Part shown: positions 1 to 51,409 of the stretch, in pieces | Position numbering within the stretch: position 1 is the first letter of the stretch | Layout: every line of letters begins with the position of its first letter | Source: Thermoleophilia bacterium | GTDB taxonomy: Bacteria > Actinomycetota > Thermoleophilia > Miltoncostaeales > Miltoncostaeaceae | Direction of reading: 5' to 3' | Length of the DNA stretch: 51,409 nt | NCBI GenBank assembly: GCA_017882545.1 | Contig: JADGPG010000023.1 | Span: 1-51,409 of the forward strand | Notes under the pieces: generated by a model | Told to the model about the DNA's origin: nothing | Seen by the model: only the letters and a program-made list of their open reading frames with translations | Databases searched by the model: none | Program-made: the position numbers and the translations under genes

Positions 1-123
1 CCGGTCGGTCGACTCAAGGATCCAGGCGAGGTGGGGTCGGTCGTCGCATGGCTCTGCTCGGATGAAGCCTTGTTTGTGACCGGGGTGGCGTTCCCAGTCG
101 ACGGGGGCTTTGTGGCCCAGTAG
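1..123 (+). CDS. Short-chain dehydrogenase/reductase, C-terminal fragment
   Basis: The window opens inside this gene; the last 40 codons are present and end at TAG 121-123. The fragment reads GRLKDPGEVGSVVAWLCSDE and then a stretch ending in VTGVAFPVDGGFVAQ. This is the classical SDR C-terminus: a GR-x-x-x-P-E/GEV segment, a helix that carries the 'fLaSd' motif, and the 'iTG-x-x-x-x-VDGG' signature that precedes the stop. The catalytic Tyr and the Rossmann nucleotide site lie outside the window, so substrate and cofactor preference cannot be judged. The following glycosyltransferase is on the opposite strand and converges on it. Confidence 0.85.
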   Translation, partial: PVGRLKDPGEVGSVVAWLCSDEALFVTGVAFPVDGGFVAQ

Positions 124-180
124 CGGCGGAACTTCCCGCCAGCATTCTCTGACGCGCTTCGGGTTTGCACGCCGGTCTGG

Positions 181-1626
181 TCACGCCATCGCGACCGTGT
201 CGTAGAAAGCCGCGAGGTCCGACGCGATGGCTGGCCAGGTGAAGCGGTGGGCCACCATCGCTTTCCCATTGACCCCACGCAGCGCCCGCTCGGCCGCATC
301 ACACGCCGCGACCAAGAGCGTGGCGGCCAGCGCAGCCTCGTCATCCGGGGGTACCAGCCAGCCCGCGCGGGCAGGCGAGGCAGGATCGCCGTCGATGAAG
401 GTCGACGGTCCCTCGGCGTCGCACGCGATCGGCGGCACGCCCATCGCCATGGCCTCCACGTAGACCAGCCCGAAGCTCTCGGCCACCGATGGCACCACCA
501 GCAGGTCCGCACAGGCGAGGGCGAGTGCCAACTCGTCGTGCCCACGCCACCCCGCGAGGTACACCTCATCGGCCCACCGAGACTCGGCCGCCAGGTGTGC
601 CGGGTGCTCGCCCTCCCACTCGCCTGGTGCGCCACCCCACAACACCAGGGGCAGTGGCCGCCCAAGAAGCTCACGAGCGCGGGCATGGGCGCGCACCAAT
701 AGCGCCACGCGTTTGACTGCTGTGAACCGGCCGACGAACAACAGGACGACAGCCCCCGGGGCACGCAGCGGACCAAGCTGCGCAGGCTCATACCGCACGG
801 ACCCTGGCCGGGGATCCTCGGGCGTCCAGCCCTGGGGGTCTTCGCACAGCCAGCGCCGCCAGCGCCCGGCTCGATCGCCCGGATCGGCGCGAGCCCCGTC
901 AAACACGCCGGGGTCGACACCATTCGGCAGCACGGCGATCCTCTCGGGGGCCAGCCGTAGGAGCCGTGTGCTCCGGCTCGCTGCGGCGGTGGTAGATGCA
1001 AGGAGGCACGCCGATCGCGCGGCCCAGCCACGCATCCGATGTGCCCAAGCCGCTCCGAATGGCCAGGGGGCCCCGTCCTCGATAGCTTGGAGCATCAGCA
1101 ATTCGGTCCCGTGGAGATGAGTCACCACCGGGAGGTTCGGCGCCAGCCGCGCGAGTGCCTCGTGCGCCGGGGTGAGGTGGTGCAGATGCGCAACGTCGAC
1201 CCCGTCGAGCACCCCCGGCGCCCCGAGGATGACCTCCCAGGCGGCCACGTGGTGCTCGTAGGTCTCGTCGTCGAGCGAGGCGAACACCCGATCCGGCGCG
1301 CCCACGCGGTCCTCGTAGGAGGGGTGCAGAGGCGGGCTCGCCATCATCGGGTCGGGCGCTCGTATCGCCGCATCGTAGGGTACCGCCACCACGTCGGCCG
1401 CACCGCGAAAGAACGACGGCGCATATTCGGGATCGCCCGGGGCGCCGAGCGATCCAGCCACGACCCGGGCGCACCACCCCGTCTCCACGGCCACCAGGAA
1501 CCGGCTCAAGTAGCGCACCACCTGCGCCGAGCCGCCACGCGGGAAGAAGACGAGGACGTGGAGCGCGAGGCGCGGAGTGGGCATCAGGGGACTACCCGAG
1601 CCGTGAATCTCAGCAGCGCTCGTCAC
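181..1626 (-). CDS. GT4-type glycosyltransferase
   Basis: Retaining GT-B glycosyltransferase of about 470-481 residues, predicted cytosolic, likely transferring a sugar from an NDP-sugar to a polysaccharide, glycolipid or small acceptor. The C-terminal half has the GT4 layout: a 'vGRFTAVKR' loop opening the second Rossmann domain, then the E-x7-E donor site in ESFGLVYVEAM, followed by GVPPIACDAEG-x-x-x-FI and 'GWLVPPDD'. The N-terminal half starts a Rossmann strand at LALHVLVFFPRGGSAQ. The longest frame starts at GTG 1626; an ATG at 1584 (MPTPRLALHV) fits the fold start better. Neither start has a clear ribosome-binding site. The acceptor cannot be told from sequence, and no other capsule or wall genes adjoin it. 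Confidence 0.85.
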   Translation of the reverse strand: MTSAAEIHGSGSPLMPTPRLALHVLVFFPRGGSAQVVRYLSRFLVAVETGWCARVVAGSLGAPGDPEYAPSFFRGAADVVAVPYDAAIRAPDPMMASPPLHPSYEDRVGAPDRVFASLDDETYEHHVAAWEVILGAPGVLDGVDVAHLHHLTPAHEALARLAPNLPVVTHLHGTELLMLQAIEDGAPWPFGAAWAHRMRGWAARSACLLASTTAAASRSTRLLRLAPERIAVLPNGVDPGVFDGARADPGDRAGRWRRWLCEDPQGWTPEDPRPGSVRYEPAQLGPLRAPGAVVLLFVGRFTAVKRVALLVRAHARARELLGRPLPLVLWGGAPGEWEGEHPAHLAAESRWADEVYLAGWRGHDELALALACADLLVVPSVAESFGLVYVEAMAMGVPPIACDAEGPSTFIDGDPASPARAGWLVPPDDEAALAATLLVAACDAAERALRGVNGKAMVAHRFTWPAIASDLAAFYDTVAMA

Positions 1627-1656
1627 GAGTGTCTGGGGTTGGGTTGCGTCGATCGA

Positions 1657-1809
1657 CTAGCCGAGCACGCGCTCGACAACCGCGCGCATGGGCCCGGGGT
1701 GATCCTGCAGCCGGACAGACCGGCGGATGAGCGGCCGATGCGACGAGCCGTCGACGACCATGGCCGCGTCTCGGGCAGGTTCGGGCACAGTCGCCTGGAG
1801 ATCGGACAT
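1657..1809 (-). CDS. Possible small protein upstream of the glycosyltransferase
   Basis: A 50-codon frame (ATG 1807-1809, stop TAG 1657-1659) lies 30 bp before the GTG of the glycosyltransferase and on the same strand. It begins MSDLQATVPEP and ends in a basic, amphipathic segment (RPLIRRSVRLQDHPGP). I do not recognise it and see no ribosome-binding site. It could be a leader peptide, the stub of a decayed gene, or chance. Confidence 0.25.
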   Translation of the reverse strand: MSDLQATVPEPARDAAMVVDGSSHRPLIRRSVRLQDHPGPMRAVVERVLG

Positions 1810-2219
1810 GTTCGGAAGTGTAGAACGAGGGCGCGTCGACGTTGCCGAGTGTCGCTGGAGGAGTGCACTGTGCAACATGCTCCGGTCCGCGAGCCGTGTC
1901 GCCATACCCGATCGCGCCACCCACGTGAATGGCCGAAGGCGGCCGTATCGCGGGATCTCGTTCAGGTGCCGGGCCCACGACAGCCATAGGTCCGGTGGGC
2001 ATACTCCACTGTGTGCCCGACCCCACTCGCTTGCTGGCGGAGACGAAGCGCCGCGCGCCGCTCCTCATCAGTGCCCGAGTTGACGACCGGCCGAGTTCTA
2101 TTTGCCGTCAGAAACTCCTACGGGTCGGGTCTGACAGACCCATTGCCGTGGCGGCCAAATGCACGGGGCCTGTCCATGCCGATTTTGACCGTCGTTACGG
2201 ACCGGCCCTGGGTGAATCC
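1810..2219. other. Stretch with no supportable gene
   Basis: Open frames exist on both strands, but none resembles a known family. The composition merges into the decayed FG-GAP gene that follows. No tRNA, hairpin or direct repeat was seen here. Confidence 0.4.
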
Positions 2220-2984
2220 GACGGGTCGGTGAATGCGCATGAGCCGGCTGGTGCCGCCTGGGTGTTCGCGCTGCACGGGGCCACCTGGACTGAGCACGGA
2301 GCGACCATGCCGGGGCGCACCCCGGGAGGCAACTTTGGCTGGGCCGTCGCGCTCTCGTCCGACGGCGCAACGGCGGTCGTGGGGGCGCCCGCGGCGAATC
2401 ACACCATGGGCTCGGTGGCGATTGCCATACGACGCGGCACGATCTGGCGCCGCGTCCAGACGCTCCTCGAACCTGGACACCCGGACCAGGTGTCGGGTTA
2501 CGGGGACGCGTTCACGCATCGCTGGGCCCGTGGGGCCGCAAGGACCTTCGCCCGCGCCGGCGCGAAATGGATCCGGACCCACACGATCTCCGCCCCCGGC
2601 ACAGGGTCGACCGACATCTTCGGTACCGCGGTCGCAAGTTCGGCCGACGCCACGACGCTGCTGGCCGGCGCACCCGGCGGACTCAAAGGCAACGGGTCCG
2701 TTTCCATCTACACCGTCCCTGCGCGCGCCGTGCGCTGGACCTTCGCAAAGGACGTTGTGACCGTGCTCATCAGACCGCAGGCCGGGGCGGTCCGCTACTC
2801 ATTGGTTGCAGTGTGCACGGGCGGTGCCACGCGGACCGGTGTCTGCTAGCTGGTCGGCATCGGCACGCACGAGGGCGTGCGCAGCACCAGGCCATTCCCC
2901 GGCGGCATCTGGACGCTGACCGCCCAGGCCCACTCGCTGACGAGCGCCATCGCGCAGGCCTTCCCTGCTTTGCTCGTCCACTAG
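2220..2984 (+). pseudogene. Decayed FG-GAP repeat protein
   Basis: One frame shows about three degenerate FG-GAP (beta-propeller) blades. The clearest are GNFGWAVALSSDGATAVVGA and DIFGTAVASSADATTLLAGA, each followed by a 'GSVxIy' strand. The frame is interrupted by TAG at 2847-2849 and then continues in the same frame to a second stop at 2982-2984, with plausible coding sequence (PGGIWTLTAQAHSL) after the break. No credible start, signal peptide or ribosome-binding site is seen, and intact FG-GAP proteins usually carry seven blades. I read it as the remnant of a secreted repeat protein. A stop-codon sequencing error would not by itself explain the missing 5' end. Confidence 0.55.
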
Positions 2985-3140
2985 CGAGTTCGGATCCGGG
3001 GCCGTCGCCCCAGGTGCCCGCGCGCGGGGCGAAGAGGTGCGCGGATCGGTGATTTCGCTACCCCCGCGCACGTCGGACGGTCCCGTCGAAATCCATCGGC
3101 CAGGGGACTCGGGCGCCGTGGGCGGGCCCACGTGACGTCG

Positions 3141-3461
3141 CTAGGCGACGTGGCTGACGCGGATTCCCCCAACCAACGAACACGCCAGCACGGTGATCTC
3201 GGGGCCGTCACCGGATGCGGCGTCCATCTCGCGTCGACCGACGAGGTTGCCCCCCTTCAGCCGTACGCGGGTGTGCTCGGAGACCCGGATCGTTGTGGTT
3301 CCGACGAGCGAAAACACGCGGATCGTCGCACCATCGCCGGGTGGTGCCGTCGCGTCGATCTCGGTGCGCCCCAGCACACCGAAGCTTGTCTCCGCGGTCC
3401 ACGCCTCCGGGAGTACGACGTCGTGGCGTCCAATAACTGAGAAGAACATGCCTACGACCAT
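3141..3461 (-). CDS. LiaF C-terminal-like (cell-wall-active antibiotic response) domain protein
   Basis: About 106 residues starting MVVGMFFSVIGRHDVVLPEA (ATG 3459-3461; a second ATG four codons on is also possible). The protein is a run of short beta strands with repeated 'slvG' turns (VFSLVGTTTIRV, KGGNLVGRREM, VLACSLVGGIRVS). This matches the right-handed beta fold at the C-terminus of LiaF and related DUF1707/DUF2154 proteins, which in other bacteria respond to cell-envelope stress. Unlike LiaF it has no transmembrane segments, and no LiaRS-type two-component genes lie nearby. It may be a stand-alone cytosolic version; the role is unknown. Confidence 0.6.
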   Translation of the reverse strand: MVVGMFFSVIGRHDVVLPEAWTAETSFGVLGRTEIDATAPPGDGATIRVFSLVGTTTIRVSEHTRVRLKGGNLVGRREMDAASGDGPEITVLACSLVGGIRVSHVA

Positions 3462-3746
3462 AGACCCGCCGCGCCTCACGCGGCAACCACCCCGTGGCGG
3501 CGTCCGCTCGATCGCATGATCGGCGCTGGGCACCGGCTGCGCACCCCTCGGCCGTCCGTGACGTTCCGGACAGCAGGACCGGCAGGCCGCGCCGAGGGAT
3601 GCGGGCGGCGTGAACTATCTGCGTCCAGCACATCGATCGCAGCCGTCGGCATATTGGCAGCGCCGATGCCGCGGACGAGGTTCGGGGCACGTGGTGCGAC
3701 GGGCACCAGGTCGCACCTTCCCTCGCCAGAGACTGGGAGCGACGCA

Positions 3747-4040
3747 ATGCGAACGATGCTTCGGCTGATGATGGATACGTCCGCCGGTAACGCGGCCATT
3801 CGCAACCGGGATGTCCAGAACGTGATCGAGGACGTCGCGATCAAGATCCACCCCGTGGCCGCCTCCCTTTACCCGTCAAAGGGGCGGCGGTGCGCACTCT
3901 TTGTGTTCGACATGACCGGTTCCAGCGACATTTCAGAGATCTTGGGAGCGCTGTTCGTGAATCTCGGAGCCGGTCTCGAGTTGACGCCGGTCATGAACTC
4001 GGAGGATCTTCGGACGGGCCGCGCCGCGCGGCCGGGGTAG
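3747..4040 (+). CDS. Small DUF3303-like protein
   Basis: A 97-residue protein starting MRTMLRLMMDTSAGNAAI, with GGGAG-like ribosome-binding sequence about 12 bases before ATG 3747. The layout resembles DUF3303 and similar ferredoxin-like alpha/beta dimers: an N-terminal strand ending in 'M-D-x-x-A-G-N', a helix, a central 'rCALFVFDM-x-x-S-x-x-S-E-I' strand and helix, and a C-terminal 'LELTPVMNSEDL'. Such proteins are small, soluble, and functionally uncharacterised. The frame upstream of 3747 is open but non-coding in character. It stands alone between the LiaF-like gene and the cupredoxin lipoprotein. Confidence 0.6.
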   Translation: MRTMLRLMMDTSAGNAAIRNRDVQNVIEDVAIKIHPVAASLYPSKGRRCALFVFDMTGSSDISEILGALFVNLGAGLELTPVMNSEDLRTGRAARPG

Positions 4041-4229
4041 CCGCCCGTCACGCACGTGCCGCCTGCGAAATGTCGGCCGAGATCGACCTCGCCGTGACGA
4101 CTACCGAGAAGATCAAGGAAGCGAACGCCACTGCCTGCCTCGCCGCGATCGTGGCGAGGCCACGTCCGCGTCGCACGCGGGTGCCGTGGCGCCCCCGGCA
4201 GGCGCGTCGCGCCCGCCGGGGGCGTGGGG

Positions 4230-4694
4230 TCAGTGGACCGTGAGCGTGCCGGTCATTCCGGCCTGGCGATGCCCGGGCACCGTGCAGTAGTACGTGTACG
4301 TGCCGGCGGCCAGGGTGGCGGACACCTCGGAGACGCCGCCGTTGCCGACGACCGGACCGGGAGTGACGCCGGACACCGCGAGTGCGATCGAGTGCGACAG
4401 CTGGGACGGGTTGGTCATGCGGATCGTGACGCGCCCGGCTGGCGCCGACAGCGTGGTCGGGACAAACGCGAGTTCCGAGGCCGACGCCTGGACGTTGAGC
4501 ACCGTTGTCGCGTTCGTGCCGGTTGACGTTCCCGTCTGTGCGGTCGACTGGGTCCCCGATGTCGCGGTCGATGCCGCCGTCGAGCTGGAACCGGACGAGC
4601 TCGACCCGCCGCATCCGGCCGCCACCGACGCAATTGCCGCGACCGCAAGGGCCGCGAGAACGGCATTGCGGCGCGGGATCCGGGGTGCGTGCAT
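4230..4694 (-). CDS. Cupredoxin-domain lipoprotein
   Basis: A 154-residue lipoprotein. The signal peptide (residues 1-27, RIPRRNAVLAALAVAAIAS) ends in the lipobox VAAGC, with Cys28 as the lipidation site. A Ser/Thr/Gly-rich linker follows to about residue 60. The C-terminal domain is a plastocyanin/sulfocyanin-like cupredoxin with the four type-1 copper ligands in order: His in 'LSHSIAL', then Cys, His and Met in YYCTVPGHRQAGM. It is expected to be an outward-facing blue copper electron carrier. ATG 4694 is supported by a strong AAAGGAGA ribosome-binding site. A second lipoprotein of the same design is encoded at about 13.1 kb. The redox partner is not evident. Confidence 0.88.
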   Translation of the reverse strand: MHAPRIPRRNAVLAALAVAAIASVAAGCGGSSSSGSSSTAASTATSGTQSTAQTGTSTGTNATTVLNVQASASELAFVPTTLSAPAGRVTIRMTNPSQLSHSIALAVSGVTPGPVVGNGGVSEVSATLAAGTYTYYCTVPGHRQAGMTGTLTVH

Positions 4695-4876
4695 GGGGTC
4701 TCCTTTGGTCGTGCGAGGGGCGGGCGCACGACCCTGCCGCGGCCCGTAAATCGACGATACGCCTGTTGTGCCACCACGGCAGCTTTCGGGTCGCCATCCG
4801 TTTGACCCGACGCGAGGGCGGCGGTCTGGCATCCTCGTGGGGTGCCGCACCCCGAGCGATCCGTCCACGTACCGCG

Positions 4877-5683
4877 ATGAGCGGATCCGAGCAGTCGGGA
4901 ACAGCCCCGTACCGGGGCGACGGGTGGGTCGTCTTAGGGGCGGCCGACACCGTCATGGTGGGCGAAGACGATCCCGCGCACTTTGTCCACGGGCACGCAC
5001 CCTCCTCCGAGGGCGGCACCCCGGTCCTCGTCGCCGACGACGACGGCCGCCGGACGTGGGCGGTCGCAACGACGCCCGACGCCCGTCCCGCGCCGGGGAC
5101 TCGGTTCGTCCCAGCGTGGGAACTGATCAGCCGCCTCGGGCCGGAGGACTTCGCGGTCCTGTCCCGCGCGCGGATGCTGGCGACCTGGCAGCGGGACCAC
5201 CGCTATTGCGGTCGCTGCGGATCGCCGACGGCCGCCGCCCCCGACGAACACGCCGTCGTCTGCGCCGTCTGCGGTCTGCGGAGCTACCCGCGGATCTCCC
5301 CGGTGATCATCGTGCGGGTCACCCGCGGCGACGAGATCCTGCTCGCGAGGCCGCAGCGTGCGGGCCGGGCGCTGTATTCGGTTCTGGCCGGATTTGTCGA
5401 GGCCGGTGAGTCGCTTGAGGACACCGTGGTCCGGGAGATCGCCGAGGAGGTCGGCATCGCGGTCGCGGGGATCGCGTACTTCGGAAGCCAGCCGTGGCCG
5501 TTTCCCCATGCGCTGATGGTGGCATTCACCGCGCGGTGGGCCGGGGGCGAGATTACCGCCGACCCGAAAGAGATCGTGGACGCCGGCTGGTACGGGTCCG
5601 GCGCGCTTCCTGACATCCCACCGCCAGGGTCGATCGCGCGGGCCCTGATCGATGACTTTCTCGCAAACGGCGCCGCGGCCTGA
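4877..5683 (+). CDS. nudC: NADH pyrophosphatase (NudC)
   Basis: A 268-residue Nudix hydrolase that cleaves NAD(H) to NMN(H) and AMP and, in studied members, removes NAD caps from RNA. Features in order are: an N-terminal domain; a zinc ribbon with Cys111, Cys114, Cys129 and Cys132; the Nudix box at about residues 173-195 (GFVEAGE...REIAEEVGI), with all catalytic Glu; and, just after it, the SQPWPFPHALM signature that separates NudC from other Nudix enzymes. Length fits the family. ATG 4877 is the first usable start, although no strong ribosome-binding site precedes it. The divergent lipoprotein gene lies 182 bp upstream. Confidence 0.93.
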   Translation: MSGSEQSGTAPYRGDGWVVLGAADTVMVGEDDPAHFVHGHAPSSEGGTPVLVADDDGRRTWAVATTPDARPAPGTRFVPAWELISRLGPEDFAVLSRARMLATWQRDHRYCGRCGSPTAAAPDEHAVVCAVCGLRSYPRISPVIIVRVTRGDEILLARPQRAGRALYSVLAGFVEAGESLEDTVVREIAEEVGIAVAGIAYFGSQPWPFPHALMVAFTARWAGGEITADPKEIVDAGWYGSGALPDIPPPGSIARALIDDFLANGAAA

Positions 5684-5698
5684 GGGACGCTCCGACGC

Positions 5699-7150
5699 TC
5701 ACTCGGATGCCTGGACGACCACCGGGGGATGCTGGGCGCGAATCCGCGCGGGGACGATGAAGGCGGCGACGGCCGCGCAGAGCGCGATCACTCCGCCGAT
5801 CATAAAGGCGAGGGTGTAGCCGCTGGTGACCGCCTGCGGCAGCGCGGTTCCGGGCAGCAGCGACGTCGTGTACTGGTCGGCGATCGTCGCGAGGACGGCG
5901 AGCCCGATGGCGCCGCCCAGTTGGCGGTTCGCGTTCACAAGGCCCGACGCCAGGCCGGCGTCCTTCGGGGCGACCCCGGTGGTTGCCGCGAACGTACCCG
6001 CCGGGAAGCTGAAGCCGAGGCCGAGTGCGGCGATCGTGATCGGGCCGAAGATGCCCGTCAGGTAGGTGCTGGTCGCGGTTGTCCGGCTCATCCAGAACAA
6101 GGCCAGCCCGACGACCAGGGTCGAGGCGGACATGATCGCCCGTGGGCCCAACTTTCCGACGATCCGTCCGGAGATCTGGGCGCCCACGACGACGGCGATG
6201 GCGGCCGGCAGGAAACACAGGCCCGCCTGCATCGGGCTGTAGTGCAGCACCTCCTGCAGGTAGAGCGAGACGAAGTACCACATGGCAAACATGCTGGCGC
6301 CGATGAGGAACATGACGAGGTTCGCGCCCGACAGCGGGCGGGAGCGGAAGGTGCTGAACGGGACCAACGGCGCCGACGTGCGCAGCTCGATGACGACGAA
6401 GGCCGCGATCAGGATGGCCGCGATCGCCAACGGGATGATGGTCTGTATCGACCCCCAGGCGTGCGAGCTCGTTTGGACGACGCCGTAGACAAGGGCCGTC
6501 AGGCCGGCGGTGACGGTGACCGCACCCGCGACGTCGAGCGAGCGAGCGCCGTCGGCGCGGCTTTCGGCGAGCGTCCGGCGGGCGAGGATGAACCCGACGA
6601 TCCCGATCGGCACGTTGATCAGGAAGATCCAGCGCCAGTTGAGGTAGTCGGTCAGGAATCCGCCGGCGAGTGCGCCGGTCGCACCGCCGCTGGCGAGGGC
6701 GGCGCTCCAAATGCCGAGCGCGTGCGCACGCTCCCGTGGGTCAGGGAAGGTCACGATCAGGATCGTCAGCGTCGCCGGGGACAGGATCGCGCCGCCGAGT
6801 CCCTGGATCGCACGCGCGACGACCATTGCCGACGGTGACCAGGCCAGGCCGCACACCAGACTCGCCAGCGTGAACACCATAAGGCCGATCAGGAACATCT
6901 TGCGGCGGCCGAACATGTCGCCGGCGCGCCCGCCCAACAGCAGGAACCCTGCATAGGTCAGCGTGTATGCGTTGACCACCCACTGGAGCCCGGTCGGAGA
7001 GAAGTGCAGGCTCTGCTTCATGGCCGGCAGCGCGACCGTCACGATTGCGATGTCGAGGACCACCATGAACTGCCCCAAACACGCCAGCAGCAGGATGATC
7101 TGCTTACGGCGGTGGGTCAGTTCTTCGGGGGTGCGGATCGTGGTCGCCAT
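5699..7150 (-). CDS. MFS transporter, DHA2 (EmrB/QacA) family, 14 TM
   Basis: A 483-residue inner-membrane drug/H+ antiporter-type protein. The sequence shows about 14 hydrophobic segments. Segment 1 carries LACLGQFMVVLDIAIVTVAL, with the Asp characteristic of the family's TM1. Next are the loop 2-3 motif 'LGGRAGDMFGRRKMF' and the motif C-like 'GLGGAILSPATLTIL' in TM5. I prefer ATG 7150 over the GTG at 7159 because an AGGG sequence sits about 10 bases before the ATG. The gene lies alone, convergent with nudC (15 bp between stop codons). The substrate cannot be predicted from sequence; no regulator adjoins. Confidence 0.9.
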   Translation of the reverse strand: MATTIRTPEELTHRRKQIILLLACLGQFMVVLDIAIVTVALPAMKQSLHFSPTGLQWVVNAYTLTYAGFLLLGGRAGDMFGRRKMFLIGLMVFTLASLVCGLAWSPSAMVVARAIQGLGGAILSPATLTILIVTFPDPRERAHALGIWSAALASGGATGALAGGFLTDYLNWRWIFLINVPIGIVGFILARRTLAESRADGARSLDVAGAVTVTAGLTALVYGVVQTSSHAWGSIQTIIPLAIAAILIAAFVVIELRTSAPLVPFSTFRSRPLSGANLVMFLIGASMFAMWYFVSLYLQEVLHYSPMQAGLCFLPAAIAVVVGAQISGRIVGKLGPRAIMSASTLVVGLALFWMSRTTATSTYLTGIFGPITIAALGLGFSFPAGTFAATTGVAPKDAGLASGLVNANRQLGGAIGLAVLATIADQYTTSLLPGTALPQAVTSGYTLAFMIGGVIALCAAVAAFIVPARIRAQHPPVVVQASE

Positions 7151-7212
7151 AAGTTTCACACCCTAGTGCGTGGTCGTGGCCGGGGCCCCGCGGTACGCCC
7201 GTCGCTGCGCGC

Positions 7213-8277
7213 CTACGTGGGGTCGCCGCGGTGGGGAAGGTGCAGGCGTCCGTGGACGCCGACCGGGCCGTGGGTGCGGAAGGCCGGCACCCGTTCGCTG
7301 ATCACCAGACCGCCGCCCCGCGTAAGCGCCACAACGGCGGGCCAGAGCCGGGCGATGGCTTCCGGCGTGTCGATGACGATGCAGGCCACCGGCACGCCTC
7401 GGCGCAGGCGACGCATCGAATCCCCGTGCGGTGCGCCGTCGCCCGAATACCCCCAGACCCCCGCGATCGCGGTGCCGCCACGCGCGCCGGATCGTCGGGC
7501 AGCGCGCAGCGTGGCGACATGGATCGCGTCGCCGTCGACGACGGCATCTTCGCGGGTGATGAGCGTGAGCATCTGCCAGGAGTCCTCGTCGCCGGGGTCG
7601 GCGGGATGGGCGACCGGAGCTCCGGCCTGCCCGTCGCGGGCGAGGATGCGGACGCGCTCCACCGTGACGAGCGCGGCAATGACCTGGCCGTCAAGCGCCC
7701 GGAGCGCGCGCGCGATGTCCTCGCGCGCGCCGACCGCCACGACCTGGGCCGGTACGGCGCCGTTGGCGCCGATCAGGCGGGCGCGGTGCCGGTCGCCGTG
7801 TGTGATGCCATCGACCCCGAGTGCGACGTAGGCGCCGTCGACCCCAGCGGCCCGCAGGATGTCGATGGCCCGCAGGTAAGCGAGTCCGCCGTTGCTGCGT
7901 CGCCCGCGTCCGATCGTCAGGGTCAGCTTGAGATGTTCGGTGTCGGGCAGCGGGCCGGCGTCGCCGCTGTGGGCGATTCGGCACCGCTCGAGCGTCACCA
8001 GGCCCTGCGGGATCAGCTCGGCGACGCGCTCGGACAGGGCGCCGATCCGGTCGGGGGCGTCGGTCGCCGTCCAGACCAGCGGCAGGTCCTCCGAGAGGGT
8101 GAGCATGCGCTCGGTGTGAATCTCGCCCCGACTGCCGAACCCCTCGACGGCCCGCAGCAGGACGGCCGTGCGGACACCGGTCGCAATGGTCACGCGCGCG
8201 ATCGCCTCCGCGCTGGTGATCTCGCCGGCGCGGTCGCGCTCGCCGAACCACACGCTGAGCTTGACGCCGTCTACCAT
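7213..8277 (-). CDS. Triple DUF190 protein of the fluoride module
   Basis: A 354-residue protein made of three DUF190 (PII-like ferredoxin fold) units. The first, residues about 1-107, is canonical: KLSVWFGERDRAGE, then AVLLRAVEGFGSRGEIHTER, then LSEDLPLVW. The second (about 115-225) and the third (about 240-350) are divergent but keep the strand 'LTLTI / LTLIT', the 'G(V/I)xG(A/V)' turn and the 'VPAQVVAV / VPVACIVID' strand. DUF190 proteins are commonly encoded next to CrcB fluoride channels and are presumed sensors or regulators. Its ATG sits inside the end of the upstream crcB gene (ATGGTAG overlap), so translation is probably coupled. Confidence 0.8.
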   Translation of the reverse strand: MVDGVKLSVWFGERDRAGEITSAEAIARVTIATGVRTAVLLRAVEGFGSRGEIHTERMLTLSEDLPLVWTATDAPDRIGALSERVAELIPQGLVTLERCRIAHSGDAGPLPDTEHLKLTLTIGRGRRSNGGLAYLRAIDILRAAGVDGAYVALGVDGITHGDRHRARLIGANGAVPAQVVAVGAREDIARALRALDGQVIAALVTVERVRILARDGQAGAPVAHPADPGDEDSWQMLTLITREDAVVDGDAIHVATLRAARRSGARGGTAIAGVWGYSGDGAPHGDSMRRLRRGVPVACIVIDTPEAIARLWPAVVALTRGGGLVISERVPAFRTHGPVGVHGRLHLPHRGDPT

Positions 8278-8633
8278 TGCCCGCCCAATCCGAAGCCGAT
8301 GGCGGCGACCGCGAATCCGATCACGAGCTGGCCGCCGACGTTGAGCGCCGCCGCGCGCGCGCGACCGGATTCGCCGAGCAGGAGCACCTCCAGCATCCAC
8401 GTCGAGAAGGTCGTGTATGCCCCCAGGAAGCCGGTGCCGACGATCAGGGCGACCCCGTGGCCGGGCGCCGCCCCGGCGATCACCCCGAGCGCGAACGCGC
8501 CGGACAGGTTGATCGCCGCGGTTCCCCACGGCAGCCGCCCGCCCGTGCGGGTCAGCACCATGCCGTCGACGACGAAGCGAGCGACCGCCCCAGCCGCCCC
8601 GGCGAGCGCGATGCCGGTCCAAATCCCGATCAC
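8271..8633 (-). CDS. crcB: Fluoride channel CrcB/Fluc, second subunit
   Basis: A 120-residue membrane protein with four hydrophobic helices. It exports fluoride passively by forming dual-topology or heteromeric channels. Family marks are an N-terminal 'GAVARFVVD' helix, 'GTAAINLSGAFALGV' (the conserved Asn helix), and GTGFLGAYTTFSTWMLE, whose TTFST break holds the central Na+ and lines the fluoride path. It starts at GTG 8633, which overlaps the stop of the preceding crcB paralogue (GTGA). Its own stop overlaps the DUF190 start. Paired paralogues like this usually make a heterodimer with fixed opposite orientations; that is inferred from family knowledge. Confidence 0.92.
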   Translation of the reverse strand: MIGIWTGIALAGAAGAVARFVVDGMVLTRTGGRLPWGTAAINLSGAFALGVIAGAAPGHGVALIVGTGFLGAYTTFSTWMLEVLLLGESGRARAAALNVGGQLVIGFAVAAIGFGLGGQW

Positions 8634-9082
8634 GCGGTCCACCGGGCGCGGCGGGCCGCGCGCAGGACGTAGGCCGTCGCCAGCACCCCGGCGGCGACGC
8701 TGACCATCAGGTAGACGACCGCGACGCCCGCCCGCCCGTGATGCACCAACCGGACCGCCTCGACCTGCATCGTGGAAAACGTCGTGAGCGCGCCGCACAG
8801 ACCGGTGCCGAGGAGGGGGCGGACGTAGGTCGACGGGGGCAGCCGCTCGCCGACCCGGACGACGACCCACGCGAGCACGGCCGCACCGGCGAGGTTGATC
8901 GCTAGCGTCGTCCACGGGAAGCCCGCGCCGACCGGGAAGCGGTCCTCGAGCACCGCGCGCAGGAGCGCGCCGATGACCCCTCCGACAGCGACGGCGGCAA
9001 CCACGCGAGGGTCGCGGTGCGGACCCGGACGTGGGGGACGCTTGCGGGCCGGAGCGGCGGCGAGTCGGGCGCCGGAGCTCAT
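8630..9082 (-). CDS. crcB: Fluoride channel CrcB/Fluc, first subunit
   Basis: About 150 residues, with a basic, Pro-rich N-terminal tail (PARKRPPRPGPHRDP) before the first helix; CrcB proteins are usually 110-130 residues. The core has VGGVIGALLRAVLEDRF, TTLAINLAGAAVLAW and GLCGALTTFSTMQVEAV, the standard channel motifs. The reading frame is open to GTG 9118; ATG 9082 gives the more usual length, but neither start has a good ribosome-binding site. It is the first gene of the fluoride operon crcB-crcB-DUF190. The divergent CBS-domain gene starts 169 bp away. Confidence 0.9.
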   Translation of the reverse strand: MSSGARLAAAPARKRPPRPGPHRDPRVVAAVAVGGVIGALLRAVLEDRFPVGAGFPWTTLAINLAGAAVLAWVVVRVGERLPPSTYVRPLLGTGLCGALTTFSTMQVEAVRLVHHGRAGVAVVYLMVSVAAGVLATAYVLRAARRARWTA

Positions 9083-9251
9083 GCGCGGCGGCGGTGCCGG
9101 TCGCCCCACCCTGCGCACGCCGATTTCGGGCAGGCGATCATCTGGCGGCCATCATAGGGCCCGTTTTAGCGGGGGATGTGACGCGGGCACGTGTACCGGA
9201 TGCCTTGCACCTCGTTTATCATCGCGGTGTGAATGCAATTGGGCCCGTGCG

Positions 9252-10574
9252 ATGACCACGGTCCGGATCATTGCGGCACTCCTCCTGGTGCTGCTCAACG
9301 GCTTCTTCGTCGCCGCGGAGTTCGCGCTTGCGCGGGCGCGCCTGACGCGCCTGGACCAGATGTCGCAGGATGGCATCGCGACGGCCGAGCTCGCCGCCCA
9401 TCAGGTCCGTCAGATCGACCGGTACCTGGCCGCATGCCAGCTCGGGGTCACGCTTGCCAGCCTGGGTCTCGGGTGGCTGGGCGCCCCTGCCTTCGAGGCG
9501 ATCCTGCGGCCGCCGCTCGAGCGCGTCGGTCTGGGCTCGGCGACGACGGCGATCGTGGCGGGCGTGCTGGCGTTCGCCATCATCACCGTGCTCCATGTCG
9601 TGATCGGGGAGCTCGCACCAAAGAACCTCGCGATCCAGCGGGCCGAGGCGACCGCCCGGACGACGGCGCGGCCGTTGGAAGCCTTCCGGATCGTGCTCGG
9701 CCCCGTCATCCATGTGCTCAACTGGGCGGCAAACGGCATCATTCGGATGGCCGGGATCGAACCCGCGACCCCGCACGAGCTCGCGTCGACCCCGGAGGAC
9801 CTGCAGCGGCTGATCGCCGAGGGCGAGGTCGGCGGCACGATTGAACCGGCCGAGGCGGACATGCTCGAGGGCGTGTTCTTGCTGGGCGAGCGCATTGCCC
9901 GCGACGTAATGACGCCACGGCCCGAGGTCGCGGACCTGGCGGCCGACACGCCGCTGCGCGATGCGCTGCACCAGGCGCTCGCCAGCCGCCACAGCCGCTT
10001 TCCCGTGCTCGGCAACGACCTTGTCGGCGTGATCGGGGTTGTCCAGCTGTCCGAGCTCGCACGCGGGCTCCTCGAGCTCGACGAGACGGCCGACGTCAGG
10101 GCGGTCACCGGACCCGCGCTCTTCGTGCCGGAGACCCAGCTGCTCGACGACCTCCTTCGCGAGCTCCAGGTGCGGCGCACGTCCCTGGCGGTCGTCCTCG
10201 ACGAGTACGGCGAGCTGTCGGGACTTGTGACCGTCGAGGACATCATCGAGGAAATCGTCGGCGAGATCGACGACGAGCGCGACCGCGGCCCGGCGATCGA
10301 TACGCAGCCCGACGGCCGCTTCATGGTGCGGGGGCACGTTCCGCTCGAGGATCTGGCCGATCACGGGGTGGATGTCGTCGACGAGACGGTGACCAGCGTG
10401 GGCGGGCTGGTGTTCACGCGGCTCGGGCGGCTGCCGCGCACCGGCGACTCCGTGACAGTCGACGGCTGGAGCTTCACCGTCGAGGCGACGCAGGGGACGC
10501 GCGTCGTGCTGGTGGCGATCGAACAGGTTCCTGAGCCCGAGACGTCCGATGACGACGAGGATGCCGCGGACTAG
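9252..10574 (+). CDS. CNNM/CorC-HlyC family transporter (DUF21, CBS pair, CorC_HlyC)
   Basis: A 440-residue integral membrane protein. Residues 1 to about 185 form the DUF21 domain, with four hydrophobic segments, including [20 protein letters not shown] and the conserved '[14 protein letters not shown]' motif. A CBS pair follows ([13 protein letters not shown] to [20 protein letters not shown]), and a CorC_HlyC domain ends the chain (about 355-430, with '[19 protein letters not shown]'). Bacterial CNNM/CorC proteins move Mg2+ or Na+ or confer divalent-cation resistance; old names call them hemolysins. ATG 9252 gives a full-length protein. Its TAG stop shares the palindrome CTAG with the stop of the convergent sugar kinase gene. 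Confidence 0.9.
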
Positions 10575-11419
10575 TCCATGCGCGCGACCGTCTCGGTCAG
10601 CTGGCCCCGCAGGCCGCCCCGGGCCGTGATCGTGTGCGCGCCGCAGCGCGCGCCGAGCGCGATTGCCTGCGCCAGCGGGTACCCGGCCGCAAGCCCGACG
10701 GTGAGGCCCGCCGCGAATGCGTCGCCGCATCCGTAGCTGTCGAGCGCCGGCCCGGGCGGGCGCACCGGGTTCCAGGTGTGCGGCCGCTCGTGCTGCTCGA
10801 TCCAGGTGCCCCCGAGCATGCCGTTCGTGATCGCCCACGCGCCGGGCGGGATCTCGAGACCCCCTGCGGGAATCTGTTCGTCCGGATCGCTCGCGCTCCC
10901 GACGAGGACATCGCATTCGATCCCGGCCTCGGCCAGGACCCGCCACCGGCGGGCCGTCACGACCAACGCCGGCGCCGTGCGACACGCGGTAAGTGTCAGC
11001 GGATCGCGGCCGGTGAAGTAGACCGCGTCCATGTCGGCAAGGTCCTCCCAGCCGAGATGGTCGTCGGCGCGCGGACCCAGCGGCGCCCCGATCAGGGCGA
11101 TTGCCCGTTCGCCCGACGTGCCGGTCACCGAGATCGCCCGGGTCTGGGGTTCCGGGCGTTGCGCGGCACGAATCGCGACGCCGAGCTCGGAGAGCACCAG
11201 GTGGGCGGCGTCGGCGGCGGAGTCCGCCCCGAGCGCCGTGAAAAAGACGGTCTCGGCGCCGAGCTTGGCGGCCTGGGCGGCGGCGACCGCCCCGCCCCCG
11301 GCGGGTTCGTCGAACGCGTCCGCCAGGGCGCGGATCTCGCCCGCCGTGGGGAATGTCCCGAGTGCGTGGGTCGCCCATTCCACGTGGCCGACGATCGCCA
11401 CGCGGGGGCGCCGGGTCAT
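10571..11419 (-). CDS. PfkB/ribokinase family sugar kinase
   Basis: A 282-residue cytosolic kinase that phosphorylates a sugar or nucleoside with ATP. It begins with the strand RPRVAIVGHVEW and shows the first signature 'GGGAVAAAQAAKLGAETVFFTALG'. The catalytic Asp is in the second signature, DSYGCGDAFAAGLTVGLAAG, next to the anion hole. The substrate lid region is not diagnostic, so the sugar is unknown. Its ATG overlaps the TGA of serS (ATGA), so it is translated from the serS transcript. Its stop overlaps that of the convergent CNNM gene by two bases. Confidence 0.85.
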   Translation of the reverse strand: MTRRPRVAIVGHVEWATHALGTFPTAGEIRALADAFDEPAGGGAVAAAQAAKLGAETVFFTALGADSAADAAHLVLSELGVAIRAAQRPEPQTRAISVTGTSGERAIALIGAPLGPRADDHLGWEDLADMDAVYFTGRDPLTLTACRTAPALVVTARRWRVLAEAGIECDVLVGSASDPDEQIPAGGLEIPPGAWAITNGMLGGTWIEQHERPHTWNPVRPPGPALDSYGCGDAFAAGLTVGLAAGYPLAQAIALGARCGAHTITARGGLRGQLTETVARMD

Positions 11420-12678
11420 CGCGGTGCGAGCTCCGCCGGCGCGCCGTAGCGCCGGAGCGCCTCGGGGACGGCGACCGACCCGTCGGCGCGTTGGTGGGTC
11501 TCGAGGATCGCGATCAGCGTCCGTCCCACGGCGACCGCGGTGCCGTTGAGCGTGTGGACGAAGCGCGGGCCCTGGTCGGTCCGGATGCGGCAGTTCAGGC
11601 GGCGGGCCTGATAGTCGGTGCAGTTCGAGCACGAGGTGACCTCGCGGAACCGGTCCTGCCCCGGCATCCAGGCCTCGCAGTCGAACTTGCGGGCGGCGGA
11701 GGCGCCGAGGTCGCCGATTGCGATGTCCTGGACGCGGTAGTGCAGGCCGAGTGACCCGAGGATCTCCTCCTGGACGCCGAGGATGCGCAGGTGTTCGGCG
11801 GATGACTGCTCGGCATCGGTGAACGTGAACATCTCGACCTTGTCGAACTGGTGGACGCGGAAGATGCCGCGCGTATCCCGACCGGCGGCACCGGCCTCGC
11901 GCCGGAAGCACGTCGAGATGCCGGCGTACCGCAGCGGAAGCTCGCCAGCCTCCAGGATGCGGTCATACCCGAGCCCGGCGAGCGGTACCTCCGAGGTGCC
12001 GACCAGGTACAGGTCGTCGTCGGCGAGGGCGTAGATCGAGGCGCGATCGGTCGGGAAGAATCCGGTACCGAACATGGCCTCTTCACGCACGAGCACCGGC
12101 GGCACGACCGGTGTGAACCCGCGCTCCTCGAGTAGGTCCACAGCAAAGCTGACGAGCGCGATCTGCAGGCGCACGAGTGGCCCCATGAGGTATGCAAACC
12201 TGGCGCCGGAGATCTTGGCGGCCTGCTCGGTCTCGATGCCGCCCAGCATGAGCCCGATCTCAAGGTGGTCTTTGGCCGGGAAGTCGAAGTCGGGACGGGT
12301 CCCGACGACCCGTACGGTGACCGCGTCGTCCTCGCCTCCGCCCGGAGCGTCGGCGTCGGCGAAGTTCGGCAGGCCCAACAGGACGTCGTCGCGCGCGGCC
12401 TCCAGCTCGCGCAGCGCGTCCTCGTCGGCGACAAGCTCATCGCCGAGCGCCCGCGCCTGGGCCTGGACCGCATCCGCATCGCGGCCGTCCCGCTTTAGCT
12501 GGCCGATCTCCTTGCTGATCCGTCCGCGCTCGGCGCGCACTGCCTCGACGTGTGTGCGCATTTCGCGTGCATTGCGGTCGAGCTCGAGGACTCGGTCGAG
12601 GGCGTCCGCGCCACCGCGCCTGAGGAGTTCGGTACGGGCGCGTTCGGGTTCGGCGCGCAGCAGGCGAAGATCAAGCAC
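11416..12678 (-). CDS. serS: Seryl-tRNA synthetase
   Basis: A 420-residue class II aminoacyl-tRNA synthetase that charges tRNA-Ser (and tRNA-Sec) with serine. The N-terminal coiled-coil arm (about residues 1-105, MLDLRLLRAEPERARTEL onward) binds the tRNA long arm. The catalytic core shows motif 2 (CFRREAGAAGRDTRGIFRVH, FDKVEMF) and motif 3 (NGTAVAVGRTLIAILETHQ). Length and architecture are standard for bacteria. The start is GTG 12678, 14 bp after the STAS gene, and the stop overlaps the sugar kinase start. STAS-serS-pfkB form a run on one strand. Confidence 0.96.
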   Translation of the reverse strand: MLDLRLLRAEPERARTELLRRGGADALDRVLELDRNAREMRTHVEAVRAERGRISKEIGQLKRDGRDADAVQAQARALGDELVADEDALRELEAARDDVLLGLPNFADADAPGGGEDDAVTVRVVGTRPDFDFPAKDHLEIGLMLGGIETEQAAKISGARFAYLMGPLVRLQIALVSFAVDLLEERGFTPVVPPVLVREEAMFGTGFFPTDRASIYALADDDLYLVGTSEVPLAGLGYDRILEAGELPLRYAGISTCFRREAGAAGRDTRGIFRVHQFDKVEMFTFTDAEQSSAEHLRILGVQEEILGSLGLHYRVQDIAIGDLGASAARKFDCEAWMPGQDRFREVTSCSNCTDYQARRLNCRIRTDQGPRFVHTLNGTAVAVGRTLIAILETHQRADGSVAVPEALRRYGAPAELAPR

Positions 12679-12692
12679 AGGCGAGTCTCGAC

Positions 12693-13046
12693 TTACTGTT
12701 GTGGGTTGGCGTCCATCGCGACGCGCACGGCGTCAACTGTGTCCCCGAAAATGAACGCGCTGCGCAGGCCCGTGATCTCGAACACTCGTCGCAGCGTCGC
12801 ACGGGGGCAGATGACGCCGACCTTGCCGCCATCGGACCGAGCTTGGTTGAGCAGGCTCACCAGCGCGCCGATGCCCGACGAATCCAGGAGCGTGACGCCG
12901 GTGAGGTCGACGATGACCCCGCGGTCGATCTGGCCGACACGCTCAAGCTCGGTGCGGAACGCCGCGACGGTATAGACGTCGAACTCACCGGCGAGCGTGA
13001 CGACGACGAGCTGTTCATGCTCGGTCGTGGAGACATCGAGGGCCAC
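12693..13046 (-). CDS. STAS-domain anti-sigma factor antagonist
   Basis: A 117-residue single STAS domain of the SpoIIAA/RsbV type. It starts at GTG 13046. Diagnostic segments are LVVVTLAGEFDVYTVAAFRT and VIVDLTGVTLLDSSGIGAL; in the latter, Ser56/Ser57 is the site normally phosphorylated by the partner anti-sigma kinase. Unphosphorylated proteins of this kind bind the kinase and free a sigma factor, usually in general stress control. No HATPase kinase, phosphatase or sigma factor gene lies in the window, so the partner is elsewhere. It lies 14 bp before serS. Confidence 0.9.
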   Translation of the reverse strand: MALDVSTTEHEQLVVVTLAGEFDVYTVAAFRTELERVGQIDRGVIVDLTGVTLLDSSGIGALVSLLNQARSDGGKVGVICPRATLRRVFEITGLRSAFIFGDTVDAVRVAMDANPQQ

Positions 13047-13091
13047 GCCCAGAAGATACTCCAGCTGGGGCGTCGTCGGCGGGATGTTGCA

Positions 13092-13135
13092 CCGTTTCCA
13101 CGTGCCCGGACCGGGATCCGGGCACGTGGAAACGG
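13092..13135 (-). terminator. Perfect 19-bp inverted repeat between lipoprotein and STAS genes
   Basis: The arms ccgtttccacgtgcccgga (13092-13110) and its exact complement (13117-13135) flank a 6-base loop. It lies 9 bp after the cupredoxin lipoprotein stop and 45 bp before the STAS start. No U-tract follows on the minus strand, so it would be an 'I-shaped' hairpin of the kind proposed for GC-rich actinobacteria. Because each arm contains the palindrome CACGTG, an operator is an alternative. Confidence 0.65.
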
Positions 13136-13143
13136 CCGCGCGG

Positions 13144-13644
13144 CTATCCGGTCACCGTCAAAGTGCCGACCATACCGGCGGCCTTGTGGCCGGGCACGGT
13201 GCAGAAGTACTGGTAGGAACCGGCCTTGAGGGTGGCCGTCGCGGTCGAGGAGCCGCCCTGGTTGACGATCTGCCCGGCGACCGCCCCCGGGGCGTCGATG
13301 GCCACCGAGTGCTGGATGGCCGAATCGTTTTTCATGATGATCGTGACCTTGCCTGCCGGGGCCGTCAGCGAGGTCGGCACGAAGGCGAGAGCCGTCGGGT
13401 CGGTGTCGAGTTTCAGCGTCGTGTTGCACGTGGGCTTACCGCAGCCGGCCGCCGCGGCGGTGCCGGCCGGCGTGGCGGCCGCCGACGGTGCGGAGATGGT
13501 GTGGCCGGCGGAATCCGTCTGGATCGCCGAGTTCGAGACCGTCGGCGCGTTGTACGAGGTGGTCGAGCTGCCACACCCTGCCGCGACGACGCCAATCGCC
13601 CCGATCGCGACCGCACACGCCGCTGCTTTGGTCAATGTACGCAC
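13144..13644 (-). CDS. Cupredoxin-domain lipoprotein (second copy)
   Basis: A 166-residue lipoprotein. Start GTG 13644 is placed by a GAGGAG ribosome-binding site about 10 bases upstream. The signal peptide (TKAAACAVAIGAIGVVAAGC) puts the lipidated Cys at residue 24. A linker rich in Ala/Ser/Thr includes a Cys pair (GCGKPTC) absent from the first copy. The cupredoxin domain ends the protein, with copper ligands His in 'IQHSVAI' and Cys/His/Met in YFCTVPGHKAAGM. It is a likely extracytoplasmic blue copper electron carrier. It is clearly related to the 4.2-kb lipoprotein, but the domains differ at many positions, so the duplication is not recent. Confidence 0.88.
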   Translation of the reverse strand: MRTLTKAAACAVAIGAIGVVAAGCGSSTTSYNAPTVSNSAIQTDSAGHTISAPSAAATPAGTAAAAGCGKPTCNTTLKLDTDPTALAFVPTSLTAPAGKVTIIMKNDSAIQHSVAIDAPGAVAGQIVNQGGSSTATATLKAGSYQYFCTVPGHKAAGMVGTLTVTG

Positions 13645-13783
13645 GTAATCTCGCTCCTCGCCGTTGGCCAACGCTCCGAATCCTACGACCGCGGCGGGGA
13701 TTCGCAAGGTGCGAACGGCCCGCATGAGGCCCAGTGCGCGTTCGTCCGTGGCGAATGACACCCACCGGGGGTAGCGTGCCGTC

Positions 13784-14293
13784 ATGCCGCGACGGGAATT
13801 CGAGGGCGCGATCCCCGAGATGGGGTCCGGGGGATACTGCGACATGACCGCCGTCCTGATCGGCCGGGTCGTGCTGGGGGCCGACGTGTCGGTGTGGCCG
13901 CAGGCGGTGCTCCGCGGTGACGCGGACCTGATCCGGGTGGGGGACCGCACCAACATCCAGGACGGATGCGTCGTGCACGTTGACCCAGGGGTCCCGTGCA
14001 CGATCGGGTCGGGCGTGACGATCGGTCATCGCGCCGTCATCCACGGGTGCCGGATCGCCGATGACGTGCTGATCGGGATGGGAGCAATCGTGATGAACCA
14101 CTGCGTGATCGGCACGGGGAGCATCGTCGGCGCCGGGGCCCTTGTGACCGAGCGTACGGTCGTGCCGCCGGGGTCGCTGGTGCTCGGCGCGCCGGCCCGG
14201 ATCGCGCGGCCGACGACCCAGAACGAGCAGGACGGCATCCGCGCGTCGGCGGCGCACTACGTGGCGATGGCCGCCCGTCATCGCGGCGGCTGA
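13784..14293 (+). CDS. Gamma-carbonic anhydrase-like hexapeptide-repeat protein
   Basis: A 169-residue left-handed beta-helix protein of the YrdA/PaaY/gamma-CA class. Repeats such as IGRVVLGADVSVWPQAVLRG and 'VHVDPGVPCTIGSGVTIGHRAVIHGC' run through residues 20-140. The zinc-binding histidines are visible as His at 'CVVHV', 'TIGHRAVIHGC'. A GGGGGTAG stretch sits about 10 bases before ATG 13784. Members are trimeric and bind Zn or Fe; carbonic anhydrase activity has been shown for only some of them. It is divergent from the cupredoxin lipoprotein and convergent with the helical protein that follows. Confidence 0.87.
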   Translation: MPRREFEGAIPEMGSGGYCDMTAVLIGRVVLGADVSVWPQAVLRGDADLIRVGDRTNIQDGCVVHVDPGVPCTIGSGVTIGHRAVIHGCRIADDVLIGMGAIVMNHCVIGTGSIVGAGALVTERTVVPPGSLVLGAPARIARPTTQNEQDGIRASAAHYVAMAARHRGG

Positions 14294-14306
14294 CCGCCGT
14301 GCCGGC

Positions 14307-14954
14307 CTAGAGGTGTTGCGCCAGCGCCTCGACGAGGAACTTGATGTGGCCTTGGAGCATCGTCGCCTGCCCGATCTGGTTCACGATCTCGGGATCGTTG
14401 ACGGCAGCGGTCTGTCCGCGGTCGATCAGGGCCTGCTTGGCGGCTCGATCGGCCTGAAAGATCATGTGCGCCAGCCGTCGCGCGTTCGCCTTCCACCAGT
14501 CGAGCGCCGGCTGGCGGATCGCCGCGTGGTCCGGCCGCGCCTGGTCGAGCGCCTCCAGAAACGTCTGGACCGCCGCATCCACGCGCAACCGGCGCTGGAG
14601 TACGGCCACGAAGGCCGTGTCGTCGCTGACGGACGCGCCGAACTGCGACTCGGCCTCAAACGCGGTCGCGTCCTCAAGCTGCTCGAACACGTCACCGAGC
14701 GTCTCGGCGGCACGCGCCATCCGCGCGTCGAGGTCTTGCGCGAGGTCCTCCAACTCGGCGGCCTGGCCCGGGGCGGCGTTGGCCGCGAGCGCTTCCGCGA
14801 CGAACCGCAGGTGCGCCTGGATCGCCGCGTCGCTGGCCGGCCCGAGACCGACGCTGTCGCCCGCCTCGTCATCCACCAGTTCGAGCAGGCGCGAGTTGTT
14901 CATCTGCATCCAGACGAGCAGCCCGCGGGCGGTGGGATGAGGGGCGGTCGACAC
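14307..14954 (-). CDS. Uncharacterised helical protein downstream of ETF-QO
   Basis: A 215-residue, acidic, almost entirely alpha-helical protein that I do not recognise. It has no signal peptide or membrane segment. Two related segments, QAHLRFVAEALAAN (near residue 45) and QGHIKFLVEALAQHL (the C-terminus), suggest an internal duplication. The start is GTG 14954, only 10 bp after the ETF:quinone oxidoreductase stop and on the same strand, so the two are probably co-transcribed. A role tied to the flavoprotein is conceivable but rests on position alone. Confidence 0.6.
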   Translation of the reverse strand: MSTAPHPTARGLLVWMQMNNSRLLELVDDEAGDSVGLGPASDAAIQAHLRFVAEALAANAAPGQAAELEDLAQDLDARMARAAETLGDVFEQLEDATAFEAESQFGASVSDDTAFVAVLQRRLRVDAAVQTFLEALDQARPDHAAIRQPALDWWKANARRLAHMIFQADRAAKQALIDRGQTAAVNDPEIVNQIGQATMLQGHIKFLVEALAQHL

Positions 14955-14964
14955 GTCGGCGCGC

Positions 14965-16656
14965 CTAGGTGAGCGTGTACTCGGGTCCCGAGCCGCCTTC
15001 GGGCGGTGTCAGACGCCCGCCCTTGGCGGTGATAGCGCCGCACTGCACGCAGTTCGACGGGTTCGTGTGAACGGTGACGGTGCCGTTGACCGGGCCATCT
15101 TCGGCGATCTCGTACACCTTCGCCGGGCACATGTTCTCCCAGGCGATCGCGAGTGCCTTGGGGACCTGGTGCTGGATCCTGATGTGGTCCGGTTGGTCGT
15201 CGCGCGTCTTGTTGCCTGAGGCGAACACGCTCGAGAGCTTGTCGAAGGTCAGGCTCCCGTCGGCCGTGATCGGCTTGCGTTCGCCGATGAAGATGCTCTC
15301 CTCGGCGTCCCGAACCGGTCGGATTTCCTTCGGCATCCGGCCGCCGGAGACGGTCGCCATGCCGTGGACCATGCCACCGAAGGCGAACCCGCGCTGAAAC
15401 GCCGGGCGGATGTTGCGGACCTTCCAGAGATCCTTCCAGACCACCGAATCCTTGATCCGCTTGTCGTAACCCCACAGTCCGGCCGGTTCGGTGGCCGTGT
15501 TGGCCTTGACCGCCTCGAAGATTGCCTCCGCGGCGAGCATGCCCGAGCGGATTGCATACTGGACACCCTTGAGGGCGGCGAGGTCGACGAACCCGGCGGC
15601 ATCGCCGACGAGGACGGCACCCGGCACGTGCAGGCGGCTCGGCAGGCCGTAGATCCCGGAGCCGGGAATCGTCTTGGCGCCCCAGGCGAGGCGGCGACCG
15701 TCCTTGAGGATGCCCTTGATCAGCGGGTGGGTCTTGAACTCCTGGAGGATGTCGTGGACCGAAAGCGTCGCGTCCGCGTAGTCGAGACCGACCACGAAGC
15801 CGAGCGAGATCTTGTCGTCGCCCATCGGGTAGAGCCAGGAGCCGCCGTACTCGCGATACTTCTTGCGCAGCCGCAGCGGCCAACCGGTCGTGTGGACCAG
15901 CCGGTCGAGGGCGTTCGGGACCTCCCACACCTCTTTGACCCCGAGCTCCCACGTCTGCACGGCGTTGTAGTCGAGCTCGAAGTGGCGGCGGACGACCTGG
16001 CTGAGGTGTCCGGGCGTGCCCTCGGCAAGCACGGTCGCCGTGGCGTGGACCTCCATGCCCGGCTCGAACGTACCGAGCTGTTCGCCCTGCTTGCCGCGGC
16101 CCTTGTCACCGGTAATGACACCGGCGACGCGGCCCTGGTCGACGATCACCTTCTGGCAGTCCGTCTCGGGCAGCAGGTACACCCCGAGTTCCTCGGCCTG
16201 CTCGCTCATCCAGCGCGCCAACTGGCTGATCGAGATCACCCAGTTGTGGTGGTTCTTCAGCTGCGGCGGCGGGGGGATGCGGATGCTTGACGACTTGGTC
16301 AGGAAGTACACCGCCTCCTTGTCGACCTCCCAATAGTGCGGGATGTCGGCCGGATCGGTGTCCGGGAACAGTTCCTTGAGTGAGGTCGCGTTGATGACCG
16401 CGCCCGAGAGCAGGTGCGAGCCGGCGGCCTTGCCCTTGTCGGCGAGCGCCACGGGCACCTCGCCGAGCGACTCGGCCACTTCGGGATCCTCGGCGATCAA
16501 CTGCCCCAGCCGCACGGCGGTCGCGAGGCCCGCGGGGCCTCCGCCCACGATCAGGACCCCGACGTCGATGCGCTCGTCTTCCGCAGCGTGCGGAAGGGCG
16601 ACATAGTCGGAAGGCTCAAACGGCGGAGGGTACGCAGACGGGTGAATGCTGGCCAT
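14965..16656 (-). CDS. Electron transfer flavoprotein:quinone oxidoreductase-type protein
   Basis: A 563-residue membrane-associated flavoprotein that passes electrons from reduced ETF to the quinone pool, linking fatty-acid and amino-acid oxidation to respiration. The N-terminal FAD-binding motif is VGVLIVGGGPAGLATAVRLG. The middle has the ubiquinone-binding type segment and 'VPGAVLVGDAAGFVDLAALKG' near the second FAD site. The C-terminal ferredoxin-like part has MCPAKVY (Cys510) and NPSNCVQCGAI (Cys536, Cys539). The fourth cluster ligand of the classical C-x2-C-x2-C is Ile542, so the usual four-Cys [4Fe-4S] site is incomplete. ATG 16656 is chosen by the fold start; ribosome binding is weak. 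ETF subunit genes are not in the window. Confidence 0.88.
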   Translation of the reverse strand: MASIHPSAYPPPFEPSDYVALPHAAEDERIDVGVLIVGGGPAGLATAVRLGQLIAEDPEVAESLGEVPVALADKGKAAGSHLLSGAVINATSLKELFPDTDPADIPHYWEVDKEAVYFLTKSSSIRIPPPPQLKNHHNWVISISQLARWMSEQAEELGVYLLPETDCQKVIVDQGRVAGVITGDKGRGKQGEQLGTFEPGMEVHATATVLAEGTPGHLSQVVRRHFELDYNAVQTWELGVKEVWEVPNALDRLVHTTGWPLRLRKKYREYGGSWLYPMGDDKISLGFVVGLDYADATLSVHDILQEFKTHPLIKGILKDGRRLAWGAKTIPGSGIYGLPSRLHVPGAVLVGDAAGFVDLAALKGVQYAIRSGMLAAEAIFEAVKANTATEPAGLWGYDKRIKDSVVWKDLWKVRNIRPAFQRGFAFGGMVHGMATVSGGRMPKEIRPVRDAEESIFIGERKPITADGSLTFDKLSSVFASGNKTRDDQPDHIRIQHQVPKALAIAWENMCPAKVYEIAEDGPVNGTVTVHTNPSNCVQCGAITAKGGRLTPPEGGSGPEYTLT

Positions 16657-16860
16657 GGGCTGCCCTGATGGTCGTGGTCGGTAGGCCGTGCGCGGGCACG
16701 CCGAACGGGCGGCGTAGTACACGCACGGGGCCATGGAGTTTACCGTCCCGATCGCGCGCTGCAGGGCCCGTCGCGCGTGATCGGCGCGTACGATCATTCC
16801 CAGTATGCGATCCGTTCGACCGATCACCCGACCCCCCCGGTCACGTGCGGCGCTGTGCCG

Positions 16861-17358
16861 GTGGCGATCGCGGGCCGTGCGGTGAGCGGGCACCTCACGC
16901 TGCGAGCCCTGACAGCCGCCGACTTTGCCGAGGCGCGCGTCGTGGCCGACGCCTGGTTCGGCCGTCCGGTCGGCCTGACGATGCATCGGCTGTTCTTCGA
17001 TCAGCTCGGGCCCGCGGGGCTTCGCGCCGCCGCCGCCGCCGATTCCGAGAGGATGCTCGGGGTGCTGCTCGGCTTTGCCAGCCTCGCCGACCCGGAGCTT
17101 GCCTACGTCCACTTCGTGATGGTCGATCCCGCCGCGCGCGGGCGCGGGATCGCCGGGGCGCTCTACCGGGAGTTCGGTCGCCGGATGGCCGCGCAGGGGT
17201 GCCGGCGGGTGCGGACGCTCGCGGCACCGACCAACGGTCGCTCGCTGCGTTTCCATGAGTCGCTCGGCTTTGTCGGAACCTTCGCGTCCGAGTTCGTCGG
17301 GCCGGGGCAGGACCGGGTCGTGTTCGAGCGCACCTTGCCCTTCCCGCCGGCACCGTAG
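16861..17358 (+). CDS. GNAT family N-acetyltransferase
   Basis: A single GNAT domain of about 160-190 residues. The fold begins at HLTLRALTAADFAEARVVAD. The acetyl-CoA loop is VDPAARGRGIAGALYREF (the R-G-x-G-x-A site), and the last strand is 'NGRSLRFHESLGFVG'. I placed the start at GTG 16861, near the domain edge. The frame is open to GTG 16777, so an extra N-terminal tail is possible; no ribosome-binding site decides it. The acceptor amine is unknown. It is divergent from the ETF-QO gene. Confidence 0.8.
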   Translation: MAIAGRAVSGHLTLRALTAADFAEARVVADAWFGRPVGLTMHRLFFDQLGPAGLRAAAAADSERMLGVLLGFASLADPELAYVHFVMVDPAARGRGIAGALYREFGRRMAAQGCRRVRTLAAPTNGRSLRFHESLGFVGTFASEFVGPGQDRVVFERTLPFPPAP

Positions 17359-17475
17359 CGCCAACATCGCGGGTCAGGGTTGTGCGCCCCTGAGGCTCCG
17401 TGGCGCACACGTTGACGGACCCCACCGGGCGCGCGACTATGAGTGTTGTTGGTTTGTCATGCGGGGGAGCGGGCA

Positions 17476-18663
17476 GTGACTACCGTCCAGCGAGCGTCCC
17501 AGGCCCGCGTCGTCATCGCGGGTGCGGGCTTCGCCGCCTTCGAGGCGGCGTTGGCGCTGCGCGAGTTCGCCCGGGGCGCCGCACACGTCTACCTGCTGAC
17601 GACCCAGCCCGAATTCGTATTCACCCCGGCCTCGACCCGTGAGTTGTTCGGACCCGTACTTCGGACTCGCTGGCCGTTGCATGAGCTGGCACTACGGGCC
17701 GGCGCCGCGGTGATCCCCGGCGCGCTGGCGTCGGTGGACACCGTGGGGCGGCGCCTGGTGACCGCCTCCGGCGACGCGGTCGAGTACGACTATGCGGTCG
17801 TCGCGATCGGGGGTCGACCGGAGCCGTGGCTCGATGCGCCGGGGCTCACGTTCGTCGGGACCGAAGATGTACCCGAGATGGGCCGCGAACTGGACCGTGT
17901 GGCCGAGCGGGTCGCCGCGGGCGCCACCGTCGATGTCGTCTTCGTCGTCCCGCTGGGCGGCGGCTGGGTGATCCCGGCCTATGAGCTCGCGCTGATGGCG
18001 CGGCGCTACCTGGACGGGCGTCACGCCGGCGAGGGTGCCCGCCTGTCCGTCGTGACCTCGGAGGATGCGCCGCTGGGTGTCTTCGGCGAGGGCGCGTCGC
18101 AGTCGATCCGGCATTCGCTGGCCGAAGCCGACATCGCACTCCACGCCGGCACGGTCGTGCGGGGCTGGTCGTCGGGGCACCTGCGCACGGTTCCGAGCGG
18201 GATGATCCCGGCCGACCTGGTGATCGCCCTTCCGGCCATCTCCGGGCCGCGGGTGCGCGGGCTGCCGCAGACCCCGACCGGCTTCGTCGACGCCGGTACC
18301 GACGGACGCGTCCGGGGTCAGGACCGCGTGTTTGTCGCCGGCGATGCGGGCCCGTTCCCGGTCAAACAGGCCGGCCTGGCCTGTCAGCAGGCCGACACCG
18401 TGGCCGCGGCGATTTGCGCGGATCTCGGCGTCGAGGTTCCCGAACTGCCGGCATCACCGGTGTTGCGGGGCCTGTTGTGGTCGGCCAACGGCGACAAGTA
18501 CCTGCGCCGCGATCTTGCGGGCGGCCATGACGAGAGCCAGGGGTCGGTGAGCGTCACGACCGCCCTGTGGTGGCCTCCCGGCAAGGTCGCCGGGCGCTTC
18601 CTGACGCCGTTCCTGCACGAGATCGAGGCGCTGGAGCTCGTCGACGTCCCGGTGACGCGATAG
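17476..18663 (+). CDS. SQR/NDH-2-like FAD-dependent pyridine nucleotide-disulfide oxidoreductase
   Basis: A 395-residue flavoprotein. It has an N-terminal FAD Rossmann motif (ARVVIAGAGFAAFEAALAL), a middle 'YDYAVVAIGG' strand, a degenerate second nucleotide motif ('VFVVPLGGGWVIPAYELAL'), and the C-terminal FAD motif VFVAGDAGPFPVKQAGLACQ. This layout fits sulfide:quinone reductase or type-II NADH dehydrogenase relatives. The paired redox cysteines of true SQR are not evident, so sulfide oxidation is doubtful. GTG 17476 is fixed by a GGGGGAGC ribosome-binding site 5-6 bases upstream. A membrane or quinone partner is expected from the family, not shown here. Confidence 0.82.
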   Translation: MTTVQRASQARVVIAGAGFAAFEAALALREFARGAAHVYLLTTQPEFVFTPASTRELFGPVLRTRWPLHELALRAGAAVIPGALASVDTVGRRLVTASGDAVEYDYAVVAIGGRPEPWLDAPGLTFVGTEDVPEMGRELDRVAERVAAGATVDVVFVVPLGGGWVIPAYELALMARRYLDGRHAGEGARLSVVTSEDAPLGVFGEGASQSIRHSLAEADIALHAGTVVRGWSSGHLRTVPSGMIPADLVIALPAISGPRVRGLPQTPTGFVDAGTDGRVRGQDRVFVAGDAGPFPVKQAGLACQQADTVAAAICADLGVEVPELPASPVLRGLLWSANGDKYLRRDLAGGHDESQGSVSVTTALWWPPGKVAGRFLTPFLHEIEALELVDVPVTR

Positions 18664-18672
18664 CGAGTCCGC

Positions 18673-19476
18673 TCAGGCGGGCTTGCGCGCGACGGCGAAC
18701 AGCTTCGTGAAGGTGTACTCGAACCCCCGCGGGCCTGCGGCTTTGTGGGTTGCGGCGGTGATCTTCGCGTCCAGATCCGCGAGCTCGTCCTCGCTGTAGC
18801 CCTTGTTGAGGTGGCTTGCGACCACGCGCATTCGGGTGAGGTACTCATCCACCGGCACACGCCGGATCCGGCGCTCCATCCAGATGTCGAGGATCTCGAG
18901 CCCGGCGCCTTCGAGGTACCCCTCCATCTCGTCGATGTCACGCTGCACGAGGTCGAAGGCGCCGATCCACTGCGGGACCGGCGGGTAGATCTCGGTGAGG
19001 ATGCGACGGAACTCGTCCTCGGCGCCACGGCCCGAGCACAGGATGGCCATGTGGCCGCCGGGCTTCAGCGGGCGCGCCATCGACGCTGCCGCCTCGTGCT
19101 TCTTGGGGAACCAGTGAAACGCCATACTCGAGATCACGGCGTCGAAATGATCGTTCGGGACCGGCATGTCGAGGACGTCGGCGACCTCGAGCTGCACAGT
19201 GAGCTGCGGCTGTTCGGCCAGCTTGGCCCGGAACTGCTCCAACATGCCCTCGGCCGCGTCCACACCGGTGATCTCGGTGGTGCCAAAGCGATTGACGAAC
19301 GCCATCGTGGAGAACCCGGTGCCGCAGCCGACGTCGAGAACGCTGCCGTAGGCCGGACCCGGAAGCGCCTCGGCGAGCCGCTTGGCCCCTTCGATGTTGT
19401 ACCGGACGGCACGATCGTAGTCGGCGGCGTTCAGGCTGAATCCGGACGAGACGGATGGCGTATCGGAGATTGACAT
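18673..19476 (-). CDS. SAM-dependent class I methyltransferase
   Basis: A 267-residue methyltransferase of the Methyltransf_11/25 type. SAM motif I is SVLDVGCGTGFSTMAFVNRF; the acidic end of strand 2 is 'ITGVDAAEGMLEQF'; the post-II motif is 'DVLDMPVPNDHFDAVISSMAFHWF'; and strand 5 follows at 'LKPGGHMAILC'. The arrangement resembles BioC/UbiE-like small-molecule methyltransferases, but the acceptor is unknown. ATG 19476 (MSISDTPSVSSGF) precedes the domain by a normal distance. It is convergent with the flavoprotein gene, with 9 bp between the stops. Confidence 0.87.
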   Translation of the reverse strand: MSISDTPSVSSGFSLNAADYDRAVRYNIEGAKRLAEALPGPAYGSVLDVGCGTGFSTMAFVNRFGTTEITGVDAAEGMLEQFRAKLAEQPQLTVQLEVADVLDMPVPNDHFDAVISSMAFHWFPKKHEAAASMARPLKPGGHMAILCSGRGAEDEFRRILTEIYPPVPQWIGAFDLVQRDIDEMEGYLEGAGLEILDIWMERRIRRVPVDEYLTRMRVVASHLNKGYSEDELADLDAKITAATHKAAGPRGFEYTFTKLFAVARKPA

Positions 19477-19710
19477 GGTGCGGTTCCCGGGTATTGGTGG
19501 ACGGTCGGCGACGGCTCGGCGGAGCATAGTCGAGCCGTCCGTCGGGTGATCCGGCGCAGCCCGGGACGCGCGCCGCATGTTTTTCGCGTGTTTGCGGCGA
19601 CGAAACAATCCATGAGCGATCTGTAAGGCCGACCCTCGAGCCCTTGTTCGCCGTTGTGCGGTCGTCGATAACACCGTCGTCAGTACACCTGAGACGGAGG
19701 CACCACGCTC

Positions 19711-20403
19711 ATGAGACGAGCTCGACTAATCGGTTCGGTGGCAGTTGCCGCCAGCCTCGCTGCAGTTCCGGCGGCCCTGGCGACCACCCACCACGGCTCG
19801 CCGCGGGCGATCTATTCAGCCAGTGGTGTCGCCGCGGGCACCGCGACCTGCATGACCCCCGAGAGCGTGACCATCAACAACACGGCCTACCATCCGACGG
19901 GTCTCGGCACGAACGGCACCCCGCTCGCCGTGCAGATCAACGGCGCGACCCGCTTCGTCGGTGCACGCGGCAAGGTGCTCTCCTGCGCCAGCATCAAGCT
20001 GAACGACCGCCTCGTCGCCTACTGGAACGAGCCGCACGGAACGGCCTTCTCGGCGACCGCGCCGGCCACCCGGATTGTTGACTACGGCCCGCGCCTCGAG
20101 CACTTCTGGATCCAGGGTGTCGCCGGCGCCAACGCCGTCTGCACCACGCCCGAGAGCGTGAGCATCACGCACACGCGCTTTCACCCGAAGGGGATCGGCG
20201 TGAACGGGACCACGACCGTCGTCACCCTCGACGGGGCGACCAAGTTCGTTGGTCGCCGCGGTCACGCCCGCGCCTGCGCATCGGTCAAGGCACACGATCT
20301 CGTGCGGGTCTTCTGGACCCAGCTCTACGGCACGCCGTTCGCGGCCACCAACCCCGCGAACCGCGTCGTCATCCTTGGCCACCGGGGTCACCACCCGTTC
20401 TAG
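19711..20403 (+). CDS. Secreted two-repeat protein, unknown function
   Basis: A 230-residue exported protein with a signal peptide (residues 1-24, cleavage after VPAALA) and no lipobox. The mature part is two tandem repeats of about 88 residues, roughly 37-125 and 133-222. Each carries 'C-x-TPESV-x-I', a 'FHP / YHP-x-G(L/I)G-x-NG' turn, the strand 'GAT(R/K)FVG', a second Cys in 'CAS(I/V)K', and 'GT(P/A)F(A/S)AT-x-PA-x-R(I/V)V'. Two cysteines per repeat suggest one disulfide each. The short beta strands resemble an OB-like or SH3-like fold. GGAGG about 11 bases upstream supports ATG 19711. I do not know the family. Confidence 0.75.
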   Translation: MRRARLIGSVAVAASLAAVPAALATTHHGSPRAIYSASGVAAGTATCMTPESVTINNTAYHPTGLGTNGTPLAVQINGATRFVGARGKVLSCASIKLNDRLVAYWNEPHGTAFSATAPATRIVDYGPRLEHFWIQGVAGANAVCTTPESVSITHTRFHPKGIGVNGTTTVVTLDGATKFVGRRGHARACASVKAHDLVRVFWTQLYGTPFAATNPANRVVILGHRGHHPF

Positions 20404-20418
20404 GCCACAGGGTCGGTC

Positions 20419-20506
20419 CGGTCCCGGCGGGAGGCATCTTCCCCCGGGGCGGGACCGTCGTACGCCGAGCTGCACCCCCGACCACGTCTGCACGTGGCGG
20501 GGGTGC
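20419..20506. terminator. Two hairpins between convergent genes
   Basis: Two inverted repeats lie between the convergent stop codons. cggtcccg (20419-20426) pairs with cgggaccg (20450-20457). GCACCCCC...CCACGT (from 20472) pairs with ACGTGG...GGGGTGC (to 20506). Either could end transcription from both sides; no U-tracts follow. Confidence 0.5.
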
Positions 20507-20518
20507 GGGGACGTTCAG

Positions 20519-21679
20519 CTAGGCCGCGGCCGCATGGGCCAGCGAGCAACTGGGGTCGGCGCCCCAGGGGTCGCCGGTGGCGAGCTCGGCCCGGGCGCGC
20601 ATACCGCCGCCGCACAGGGCGAGGTCAGGACAGGCCTGGCACATCGGTGCCATCGGCCGGTCGGCGGAGCGCATCTGCTGGAGCCACTCGGTGCGCCCGG
20701 TCTGCCAGATCTCCGAGAACGGCATCTCGCGGACGTTGCCGAGGGTCCGATGGCGTGAGAACTGATCCGGGTGGACGTCGCCGCGCTCGTCGACGCAGCC
20801 GATCCCCACGCCCGGTCCGCCACGGGCGCCGGCATTCCAGCTCAGCATCTCCCGCGCGGCGGCGGCCCGCTCCGGGTCGCGGTCCTCGAGCCAGTGCAGC
20901 AGCGCGACGCCGTCGGACGGGTTGTCGACGGTGAGGACCTCCACCTGCGGGAAGGCCTGCGCGAAGACGAACACCCGGTGCAGGACCTCGCGGCGCTGTT
21001 CGGGGGTGATGTCGTACAGGTTGCCGCCACGGCCCGACGGGACCAGGTGGTACAGGCAGAAGCGGTCGATGTTCTCGCGCAGTACGAGTGCCAGCACGTC
21101 GGACAGGCCGTCGATGTTGTCCGGGGTCACCGTGAAGCGGACGCCGCGCCGGACGCCGGCGTCGGCGAGGTTGCGCAGCCCCGCGACCGCGCCGTCGAAC
21201 GAGCCCGCCTCGCAACGCTGGTAGTCATGCAGCGGCTTCGGGCCGTCGATGGAGATGCCGGCGTAGATCAGGCCGGCATCCTTGAGCTGGGCGGCCACGT
21301 CGCGGGTGATCATCGTGCCGTTGGACGACAGCGTGAACCTCAGGCCGCGGTCGACGCCGAACGCCATCAGATCCAGCAGATCGGGCCGGGAGAGCGGCTC
21401 GCCACCGGAGATCAGCACGGCGGGGACGGTCCAGGACGCGAGGTCGCTGAGGAATTCGCGTGCTTCCTCGGTGGTGAGTTCGTCCGGGGCCGGGGTCCGC
21501 TTCGCGTTGGCGTAGCAGTGACGGCATGCCAGGTTGCAGGCCCGCGTCACGTTCCAGACGACGACCGGGTGGCGCTCGGTGGATGAGCGGGGGGTGAGTT
21601 CGCCGTGGCGACGTTGTCCGTAGCGCAGCGCATCGGATGCCGATTCGCGCACGCCCAGAAGCGAGGAGACGTTGATCAT
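20519..21679 (-). CDS. AhbC/NirJ-like radical SAM/SPASM protein
   Basis: A 386-residue radical SAM enzyme. The [4Fe-4S]-SAM motif is CNLACRHC (Cys48, Cys52, Cys55), preceded by 'HPVVVWNVTRA'. The SAM-binding GGE motif is LISGGEPLSRPDL. The C-terminal SPASM region has 'GIGCVDERGDVHPDQFSRH', 'GNVREMPFSEIW' and C-x2-C-x5-CGGG. The N-terminal 'VSSLL...SASDALRYG' and the whole C-terminus are strongly reminiscent of AhbC (12,18-didecarboxysiroheme deacetylase) and NirJ of heme d1 synthesis. No siroheme decarboxylase (AhbAB), AhbD or nir genes are present, so the substrate is open. It starts 133 bp from the divergent radical SAM gene. Confidence 0.85.
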   Translation of the reverse strand: MINVSSLLGVRESASDALRYGQRRHGELTPRSSTERHPVVVWNVTRACNLACRHCYANAKRTPAPDELTTEEAREFLSDLASWTVPAVLISGGEPLSRPDLLDLMAFGVDRGLRFTLSSNGTMITRDVAAQLKDAGLIYAGISIDGPKPLHDYQRCEAGSFDGAVAGLRNLADAGVRRGVRFTVTPDNIDGLSDVLALVLRENIDRFCLYHLVPSGRGGNLYDITPEQRREVLHRVFVFAQAFPQVEVLTVDNPSDGVALLHWLEDRDPERAAAAREMLSWNAGARGGPGVGIGCVDERGDVHPDQFSRHRTLGNVREMPFSEIWQTGRTEWLQQMRSADRPMAPMCQACPDLALCGGGMRARAELATGDPWGADPSCSLAHAAAA

Positions 21680-21739
21680 GGTCGGGGATTCTGGTCGGCC
21701 TCGGCGCCGCTGTGATCGGGGTGGACGCCGAACTTGCCC

Positions 21740-21782
21740 TCGGGGTTTTCCACGATCACGACCGGCCGGCCACGGATGTCGC
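21740..21782 (+). promoter_or_regulatory. Shared upstream element, copy 1
   Basis: The sequence TCGGGGTTTTCCACGA at 21740-21755 and CGGATGTCGC at 21773-21782 lie 30 bp before the ATG of the active BA_1875-type radical SAM gene. Both blocks recur with almost the same spacing (33 versus 34 bp) before its paralogue. A promoter or operator carried along with the duplication is the simplest reading. Confidence 0.5.
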
Positions 21783-21812
21783 CCGCGGGGGCGGGCTGGC
21801 AGGCTCCTGCGC

Positions 21813-22895
21813 ATGACGACGACCGCGCCCACCCCGACCCGTCCCTTCGGTGCCCCGGGCGCCGTGAGCTGGGATATCGACCGGCAGCCGGTGGTGGTGG
21901 CCTGGGAGGTCACCCGCGCCTGCCAGTACCGCTGCACCCATTGCCGCGCCGACGCCCACCCGCACCCGGATCCCAACGAGCTCTCGACGCTCGAGGCACG
22001 CGCGGTGATCGACCAGTTGGCGGCGTTCCAGGGCTCGATCCTGGTGCTCACCGGCGGCGATCCGCTGCAGCGCAAGGACCTGGAGGAGCTCGTCGCCCAC
22101 GCGGCGGGGCACGGGTTGCGCGTCGCCCTGACACCGAGCGCAACCCCGCGGGTGACCCGCGAGCGGCTGACTGCGCTCAAGGAGGCCGGCCTGTCCCAGG
22201 TGGCGCTCTCGCTCGATTCGGCGACGGCCGCCGGGCACGACACGATGCGCGGCCTGAAGGGGTCGTTCCGGCGGACCCTCGACATCATGACGATGGCCCG
22301 CGAGCTCGGGTATCCGCTGCAGGTCAATTCGACGATCACCCGCCACAACGCGGCGCAGATCGACGAGATGGCCGAGATTGTGGCCGGAACGGGCGCGGTC
22401 GTCTGGAGCGTGTTCTTTCTCGTTCCGACCGGGCGTGGGCAGCGCGCCAACATGCTCAACGCCCACCAGCACGAGCAGGCGCTCCGCCGCCTGGCCGGGC
22501 TGTGGGGCAACGTCCCGTTCCGGATCAAGGCCACCGCGGCCCCAAGCTTTCGCCGGGTCATGGTCCAGACCGGGCACCCGGTCGGGCCGGCGGCGGGCTT
22601 CGCCAACGACGGCAAGGGCTTCATGTTCATCTCGTGCACCGGCGACGTCTGCCCGAGCGGCTTCCTGCCGATCGTGGCTGGCAACGTGCGCGAGACCTCA
22701 CCCGTCGCCATCTATCGCGACGCCGACCTCTTCGTGGCCTTGCGCGACCCCAGCCGCCTGACGGGGCGGTGCGGGCGCTGTCGATTCCGGGCCGAGTGCG
22801 GTGGGAGCCGCGCCCGCGCCTATGCGCTCACCGGCGACCCGCTCGGGGAGGACCCGACATGCATGTACGAACCCACCGGGGGAACGGCCGGCTGA
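21813..22895 (+). CDS. BA_1875-type radical SAM/SPASM protein
   Basis: A 360-residue radical SAM enzyme of the TIGR04053 (BA_1875) type. The cluster motif is CQYRCTHC (Cys37, Cys41, Cys44), and the SAM motif is LVLTGGDPLQRKDL. The auxiliary-cluster region has ISCTGDVCPSG, 'AGNVRETSPVAIYRDADLF' and the C-terminal CGRCRFRAECGGSRARAYAL...DPTC. The family is found near heme d1/AhbC-like enzymes and is uncharacterised. All ligands expected for one SAM cluster and at least one auxiliary cluster are present, so it looks catalytically competent. ATG 21813 is chosen; the ribosome-binding site is weak. Its paralogue starts 72 bp after its stop. Confidence 0.87.
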   Translation: MTTTAPTPTRPFGAPGAVSWDIDRQPVVVAWEVTRACQYRCTHCRADAHPHPDPNELSTLEARAVIDQLAAFQGSILVLTGGDPLQRKDLEELVAHAAGHGLRVALTPSATPRVTRERLTALKEAGLSQVALSLDSATAAGHDTMRGLKGSFRRTLDIMTMARELGYPLQVNSTITRHNAAQIDEMAEIVAGTGAVVWSVFFLVPTGRGQRANMLNAHQHEQALRRLAGLWGNVPFRIKATAAPSFRRVMVQTGHPVGPAAGFANDGKGFMFISCTGDVCPSGFLPIVAGNVRETSPVAIYRDADLFVALRDPSRLTGRCGRCRFRAECGGSRARAYALTGDPLGEDPTCMYEPTGGTAG

Positions 22896-22939
22896 TCGGG
22901 GTTTTCCACGAGCGACGGCCGGATGTTTGCGGATGTCGC
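22896..22939 (+). promoter_or_regulatory. Shared upstream element, copy 2
   Basis: TCGGGGTTTTCCACGA (22896-22911) and CGGATGTCGC (22930-22939) repeat the blocks found upstream of the preceding gene. They begin right after that gene's stop codon and end 28 bp before the GTG of the paralogue. Conservation in an otherwise diverged spacer argues for function or a recent duplication. Confidence 0.5.
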
Positions 22940-22967
22940 AGGCGGTCCGGGCGGCGAGTGTTGGCCC

Positions 22968-24047
22968 GTGGTACTCCAGCTTGAGCGATCCGAGCGCATG
23001 TCCGACGACCCCTTGCCGGCACACGTCGTAAACGCGGACCACCAGCCGTCGATGGTGGTCTGGGAGGCGACGCGCGCGTTCCGGTTCCCGGGGACGCCCG
23101 ACGCCGCCCCGGCGGAGCTCGCGGCGCGCCCGGGCGAGCTCACGACCAATGAAGCGATCGCGATGATCGACCAACTCGAGCCCTTCCCGGGCACGGTGCT
23201 CGGGATCACCGGCGGCGACCCCCTCGAACGCGAGGACCTGGAGCTGATCGTGTCGCGCGCGCGGATCCGTGCGCTGCCCGTCGTCCTCGCGCTCGGGGCG
23301 ACGCCACGGGTCACGGTGCACCGGCTGAGGAAGCTGCGCACGGCCTCCGAGCAGACCGAGGTGGCGGTGCGGCTCGACGGCCCAACTGCCGAATCACACG
23401 ACGCCCAGCGAGGCTTCGTCGGCGCGTACCGGCGCACCCTCGACATCATGCAGGGCGCCCGGCAGGTGGGCTTTCCGGTCCGGATCATCACCGCCGTCTC
23501 GCAGCGCAACGTCGATGAGCTCGATGCGCTCGCCGAGGTCGTGGCGATGACCGGCGCCCGCCAATGGAATGTCAGCTTCCTGCCGCCCTTCGGGCGTGGG
23601 AATGCGGCCGACGTGCTGAGCGCCGACGAGCACGAGCAGGTGCTGGTGCGGTTGGCGCACCTTTGGGGACGCGTCCCGTTCACGATCTCGGTCGCATCGT
23701 CTCCGTCGTTTGCACGGGTCATGTCCCAGACCGGCCACCCGGCGAACGGCGAGGTCGATACCTCGACCGACGGGCGCGGGTTCATGTTCATCTCGTCCAC
23801 CGGCGATGTGCGGCCGAGCCGTCTGCTGCCGACCGTCGGCAACGTGCGCCAGGACTCGCCGGCGGTGCTGTACCGGCACGCGCCGCTGTTCGAGGCCCTG
23901 CGCGACCGTGACCGGCTCGAGGGGCGCTGCGGGCGGTGCGAGTACCGGTGCGAGTGCGGCGGGAGCCGCTCGTGGGCGTACGTGACCTCCGGCGACCTTT
24001 TCGCCGAGGATCCGACCTGCCCGTGGGAGCCCGTCACCGCTCCCTGA
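22968..24047 (+). CDS. Radical SAM-fold paralogue lacking the CX3CX2C motif (pseudoenzyme)
   Basis: A 359-residue paralogue of the preceding gene, collinear over its whole length. At the cluster motif the three cysteines become Phe38, Gly42 and Asp45 (TRAFRFPGTPDA versus TRACQYRCTHC) with no insertion or deletion, so this is not a frameshift. The SAM-site motif (ITGGDPLEREDL) and the C-terminal CGRCEYRCECGG...DPTC are kept. Both Cys of the paralogue's ISCTGDVCPSG are lost (ISSTGDVRPSR). It therefore cannot bind the SAM-cleaving cluster but might hold another Fe-S centre. GTG 22968 gives the same N-terminal length as the active copy; ATG 22998 is an alternative. The frame is intact, which suggests selection. 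A partner or scaffold role is inferred. Confidence 0.8.
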   Translation: MVLQLERSERMSDDPLPAHVVNADHQPSMVVWEATRAFRFPGTPDAAPAELAARPGELTTNEAIAMIDQLEPFPGTVLGITGGDPLEREDLELIVSRARIRALPVVLALGATPRVTVHRLRKLRTASEQTEVAVRLDGPTAESHDAQRGFVGAYRRTLDIMQGARQVGFPVRIITAVSQRNVDELDALAEVVAMTGARQWNVSFLPPFGRGNAADVLSADEHEQVLVRLAHLWGRVPFTISVASSPSFARVMSQTGHPANGEVDTSTDGRGFMFISSTGDVRPSRLLPTVGNVRQDSPAVLYRHAPLFEALRDRDRLEGRCGRCEYRCECGGSRSWAYVTSGDLFAEDPTCPWEPVTAP

Positions 24048-24153
24048 CGCCGCTCCCCGGTCCCGGACCCGGCGGCGATTGCGCGCCTGCGCCGGACCCG
24101 CCCTCCGGGACAGCACCGATGCCCATGAGAAGCGTTTTTCCCAAGATAGGCCA

Positions 24154-27100
24154 ATGACGACGACCCCGCGCGCGGCCGATTCCGGCAGCAACGACGCCCT
24201 TCAGGTCAATCTCGCCCGCACTGCGGTCGAGGTCGTCATCCCGACGCGCGACCTGGTGTTGCTGGAGGTCGTGGCGGGCTGGAGGGGCCTCGAGGCCCAG
24301 ACCGCGCAGATGCTGCGCGAGGTCCATCACCAGTTCGTCGGCTGGCCGCAGGCACTTGCCGACCTGCACACGCGGGCGATGGGGGACTTCGCCCATTACG
24401 ACAGCCACCCCCGCGGCGCCGAGGGCATCGCGGTCTACTGCGACCTGTACGCCAAGGCCCTCGCCGGCGTCGGGGAGGGGCTGCGTTCCGACGCCGCGCG
24501 CCGCTGGCTCTACTACCTGACCAAGGTGGCCGGCGAGTCGTCGGACGCCGCGTTTCCGCGCGTCGTGCCCGTGCTGGCGGCGTCGATGCAGCGGTTCGCC
24601 GAGATCACATCGCCCATGCCACAGCTCCAGGTGGCGATGTCGTCGCATGTGCGTCGGCTGGCGCAGCTGCTCGTCGCGCGCGACGACGCGGACGTGGCGC
24701 GGGAGGTTGCGCTCACGCTGCTGGTGGCGAGCCTTGTCCAGGTCGACCGCGCCTATGCCCGCGGCGAGGACCCGGCCGCCTGGTGGGCACGTTCGATCGG
24801 CGGACCCCTTCCGGCGGCGGTCGCCGACATCAGCCACGCGCGCCTGGCGGAGTGGGGAGCCAGATTGCGGGCGATGTCGGCGGCACGGCCGTTGGCCGCG
24901 TATGCCGAGGACCTGCTGGCATTTCCGGACGCGGGGGAGCTCGCCCGGACGTGCCTCGATGTCGCCGAGATCGCGCGCGCCGACACGACCCGACCGCACG
25001 CGTCGCGCGACGCCTTGCGGTGGCTGCTCGAGATGCTGGGCCGGCCGATCCTGGAGCCGGTCCACGAGGTGGCCCTGCGGCAGGTGCGGCGCCTCGCCTC
25101 CGAACTGGTGACGACGGGGCCGCTCGCGGATCGGATCGCCGTCGTCCACGACGTGATCGGGCTGGTCCGGAGCCAGGGCGCCGACTACCCCCAAACCGCG
25201 CAGAGCATCATCGAGCAGGTCGGACGCGACGTCATGGCGACCGGCGACGGTGCGCTCGCAGAGGCCGCGATCGAAGGGATCCTGGCGCTCGAGTTCGCCT
25301 ATCCCGACTTTGCCGGCTTCACCGACGAGTGGCAGGTGCGGGTCAACCCCAACCACGTCCGGGGCATCCGCACCTATCTGCGCATCATCGAAGTCGACCC
25401 GGTTCTGGCACGACCGCTGCTGGTCGCGCTGGTCGCGCACCTGCGGCTCGGTGGGGTGCTCGTCAGCGACACCGACCTGTTCCAACGCGACATCTCGACC
25501 CTGCTGGCATCCGAGATCGCACCGGTCTACCTCTACGTCAAACAGCTGTTGCGCCTGTTCCCGGTCTACCACAACGAGATCGGTGCGGAGGGTGCGCTGC
25601 GGGAGACCTCCACCCGCCTCGATGAGATCGAGGGACGGCGCGACCACCTGTTTCACTTCCTGCGCAAGCAGTGTCATGTCGAGTCGAACTCCGAGATGGT
25701 GGAGTTCGTCGATCGGGTGATCCGGTTCTGTGCCACCGGCGACCCGGCGCCATTGGAGCGCTACCTGCCACCGGAGCTGTATGCGGATGTCGTCACCGAC
25801 CCGAACCGGGATCAGATCCGGGCGGTGTTCGACGCCTTCCTGTCCGCCGGAACGACGATCGAGGAGTTGGCGGAGGCGGATCCGTCCGACGTCGCCACCC
25901 GCGTGGCGGCCGTGCGCGCGGGCACGCCCGTCGCGCGGGAAGAGTTCGGGCTGCTGTTTGCGGTGCGGCGCGAGATCGTGCGCAAGTATCGGCTCGACCC
26001 GGGCGATGCGCTGCCGCGCTTGCGATCGGTCGCGGGCGTGCCGACCGCGATGGTCGAGGCGATCACCGCCGACTTGGCCAACGGTGCCCACGAGCCGGCC
26101 CTCGACGGCATCCTGGCCGCGCTCGAGCGCCTCAAGGTGATCATCGAGACACCGGGGCCGGTCGCAGCAACCGAAGACATTTACCACAAGCGCCATATCG
26201 CGGCGGGCATCCCGAGCATGTACGGCACGTACCGCGAGCCCCGCTTTGATGCGATGGGGCTGACGTTCCGCCTGGAGGCACTGGCGGTTGCGGTGTTCGA
26301 CGCCGCCATCGACGACCTCGCGTTGGCCCCGCTGGAGCACCCGCAGCTGGTCCGGGTCGGGGCCTGGTTCCGGATGCTCTTGCGGGCCGTCCGGATCGAG
26401 GGCTTCCGCGCTCAGGGGTTGACCCACGTGGCGGCGATGCTGGACGAGCTCCTGGCGACACCCGGCGCCACCCTCGACCAGTACCTCAACGTCTTCTGGC
26501 TGGCCTCGCGCAACCTTGAGACCCTCGTCGACGCCCGCATCCTGAGCGTCTACGACGAGGTGGCGCCCAGGGTCATCGCGCCGTTGCTGACGAAAGAGCG
26601 CGTCTCCGGGCCGGCCGGTGCCTCGTCGGACGAGGCGGCGATCGCCGTCTCCGAGGGGCTTGAGCGGGACCTGATCGCCGAAAGTCTCGGGGTGCAGCGC
26701 ATCGACTTGCTGATCGGCCGGGTGTTGCGCGCGATCGAGGATCAGCGCGACATCGGGAACACGGTGGTCGGCGCGCCGCCGGTCGGGGCCGTCTCCGGGG
26801 CCGAGATCATCGAACTCGGTGACACCGCGACCCCCGCCGGGGGTGTGGCGCTCGGCAACAAGGGCCTGATGCTCCGCCGCATGCGGGCACTCGACTTCCC
26901 GATTCCCGACGGCTTCGTCCTGACGACCGGGTTCGTGCGTACGCACGTGGCGTCGGGAGCCGAGGCGTTGCCCGACGAGTTCACCGCGCGGATCCGCGCG
27001 GAGGTCGCTCGGCTGGAGCTGCGGACCGGAGCGCGGTTCGGCGATCCCGAGCGTCCGCTGATGTTCTCCGTCCGCGGCGGCGCCCCGATCAGCATGCCGG

Positions 27101-28332
27101 GAATGCTCGAGACCTACCTGAACGTCGGCCTCAACGTGGCCGTCGCCGAGGGTCTCGCCCGCCAGCCCGGGCGCGAGTGGGCGGCGTGGGACGCCTATCG
27201 GCGCCTGCTGCAGTTCTGGGGAATGAGCTGCGGCCTGCGGCGGGAGCAGTTCGGCGATCTGCTCGCGCTGATCAAACAGCGCTACGGCGTCACCAAGAAG
27301 GCGCAGCTCTCCGGCGCGGGGATGCGGGAGGCCGCGCTCGCCTATCGCCAGCTGCTCATCGACGCCGGGATGCCCTTGGTCGATGACCCGCACGCGCAGC
27401 TGATGGCGTGCATCGCCCACGTCGGGCGATCGTGGTGCGACACCGCGGCCGACACGTACCGGCGGGAGCTCGGGATCTCTGACAACTGGGGCACCGCCGT
27501 GATCGTCCAGAACATGGTGTTCGGCAACATCGGGCGTCAGTCGGGCACCGGGGTAGTGCTGACCCGACACCCCGTGTACGAGACCAGCGGGGTGCAGCTC
27601 TACGGCGATTACGTCGTGCAGGCGCAAGGGGACGACGTCGTCGCCGGCCTGGTGGAGACCTTCCCGGTCTCCGAGTCGCAGCGTCTGGCCGAGCCGAATC
27701 ACGGTCCGCATTCCCTCGAGCGCGATTTCCCCGAGATCTATGCGCAGGTCTTGGCCGTGGCCGAGATTCTGGTCAACGAGCAGGGGATGAATCACCAGGA
27801 GATCGAGTTCACATTCGAGGGCGAGCGGGCGGAGGATCTGTTCATCCTGCAGACCCGCGACGAGGTCACCACCCAGCGCGGCGTGTTGCCGGCGTTCGTC
27901 CCGGGACCGGAGCTTGACGCCGCGCTGATCGCCACCGGTATCGGCGTCGGCGGCGGGGCGTTGTGCGGACGGATCGCCCACAGTCAGCAGGAGCTCGACT
28001 GGCTGGCGGCGGAGTACCCGGGTGACGCGCGGATCCTGCTCCGGCGGGACACCGTGCCCGACGACATCCCGCTGGTCGTTCAGGTGGACGGCCTGCTCAC
28101 GGCGATCGGTGGCGCCACGAGCCATGCGGCGGTCGCTGCCAAGCGTCTCGGAAAGACGTGCGTGGTGGGGTGCCGGCCGTTTATCGTCGGTCCGCCGGGA
28201 GCGCCGTCGCGCCTGGGCGAGCAGCTCGTGCGCTGCGGCGACATGATTGCGATCTCGGGTGTCGACGGATCGGTGCGCACCGGCGCACACCCGACGACGG
28301 AGGTCGTGGTGCGGGGCAGGGCACAGCAATGA
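24154..28332 (+). CDS. Giant PPDK-like protein: unknown N-terminal region, nucleotide-binding domain, phosphohistidine domain
   Basis: A 1392-residue cytosolic protein. Residues 1 to about 870 are mostly helical and match nothing I recognise. Residues about 895-1260 are a PPDK N-terminal (ATP-grasp-like) domain: GNKGLMLRRMRALDFPIPDG, SVRGGAPISMPGMLETYLNV, 'ISDNWGTAVIVQNMVFGN', 'EFTFEGERAEDLFILQTRDE'. Residues about 1265-1390 are the swivelling phosphohistidine domain, with GGATSHAAVAAKRLGKTCVV and catalytic His1324. The PEP/pyruvate-binding TIM barrel of PPDK and PEP synthase is absent; the chain ends after the His domain. It presumably takes phosphate from ATP onto His1324 and passes it to an unknown acceptor. 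ATG 24154 has only a short AGG. The stop overlaps the next gene by ATGA. Confidence 0.85.
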   Translation: MTTTPRAADSGSNDALQVNLARTAVEVVIPTRDLVLLEVVAGWRGLEAQTAQMLREVHHQFVGWPQALADLHTRAMGDFAHYDSHPRGAEGIAVYCDLYAKALAGVGEGLRSDAARRWLYYLTKVAGESSDAAFPRVVPVLAASMQRFAEITSPMPQLQVAMSSHVRRLAQLLVARDDADVAREVALTLLVASLVQVDRAYARGEDPAAWWARSIGGPLPAAVADISHARLAEWGARLRAMSAARPLAAYAEDLLAFPDAGELARTCLDVAEIARADTTRPHASRDALRWLLEMLGRPILEPVHEVALRQVRRLASELVTTGPLADRIAVVHDVIGLVRSQGADYPQTAQSIIEQVGRDVMATGDGALAEAAIEGILALEFAYPDFAGFTDEWQVRVNPNHVRGIRTYLRIIEVDPVLARPLLVALVAHLRLGGVLVSDTDLFQRDISTLLASEIAPVYLYVKQLLRLFPVYHNEIGAEGALRETSTRLDEIEGRRDHLFHFLRKQCHVESNSEMVEFVDRVIRFCATGDPAPLERYLPPELYADVVTDPNRDQIRAVFDAFLSAGTTIEELAEADPSDVATRVAAVRAGTPVAREEFGLLFAVRREIVRKYRLDPGDALPRLRSVAGVPTAMVEAITADLANGAHEPALDGILAALERLKVIIETPGPVAATEDIYHKRHIAAGIPSMYGTYREPRFDAMGLTFRLEALAVAVFDAAIDDLALAPLEHPQLVRVGAWFRMLLRAVRIEGFRAQGLTHVAAMLDELLATPGATLDQYLNVFWLASRNLETLVDARILSVYDEVAPRVIAPLLTKERVSGPAGASSDEAAIAVSEGLERDLIAESLGVQRIDLLIGRVLRAIEDQRDIGNTVVGAPPVGAVSGAEIIELGDTATPAGGVALGNKGLMLRRMRALDFPIPDGFVLTTGFVRTHVASGAEALPDEFTARIRAEVARLELRTGARFGDPERPLMFSVRGGAPISMPGMLETYLNVGLNVAVAEGLARQPGREWAAWDAYRRLLQFWGMSCGLRREQFGDLLALIKQRYGVTKKAQLSGAGMREAALAYRQLLIDAGMPLVDDPHAQLMACIAHVGRSWCDTAADTYRRELGISDNWGTAVIVQNMVFGNIGRQSGTGVVLTRHPVYETSGVQLYGDYVVQAQGDDVVAGLVETFPVSESQRLAEPNHGPHSLERDFPEIYAQVLAVAEILVNEQGMNHQEIEFTFEGERAEDLFILQTRDEVTTQRGVLPAFVPGPELDAALIATGIGVGGGALCGRIAHSQQELDWLAAEYPGDARILLRRDTVPDDIPLVVQVDGLLTAIGGATSHAAVAAKRLGKTCVVGCRPFIVGPPGAPSRLGEQLVRCGDMIAISGVDGSVRTGAHPTTEVVVRGRAQQ

Positions 28333-29618
28333 CCGGATACGCGAACGACAAGGACGGACCGACGATGGGTCACGGACACGGGCGGCCACTGGGAATCAAC
28401 GGCCTCGGTCGGATCGGAAAGTTGTGCGTGTGGCATCACGCCGCGCGCGGGACGTTTCCCGGCCTGGTCGTGAATATCGGCCGTCCCGTCGGGCGCGACC
28501 TCGATGCCGTCTGCGGGGTCATTCAGAACGACTCCACCTACGGCAACATGGACCGCTTCCTGTTTGGCGTCGCGGCGCAGCCGAGCGTCCGCATCATCGA
28601 TCGCGACCGGAATCTCCTCGACGTCGCGGGAATGCCTGTCCGGATCCTCCAGGAGGCGCGCAACCCCGCCGACATCAACTGGCGTCGCGAGGGCGTCCGT
28701 GTGGTGGTGGACACCACCGGGGCCTTCGACGATCCCTCGGTGAGCGAGTCGGCACCCAAGGGGTCCCTCCGCGGGCATCTGGTCGCGGGCGCCGAGAAGG
28801 TGATCTACAGCGCTGCGTTCAAGGTCAAGGGCGGGAGCGCCCCGGACGACTGCGTGACGCTGATCAACGGCATCAACCACGACGCGTTCGACCCCGCGCG
28901 CCACCACCTGATCTCGGCGGCGTCCTGCACGACGACCGCCCTCGCCCACATGGTCAAGCCGTTGCTCGAGCGCATGCAGGCGGCCAACGTCATGACCGCG
29001 TCGATGAGCACCGTGCACGCGGTGACCAACTCCCAGACCGTCCTCGACGCGGTGCCCGGTGACGGTGCGAAGGACCTGCGCAAGACGCGCAGCGCGCTCA
29101 ACAGCATGGTGCTCACCTCGACCAACGCGGCGCGCGCCCTCGAGGAGGTCATCCCCGAGATCCGCGAGATCGGCTTCATGGCCGATTCGGTGCGGATCCC
29201 GATCCCGACCGAATCGCTGATAATCCTCAACGTGACCTTCCAGACCCGGCTCGACGAACACGGCGACTCGCTGATCAACCGCAAGTCGCTCAACCGCATC
29301 TTCCAGGCGGCGGGCAACGGCGCGCAGGCGGGGCTGTTGGTGTATTCGAACGTCCAGAACGTGCCCCGCGACGTCATGGGCATGCGCGCCGCGGTCGTGA
29401 TCGAGGGGACCGAGACCCACACCCGCACCGGGTTCGTCGAGGTGGATCTGGCGTCGCTTCCCGGCATCGATGAGGCGGCGCTGGCGGGGTTTGCCCACCC
29501 GGTGGTTCGCGTGCCGGTCACGCACGCGAAGGTGTTCGGCTGGTACGACAACGAGTACGGCAGCTACACCAACATGCTCGGCGACCTGACCGTCCACGTT
29601 GCGGAGAGCCTGCCGTAG
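28329..29618 (+). CDS. Atypical glyceraldehyde-3-phosphate dehydrogenase-like protein
   Basis: A 429-residue GAPDH-fold dehydrogenase (canonical forms are about 335). The NAD-binding start is LGINGLGRIGKLCVWHHAAR. The catalytic Cys200 lies in SAASCTTTALAHMV, which replaces the usual SCTTNCLAP. The catalytic His230 lies in STVHAVTNSQTVLD, and the C-terminal signature is 'GWYDNEYGSYTNML'. Extra residues occur between the NAD and catalytic domains and after residue 330. The ATG overlaps the stop of the PPDK-like gene (ATGA), so the two are translationally coupled. The fold and both catalytic residues suggest a phosphorylating or hydrolysing aldehyde dehydrogenase. The substrate may not be glyceraldehyde 3-phosphate. 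Confidence 0.82.
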   Translation: MTGYANDKDGPTMGHGHGRPLGINGLGRIGKLCVWHHAARGTFPGLVVNIGRPVGRDLDAVCGVIQNDSTYGNMDRFLFGVAAQPSVRIIDRDRNLLDVAGMPVRILQEARNPADINWRREGVRVVVDTTGAFDDPSVSESAPKGSLRGHLVAGAEKVIYSAAFKVKGGSAPDDCVTLINGINHDAFDPARHHLISAASCTTTALAHMVKPLLERMQAANVMTASMSTVHAVTNSQTVLDAVPGDGAKDLRKTRSALNSMVLTSTNAARALEEVIPEIREIGFMADSVRIPIPTESLIILNVTFQTRLDEHGDSLINRKSLNRIFQAAGNGAQAGLLVYSNVQNVPRDVMGMRAAVVIEGTETHTRTGFVEVDLASLPGIDEAALAGFAHPVVRVPVTHAKVFGWYDNEYGSYTNMLGDLTVHVAESLP

Positions 29619-29682
29619 GCGTCGGTTCCCTGGCGGCATGAGAGAGTCGTGACGTCTCCTCGGAAAGGGCGGTCACTCACCC

Positions 29683-30411
29683 ATGCCTGTCGGTGATGTG
29701 TATGGCGTCCGCCCCGCATGGGTCGACGACACGCTGTTCCCGTTTACGAGCCGCTTCGTCGACGTCGACGGGAACGTGGTCCACTACGTCGACGAGGGCG
29801 ACGGCCCGACGATCGTCTTCCTGCACGGCAACCCGACGTGGTCGTTCGTCTACCGGGATGTGATCGCCGCCCTCCGGAACAGGTACCGCTGTATCGCGCC
29901 CGACTATCCGGGGTTCGGCCTGTCGCAGGCGCGCACGGGGTACGGATCGCTTCCGGAAGAGCATGCCCAGGCGGTGGTGGGGTTTCTGGACGCGCTCGCC
30001 CTGGACGACGTGACCCTTGTGGTCCAGGACTGGGGCGGGCCGATCGGGATGTGGGCCGCCCTCGAGCGTCCGGCGCGGGTCAGCCGTATGGTGATCGGAA
30101 ACACCTGGGCGTGGCCGGTCAACGGCGACAGGCATTTCGAGATGTTCTCGGCGCTCATGGGCGGCCCGCCGGGCCGGTGGCTGATCGAGCGGGCCAACCT
30201 CCTCGTCCGGGTCATGATCCCGACGGGGCATCGGCTCCGGAAGGTCACATCAGCCGAGCTGGCGCAGTACCGTGCGGCGCTCGACACGCGCGAACGACGC
30301 CGGGCGTCGGCGATCTTTCCGCGTCAGATCATCGCCGGGAAGGCATTTCTGACGGGCATTGCGGCACGCCTGGGCGAGCTGGCCGCCCGGACCGGCAACG
30401 CCGAGCCGTAG
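29683..30411 (+). CDS. Haloalkane dehalogenase-like alpha/beta hydrolase, C-terminally truncated
   Basis: A 242-residue alpha/beta hydrolase. The oxyanion and halide-site motif HGNPTWSFVYRDV (from His48) and the nucleophile Asp116 in VQDWGGPIGMW are those of haloalkane dehalogenases. Full-length relatives have about 290-310 residues. Here the frame ends shortly after 'GELAARTGNAEP', where relatives continue into the strand that carries the late acid and then the catalytic His loop. Only 60 bp remain before the tRNA-Ala gene, and they do not encode the missing part in any frame. The protein is thus probably inactive, or a remnant. Ribosome binding before ATG 29683 is weak. Confidence 0.75.
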   Translation: MPVGDVYGVRPAWVDDTLFPFTSRFVDVDGNVVHYVDEGDGPTIVFLHGNPTWSFVYRDVIAALRNRYRCIAPDYPGFGLSQARTGYGSLPEEHAQAVVGFLDALALDDVTLVVQDWGGPIGMWAALERPARVSRMVIGNTWAWPVNGDRHFEMFSALMGGPPGRWLIERANLLVRVMIPTGHRLRKVTSAELAQYRAALDTRERRRASAIFPRQIIAGKAFLTGIAARLGELAARTGNAEP

Positions 30412-30471
30412 ATGGCTCCCGGACGCGTGTGGGCGGCGTCACGGTGACGGTCGTCGTGACATGCGACGGAG

Positions 30472-30544
30472 TGGAGCATGGCGGAATCGAACCGCCGACC
30501 TCCTGGGTGCGATCCAGGCGCTCTCCCATCTGAGCTAATGCCCC
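30472..30544 (-). tRNA. tRNA-Ala (anticodon CGC)
   Basis: The minus strand reads GGGGCATTAGCTCAGATGGG and folds as a 73-base cloverleaf. The acceptor stem GGGGCAT/ATGCTCC has one G-T pair, and A73 follows. The D-arm is AGCTCAGATGGGAGAGC. The anticodon stem CCTGG/CCAGG encloses loop ATCGCAC (anticodon CGC, reading GCG). The T-arm contains GGTTCGATTCC. No CCA is encoded. Confidence 0.95.
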
Positions 30545-30635
30545 GTGCGGTCGAAAAGTTTAGCGTGCCGCCTAGCGGGTGTCATCCCCGGAGCGCGGTC
30601 GGAGGACCGCCGCCGACGGTAACCTCCACAGAGCA

Positions 30636-31421
30636 ATGATCGATTTGCACAACCACCTGCTGCCCGGCCTCGACGACGGGCCAACCACAACCGCGGAGGC
30701 GCTGGAGATGGCGCGGGCCGCCGTGGCGGCGGGGATCAGCGTGATGGCGTGCACCCCCCACGTTGCGGTGAAGTATCCCAACCGACCCGATGACATCCGG
30801 GCTGGGGTCGAGCAGCTGCAGCTGGAGATCCGGCAGGCCGGGATCGACCTGCGCCTCGTGCCGGGCGCGGAGATCTCGACCGACCTCGTCGACCGCCTCG
30901 ACGACGACGAGCTCCGCCGGCTCAGTCTCAATGACAGCGGCTGGCTTCTGGTGGAGGCGCCGTTCTCGGGCTGGCCCGTGCGCCTGCCGAAACTCATCGG
31001 CGAGTTGGAGATCCGTGGGTTCCGTGTCCTGATCGCCCATCCGGAGCGGTCGCAGGCAATTCAGCACAGCCCGGATCGTCTGCGCGACCTCATCGGGCGC
31101 GGCGCCCTGGCGCAGGCGAATGCATCGAGCTTCGTGGGTGACCACGGCCGCCTGGTCACGCAGACCGCCAAGCTGCTGCTGCACAACGAGCTGGTTCACG
31201 TGCTGGCCTCCGACGCCCACTCGGCCACGTGGCGTCCACCGGGCGTCGCCGAAGGGCAGCGGATCGCCGCGCGCGAGCTCGGCGTCTGGCCCGATCAGCT
31301 CGACTGGATGGTCAACGAGGGTCCCCGCCAGATCCTGGAGGGCGGCATCGTGCGCCCGCCGCGGTTCGTGCCCCGTCCGCTTGCCCGTGAGGACCGCACC
31401 CCGGACCGCCCGCGCGGCTGA
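30636..31421 (+). CDS. CpsB/CapC-type PHP-domain tyrosine-protein phosphatase
   Basis: A 261-residue metal-dependent PHP hydrolase. Metal-ligand motifs appear in order: MIDLHNHLLPGLDDGP at the N-terminus, CTPHVAVKYPN, 'GAEISTDL', 'LIAHPERSQ', and ASDAHSATWRPPG. This set is the signature of CpsB/CapC/YwqE phosphatases, which dephosphorylate bacterial tyrosine kinases and control capsule or exopolysaccharide export in other bacteria. ATG 30636 starts the fold directly. No tyrosine kinase or polysaccharide polymerase lies nearby, so the pathway here is unknown. Confidence 0.9.
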   Translation: MIDLHNHLLPGLDDGPTTTAEALEMARAAVAAGISVMACTPHVAVKYPNRPDDIRAGVEQLQLEIRQAGIDLRLVPGAEISTDLVDRLDDDELRRLSLNDSGWLLVEAPFSGWPVRLPKLIGELEIRGFRVLIAHPERSQAIQHSPDRLRDLIGRGALAQANASSFVGDHGRLVTQTAKLLLHNELVHVLASDAHSATWRPPGVAEGQRIAARELGVWPDQLDWMVNEGPRQILEGGIVRPPRFVPRPLAREDRTPDRPRG

Positions 31422-31809
31422 GTACCGCCGCGACCCGGCGCCCGTCGGAGTGGCGGCCGCCCGCAGGCCAGCCGGCCGCTACTCCGGGCGCTACCCGATC
31501 CGTCGGGTGCGGGCCCCGTCGCCGGATGCGGCGCCGAGGAGGGGTGGGGTGACATCCATGTTCGCCAGACACGACACGAACGGTCTCCGTGTTCCATGTG
31601 GTCCCCGTTCCTGGCGCGACAATAGCCCCTTCTTGGGATCGTCGACCAGTGGTCCACGGCCTGACCGCCGTCGCCGGAGCGCGCACCGTGCGGTATTCCC
31701 GTCGGGCACCCCGCGGCGGTGACCGACGCAGTCCCCCGCTGGTAGCCTCGTCCCCAGCCGTGCCGGTGTGGCCGATGTCCGCCGCGCCGCCATCCGAACG
31801 CCGATCGAG
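31422..31809. other. Stretch with no supportable gene, upstream of the tmk operon
   Basis: About 390 bases without a convincing frame on either strand. It must hold the promoter of the tmk operon, but I could not pick out a -35/-10 pair, hairpin or repeat with confidence. Confidence 0.4.
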
Positions 31810-31995
31810 ATGATCCGACCCGACACCCCCGACCCGGACGATGCACCCTCGGTCTACGCGCGCCTCGCCGCCCAGACCGACATCGTCGAACGGGCGCTAC
31901 CGGTCCCTGAATGGATCCGATGGTTCGGACGCGTCGTCGCGGTGGCGATCGTCGTGGTGGCACTCGTCGGGGTGATTTGGGGGCACGCCGGGTGA
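31810..31995 (+). CDS. Small single-span membrane protein before tmk
   Basis: A 61-residue protein (ATG 31810) with an acidic N-terminus (MIRPDTPDPDDAPSVYARL) and one transmembrane helix at about residues 37-57 (VVAVAIVVVALVGVIWG). Its TGA overlaps the GTG of tmk (GTGA), so it is the first gene of the operon and translationally coupled. No family is recognised. The upstream ATG 31768 is possible, but its extra residues look non-coding. Confidence 0.6.
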   Translation: MIRPDTPDPDDAPSVYARLAAQTDIVERALPVPEWIRWFGRVVAVAIVVVALVGVIWGHAG

Positions 31996-32612
31996 CCGGC
32001 GCCGTGCGCGGCCGGTTCATCGTCCTTGAAGGCGTCGACGGCTCCGGCAAGACCACGCAAGCGCGGCTTGCGGCACGGGCCCTGCGCGCCGCAGGGCGCA
32101 CGGTCATCGAGACCCGTGAGCCCGGCGGAACCGTGCTCGGGGAGCGATTGCGCGAGGTGCTGCTCGGAGCGTCACCCGGTGCCCTCGCCGACACCGCCGA
32201 GGTCGCGCTCTTCGCCGCGGCGCGCGCGCAGCTCGTCGCCGAGGTGATCCGCCCCGCACTGGTCCGCGGCGACTGGGTCGTCTGCGACCGCTTTCTTGCC
32301 TCATCGCTTGCCTACCAGGGGGTGGGGCGCGGCCTGGGCATCGACGCCGTCGCGCAGGCCAACGCGCTGGCGATGGACGGCTGCGTGCCGGACCTGACGG
32401 TGATCGTCGACGTGCCGGCGGGAACGGCCCGGGCGCGGCGTGGCGCGGCCGATCGGATCGAGGCCGAAGACGACGCCTTTCACGCGCGGGTGGCAGAGGG
32501 CTACCGCCAGCTCGCGGCCCGGTTCGCGGATCGGATGACGGCCGTCGACGGGACGGGGACTCCGGATGAAGTGCACGCCCGTGTCATGGCGCGGCTCGGG
32601 GCGGTGGCATGA
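31992..32612 (+). CDS. tmk: Thymidylate kinase
   Basis: A 206-residue kinase that makes dTDP from dTMP and ATP. The P-loop is FIVLEGVDGSGKTTQARLAA. The DRY/DRF-type motif is VCDRFLASSLAYQGVGRGLG, and the TMP-binding 'TREPGGTVLGERLREVLL' loop is intact. The lid region 'ARARRGAADRIEAED' has Arg residues before the ED pair. The GTG start overlaps the preceding stop, and the stop overlaps holB. The pairing of tmk and holB is common in bacteria and fits a DNA-replication operon. Confidence 0.95.
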   Translation: MTGAVRGRFIVLEGVDGSGKTTQARLAARALRAAGRTVIETREPGGTVLGERLREVLLGASPGALADTAEVALFAAARAQLVAEVIRPALVRGDWVVCDRFLASSLAYQGVGRGLGIDAVAQANALAMDGCVPDLTVIVDVPAGTARARRGAADRIEAEDDAFHARVAEGYRQLAARFADRMTAVDGTGTPDEVHARVMARLGAVA

Positions 32613-33709
32613 TCGACATCCCGGATCAGCCGCTGGCCGCAAAGATCCTCGACGGAGCCGTGGCGGGCGATCGCGTACCGCAGCAGTTCTTGCTGTTCGG
32701 GCCTCCCGGCACGGGCAAGCGTGCGACGGCGCTCTCGGTTGCGGGTGCGCTGATCGGGGTCCCGGCCGGGGCCGACATCCGTGCCCACCTGGACCTGTCG
32801 GTGGTGCGCGCGTCGGGTGCCCAAATCCTGATCGACGACCTCGACGACGCGCTGCGGGATCTCGCCGCGCGGCCCGTGGTCGGGCGCTGTCGGGTCGTCA
32901 TCATCGAGGGCGCCGAACGGTTGCGCCTCGTGGCCGCCGATCGAATTCTCAAGCCGCTGGAAGAGCCGCCGCCCGGCTCCCGGGTAATCCTCGTGACCGA
33001 TCGTCCCGACGACGTGCTGGCGACGATCCGGTCGCGGTGCCTGCCGGTGCCGTTCCGCAGTCCCGGCTGGCGGGTGATCGCCGACCGTCTCATCGCTGCC
33101 GGCTTGGCCCCGGCCGAGGCCGAGTCCCGCGCGCGGACCGAGGGTCCGATGGCGCTCGCCGGCGATCCGTTCTGGCGATCGATGCGCGTGGTCGGGGTGG
33201 AACTGGGCCTGAACATCCTCGGCGGAGATCGCGCCGGTGCGGATGTCGTCGCCGACGCACAGCACCGCATGGAAACCGCTGCCGCCGCCCATCCATCGGA
33301 CGAACTGGTCGAGCTGCGTCGGGCCGCCGCCGAGCTTGAGGGCAAGCGCGGGGGCCGCACCGCGGCCAAGAAGGCCGAGGACCAGCAAAAGCGCGAGCGG
33401 CGGCGCATGGTCTCCGACGGCTGGCACACGGTGCTGACCGGTGCCGCCGGCGTGGTGGCCGACGGTCTGGCGGTCGCCGTGGGTGCCGGCGGCGCGGTAC
33501 GCCATCGCGACCGGCGGGACGCGATCGTCGCCGCGGGGGCACCCGCCGAGTTGTGCATTCGGGCGCTCGAGGAGATCGAGATGACCCGTGCCGACCTTGT
33601 ACTCAACCCGACGGTCGATCTGGCGGTCGAGGCCCTGCTGGTGCGAATCGCGCAGGCGCGCCGGGGTGAGCGCCACCCCTTGCGGGCCGCGGGCCGCCTT
33701 CGCTGGTGA
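32609..33709 (+). CDS. holB: DNA polymerase III delta-prime subunit (clamp loader)
   Basis: A 366-residue AAA+ clamp-loader subunit. Walker A is FGPPGTGKRATALSV. The Walker B-like strand is RVVIIEGAERLRLVAADRIL (DEAD-type residues not conserved, as usual for delta-prime). It continues with LEEPPPGSRVILVTD and the SRC sensor motif TIRSRCLPVPF. The zinc-binding cysteines of many delta-prime proteins are absent. The C-terminal third is Arg/Lys-rich and divergent (ELEGKRGGRTAAKK). The ATG overlaps the tmk TGA. With tmk it forms the core of this operon. Confidence 0.88.
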   Translation: MIDIPDQPLAAKILDGAVAGDRVPQQFLLFGPPGTGKRATALSVAGALIGVPAGADIRAHLDLSVVRASGAQILIDDLDDALRDLAARPVVGRCRVVIIEGAERLRLVAADRILKPLEEPPPGSRVILVTDRPDDVLATIRSRCLPVPFRSPGWRVIADRLIAAGLAPAEAESRARTEGPMALAGDPFWRSMRVVGVELGLNILGGDRAGADVVADAQHRMETAAAAHPSDELVELRRAAAELEGKRGGRTAAKKAEDQQKRERRRMVSDGWHTVLTGAAGVVADGLAVAVGAGGAVRHRDRRDAIVAAGAPAELCIRALEEIEMTRADLVLNPTVDLAVEALLVRIAQARRGERHPLRAAGRLRW

Positions 33710-34332
33710 CTGCGCGCCCGGGGCGCGGGGTGCTCGGCCGGCGCGGGCTCGTGATCGGGATGGCAATCCTCGTCGCGGTCGCGCTCTTCGGCGGGCGGCG
33801 CCTGCTGCACGCGCCGTCGCGGGTGCCGGCGGGGGTCGACCAGGCGCTCGCGCGGTACCCGGCGTTCGCGCCGGCGACCCCGGCCCGGGTCGCCGTGGGC
33901 TCGCACGGGGGGCGCTGGACGCGGTATGCGGCGATCGCCGCCCTCGGGACGGCCGACTGGCGCGCGGCCTTCGCGGAGGCCGGACGCGCCTGGGCGCCGC
34001 CGACGTGGCGGGTCGTCCTGCCGCCGCCGACCGTCACCGACCAGCGCGCCCGGTTCGTGCTTGCGATCGGTCTCGCGCTCGGCGACTGGGTCCAGGACCT
34101 GTCCGGCATCCCCGGCCTGGTCGGGGCCGACCGGCGCCACGGCACCGCCTCGGCGGCGAGCGTTGCGATCCAGACGACCCGGCTCGACGCGTGCCTGGCC
34201 GGGGCGTGGGGGCGCTCGGTGGCGCCGCCGGAGGCCATCGAGCGGGTCGTCACGCCCGCGCTGCGGTCGTGGGTCGCCCGTGGCGCCGCCACCGGTCTGC
34301 CGGCGACGTGCACGGCCGCGCTGGGGGTCTGA
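33706..34332 (+). CDS. Uncharacterised membrane-anchored or secreted protein
   Basis: A 208-residue protein that starts at GTG 33706 inside the holB stop (GTGA). An N-terminal basic segment and hydrophobic helix (RGLVIGMAILVAVALFGGRR, about residues 13-31) should export it and may anchor it. The outer part is Ala/Arg-rich, with two Cys (DACLAGAW and ATCTAALGV) that could form a disulfide. I recognise no family. Its coupling to a replication operon is likely a matter of transcription rather than function. Confidence 0.65.
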   Translation: MTARPGRGVLGRRGLVIGMAILVAVALFGGRRLLHAPSRVPAGVDQALARYPAFAPATPARVAVGSHGGRWTRYAAIAALGTADWRAAFAEAGRAWAPPTWRVVLPPPTVTDQRARFVLAIGLALGDWVQDLSGIPGLVGADRRHGTASAASVAIQTTRLDACLAGAWGRSVAPPEAIERVVTPALRSWVARGAATGLPATCTAALGV

Positions 34333-34441
34333 ACCGCCCCACGATCGGGCGTGTTCGCCGTCGCCCGCTACCATTGCCTCTGGCCGTCTACGCTGCGCAC
34401 CCCGTGCGGCGACCGCCGACGTGCAGCAATAAGGGAGATCC

Positions 34442-36271
34442 GTGGCCCACCGAGAAGACTTGCGCAACGTTGCCATCGTGGCGCACGTTGACCATGGCAA
34501 GACGACGCTTGTCGACGCGATGCTCTGGCAGACGGGCGCGTTTCGCGCCAACCAGGAGGTCGCGACCCGGGTCATGGACTCGAACGATCTCGAGCGCGAA
34601 AAGGGCATCACGATCCTCGCCAAGAACACCGCGGTGCGGTACGGCGACGTGACCATCAATATCCTCGACACGCCCGGACATGCCGACTTTGGCGGCGAGG
34701 TCGAGCGCAGCCTGTTCATGGCCGACGGTGTGGCGCTGCTTGTCGACGCGTCGGAGGGGCCGCTGCCCCAGACGCGGTTCGTGCTGTCGAAGGCGCTCGC
34801 CCACGGCCTGCCGGTCGTGCTGGTCGTCAACAAGATCGACCGGCCCGATGCCCGCGTCGCCGAGGTGGTCGACGAGGTCTACGCGCTGTTCATCGAGCTC
34901 GACGCCGACGAGTCCCAGATCGAGTTCCCGATCGTCTATTGCAACGCCAAGGCCGGCCAGGCGACGCTCGACCCCGCCGCCCCGGGCACGGATCTCACAC
35001 CGCTGTTCGCGACGCTGCTCGAGCATATCCCGCCGCCCGTCTACGACGAGGATCACCCGCTGCAGGCGCTGGTCACCAATCTCGATGCGTCCCCGTATCT
35101 TGGGCGCCTCGCCCTCTGCCGGGTGTGGCACGGGACGATCCGCAAGGGCCAGCAGATCGCGTGGTGCCGCGCCAACGGCGACATCGAACGGGCCCGCATC
35201 ACCGAGCTGTTCCTCACCGAGGCGCTCGACCGCGTACCGGCCGACGAGGCCGGCCCCGGCGACCTGATCGCCGTCGCCGGCCTGCCCGAGGTCACGATCG
35301 GCGACACCCTCGCCGAGGTGGACGACCCGCGCCCGCTGTCGGTGCTCTCGGTCGACGAGCCGTCGATGTCGGTCACGATCGGCATCAACACGTCGCCGCT
35401 CGCCGGACGCGACGGCACCAAGCTGACGGCCCGGATGATGATCGCCCGGCTTGAGCAGGAACTGATCGGCAACGTCAGCCTGCGGGTGCTGCCAACCGAG
35501 CGCCCCGACACCTGGGAGGTCCAGGGGCGCGGCGAGCTGCAGCTGGCCGTCCTCGTCGAGACGATGCGCCGCGAGGGCTTCGAGCTGACCGTCGGGCGTC
35601 CGCGGGTCGTCATCCGCGTGATCGACGGCGTGCAACACGAGCCGGTCGAACGGGTGATGGTCGATGTGCCCGAGGAGCACATCGGAGTGATCACCCAGAT
35701 GCTCGCCGCCCGCAAGGGCCGCATGCAGGACGTGGCCAACCACGGTCACGGATGGGCGCGCATGACCTACCTCGTCCCGACGCGCGGACTGATCGGCATG
35801 CGCACGCAGCTGATGACCGAAACCCGCGGCACGGCCATCGTCCACCAGATCTTCGAGGGGTGGGAGCCGTGGCAGGGTGTGATTACCACGCGCACGAACG
35901 GGAGCCTGGTCGCGGATCGCGCCGGCATGACCACGACCTTCGCGCTGATGAACCTGCAGGAGCGCGGGCAGCTGCTGGTCGGGCCGGGCGTGGAGGTCTA
36001 CGAGGGGGCCGTGATCGGCGAGCACCAGCGCGCCGACGACCTCGACGTGAACCCCACCAAGGAAAAGAAGCTGACCAACATGCGCTCCTCGACCGCCGAC
36101 GAGCTCGTGCGGCTGGACGCATACCGGAACCTGTCGCTGGACGAGGCCCTGGAACTCGTCAGCGACGACGAATGCGTCGAAGTTACCCCTACGCGTGTGC
36201 GCGTCCGCAAGGTCGAGCTCACCCAGGCCGGACGGGCCAAGCGGGCGCGTCGCCAACGCGTCACGGCCTAG
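34442..36271 (+). CDS. typA: Ribosome-associated translational GTPase TypA/BipA
   Basis: A 609-residue translation factor-family GTPase that acts in ribosome assembly and stress responses. G1 is VAHVDHGKTTLVDAMLWQTG; the switch/G2 region has REKGITILAKN; G3 is DTPGHADFGGEVERSL; G4 is VVNKIDRPDA. Domains II and III, an EF-G-like domain V (from about residue 400) and the TypA-specific C-terminal domain all follow, and the length is normal. GTG 34442 has GGGAG about 6 bases upstream. It lies 45 bp before ppa. Confidence 0.96.
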   Translation: MAHREDLRNVAIVAHVDHGKTTLVDAMLWQTGAFRANQEVATRVMDSNDLEREKGITILAKNTAVRYGDVTINILDTPGHADFGGEVERSLFMADGVALLVDASEGPLPQTRFVLSKALAHGLPVVLVVNKIDRPDARVAEVVDEVYALFIELDADESQIEFPIVYCNAKAGQATLDPAAPGTDLTPLFATLLEHIPPPVYDEDHPLQALVTNLDASPYLGRLALCRVWHGTIRKGQQIAWCRANGDIERARITELFLTEALDRVPADEAGPGDLIAVAGLPEVTIGDTLAEVDDPRPLSVLSVDEPSMSVTIGINTSPLAGRDGTKLTARMMIARLEQELIGNVSLRVLPTERPDTWEVQGRGELQLAVLVETMRREGFELTVGRPRVVIRVIDGVQHEPVERVMVDVPEEHIGVITQMLAARKGRMQDVANHGHGWARMTYLVPTRGLIGMRTQLMTETRGTAIVHQIFEGWEPWQGVITTRTNGSLVADRAGMTTTFALMNLQERGQLLVGPGVEVYEGAVIGEHQRADDLDVNPTKEKKLTNMRSSTADELVRLDAYRNLSLDEALELVSDDECVEVTPTRVRVRKVELTQAGRAKRARRQRVTA

Positions 36272-36316
36272 TCCCGCTCGGACCGTGTCCCGTCGAAATC
36301 CGAAGGAGTCCCGTTC

Positions 36317-36874
36317 GTGAATCCCTGGCATGACGTTTACGTCGACGATCATCTGGCCGACAACTCGTTCCCGGTGGTCATCGAGGTGCCGCAGGGCTCG
36401 AAGAACAAGTATGAGCTCGACAAGTCCTCGGGCCTGTTGAAGCTGGACCGGGTCCTGTACTCGGCCGTGCACTACCCGGCCAACTACGGGTTCATCCCGC
36501 GGACCTACTGCGACGACGGCGACCCGCTCGACGTGCTCGTGCTTGGCCAGGAACCGGTCGTGCCCCTGGCGATCGTCGACGCGCGTGCGATTGCGGTGCT
36601 GCGGATGCGCGACGAGAAGGGCATCGACGACAAGATCATTGCCGTCGCCACCCAGGATCCGTCGGTCAACGGGTACCACCACTACACCGAGCTGCCGCCG
36701 CACATCCTTCGGGAGATGGGCCGCTTCTTCCAGGACTACAAGGCGCTCGAGAACAAAGAGGTCGTCGTCGAGGATCCGCTCGGTCCCGATGACGCGATGG
36801 CGACGATCGCCGAGGCCCTCGACCTCTATCGGCGCCTGCGCCGCGGTGACCTGCCCAAGGCGGCAATCGCCTGA
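36317..36874 (+). CDS. ppa: Family I inorganic pyrophosphatase
   Basis: A 185-residue soluble pyrophosphatase that hydrolyses PPi from biosynthesis. Conserved active-site parts are 'EVPQGSKNKYELDKSSG', 'YPANYGFIPRTYCDDGDPLD' (the Asp cluster that binds Mg2+) and 'FFQDYKALENKEV'. It starts at GTG 36317 with AAGGAG 8 bases upstream. The length is typical. A perfect hairpin follows 6 bp after the stop. Confidence 0.96.
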   Translation: MNPWHDVYVDDHLADNSFPVVIEVPQGSKNKYELDKSSGLLKLDRVLYSAVHYPANYGFIPRTYCDDGDPLDVLVLGQEPVVPLAIVDARAIAVLRMRDEKGIDDKIIAVATQDPSVNGYHHYTELPPHILREMGRFFQDYKALENKEVVVEDPLGPDDAMATIAEALDLYRRLRRGDLPKAAIA

Positions 36875-36880
36875 CCGTGT

Positions 36881-36921
36881 GCCTCGCAATCCGATAGGCG
36901 TGGCCTATCGGATTGCGAGGC
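36881..36921 (+). terminator. Perfect 18-bp hairpin after ppa
   Basis: gcctcgcaatccgatagg (36881-36898) and its exact complement (36904-36921) enclose a 5-base loop. It lies 6 bp past the ppa stop. There is no U-tract, as with the other hairpins in this window. Confidence 0.75.
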
Positions 36922-37077
36922 GATGGCGATTGGACCCGGGTCGGTCAAGCGTGTTAGGTACGAGGCAACGGGTGCCATGCACCCGGCTCGGACCGTCACC
37001 CCTCGCCCCGGAGCAGCAATGGCATTCCCCGTGTGTACGTGGATCGTGCGAGCCCAGGCCCCGACGGAGGGCATGCG

Positions 37078-39318
37078 ATGAGCACGACCCCGCGCACGGT
37101 CGAGAGCGCCACCACCCACGTCATCCCGACGGGGCCGTTTGCGCGGGTCGGCCGCTGGAGCGGACGACACCGCCGCTGGGTGATCACCTTCTGGATCGTC
37201 CTGTTCGTCGTCATGGTGCCGTTCGCCGGCAAGCTGACCGGGCGGCTCTCCCAGGGCGGCTTCGAGATCTCGGGCTCCACGTCACAGGGCGCCAACAACG
37301 TCGTGGCCAAGAAGTTCACCAACGAGTTCCCATCGAACATGACGGTGGTGTTCTCGAGCCCGACGCTGGCTCCGAGCGATCCCGCCTTCCAGGCGGTGAT
37401 CGCCACAACGGCCGCCGCGGTCAAGCGCGCCGGCGGCACGGTCGTCGGTCAGGTGATCACGCCGGCCCAGAACCCGCAGCTGGCATACCCGAAGACACGT
37501 ACGGCCCTGGCGCAGATCGGCATGACCGAGTCGCTCGACCAGGTACTCGCCCACACCAAGTCCATCATCGACGCCGCGGACGCCCAGTCGACGTCGGACG
37601 TGCGGGTCGGGGTGACCTCGGGTCCGGCGATCTACACCGACTTCAATGCGGTCAACGCCCACGATCTGGCCATCTCGGAATCGGTCCAGGTGCCGCTGAT
37701 TCTGCTCGTGCTGGTGATCTTCTTCGGCTCGCTGTGGGCCGCCGGTATTCCGGTGGTCGTGACGGTCATCGGCCTGGTGACGACGCTCGGTGCACTGTGG
37801 TTCATCGCGGGCTGGATGAGCCTGTCAATCTACGTCCAGAACGTGGTGCCGCTGATCGGCATCGGCATCGGCGTCGATTACTCGTTGTTCATCGTGAATC
37901 GCTTTCGGGACGAGCTGCGGGAGGGCTTCGATCCGCTTGATGCCGCCGCGATCACGACCGGTCGCGCGGGGAAGGCGATCTTCTTCTCCGGCCTCACGGT
38001 GGCGGTGGCGCTGGCCGGAATGCTCGCCGTCGGCGTCCCGATCTTTACCGGGTTCGCGGTCGGCACGATCGGGGTCGTCGTGGCCCTCGTCGCGGCCAGC
38101 CTCACCTTTACGCCGGCCGTGCTGGTGGCACTGCACAAGCGGCTGTTCCGGTGGGACGCGGTCGCTCTGGTACGGCGCCTGTTGCACCGTCCGCCGCGGC
38201 GGGTCATCACCGACGACGGGGACTTCGGGTTCTGGGGCCGCTGGGCGGCCGCGGTGATGCGTCGACCGTGGACGGTGCTGATCAGCGCCACGGCGGTACT
38301 GCTCGTCCTGGCCTCGCCGGTGTTGGTGATGAAGACCGGCTCGAGCGGCGTGACCGCGTTGCCCAAGGACGTGCCCTCGCGGGTCGCCGCCGGCCAGCTG
38401 GTGGCCGCCGCGGGCCCCGGTGCGGAGGATCCGATCAGCGTCGTGTTCGACGGGACGAGCGCCTCGGGGCTCGCGACCCGCATCGCCGCGCAGAACTTCC
38501 AGAGCTCGGTGGCCGCCGATCCGCAGGTCTCGGGCGTCAAGTCGGACCTCGCCATCTCCACGGACGGCTCGGCGGTCGTCGTCACCGTCTATCCGAAGTC
38601 CAATGAGGACACGCAGGCTGCGCAGGACCTGGCCGGTCGGATCGCCGACACCTACGGCCCGCGGGCCGTGGCGAACTCCCCGATACGCGTCTATGTCGGC
38701 GGAGCGGCCAGCGCGAACCGCGACTTCACGGCGGCCGTCGCGGGTCGCCTGCCATACGTGATCGGTCTGGTGATGATCCTGACCTTCATCGTCCTGACCG
38801 TCCTGTTCCGGTCGCTCGTGCTGCCGCTGAAGGCCGTCGTGATGACCCTGCTGTCGGTGCTCGCGGCCTACGGGGTCATGGTCGCCGTCTTCCAGTGGGG
38901 CTGGGCGGACAGCGTCCTGCGCTTCGACCATCTCGGGCACGTCACCAACTGGGTGCCGGCGTTCATGTTCTCGATCCTGTTCGGCCTATCGATGGACTAC
39001 GAGGTGTTTCTGCTCTCGAGGGTGCGCGAGTACCGCGACCGCGGGGGCACCGACAACGACGCCGTGGCGTTCGGACTCGCCCGGACCGGACGGATCATTA
39101 CGACTGCGGCTCTGCTGATGATCATCGTGTTCCTGTCGTTCGGGTCCAACCGGCTGATCCCGCTCAAGGAGATGTCGCTTGGTCTGGCCGTGGCGATCCT
39201 CGTCGACGCGACGCTCGTGCGCCTGCTCCTGGTGCCCGCGTTCATGCGCCTGGCCGGCAAGTGGAACTGGTGGCTGCCCGCGTGGATGGACAAGATCATC
39301 CCGGTGATCGAGGAGTAA
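37078..39318 (+). CDS. MMPL family RND-type transporter
   Basis: A 746-residue integral membrane protein with the MMPL layout. TM1 (WVITFWIVLFVVMVPFAG) is followed by an extracytoplasmic domain of about 140 residues, then a five-helix block (LILLVLVIFFGSLWAAGIPV onward) with GIGIGVDYSLFIVNRFRDE. A second TM/ectodomain/TM half repeats the plan and ends in 'LFGLSMDYEVFLLSRVREY'. MMPL proteins use the proton gradient to export lipids, siderophores or drugs. The two Asp-Tyr pairs of the proton relay are visible. ATG 37078 has GGAGG 7 bases upstream. The substrate is unknown. Confidence 0.92.
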   Translation: MSTTPRTVESATTHVIPTGPFARVGRWSGRHRRWVITFWIVLFVVMVPFAGKLTGRLSQGGFEISGSTSQGANNVVAKKFTNEFPSNMTVVFSSPTLAPSDPAFQAVIATTAAAVKRAGGTVVGQVITPAQNPQLAYPKTRTALAQIGMTESLDQVLAHTKSIIDAADAQSTSDVRVGVTSGPAIYTDFNAVNAHDLAISESVQVPLILLVLVIFFGSLWAAGIPVVVTVIGLVTTLGALWFIAGWMSLSIYVQNVVPLIGIGIGVDYSLFIVNRFRDELREGFDPLDAAAITTGRAGKAIFFSGLTVAVALAGMLAVGVPIFTGFAVGTIGVVVALVAASLTFTPAVLVALHKRLFRWDAVALVRRLLHRPPRRVITDDGDFGFWGRWAAAVMRRPWTVLISATAVLLVLASPVLVMKTGSSGVTALPKDVPSRVAAGQLVAAAGPGAEDPISVVFDGTSASGLATRIAAQNFQSSVAADPQVSGVKSDLAISTDGSAVVVTVYPKSNEDTQAAQDLAGRIADTYGPRAVANSPIRVYVGGAASANRDFTAAVAGRLPYVIGLVMILTFIVLTVLFRSLVLPLKAVVMTLLSVLAAYGVMVAVFQWGWADSVLRFDHLGHVTNWVPAFMFSILFGLSMDYEVFLLSRVREYRDRGGTDNDAVAFGLARTGRIITTAALLMIIVFLSFGSNRLIPLKEMSLGLAVAILVDATLVRLLLVPAFMRLAGKWNWWLPAWMDKIIPVIEE

Positions 39319-39501
39319 TCCCGTCAGTCGGCGCCGGGCAGCGCGTCTGCCCGGCGCCGCACCGTGCGTCGCTGCTCGACCACCAGCGACGCGTCGCAGG
39401 CGGGCAAGGCCAGGGTGGGGATTGACGACGGCAGCAGGCGCCACACCGGCACGGCCGGGACGGCCGGGGGTCGCACGGGGGTGCGGGCGTATGATCGGCG
39501 C

Positions 39502-40608
39502 GTGTGGCTCCCCGCGATGATCTGGACCAACCTGATGCGCCGGAGGGCACGCACGCTCTTCACCTCGATCGGCGTGGCGCTCGGGGTGGGACTGATCGTG
39601 GCCCTGCTGTCCATCAGCGCCGGCGTGCAGCAGACGGTCAACAACGTCATCCACCTCGGCGGGGCCGACTTCGGGCTGTTCCAGGGCCAGGTCACCGAGC
39701 TCACGAACTCGCTGCTTCCTGACCACATGACGGCCCGGGTTGCCGCCGATCCGGGTGTCAAGGAGACGGCGGGGGTCAAGCTGTTTGTCACGACGGTGGA
39801 CGGCCAGGGTTCGCAGCTGGTCTTCGGGCTGAACCCGTCCGAGTTCCCGGAGCGCCAGTTCGTGATCATCGCCGGTGCCCGACCGCGCGCCGACCAGGTG
39901 CTGTTGGGTGACACCGCGGCCGCGGCGCTCCATCGCGGTCCGGGAGACTCGGTCACGATCGCGGGCCACACGCTCCGGGTGTCCGGGATCTACCACAGCG
40001 GCAACTCGTTCGAAGACGGCGGGGTCGTCGCGCAGCTCGCGCTCGTCCAGCACTGGTCGGGACGACCGGGGGAGCTCACCTCGATCGCCGTGATCGTCCA
40101 ACCCGGTGCGTCGACCTCGCAGGTCGCCGCCCGTCTGGAGCGCCGCTATTCTGGGCTTGTCGCCGTCACGAATCCCGGCCAGGCGATCCAGGTCGACACG
40201 ACCAGCCGGCTGCTGATCAGTGCCGGGTGGGTGTTCTCGGTGGTCGCGCTGCTGGTCGGCGGCATCGGCGTCACCAACACGATGGCGATGTCGGTCATGG
40301 AGCGCAGTCAGGAGATCGGGGTGCTGCGCGCGGTGGGCTGGCCCGCCCGGCGCGTTGCGTGGGTCATCCTCGGGGAGGCGCTGGCGATCTGCCTGCTGGC
40401 GCTGGCATTCGGCCTCCTGCTGGGATGGGTCGCCGCGCAGCTGCTCGTAACGCGAGGTGCACTGTCGGATCTGGTGAGCCCCGTGTTTGGTCCGAGCGTG
40501 TTCGCGTGGGGGCTGGCCTTCTCCCTCGGGGTCGGGATGCTCGGAGCGATCTACCCGGTGATTCGGGCGGTGCGGCTCAACCCGATTGAGGCGCTGCGCC
40601 GGGAGTAA
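39502..40608 (+). CDS. MacB/FtsX-type ABC transporter permease
   Basis: A 368-residue permease. It has an N-terminal helix (MRRRARTLFTSIGVALGVGL), a MacB_PCD periplasmic domain (about residues 45-240), and three C-terminal helices of the FtsX fold. The second of these loops carries 'GVTNTMAMSVMERSQEIGVLRAVGWPARRV', the characteristic coupling motif, and the protein ends LNPIEALRRE. GTG 39502 and ATG 39517 are both possible starts. Unusually, its ATPase is encoded convergently, and the two coding regions overlap by 32 bp at their 3' ends. Confidence 0.9.
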   Translation: MWLPAMIWTNLMRRRARTLFTSIGVALGVGLIVALLSISAGVQQTVNNVIHLGGADFGLFQGQVTELTNSLLPDHMTARVAADPGVKETAGVKLFVTTVDGQGSQLVFGLNPSEFPERQFVIIAGARPRADQVLLGDTAAAALHRGPGDSVTIAGHTLRVSGIYHSGNSFEDGGVVAQLALVQHWSGRPGELTSIAVIVQPGASTSQVAARLERRYSGLVAVTNPGQAIQVDTTSRLLISAGWVFSVVALLVGGIGVTNTMAMSVMERSQEIGVLRAVGWPARRVAWVILGEALAICLLALAFGLLLGWVAAQLLVTRGALSDLVSPVFGPSVFAWGLAFSLGVGMLGAIYPVIRAVRLNPIEALRRE

Positions 40609-41284
40609 CAGACGTCAGCATGCCGTCGCGCATGCGCACGATCCGATCCGCTGTATGGGCCACGTCATCATCGTTGGTGACCATCAGGATGGTCATCCCG
40701 TACTGCTCGCGCACCTCGCGGAGCAGCGTCAGTACCGACGCGCCCGTGGACGAGTCGAGGGCGCCGGTGGGTTCGTCGGCCAGCAGCAGCGCCGGGTGGT
40801 TGGCCAGTGCTCGGGCGATGGCGACGCGCTGGCGCTCGCCGCCGGACATGACGCCGGGCCGGTCGTCTGCGCGGTCGGCGAGCCCGACTTCGGCGATCAG
40901 CGCCCGCGCCCGGCTCTCGCGTTCGCGCGGCGACGGCACCACCCCGATCATCGGCACCTGGACGTTCCAGAGCGCCGACAGCGTCGGGATCAGGTAGTGG
41001 AACTGGAAGACGAATCCGACCGTCCGGGCCCGATACGCGGCGAGGTCCGCAACGTCGGTCAGGGAGCGGCCGCCGACACTGATCGTGCCGCCGTCCGGCA
41101 GATCCAGGGCGCCGATAAGGTTGAGCAGCGTGCTCTTTCCGCAGCCCGACCGACCCGTCAGCGCGACGAATTCTCCTGCAGCGATCTCGAGCGTGACATC
41201 TTCGAGAGCGGAAATCCGCCCGCCCTCGAACGCCTTGGAAACGTGCTCGCAGACGACCTCGATGCCGCGGGGGGCGGGGCTCAC
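40577..41284 (-). CDS. ABC transporter ATP-binding protein (MacB/LolD type)
   Basis: A 235-residue ATPase. Walker A is ALTGRSGCGKSTLLNLIGAL; the Q-loop region is VGFVFQFHYLIPTLSALWN; the signature is MSGGERQRVAIARAL; Walker B is LLLADEPTGALDS; and the H-loop shows Asn/Asp-rich MVTNDDDVA, in which the usual His is not conserved. The motif set fits the MacB/LolD/FtsE class that serves FtsX-type permeases. GTG 41284 overlaps the stop of the lipoprotein gene (GTGA). The end overlaps the end of the convergent permease gene. Together these three genes probably encode one export or lipoprotein-handling system. Confidence 0.9.
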   Translation of the reverse strand: MSPAPRGIEVVCEHVSKAFEGGRISALEDVTLEIAAGEFVALTGRSGCGKSTLLNLIGALDLPDGGTISVGGRSLTDVADLAAYRARTVGFVFQFHYLIPTLSALWNVQVPMIGVVPSPRERESRARALIAEVGLADRADDRPGVMSGGERQRVAIARALANHPALLLADEPTGALDSSTGASVLTLLREVREQYGMTILMVTNDDDVAHTADRIVRMRDGMLTSVTPGAAPQSG

Positions 41285-41730
41285 GCGCGAGTGACTTGGA
41301 GCGGGTAGTTGACCGTTGCCGTGACGCCGTTGGCGGTGGCCTTCACCTGGAACACCAGCGGCTGGCCGACGGAGGCGGGTGGCCACTTGATCGTCTCCGC
41401 CCAGACGCCGTGTGCCACACGGTGCAGGCCGATCTGGCCCACGACCTGGCCTTGGAACAGCGCCTGCAGGTGGACGATCGCCGGTACCGGGGCGCCGGCG
41501 GCATTTGTCACCCGGACGACGTAGTGCCACGCGGTGTTGGCGACCGGGGTGTGGGTCGGGGCGGTCAGCCTTACGCGGATCGCCGCGGCCGGTGGTGTCG
41601 TGGTCGTCGCGGCGCTCGAGGCGGTGGTGGCGCTTGCTGTCGACGACGACCCGCCGCACGCGGCGAGCGCGGGAATCAACGTGAGCGCACAGAGGCCGCC
41701 GGCAGCGGCCGCACGTCGTCTGCGGGTCAT
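41281..41730 (-). CDS. Lipoprotein with beta-sandwich domain, partner of the MacB-like ABC system
   Basis: A 149-residue lipoprotein. The signal peptide starts MTRRRRAAAAGGLCALTLIP, and the lipobox ALAAC puts the lipidated Cys at residue 25. A Ser/Thr/Ala linker follows, then an immunoglobulin-like beta domain (WHYVVRVTNAAGAPVPA, 'GQPLVFQVKATANGVTATV'). Its TGA overlaps the ATPase start, which makes it the first gene of the pair. It may be an adaptor or substrate-binding part of the transporter; that is inferred from position only. Confidence 0.75.
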   Translation of the reverse strand: MTRRRRAAAAGGLCALTLIPALAACGGSSSTASATTASSAATTTTPPAAAIRVRLTAPTHTPVANTAWHYVVRVTNAAGAPVPAIVHLQALFQGQVVGQIGLHRVAHGVWAETIKWPPASVGQPLVFQVKATANGVTATVNYPLQVTRA

Positions 41731-41773
41731 CGGGTGCCCCGACCGGCAGGATCATCCGGCACCGGGGCGACAC

Positions 41774-42664
41774 CGGATCGGCGCCCCGCCAGACGTTCGG
41801 ATCGATCCCGCATTGCCTACCCTCCGCATCCGGTTGCGATCGCTACCGTGAAAATACATCGAACCGATCCGTGCCGCCGATCCGGTGCCCGGATCACACC
41901 CGGTCGTCGGTCACTCAGGCAATCGGATCGACGGCGTCCCGTTGCTCCGGACTCCCGAGGATGAGGCGGGTGAACTGGGCGGCGAGCTCCCTGGGGTGCC
42001 GGCGCATCGTGGCGTGGGGGGGTTCTCCACGAGACGGGGTCGCGTGAGCGGGCGGCAGGCCCATCCGATCTGACCCCCGCACCGGGCACGTCCCGCGGCG
42101 AGGTCTGTCGGCATCGCGGCGCAGATCATCGTGCCGGTGCGGAACACCGCGCCGCGGGAAGCGGAGCTCCGGAGCCTGCCCAAGTGAGATTGCACGAGCC
42201 CGCCGAGCGAGCGGGCGGTCGGCGATTTGTGCCCACAACGACACAAATCCCGGTACCCGTCAGATTATTTCACTGTCGGGCACCGGGATTTGCCAGGTTA
42301 TTCGACTTCAATGCACCTCAGTCGGTTGAGATCTCCTATCCGGGATCCTGATCGCGCATCGCAGCACTGCTGATTTCCTACCGTTGGTCGACTGCCGCCC
42401 CAGAGCGCAGGGACCGAAGCGGACACAATGCGTGGGGCTCCTAGCCCTGGCCTACGGCCACCACACGGGTGGGAAGAGGCCTTCTCTGCATGTGACGCTT
42501 CCTACGAGCGCTGGAAGCAAACGACGACTCGGCGATGCCGATTCAAAGTCCGGTTAGTGGTGCATTCACAATGTATGCCCGCCCGGCCGACGGGGGTATC
42601 GGGGTTTATCCCTATCATCGGACGGCGCATGGCGGGACCCGTCCGCTGATGCACGAATCTCCTG
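41774..42664. other. Gene-poor stretch of about 890 bp
   Basis: No frame here is convincing. On the minus strand a short frame ending near 41915 reads RHPRELAAQFTRLILG, which is reminiscent of the end of an alpha/beta hydrolase. The part from about 42230 to 42600 is less GC-rich than its surroundings. It contains one long inverted repeat (annotated separately) and no recognisable RNA. It may be the scar of lost genes. Confidence 0.4.
42244..42292. repeat. 16-bp inverted repeat in the gene-poor stretch
   Basis: CAAATCCCGGTACCCG (42244-42259) and CGGGCACCGGGATTTG (42277-42292) are complementary except at one position and flank a 17-base AT-rich spacer. It is not placed right after any gene, so a terminator role is less obvious than for the other hairpins. 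An operator, mobile-element end or decayed terminator is possible. Confidence 0.5.
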
Positions 42665-43453
42665 CTAGTTCGCGACATCACGCCGCGAGAAGAGCGCTGC
42701 CGTCCCGATCGAGACGACCGCCCAGTACGCCACCAGGGTGATGGTCGTCCGTGTGAGGGAGACCGATGCGCTGCCGCCCGACGTGAGGTTCGACAGGAGC
42801 TGGCCCGGTAGCCAGTCCTGGCCGTTGGTCCACAGGTTCGACAGGATCGCCTCGGCCGGAAGCAGCCAGGCGACGCCGATTGCCAGCGCGGCGACCGGAG
42901 AGCGGAAGATGATCGCCAAGGCGGCACCGATCGTGCCGTAGCCGAGCGAGGCGACCAGCAGGTGCCACACGGCCCGCCACGTGTCGGCCAGCCCGGTCGA
43001 GCTCGTCCAGGCCGAGGTGTCGATCCCCTTGGAAGGCGCCAATGCGAACGCCAGCACGACCGAGACCACGCACGCGAGTGCCACTACCACGACGGCGAAG
43101 ACCAACAGCGCCAGGTACTTGCCGACCAAGAAGTGAACGCGTCGGGGCTCGCGGACAAGGAGGTTGCGCAGCGCGCCGGTCGTATATTCGGCGCCGAATG
43201 CGGCGGCGAAGATGCCGAGCATCACGATGCCCATGAGGGTGCCGGCGTGCGAGATGCCCCGCACGAGCCCGTCGGGCCGGGAAAGCTCGGCGACCGAGAC
43301 GTGAAATCCGCGCCCGTTGCCGGGAGTCTTCGACGCCCGCTCGATGCCCAGCACGGTAAACAGCGCGGTGAAGCCCAGCAGCAGGCCGCCACCACCCAAG
43401 AGCAGACCGCGCCGTCGAAGCTTGAGCAGTTCGCTGAAGAATGCGCCGGTCAT
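42665..43453 (-). CDS. ABC-2 type transporter permease
   Basis: A 262-residue membrane protein with about six hydrophobic segments: LLLGGGGLLLGFTALFTVLG near the start, 'GTLMGIVMLGIFAAAFGAEY', LALLVFAVVVVALACVVSVV, and a last helix before the C-terminal LFSRRDVAN. The motif FGAEYTTGALRNLLVREPRR is typical of ABC-2/NatB-like permeases that lack their own ATPase domain. The ATG overlaps the TGA of the ATPase gene (ATGA). Substrate unknown. Confidence 0.88.
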   Translation of the reverse strand: MTGAFFSELLKLRRRGLLLGGGGLLLGFTALFTVLGIERASKTPGNGRGFHVSVAELSRPDGLVRGISHAGTLMGIVMLGIFAAAFGAEYTTGALRNLLVREPRRVHFLVGKYLALLVFAVVVVALACVVSVVLAFALAPSKGIDTSAWTSSTGLADTWRAVWHLLVASLGYGTIGAALAIIFRSPVAALAIGVAWLLPAEAILSNLWTNGQDWLPGQLLSNLTSGGSASVSLTRTTITLVAYWAVVSIGTAALFSRRDVAN

Positions 43454-44460
43454 GCCGTCCCTCCCCCGTCCGGTGCGTGGGCAAGGATCTGGTGCCCCTC
43501 GTTGTCGGTGATCGCGAAGAATGCGTCTTCGAGGGTGCCGCGGCTGACCGCGAGGCCGGCGAGGGTGATCCCGGCGGCCATGGCGGTGCGGTTGAGCTCC
43601 GCCGCCCACTCCGCGGGTGCCACCGCGTGAACCGCGTCGCCGTCGATCCGTGCAAGGTGGTCGGCGGCCGCACAGATGTCCGCGAGACGGGGCAGATCGG
43701 CGGCGTGCTCCGGTGTGGCGATGACCTCGGCACGTTGCGCGGACATCAGCCCCTCGACCGGTCCCTGGAATCGCAGTTTGCCGTCATCGATCACGACCAG
43801 GTGGTCGCAGATCGTCTGGATTTCGCCGAGCAGGTGACTGGAGACCACGACGGTCATCCCGTCGTCGGCCAGCTCACGAAGGAGGGCACGGACCTCGCGG
43901 ATACCGGCGGGGTCGAGTCCGTTGGTCGGCTCGTCGAGGACCAGCAGTTCCGGCTGGGGCAGCAACGCCGCGGCGATGCCCAGGCGCTGCTTCATGCCCA
44001 GCGAGTAGCTCTTAAATGAATCTCCGCCGCGGCCCTGCAGGCCGACCTGGACCAACAACGCGTCGACGCGGCGGCGGTCGTGCCGGCCCAGCGAGGCGAG
44101 GATTTCCAGGTTGCGCTTGCCGGAGATTGTCGGGTAGAAGGCCGGCGCTTCGATCAGCGCACCAACCCGCGACAGGTAGCTTGCCGGGTGGGTGATCGGC
44201 GCACCGAGGACCTCCCCGGTTCCGTCGCTCGGGCGGATGAGGCCGAGCAACATACGCAGGGTGGTCGTCTTTCCGGCGCCGTTCGGTCCGACGAACCCGC
44301 TGACGACCCCGCGGGGCAACTCGAGGTCGATTGCGTCGACGACCGCCCGCGATCCGTAGTGCTTGGTCAGGCCTTCTGTCCGAACGGCCAGATCGGTGGC
44401 GCCCGCGGTACCGATCATCGGCGGGGCACCGCGGCGCGGCAGGGATCGGGGTGGGTGCAT
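43450..44460 (-). CDS. ABC transporter ATP-binding protein (CcmA/NatA type)
   Basis: A 336-residue ATPase. Walker A is GFVGPNGAGKTTTLRMLLGL; the Q-loop lies in 'ALIEAPAFYPTISGKRNL'; the signature is YSLGMKQRLGIAAALLPQPE; Walker B is LLVLDEPTNGLDPAG; and the H-loop is SSHLLGEI. A C-terminal extension of about 100 residues is typical of ABC-2 exporters for lipids, drugs or sodium. The stop overlaps the permease start. ATG 44460 has GAGAGG upstream; an ATG at 44418 is an alternative. Confidence 0.92.
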   Translation of the reverse strand: MHPPRSLPRRGAPPMIGTAGATDLAVRTEGLTKHYGSRAVVDAIDLELPRGVVSGFVGPNGAGKTTTLRMLLGLIRPSDGTGEVLGAPITHPASYLSRVGALIEAPAFYPTISGKRNLEILASLGRHDRRRVDALLVQVGLQGRGGDSFKSYSLGMKQRLGIAAALLPQPELLVLDEPTNGLDPAGIREVRALLRELADDGMTVVVSSHLLGEIQTICDHLVVIDDGKLRFQGPVEGLMSAQRAEVIATPEHAADLPRLADICAAADHLARIDGDAVHAVAPAEWAAELNRTAMAAGITLAGLAVSRGTLEDAFFAITDNEGHQILAHAPDGGGTA

Positions 44461-44515
44461 CGCGTCTGGCCTCTCGGGCGTGGGGTCGCCCGGCTCGGAA
44501 CGGGCGCGCCCGAAA

Positions 44516-47089
44516 CTATCTCCCGAGTACCGGCCCTCGGGTTAACGTCGCCTTATGGTGCGCCGGAGGCGCCGGATCCGGGCCGTCACCCGTGTCCCGC
44601 ACAGGAGGCTCGCGCCGACGCTCGGCGAGCTCGAGCGTTGCCGGGACCCGTGCGGCGCGCGCCGCAAGGCTGTGGGCGAGAGTGTCAAGGCCGGGATCGT
44701 CGTCGGCCACGAACAGGTGGGTCGCAGTCCGGGCCCGCGACAGGGCGACATATCCCCACTCGGCGCGGCGGCCCGGCGGCGGCATCACGACGAACACCCG
44801 GTCCGTCGTGATGCCCTGGGCGGCGTGGCCGGTCATCGCCCAGGCATGCTCGATCCCTCCGGCGGTCCGGTACTCGGCAGGTATCCCGACACGGGTCCCG
44901 TCGTCGACGTCCATCGTGAGCGCGCCGCGACGGTGGTCGATCGCGGCGATCCATCCGCGCATCCCGTTCCGTAGCCCGTGCCGCGGGTCATTGATCCGGC
45001 AGCGCACCGTGTCCCCGACCGCGTATGCGCCTGTCCCCGTCCCAAGGCGCGGGCCGCGTCGCCCGGCCGTCTCGAGGCGGGTTGCCGCGGCCCGGTTGAG
45101 CGCGGTCACCTCGTCACGTCGATACGCGAGCATGACCGCAGTCGCCGGGTCGCCGCCGACGGCCGCATCCCACCACATCGCGGCACAGGCACCGATGGGG
45201 TCTCCGGTGCGATGGATCCGCTCGTGGGTGTCCCACGCCTGAAGGGCCGCGTGCGCGTCTCCGGCGCGGAGCCGTGCCAGCGCTGCGCGCTCCCAGTCCG
45301 CCGCCTGACGATGGTTGGCGGTGAGCTCGACGGCGCCGATGCGCTCGGCGAGCGCGAGGAACAACCCGCCGGGGCCAACCGCGGGCAGTTGGTGCGGGTC
45401 TCCGACCAGGACAATCCTGGCGCCCGCCGGCTCGGTCAGGCGGACAAGGCGCGCCAGGGTGCGGCTGTCGGCCATCGACGCCTCGTCGACGACGACGCAG
45501 CCGCACGGGCGCTCGGTGCCGTGCTCCCAACGTGCGCAGAGGGCGTGCAGCGTGCCGCTCGGGATCCCCGTGGCCTGCTCGAGGACGTGGGCCGCCTGGG
45601 CCGACGGCGCAGCCCCGGTGACGGGGATGCCTCCGGCCCAGAGCGCGCGCGCAGCCGCCGCGAGTGCGGTCGTCTTGCCGGACCCGGCCCGGCCGACGAT
45701 GCAGGCGATCCGATCATCGCCGGCGGCGGCGAGCTCGGCCGCGCGCGCCTGTTCACCCGAGAGCGCGCCGGCCGGGAATGCCAGGGCATCGGCGACATCT
45801 TCCGGGGTTGCCCGGTGCCCGCCCGTGCCCCGGCCGCGGTCGGCCGCGCCCAGGACGCGGGCCTCGCAGCGCAGCACCTCCTCGGTCGAGTAACGGGCGG
45901 CCCGCCCCGGGCGCCCGGGGTCAATCAGGCGCACCTCGTGCCGCCGCGCGGTTGCCGCCGCCCGGTCGAGGATCCCGGCGACGGTTGCGCCCTCGTCGGC
46001 GGACCGGGCGACCGCCGCGATGAGATCGGCGTGCGTGAACGTCTGGGCAGCGGCCGTCAGCCCGTCCTCGCCCAGCAGCGCTGCGTCCGCGCGGCCCGCC
46101 GGCCAGGCGGCGGGCCGGCGAGGCGCCCCGAGGATGCGGGCGCGTGGCACCTCGCCGATCCCGAGATTCCGCGCCAACCGGCTCCATGTCGCGCGGCGTT
46201 CCCCGCAGTCGAACCCGCGCCGCGGCGGCCGGGCCACGCGGCCGGCAACGCGGGCTCCGTACGCGCTGGTGACCCCGTGGGCGAGCGCGTGGGCCTGCAC
46301 CGCGGCCCCCCGTGCGCTCGTCGCCCGGATGTCGCCGTCGGCGATACCCGCCACCTCGTGCCCGCCGTGTACCGCCCGGCGCCAGCGCAGCCCCAACCGC
46401 GCGGTGAGCTCGTGACGCAGACATGCCTCATAGACGGCCGCGCCGGCCCGCCGCCACCCGACCAGCAGTGGGATCGCGTCGAGCGCACGCCAGCGGGTCT
46501 GCTCGGCGAGGGCGACGGACTGGTTGGCGACGACCACGTGGGTGTGCAGGTGGGGGTCGCCGTCACGGTTGACGTAGTGGGCGAAGGCCCCACCGACATA
46601 TCCGGCCCCTATAACGCCGGCGCCCCTCACGCGGACGACACAGGTATGCGCTTCGAGAAACGCCAGCGCGGCCTGCCAGGCGGCGCGGTGCGCCGCCGTC
46701 ACCGCGATCACCGCCGGGTCATCGAGCAGCAACAGCAAGCTGATGGATTTCGGCGGGCTGAAGACCAGGTCGAAGCCCGCCACCGGCTGCGCGGTGGTGG
46801 TCACCCGGACCTCAGCGCCGGTCTGCGGATCGCGTGCCGTGCGCGTGATCGTCCGCGCAGGCGCGGTCGGCCGCAAGCGCCGACCGGTGGTCGGGTCGGT
46901 GCCGAGCAGCAGGCGCGTCAGGGCCCCCGGCGCGATCGGGCCGTGCACGCCGACCAGCGCCGCCGCGCCCCCGACCCATTCGCTCGTGGGAATTCCCGTC
47001 CACTCGCTCCAGCCGACGTCCTCCCGTACGGCGCGCTCGTAGTAGCCGCGGGCCGCCGTCGCAGGGCGCAGGCGGGCGATGCTCAGCAT
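44516..47089 (-). CDS. MobF-family relaxase with helicase domain (TraA/TrwC-like)
   Basis: An 857-residue conjugative relaxase. The N-terminal HUH domain has a Tyr pair (MLSIARLRPATAARGYYERA; Tyr16/17), 'PVAGFDLVFSPPKSISLLL' and the histidine triad DGDPHLHTHVVVAN near residue 181. A RecD-like superfamily 1 helicase follows, with Walker A CIVGRAGSGKTTAL near residue 470, Walker B VVVDEASMAD, 'GDPHQLPAVGPGG', and a C-terminal 'GYVALSRARTATHLFV'. Such enzymes nick oriT and unwind plasmid DNA. No coupling protein, type IV secretion, integrase or plasmid replication gene is in the window. ATG 47089 starts the fold; the longer frame to 47227 adds non-homologous residues. All motifs are intact. Confidence 0.88.
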   Translation of the reverse strand: MLSIARLRPATAARGYYERAVREDVGWSEWTGIPTSEWVGGAAALVGVHGPIAPGALTRLLLGTDPTTGRRLRPTAPARTITRTARDPQTGAEVRVTTTAQPVAGFDLVFSPPKSISLLLLLDDPAVIAVTAAHRAAWQAALAFLEAHTCVVRVRGAGVIGAGYVGGAFAHYVNRDGDPHLHTHVVVANQSVALAEQTRWRALDAIPLLVGWRRAGAAVYEACLRHELTARLGLRWRRAVHGGHEVAGIADGDIRATSARGAAVQAHALAHGVTSAYGARVAGRVARPPRRGFDCGERRATWSRLARNLGIGEVPRARILGAPRRPAAWPAGRADAALLGEDGLTAAAQTFTHADLIAAVARSADEGATVAGILDRAAATARRHEVRLIDPGRPGRAARYSTEEVLRCEARVLGAADRGRGTGGHRATPEDVADALAFPAGALSGEQARAAELAAAGDDRIACIVGRAGSGKTTALAAAARALWAGGIPVTGAAPSAQAAHVLEQATGIPSGTLHALCARWEHGTERPCGCVVVDEASMADSRTLARLVRLTEPAGARIVLVGDPHQLPAVGPGGLFLALAERIGAVELTANHRQAADWERAALARLRAGDAHAALQAWDTHERIHRTGDPIGACAAMWWDAAVGGDPATAVMLAYRRDEVTALNRAAATRLETAGRRGPRLGTGTGAYAVGDTVRCRINDPRHGLRNGMRGWIAAIDHRRGALTMDVDDGTRVGIPAEYRTAGGIEHAWAMTGHAAQGITTDRVFVVMPPPGRRAEWGYVALSRARTATHLFVADDDPGLDTLAHSLAARAARVPATLELAERRREPPVRDTGDGPDPAPPAHHKATLTRGPVLGR

Positions 47090-47225
47090 GGGCTGGGCCG
47101 ATCGGGGGCGGGCGGTCCGTCCGGATGCGGCATCGCACGAGGTCAGATGGTCCGATCGTGCGGCGTGCGGGGGTCGGTCGGACGTACCCGGTTGCAATCG
47201 CCCGTAGACGGTCCACACTTCGGCC

Positions 47226-48215
47226 ATGGCTGACGGCGATTCCCCCCGGCCCGAGCGCCCGGAGCCACCGCCTCACGGAGCGCGCCCGCGGGAGGTGCGG
47301 ATCGGCCGGGCCGCGTTCCTGGCGACCGTGGCGGCGGGTATCGGCGGCATCGTCCTGGGGCCGCGGCTGCAGCAATTCGTGACCAACCCGCTCGACGCGG
47401 TTCTGCCGTCGGGTCTGGGCGACCTGATCCCCGGAAGCGGCTGGCGGATCTACAACGTGCAGGATCCCTACCCGACCTTTCATCCGTCCACGTATCGGCT
47501 CGAGGTCGGAGGCCTGGTCGAACGCCCCGCGTCACTGTCCTGGTCGCACATCGCGGCACTTCCCGGCGTATCGCAAACCTCGACCTTTCACTGCGTCACG
47601 GGCTGGACCGTCGACGGGGTTCGCTGGGAGGGGTTTCGCGCCCAGGCGCTCATGGACATCGTCCGGCCGCTGCCGTCGGCGCAATACGTGACCTTCCAAT
47701 CGCTTGAGGCGCCGTACGTGGACCAGCTCTCGCTCGCGCAGTTCACCCTTCCCGACGTGTTGATCGCCCGGCAGATGGGCGGGGCTCCGATCTCCCGCGC
47801 CCACGGCGCGCCGCTGCGGCTCGTGATCCCGGATATGTACGGCTACAAGGGCGTCAAGTGGTTGGGCGGGATCACCTTCACCGACCAACCCGCACCCGGC
47901 TATTGGGAGGTCCGCGGCTACGACGTCGATGCATGGGTCGGGCGATCCAACGGCAATGGCTGCGCCCGGTTCGCGCATCCGCCGCTTCACGGTGGCCGAG
48001 CGCCTGCTGCACTGGCTGCTGGCCGTCGCGTTCGTCGTGCTCCTGTACACGGGCTTTCTCATGTCGGTGCCCGTGCTGGAGGGAACGGTTCCGCGTCCGA
48101 CGGCCAAGGCCTGGCACATCGACGCCGCGGTCGCGCTGGCGGTTGGGACGGTCGTGATCCTCATCGCCCGCTCCCGGGTGTTCGCACGCACCGTCGGGCA
48201 GCTCGAACGGTTTGA
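47226..48215 (+). CDS. SUOX-fold molybdopterin-dependent oxidoreductase (MsrP/YedY-like)
   Basis: A membrane-anchored or exported molybdoenzyme. The N-terminal hydrophobic segment (GRAAFLATVAAGIGGIVLG, about residues 30-50) lacks a proper twin-arginine pair. The molybdenum-ligand Cys123 is in STFHCVTGWTVDGVRWEG. Further family marks are 'SLEAPYVDQLSL', HGAPLRLVIPDMYGYKGVKW and 'GYWEVRGYDVDAWVGRSNG', where relatives normally end (about residue 244). The frame instead runs another 85 or so residues to 48215, in a different frame through the start of the cytochrome b gene, with a low-complexity Arg/Gly/Ala composition. A lost stop codon or sequencing error near 47960 is likely. Confidence 0.85.
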   Translation: MADGDSPRPERPEPPPHGARPREVRIGRAAFLATVAAGIGGIVLGPRLQQFVTNPLDAVLPSGLGDLIPGSGWRIYNVQDPYPTFHPSTYRLEVGGLVERPASLSWSHIAALPGVSQTSTFHCVTGWTVDGVRWEGFRAQALMDIVRPLPSAQYVTFQSLEAPYVDQLSLAQFTLPDVLIARQMGGAPISRAHGAPLRLVIPDMYGYKGVKWLGGITFTDQPAPGYWEVRGYDVDAWVGRSNGNGCARFAHPPLHGGRAPAALAAGRRVRRAPVHGLSHVGARAGGNGSASDGQGLAHRRRGRAGGWDGRDPHRPLPGVRTHRRAARTV

Positions 48216-48642
48216 CGACGACGACCGGCGCTGGCTGGCACAGGTTCCGCGGCGGGTGACGATCGGCGCCACGGCCCCGCCGCAGGGCCGGTTCAACGCC
48301 GGTCAGAAGCTCAACACCGCGGTCGTGGCCGGCCTGATGGTCGTGAGCTACATCACCGGCGGACTGCTGTGGCTCGGCGAGCGCAACACCACCTACCGCT
48401 TCGCCGGCACGATCGACGTTCACGACGACGTGATGTGGCTCCTGATGCTGTTGGTGATCGGGCATCTCTACATGGCGCTGATCAACCCGTTCACCCGTCC
48501 GGCCCTACGCGGGATCGTGACCGGGAGCGTCGACCGGGCCTGGGCACGCCGGCACCACGCCAAGTGGGTGGCCGATGAGGAGCACGCCGCGCCCGAATCG
48601 TCGCCCGCGCCGCTCACCACGGACTCCCGCACCGGGCCGTGA
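47956..48642 (+). CDS. Cytochrome b561/FdnI-like membrane subunit
   Basis: A 228-residue heme b membrane protein with four helices. The likely heme-ligand histidines lie in ERLLHWLLAVAFVVLLYTGF, KAWHIDAAVALAVG and 'DVHDDVMWLLMLLVIGHLYMAL'. This resembles formate dehydrogenase gamma subunits and the cytochrome partners of SUOX-fold enzymes. It should pass quinone electrons to, or take them from, the molybdoenzyme encoded just upstream. ATG 47956 overlaps the end of the upstream domain; an in-frame ATG at 47929 is also possible. The C-terminal tail is hydrophilic and disordered-looking. Confidence 0.85.
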   Translation: MAAPGSRIRRFTVAERLLHWLLAVAFVVLLYTGFLMSVPVLEGTVPRPTAKAWHIDAAVALAVGTVVILIARSRVFARTVGQLERFDDDDRRWLAQVPRRVTIGATAPPQGRFNAGQKLNTAVVAGLMVVSYITGGLLWLGERNTTYRFAGTIDVHDDVMWLLMLLVIGHLYMALINPFTRPALRGIVTGSVDRAWARRHHAKWVADEEHAAPESSPAPLTTDSRTGP

Positions 48643-48706
48643 CGTCTCGGAGGGCACGCCGCCCGGCGATGCCGGTCGCCCCGCTCCGGCGTCGCGCCCG
48701 CTGTCG

Positions 48707-49678
48707 CTAGTCGATACCTGCCCGCGTCGCGACGCTGATACCGGCGCGGGCCGCGAGCGCCGTGCCCTCGCCGTTGCGCACCGCCCTGCGCACCTCGTCA
48801 GGATCCAGCCCGGCCTCGATCAGCCGCTGCTGCAGGCCCTGCTCACGCGCGTCGGCAAAGAACAGGACCGTGATCGTGCCGAACGACAGGATGCAGTGGG
48901 TCACCATCATCACCGTGCCGGCATTGGCCTGATCCTGGAGCGGTCCAAATCCCCAGGCCGTGTCCAGGGCGGCGTGGCCGGGATACAGGGGTGTGCCCGT
49001 GAACCAGAATACGTTGGCGATGCCGAGGCCGAAGAACCACACGGCGACCATGTACCCGCATTTGAACCCGGTCGTGAACCATGCGGGCGCCGGGGCGAAG
49101 CGTTCGAGCACGGGGCACCAGACCAGCACGCCGAAGACAAAGAACGACACCTGCTGGGCGACCCACAGCACATTCGAGGTCAACAGCTGATCGTGGAGCG
49201 CCGGCGCCAGCCAGAAGATGGTGCTGACGATCCAGAGCGGGAAACCGACGGCCGGGTGCGAGATCAGGCGGCGGACCCCGGTGGCGGGCGTCGTGGACCG
49301 CGGGAGCGCCGCCAACACCAGAAGTGCCCCGAAGCCCCCGATCAGCGTGTGCTGGAGCATGTGGAATTCCAGAAGCCCGTCGCGTGCGAGACCGGCGATC
49401 GGCGAGCACACCGCGGCCAGCAGTATGACCAGGCCCGTAATGCCGGAGGCCCGGTGCCAACCGGGGCGGGCGCGGGGGAGGACATAGAGCGCGACCAGCG
49501 CGACCCCGATGCACTCGACGGGTGGAACCGACCACAGCGCCCACCAGTGCGGGGTCGTCGGGATCGATCCGATGGCACCGGTGTGCACCGACTGATCGCC
49601 CGACAGCGCGGTGACGGCGATCGAGGCCGCCAGCACGCAGGCGATGACCAGGAAGGCGAGGATGCGGGTGCGGCTCAC
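48707..49678 (-). CDS. ctaG: Caa3-type cytochrome c oxidase assembly protein CtaG
   Basis: A 323-residue membrane protein with about seven helices and the caa3_CtaG signatures: LWSVPPVECIGVALVALYVL, 'GLLEFHMLQHTLIG' (His-rich, likely Cu-related), 'ISHPAVGFPLWIVSTIFWL' and 'HAALDTAWGFGPLQDQANAG'. These proteins help assemble the CuB centre of heme-copper oxidases in Gram-positives. The start is GTG 49678. It is convergent with the cytochrome b gene. No cox genes lie in the window. Confidence 0.88.
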   Translation of the reverse strand: MSRTRILAFLVIACVLAASIAVTALSGDQSVHTGAIGSIPTTPHWWALWSVPPVECIGVALVALYVLPRARPGWHRASGITGLVILLAAVCSPIAGLARDGLLEFHMLQHTLIGGFGALLVLAALPRSTTPATGVRRLISHPAVGFPLWIVSTIFWLAPALHDQLLTSNVLWVAQQVSFFVFGVLVWCPVLERFAPAPAWFTTGFKCGYMVAVWFFGLGIANVFWFTGTPLYPGHAALDTAWGFGPLQDQANAGTVMMVTHCILSFGTITVLFFADAREQGLQQRLIEAGLDPDEVRRAVRNGEGTALAARAGISVATRAGID

Positions 49679-49771
49679 CGCCCGATCATGGCACCTTCCG
49701 CCCCTCCGTGGCCGGTCTCGCGACCGTCGCCCCCGGCGACGGGAACACCCCTCGCCGTTGGGGGTGGGGCT

Positions 49772-49801
49772 GCCCCGCCCGGCGCTTGGCGCGGGCGGGG
49801 C
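49772..49801 (-). terminator. GC hairpin after the HtrA-like gene
   Basis: GCCCCGCCCG (49772-49781) pairs with CGGGCGGGGC (49792-49801) around a 10-base loop. It lies 11 bp after the protease stop, before ctaG on the same strand. There is no U-tract. Confidence 0.65.
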
Positions 49802-49811
49802 GCGGTCGCGA

Positions 49812-51062
49812 TTAGCCGGTGGCGGTGCTGCAGACCGACGTGATCGTTGGCGCGGTCGTGGGCTGCTTGGTCAGGGTGATCGACACCGTGCCGGTGGATC
49901 CGTTGGCATGGACGATCGAGCCCTGGACCGTGGCGCCCACGGGCTCGCTTGCCAGGAACAGCTGAAGGTCGGTCATCGACCGGATCGCGGTGCCGCCCAT
50001 CTGGGTGATCGTGTCGCCACCGACGGGCACGCAGGTCCCGAGCACTGTCTTGGCGTGGGTGCCGCCGACGATTCCGGCTGTCGCCGCCGGGCTGCCCTTG
50101 GCGACGCCCGTGACCAGGACGCCACTGGAGACCGGGGTCACCCCGTTCTGGTGCAGCTGCGCGGTCGCGCTGATGCCGGTAATGCCGAGCCATGGGTGAC
50201 TCACGCGACCCTTGGCCATCAACTCGTGGACGATCGCCAGCTCGGTCGGCGCCATCGGCACCGCGAAGGCGACACCGACGTTGGCGTCGACCCCCGAAGC
50301 GGCGATCTGGGCGTTGACCCCGATGACGCGCCCGGACTGGTCGAGCAGCGGGCCGCCCGAGTTGCCGTGGTTGACCGCGGCGTCGGTCTGGATGGCGTTG
50401 GCCAGCGTGAAGCCGTTGGGTGACTGGATCTCGCGCTCGAGCCCCGACACGATGCCGGCGCTGGCGGACTCCGAGTAGCCGAACGGCGTTCCGATGGCGA
50501 GGACCGGCTGACCGACCTTTACCGTCGCGGCGTTGCCGAGGGGCAGCGGATGCAGCTGGGACGCAGCGAGCGTGACGTGGATCACCGCCAAGTCGCTCGA
50601 GGGGTCGGCTCCGACCAGCTTGGCGGCCGTCGAGGTGCCGTTGGGGAACTGGACGTTGATCGTCGATGAGTTTCCGACGACATGCTCGTTGGTGAGGATG
50701 TCCCCCTTGGAATCGATCACGAAGCCGGTCCCGAGGGCAGCGGTCTTGCCCGACCCGCCGAGCGGGTTGGCGGTGGTCTGCTCGGTCGAGATCTCGACGA
50801 CGCCCGGCATCGAATGCGCGGCGACGCCCACCCAGTTCGGTGCGGAGCCGGCGATGATCGTCGTCGATCCCGACGGTGTCGTCGTCGTGGCGGACGCACT
50901 CGATGAGGACGATGACGACGAGCTGGTGGCGTCGTGGACGCCGAGGACGATGCCGCCGCCGATGAGGCCGGCGGCAAGGCCGATGACGGCCGGGACCAGG
51001 ATCCGATTGCGCGACTCGGACGGCGGTGGGGGCGGCTCGGTGGTCGCGGGTGTGGGGTCCAT
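49812..51062 (-). CDS. HtrA/DegP-like S1C serine protease with PDZ domain
   Basis: A 416-residue membrane-anchored protease for extracytoplasmic protein quality control. Residues about 1-20 are a Pro-rich cytosolic tail, and about 21-42 form a TM helix (ILVPAVIGLAAGLIGGGIVL). A Ser-rich linker follows, then the trypsin-like domain. The catalytic triad is His in ILTNEHVVG, Asp in ADPSSDLAVIHV, and Ser in AVNHGNSGGPLLDQ. One C-terminal PDZ domain begins near residue 305 (HPWLGITGISATAQL). A Cys pair (GTCVPVGGD and TSVCSTATG) lies in or after the PDZ domain. ATG 51062 has the strong site AAGGAGA 9 bases upstream. Confidence 0.93.
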   Translation of the reverse strand: MDPTPATTEPPPPPSESRNRILVPAVIGLAAGLIGGGIVLGVHDATSSSSSSSSSASATTTTPSGSTTIIAGSAPNWVGVAAHSMPGVVEISTEQTTANPLGGSGKTAALGTGFVIDSKGDILTNEHVVGNSSTINVQFPNGTSTAAKLVGADPSSDLAVIHVTLAASQLHPLPLGNAATVKVGQPVLAIGTPFGYSESASAGIVSGLEREIQSPNGFTLANAIQTDAAVNHGNSGGPLLDQSGRVIGVNAQIAASGVDANVGVAFAVPMAPTELAIVHELMAKGRVSHPWLGITGISATAQLHQNGVTPVSSGVLVTGVAKGSPAATAGIVGGTHAKTVLGTCVPVGGDTITQMGGTAIRSMTDLQLFLASEPVGATVQGSIVHANGSTGTVSITLTKQPTTAPTITSVCSTATG

Positions 51063-51113
51063 GGTCGGTCGGGGTTCTCCTTACACCCGGCGGACGGGTG
51101 GTACGTGGCACGC

Positions 51114-51140
51114 GCCGAGGCCCCGGACCGGGGCCTCGGC
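51114..51140 (-). terminator. Perfect 11-bp hairpin between the terminal gene and the protease gene
   Basis: GCCGAGGCCCC (51114-51124) and GGGGCCTCGGC (51130-51140) are exact complements around a 5-base loop. It lies 68 bp beyond the TAA of the minus-strand gene at the window's end and before the protease start. Confidence 0.7.
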
Positions 51141-51208
51141 CATTCAATCTCAACCGCCTGAAAACCAGATGAACGGTCTGGGCGGAATGTGTTAACGCGG
51201 GACCGCGC

Positions 51209-51409
51209 TTAGGCGCAGCTGGTGAGTCCGAGCGTCTTGAAGTTGGCATCCAGCGACTTGGCCAGGGCGTTCAGCTGCGTGTCGATCGCGTCGTACGCAA
51301 TGGTCTGGGAGCCGTGCTGGGCCAGCAGCACCTTGCTGCGTGCCACCAGCCGCGCGAACTCCGTGTTTGCCGTGGTGGCGGTGGCCTTGATCTCGGCCGG
51401 TGCCGGGAG
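51209..51409 (-). CDS. C-terminal fragment of an unidentified helical protein
   Basis: The window ends inside this gene; 66 codons and a TAA (51209-51211) are present. The fragment is helical, with a heptad-like pattern (TTANTEFARLVARSKVLLAQ), and ends AKSLDANFKTLGLTSCA with a Cys next to last. Codon use is like that of its neighbours. Family unknown; the start and any signal peptide lie outside the window. Confidence 0.6.
   Translation of the reverse strand, partial: LPAPAEIKATATTANTEFARLVARSKVLLAQHGSQTIAYDAIDTQLNALAKSLDANFKTLGLTSCA

Follow-up and report, generated by a model that had tools for sequence, protein, structure and literature searches.

A tandem AhbD-like paralogue without radical SAM cysteines, retained in one Thermoleophilia genus as a possible partner of the active copy

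Why would a bacterium keep, right behind a radical SAM enzyme, a copy of it that lacks the cysteines of the radical SAM cluster? The question is raised by two adjacent genes in the window, that is, the whole stretch of 51,409 nucleotides analysed here (contig JADGPG010000023.1 of assembly GCA_017882545.1, Thermoleophilia bacterium). The second gene (22968-24047, + strand; hereafter the pseudo copy) is an open frame of 359 codons encoding 359 aa (coordinates with the stop included), with a GTG start whose exact position is uncertain, conservation being only 25% over the first 28 residues. Its product aligns end to end with that of the first gene (21813-22895, + strand; hereafter the active copy), with 52% identity over 336 residues and 2 gap positions, none of which falls in the motif region. 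In this alignment, C37, C41 and C44 of the active copy become F38, G42 and D45, within codons 38-45 of the pseudo copy (F-R-F-P-G-T-P-D; 23079-23102, + strand), which is the site of CX3CX2C in all relatives. All 42 of the related TIGR04053 proteins retrieved have these cysteines; only the pseudo copy and its orthologue in the same genus lack them, and neither carries CX3CX2C or a variant of it. Thus, an intact frame collinear with its neighbour, in which Phe, Gly and Asp replace the three cysteines without frameshift, is what an earlier sequence-only reading had proposed and what the alignment bears out.

The same reading had noted that the GGDPL motif and the C-terminal C-x2-C-x5-C-GG set are retained. 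Both are present in the alignment (C321, C324 and C330 for the latter), and the fourth cysteine, C351, is kept too. Together they form CX2CX5CX20C (23928-24020, + strand), the motif that binds the AuxII [4Fe-4S] cluster in AhbD and NirJ (PMC10452713, PMC12505453). Since the four ligands occur in the pseudo copies of both species and agree with the CX2CX5CX20-38C pattern of SPASM/twitch proteins, both probably have an AuxII site. The pseudo copy also matches the Pfam Radical_SAM family PF04055 (34.6 bits for a cut-off of 29.5), which places it in the superfamily, and its AF2 model (pLDDT of 58 overall, which is low, and about 80 in the barrel) matches SkfB, PqqE and SuiB. The structure models are weak in the SPASM half, hence pocket geometry was not taken from them. 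We rejected C275 and C280 of the active copy as AuxI ligands lost from the pseudo copy: both are absent from it, but neither is conserved in the family, position 275 being mostly His and position 280 variable. These two cysteines, beside a PSGFLP motif, are specific to the active copies of this genus.

The loss extends beyond the cysteines. Among the 42 other TIGR04053 proteins, 74 columns are near-invariant (conservation of 90% or more), of which both pseudo copies retain 56 and lose 18. The positions invariant in 42/42 that are lost in both are C37, C41, H43, C44, R45, P108, S133, Q170, N172, F201 and G283 (active-copy numbering) and, except for G283, they map to the loop after strand 1 and to strands 3 to 6 in a model of the active copy that is weak but confident in the barrel. 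By alignment to SkfB, whose contacts are described in PMC6231123, S133 corresponds to the ribose serine, and H43 and R45 to the adenine-side Phe123 and Tyr125, so that, besides the cysteines, the pseudo copy lacks the serine that contacts ribose and both positions of CX3CX2C on the adenine side. Column losses are enriched at the SAM face, which we defined ourselves from the model and the SkfB contacts (p = 0.001, and p = 0.012 without the three cysteines), whereas 17 of the 18 conserved columns are retained in the C-terminal segment around the auxiliary motif. GGD and an arginine (R146, which is R148 in the pseudo copy) remain of the SAM-binding set. Therefore, although GGDPL is indeed retained, it is by itself not good evidence for SAM binding. 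Three new arginines common to both pseudo copies, R135, R172 and R285, replace the invariant S133 (the ribose serine), Q170 and G283. In addition, K239 is changed to S and R247 to A; K/R239 and R247 would be candidate binders of substrate carboxylates. With these likely substrate-pocket residues altered, a simple substrate-holding function is less obvious than the earlier reading assumed.

Is the pseudo copy then a gene in decay? Outside the window's genome, the same tandem was found in a second species of the genus, the metagenome-assembled genome (MAG) of Thermoleophilia bacterium isolate Chersky_126, where gene order is unchanged, the AhbC/NirJ1-like and PPDK-like neighbours are also present and the F/G/D change is identical (motif region TRAFRFAGTADAA in Chersky_126 and TRAFRFPGTPDAA in the window). 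The two pseudo copies share 74% nucleotide and 73% protein identity and differ at 0.18/0.14/0.46 of first, second and third codon positions. By NG86, dN is 0.182 and dS 0.914, giving a dN/dS of about 0.20, compared with 0.12 for the active pair (dN 0.108, dS 0.893), these ratios being approximate as the dS values are large; for the AhbC-like pair, dN is 0.078 and dS 0.783. When neutral evolution was simulated to equal DNA identity, protein identity fell to 51% (maximum 55%) instead of the observed 73%, and a mean of 3.3 stops arose, with 290/300 runs gaining a stop and 10/300 none. Neither species has a stop or a frameshift in its pseudo copy. Identity between the two reaches 88% in residues 29-70, which surround the lost motif, above every other stretch tested. 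Judging from these comparisons, purifying selection maintains the pseudo copy alongside the active one. However, relative rates give 22 changes on the pseudo copy of the window's genome against 8 in Chersky_126 (chi-square 6.5), and constraint on the former may be loosening.

The two genes also share upstream DNA. An element reading TCGGGGTTTTCCACGA ... CGGATGTCGC precedes the active gene (21740-21782, + strand) and the same element precedes the pseudo copy (22896-22939, + strand). In both species, TCGGGGTTTTCCACGA followed by CGGATGYCG stands upstream of both genes, with a 16-base block identical in 4/4 cases, which gives substance to the earlier mention of conserved upstream DNA. Apart from these sites, a 19-base form of this block is matched closely only once in the genome, at 3 mismatches. 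Being common to both genes in both species and near-unique in the genome, the block supports co-regulation of the active and pseudo genes. No sigma-70 promoter or terminator was found.

In a phylogeny of 56 proteins, the pseudo copies form a sister pair (100/100), which joins the active copies of this genus within the family of the window's genome (95/90). The stem of the pseudo copies is long (0.73), with tips of 0.27 and 0.10, compared with tips of 0.10 and 0.11 for the active copies. As read from the tree, the history is one tandem duplication in the lineage of the genus, followed by a burst of change and then by constraint. The pair is present in 2/4 genomes of this genus of soil bacteria. 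In a third (G001), the AhbC-like and PPDK-like orthologues each lie at the first base of a contig, so that the intervening segment falls in an assembly gap, and in the fourth (G003) close homologues of the whole locus are missing. Searching the family and order (42 genomes), a class sample (399) and a contig scan returned Chersky_126 as the only further genome with an orthologue, and the remaining TIGR04053 proteins retrieved across the phylum included no further pseudo copy; the pseudo copy is thus known from two genomes only.

The active copy scores 428 bits with TIGR04053 (cut-off 395) and contains both CX3CX2C and CX2CX5CX20C. Its next-best model is AhbD (TIGR04545) with 307 bits, below the equivalog cut-off of 500, so that its AhbD identity rests on family, motif and context. 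Next to it lies a divergent AhbC/NirJ1-like radical SAM/SPASM gene (20519-21679, - strand), of a kind that repeatedly accompanies TIGR04053 across the family. The same genome encodes AhbA and AhbB as a fusion adjacent to hemB, both scoring above their cut-offs, as well as a ChdC-type protein, and a ferrochelatase was found neither in this genome nor in most of the family. Taken together, the AhbC/NirJ1-like gene, the AhbAB fusion, ChdC and the lack of a detected ferrochelatase make the active copy a probable heme synthase of the AhbD type, working in the siroheme route. In Haloferax volcanii, AhbD serves under anoxic conditions and ChdC when oxygen is present (PMC8305020). By inference, the active copy would be the AhbD-type enzyme that makes heme at low oxygen, on a substrate that the AhbC/NirJ1-like product is predicted to supply. 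As a side observation, the window's genome (G000) contains ChdC as well as AhbAB (C92 30474-31061 and C28 4287-5069), so that the final step to heme could take either of two forms. Elsewhere in the class there are families in which TIGR04053 adjoins hemE and hemH; in one of them (loci L032, L033 and L034) it occurs with hemE, ferrochelatase and, in L034, protoporphyrinogen oxidase. This suggests that TIGR04053 proteins could also serve the coproporphyrin route.

Low dN/dS, an orthologue with the same loss, intact frames and a conserved upstream element argue for a retained paralogue rather than a decaying gene, as the sequence-only reading had held. For its function, the reading we favour, tentatively and with somewhat less than even confidence, is that of a conserved AuxII-only pseudoenzyme acting as a non-catalytic redox partner of the active copy. 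In one Thermoleophilia genus, an AhbD-type heme synthase (TIGR04053) would have been duplicated in tandem and one copy turned into a pseudoenzyme, folding as a barrel whose SAM site is either vacant or filled anew and which carries a single auxiliary [4Fe-4S] cluster. Without a radical SAM cluster and with a dismantled SAM pocket, it should not start radical chemistry and would instead pair with the active copy and assist it as a subunit without catalysis of its own. Such a partner agrees with the retention of the AuxII ligands and of the fold, with the selection, with the tandem position and with the shared upstream control. Its likeliest service would be electron transfer in the oxidative decarboxylation of Fe-coproporphyrin III, a reaction by which AhbD leaves an electron for removal (PMC11306076, PMC10452713); the pseudo copy might take up this electron or dock a redox protein. 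Genes for NAD(P)/FAD pyridine-disulphide oxidoreductases recur near TIGR04053 in several genomes (window 17443-18663, + strand; L022 365-1510; L036 8972-10180; L017 6339-7526) and their products are possible redox partners. It is because of the leftover electron and these recurring flavin oxidoreductase genes that we prefer the redox partner model. On the other side, the AuxII cluster of M. barkeri AhbD was dispensable in a published assay (PMC10452713), which weakens an AuxII-based role, and the change of likely substrate-pocket residues, G283 to R as well as those at 239 and 247, counts against a partner of this kind.

Alternatively, the emptied SAM pocket, now carrying R135, R172 and R285, might bind Fe-coproporphyrin III or heme, and the protein would then pass its ligand between AhbC, the active AhbD-like enzyme and ChdC, or sense it. 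We rate this carrier or sensor as unlikely, yet worth keeping in mind: an AhbD variant with an altered cluster set (RS/AuxII variant) still binds substrate (PMC10452713), and the new arginines at invariant positions are shared by both species in a tandem within a heme locus, but the invariant basic residues that possibly bind propionates (K/R239 and R247) are gone, and such a protein has no obvious reason to retain AuxII. Duplicated enzyme subunits commonly become allosteric or stabilising subunits. Rather less probable still is, in our judgement, that the pseudo copy does just this with no redox or ligand role, dimerising with the active copy and keeping AuxII only for folding; the retention of family sequence and of the AuxII segment with loss of the SAM site would suit it, and so would this common fate, but nothing specific in the sequence points to it.

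Slow decay of an inactive duplicate would account for the faster evolution of the pseudo copy relative to the active copy, for the excess of changes in the window's genome over Chersky_126 and for the 18/74 near-invariant positions lost. It is largely refuted by the dN/dS of 0.20, the frames free of stops and frameshifts in both species, a motif region that is among the most conserved and the conserved upstream element, and we regard it as improbable. An assembly or sequencing artefact of the tandem pair could be suspected, since the contigs come from MAGs and the G001 assembly breaks on both sides of the segment. However, the order, the motif and the upstream element recur in assemblies of two different species whose nucleotide identity is 74%, which excludes assembly error for practical purposes and leaves an artefact with hardly any probability. 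Hence frameshifts, neutral dN/dS and misassembly, the outcomes that the earlier reading had named as fatal to it, all came out negative, and the orthologues sharing the cysteine loss that it had called for turned up in one more species.

How does the proposed redox partner compare with known systems? The pseudo copy resembles the TIGR04053 family, which is closest to AhbD (TIGR04545), in full-length homology, in GGD, CX2CX5CX20C, GRG and other invariants and in its adjoining AhbC/NirJ1-like gene, but it lacks CX3CX2C and the SAM-pocket residues and scores 283 bits with the family model, below the cut-off of 395. Its kind is already known: TIGR04347 of halophilic archaea, a radical-SAM-related SPASM protein of the heme-enzyme group, is named pseudo-SAM by NCBIfam. 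We rejected membership of the pseudo copy in TIGR04347, whose model gives it 113 bits for a cut-off of 525 and prefers the AhbC/NirJ1-like neighbour (318 bits; active copy 173). This preference suggests a separate case, arising from the AhbD-like branch and probably independent of the halophile family. The AuxII-only AhbDs of non-methanogenic archaea, none of which had been studied biochemically as of 2023 (PMC10452713), resemble the pseudo copy in the C-terminal CX2CX5CX20-38C, in their heme pathway context and in the serines at apparent AuxI cysteine positions, but possess CX3CX2C. By analogy only, in the Dph1-Dph2 heterodimer one of two paralogous Fe-S/SAM proteins is catalytic and the other supports reduction (PMC8153317); these belong to an unrelated, non-canonical radical SAM family, and Dph2 keeps its cluster, unlike the pseudo copy. 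That the heme synthase here would be a heteromer in which a radical SAM subunit is joined by a paralogous pseudo-subunit that has AuxII only, with catalysis and electron handling split between them and independently of the halophile pseudo-SAM family, is in its entirety a doubtful proposal.

Pseudo-radical-SAM proteins are barely described in the literature searched, where queries on TIGR04053 and pseudo radical SAM enzymes returned nothing direct, and among SPASM enzymes related to heme the pseudo copy would add a second case, probably an independent one. The role of the auxiliary clusters in AhbD and NirJ is an open question (PMC10452713, PMC12505453). With the radical cluster lost and AuxII kept under selection, the pseudo copy amounts to a natural separation-of-function protein, which suggests an independent use for AuxII or for the scaffold.

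Downstream of the pair, the PPDK-like gene (24154-28332, + strand) encodes 1392 aa, of which the first 900 or so match no Pfam family; PPDK ATP-binding and mobile domains follow, with no match to the PEP/pyruvate barrel, and orthologues occur in G001, Chersky_126 (G002) and G009. It is followed by a GAPDH-like gene (28332-29618, + strand) whose product, of about 428 aa, is longer than usual and scores 274 bits against a GAPDH-I cut-off of 367. Further on, a TrwC-type relaxase with a helicase domain (44516-47227, - strand) points to a mobile element within the window.
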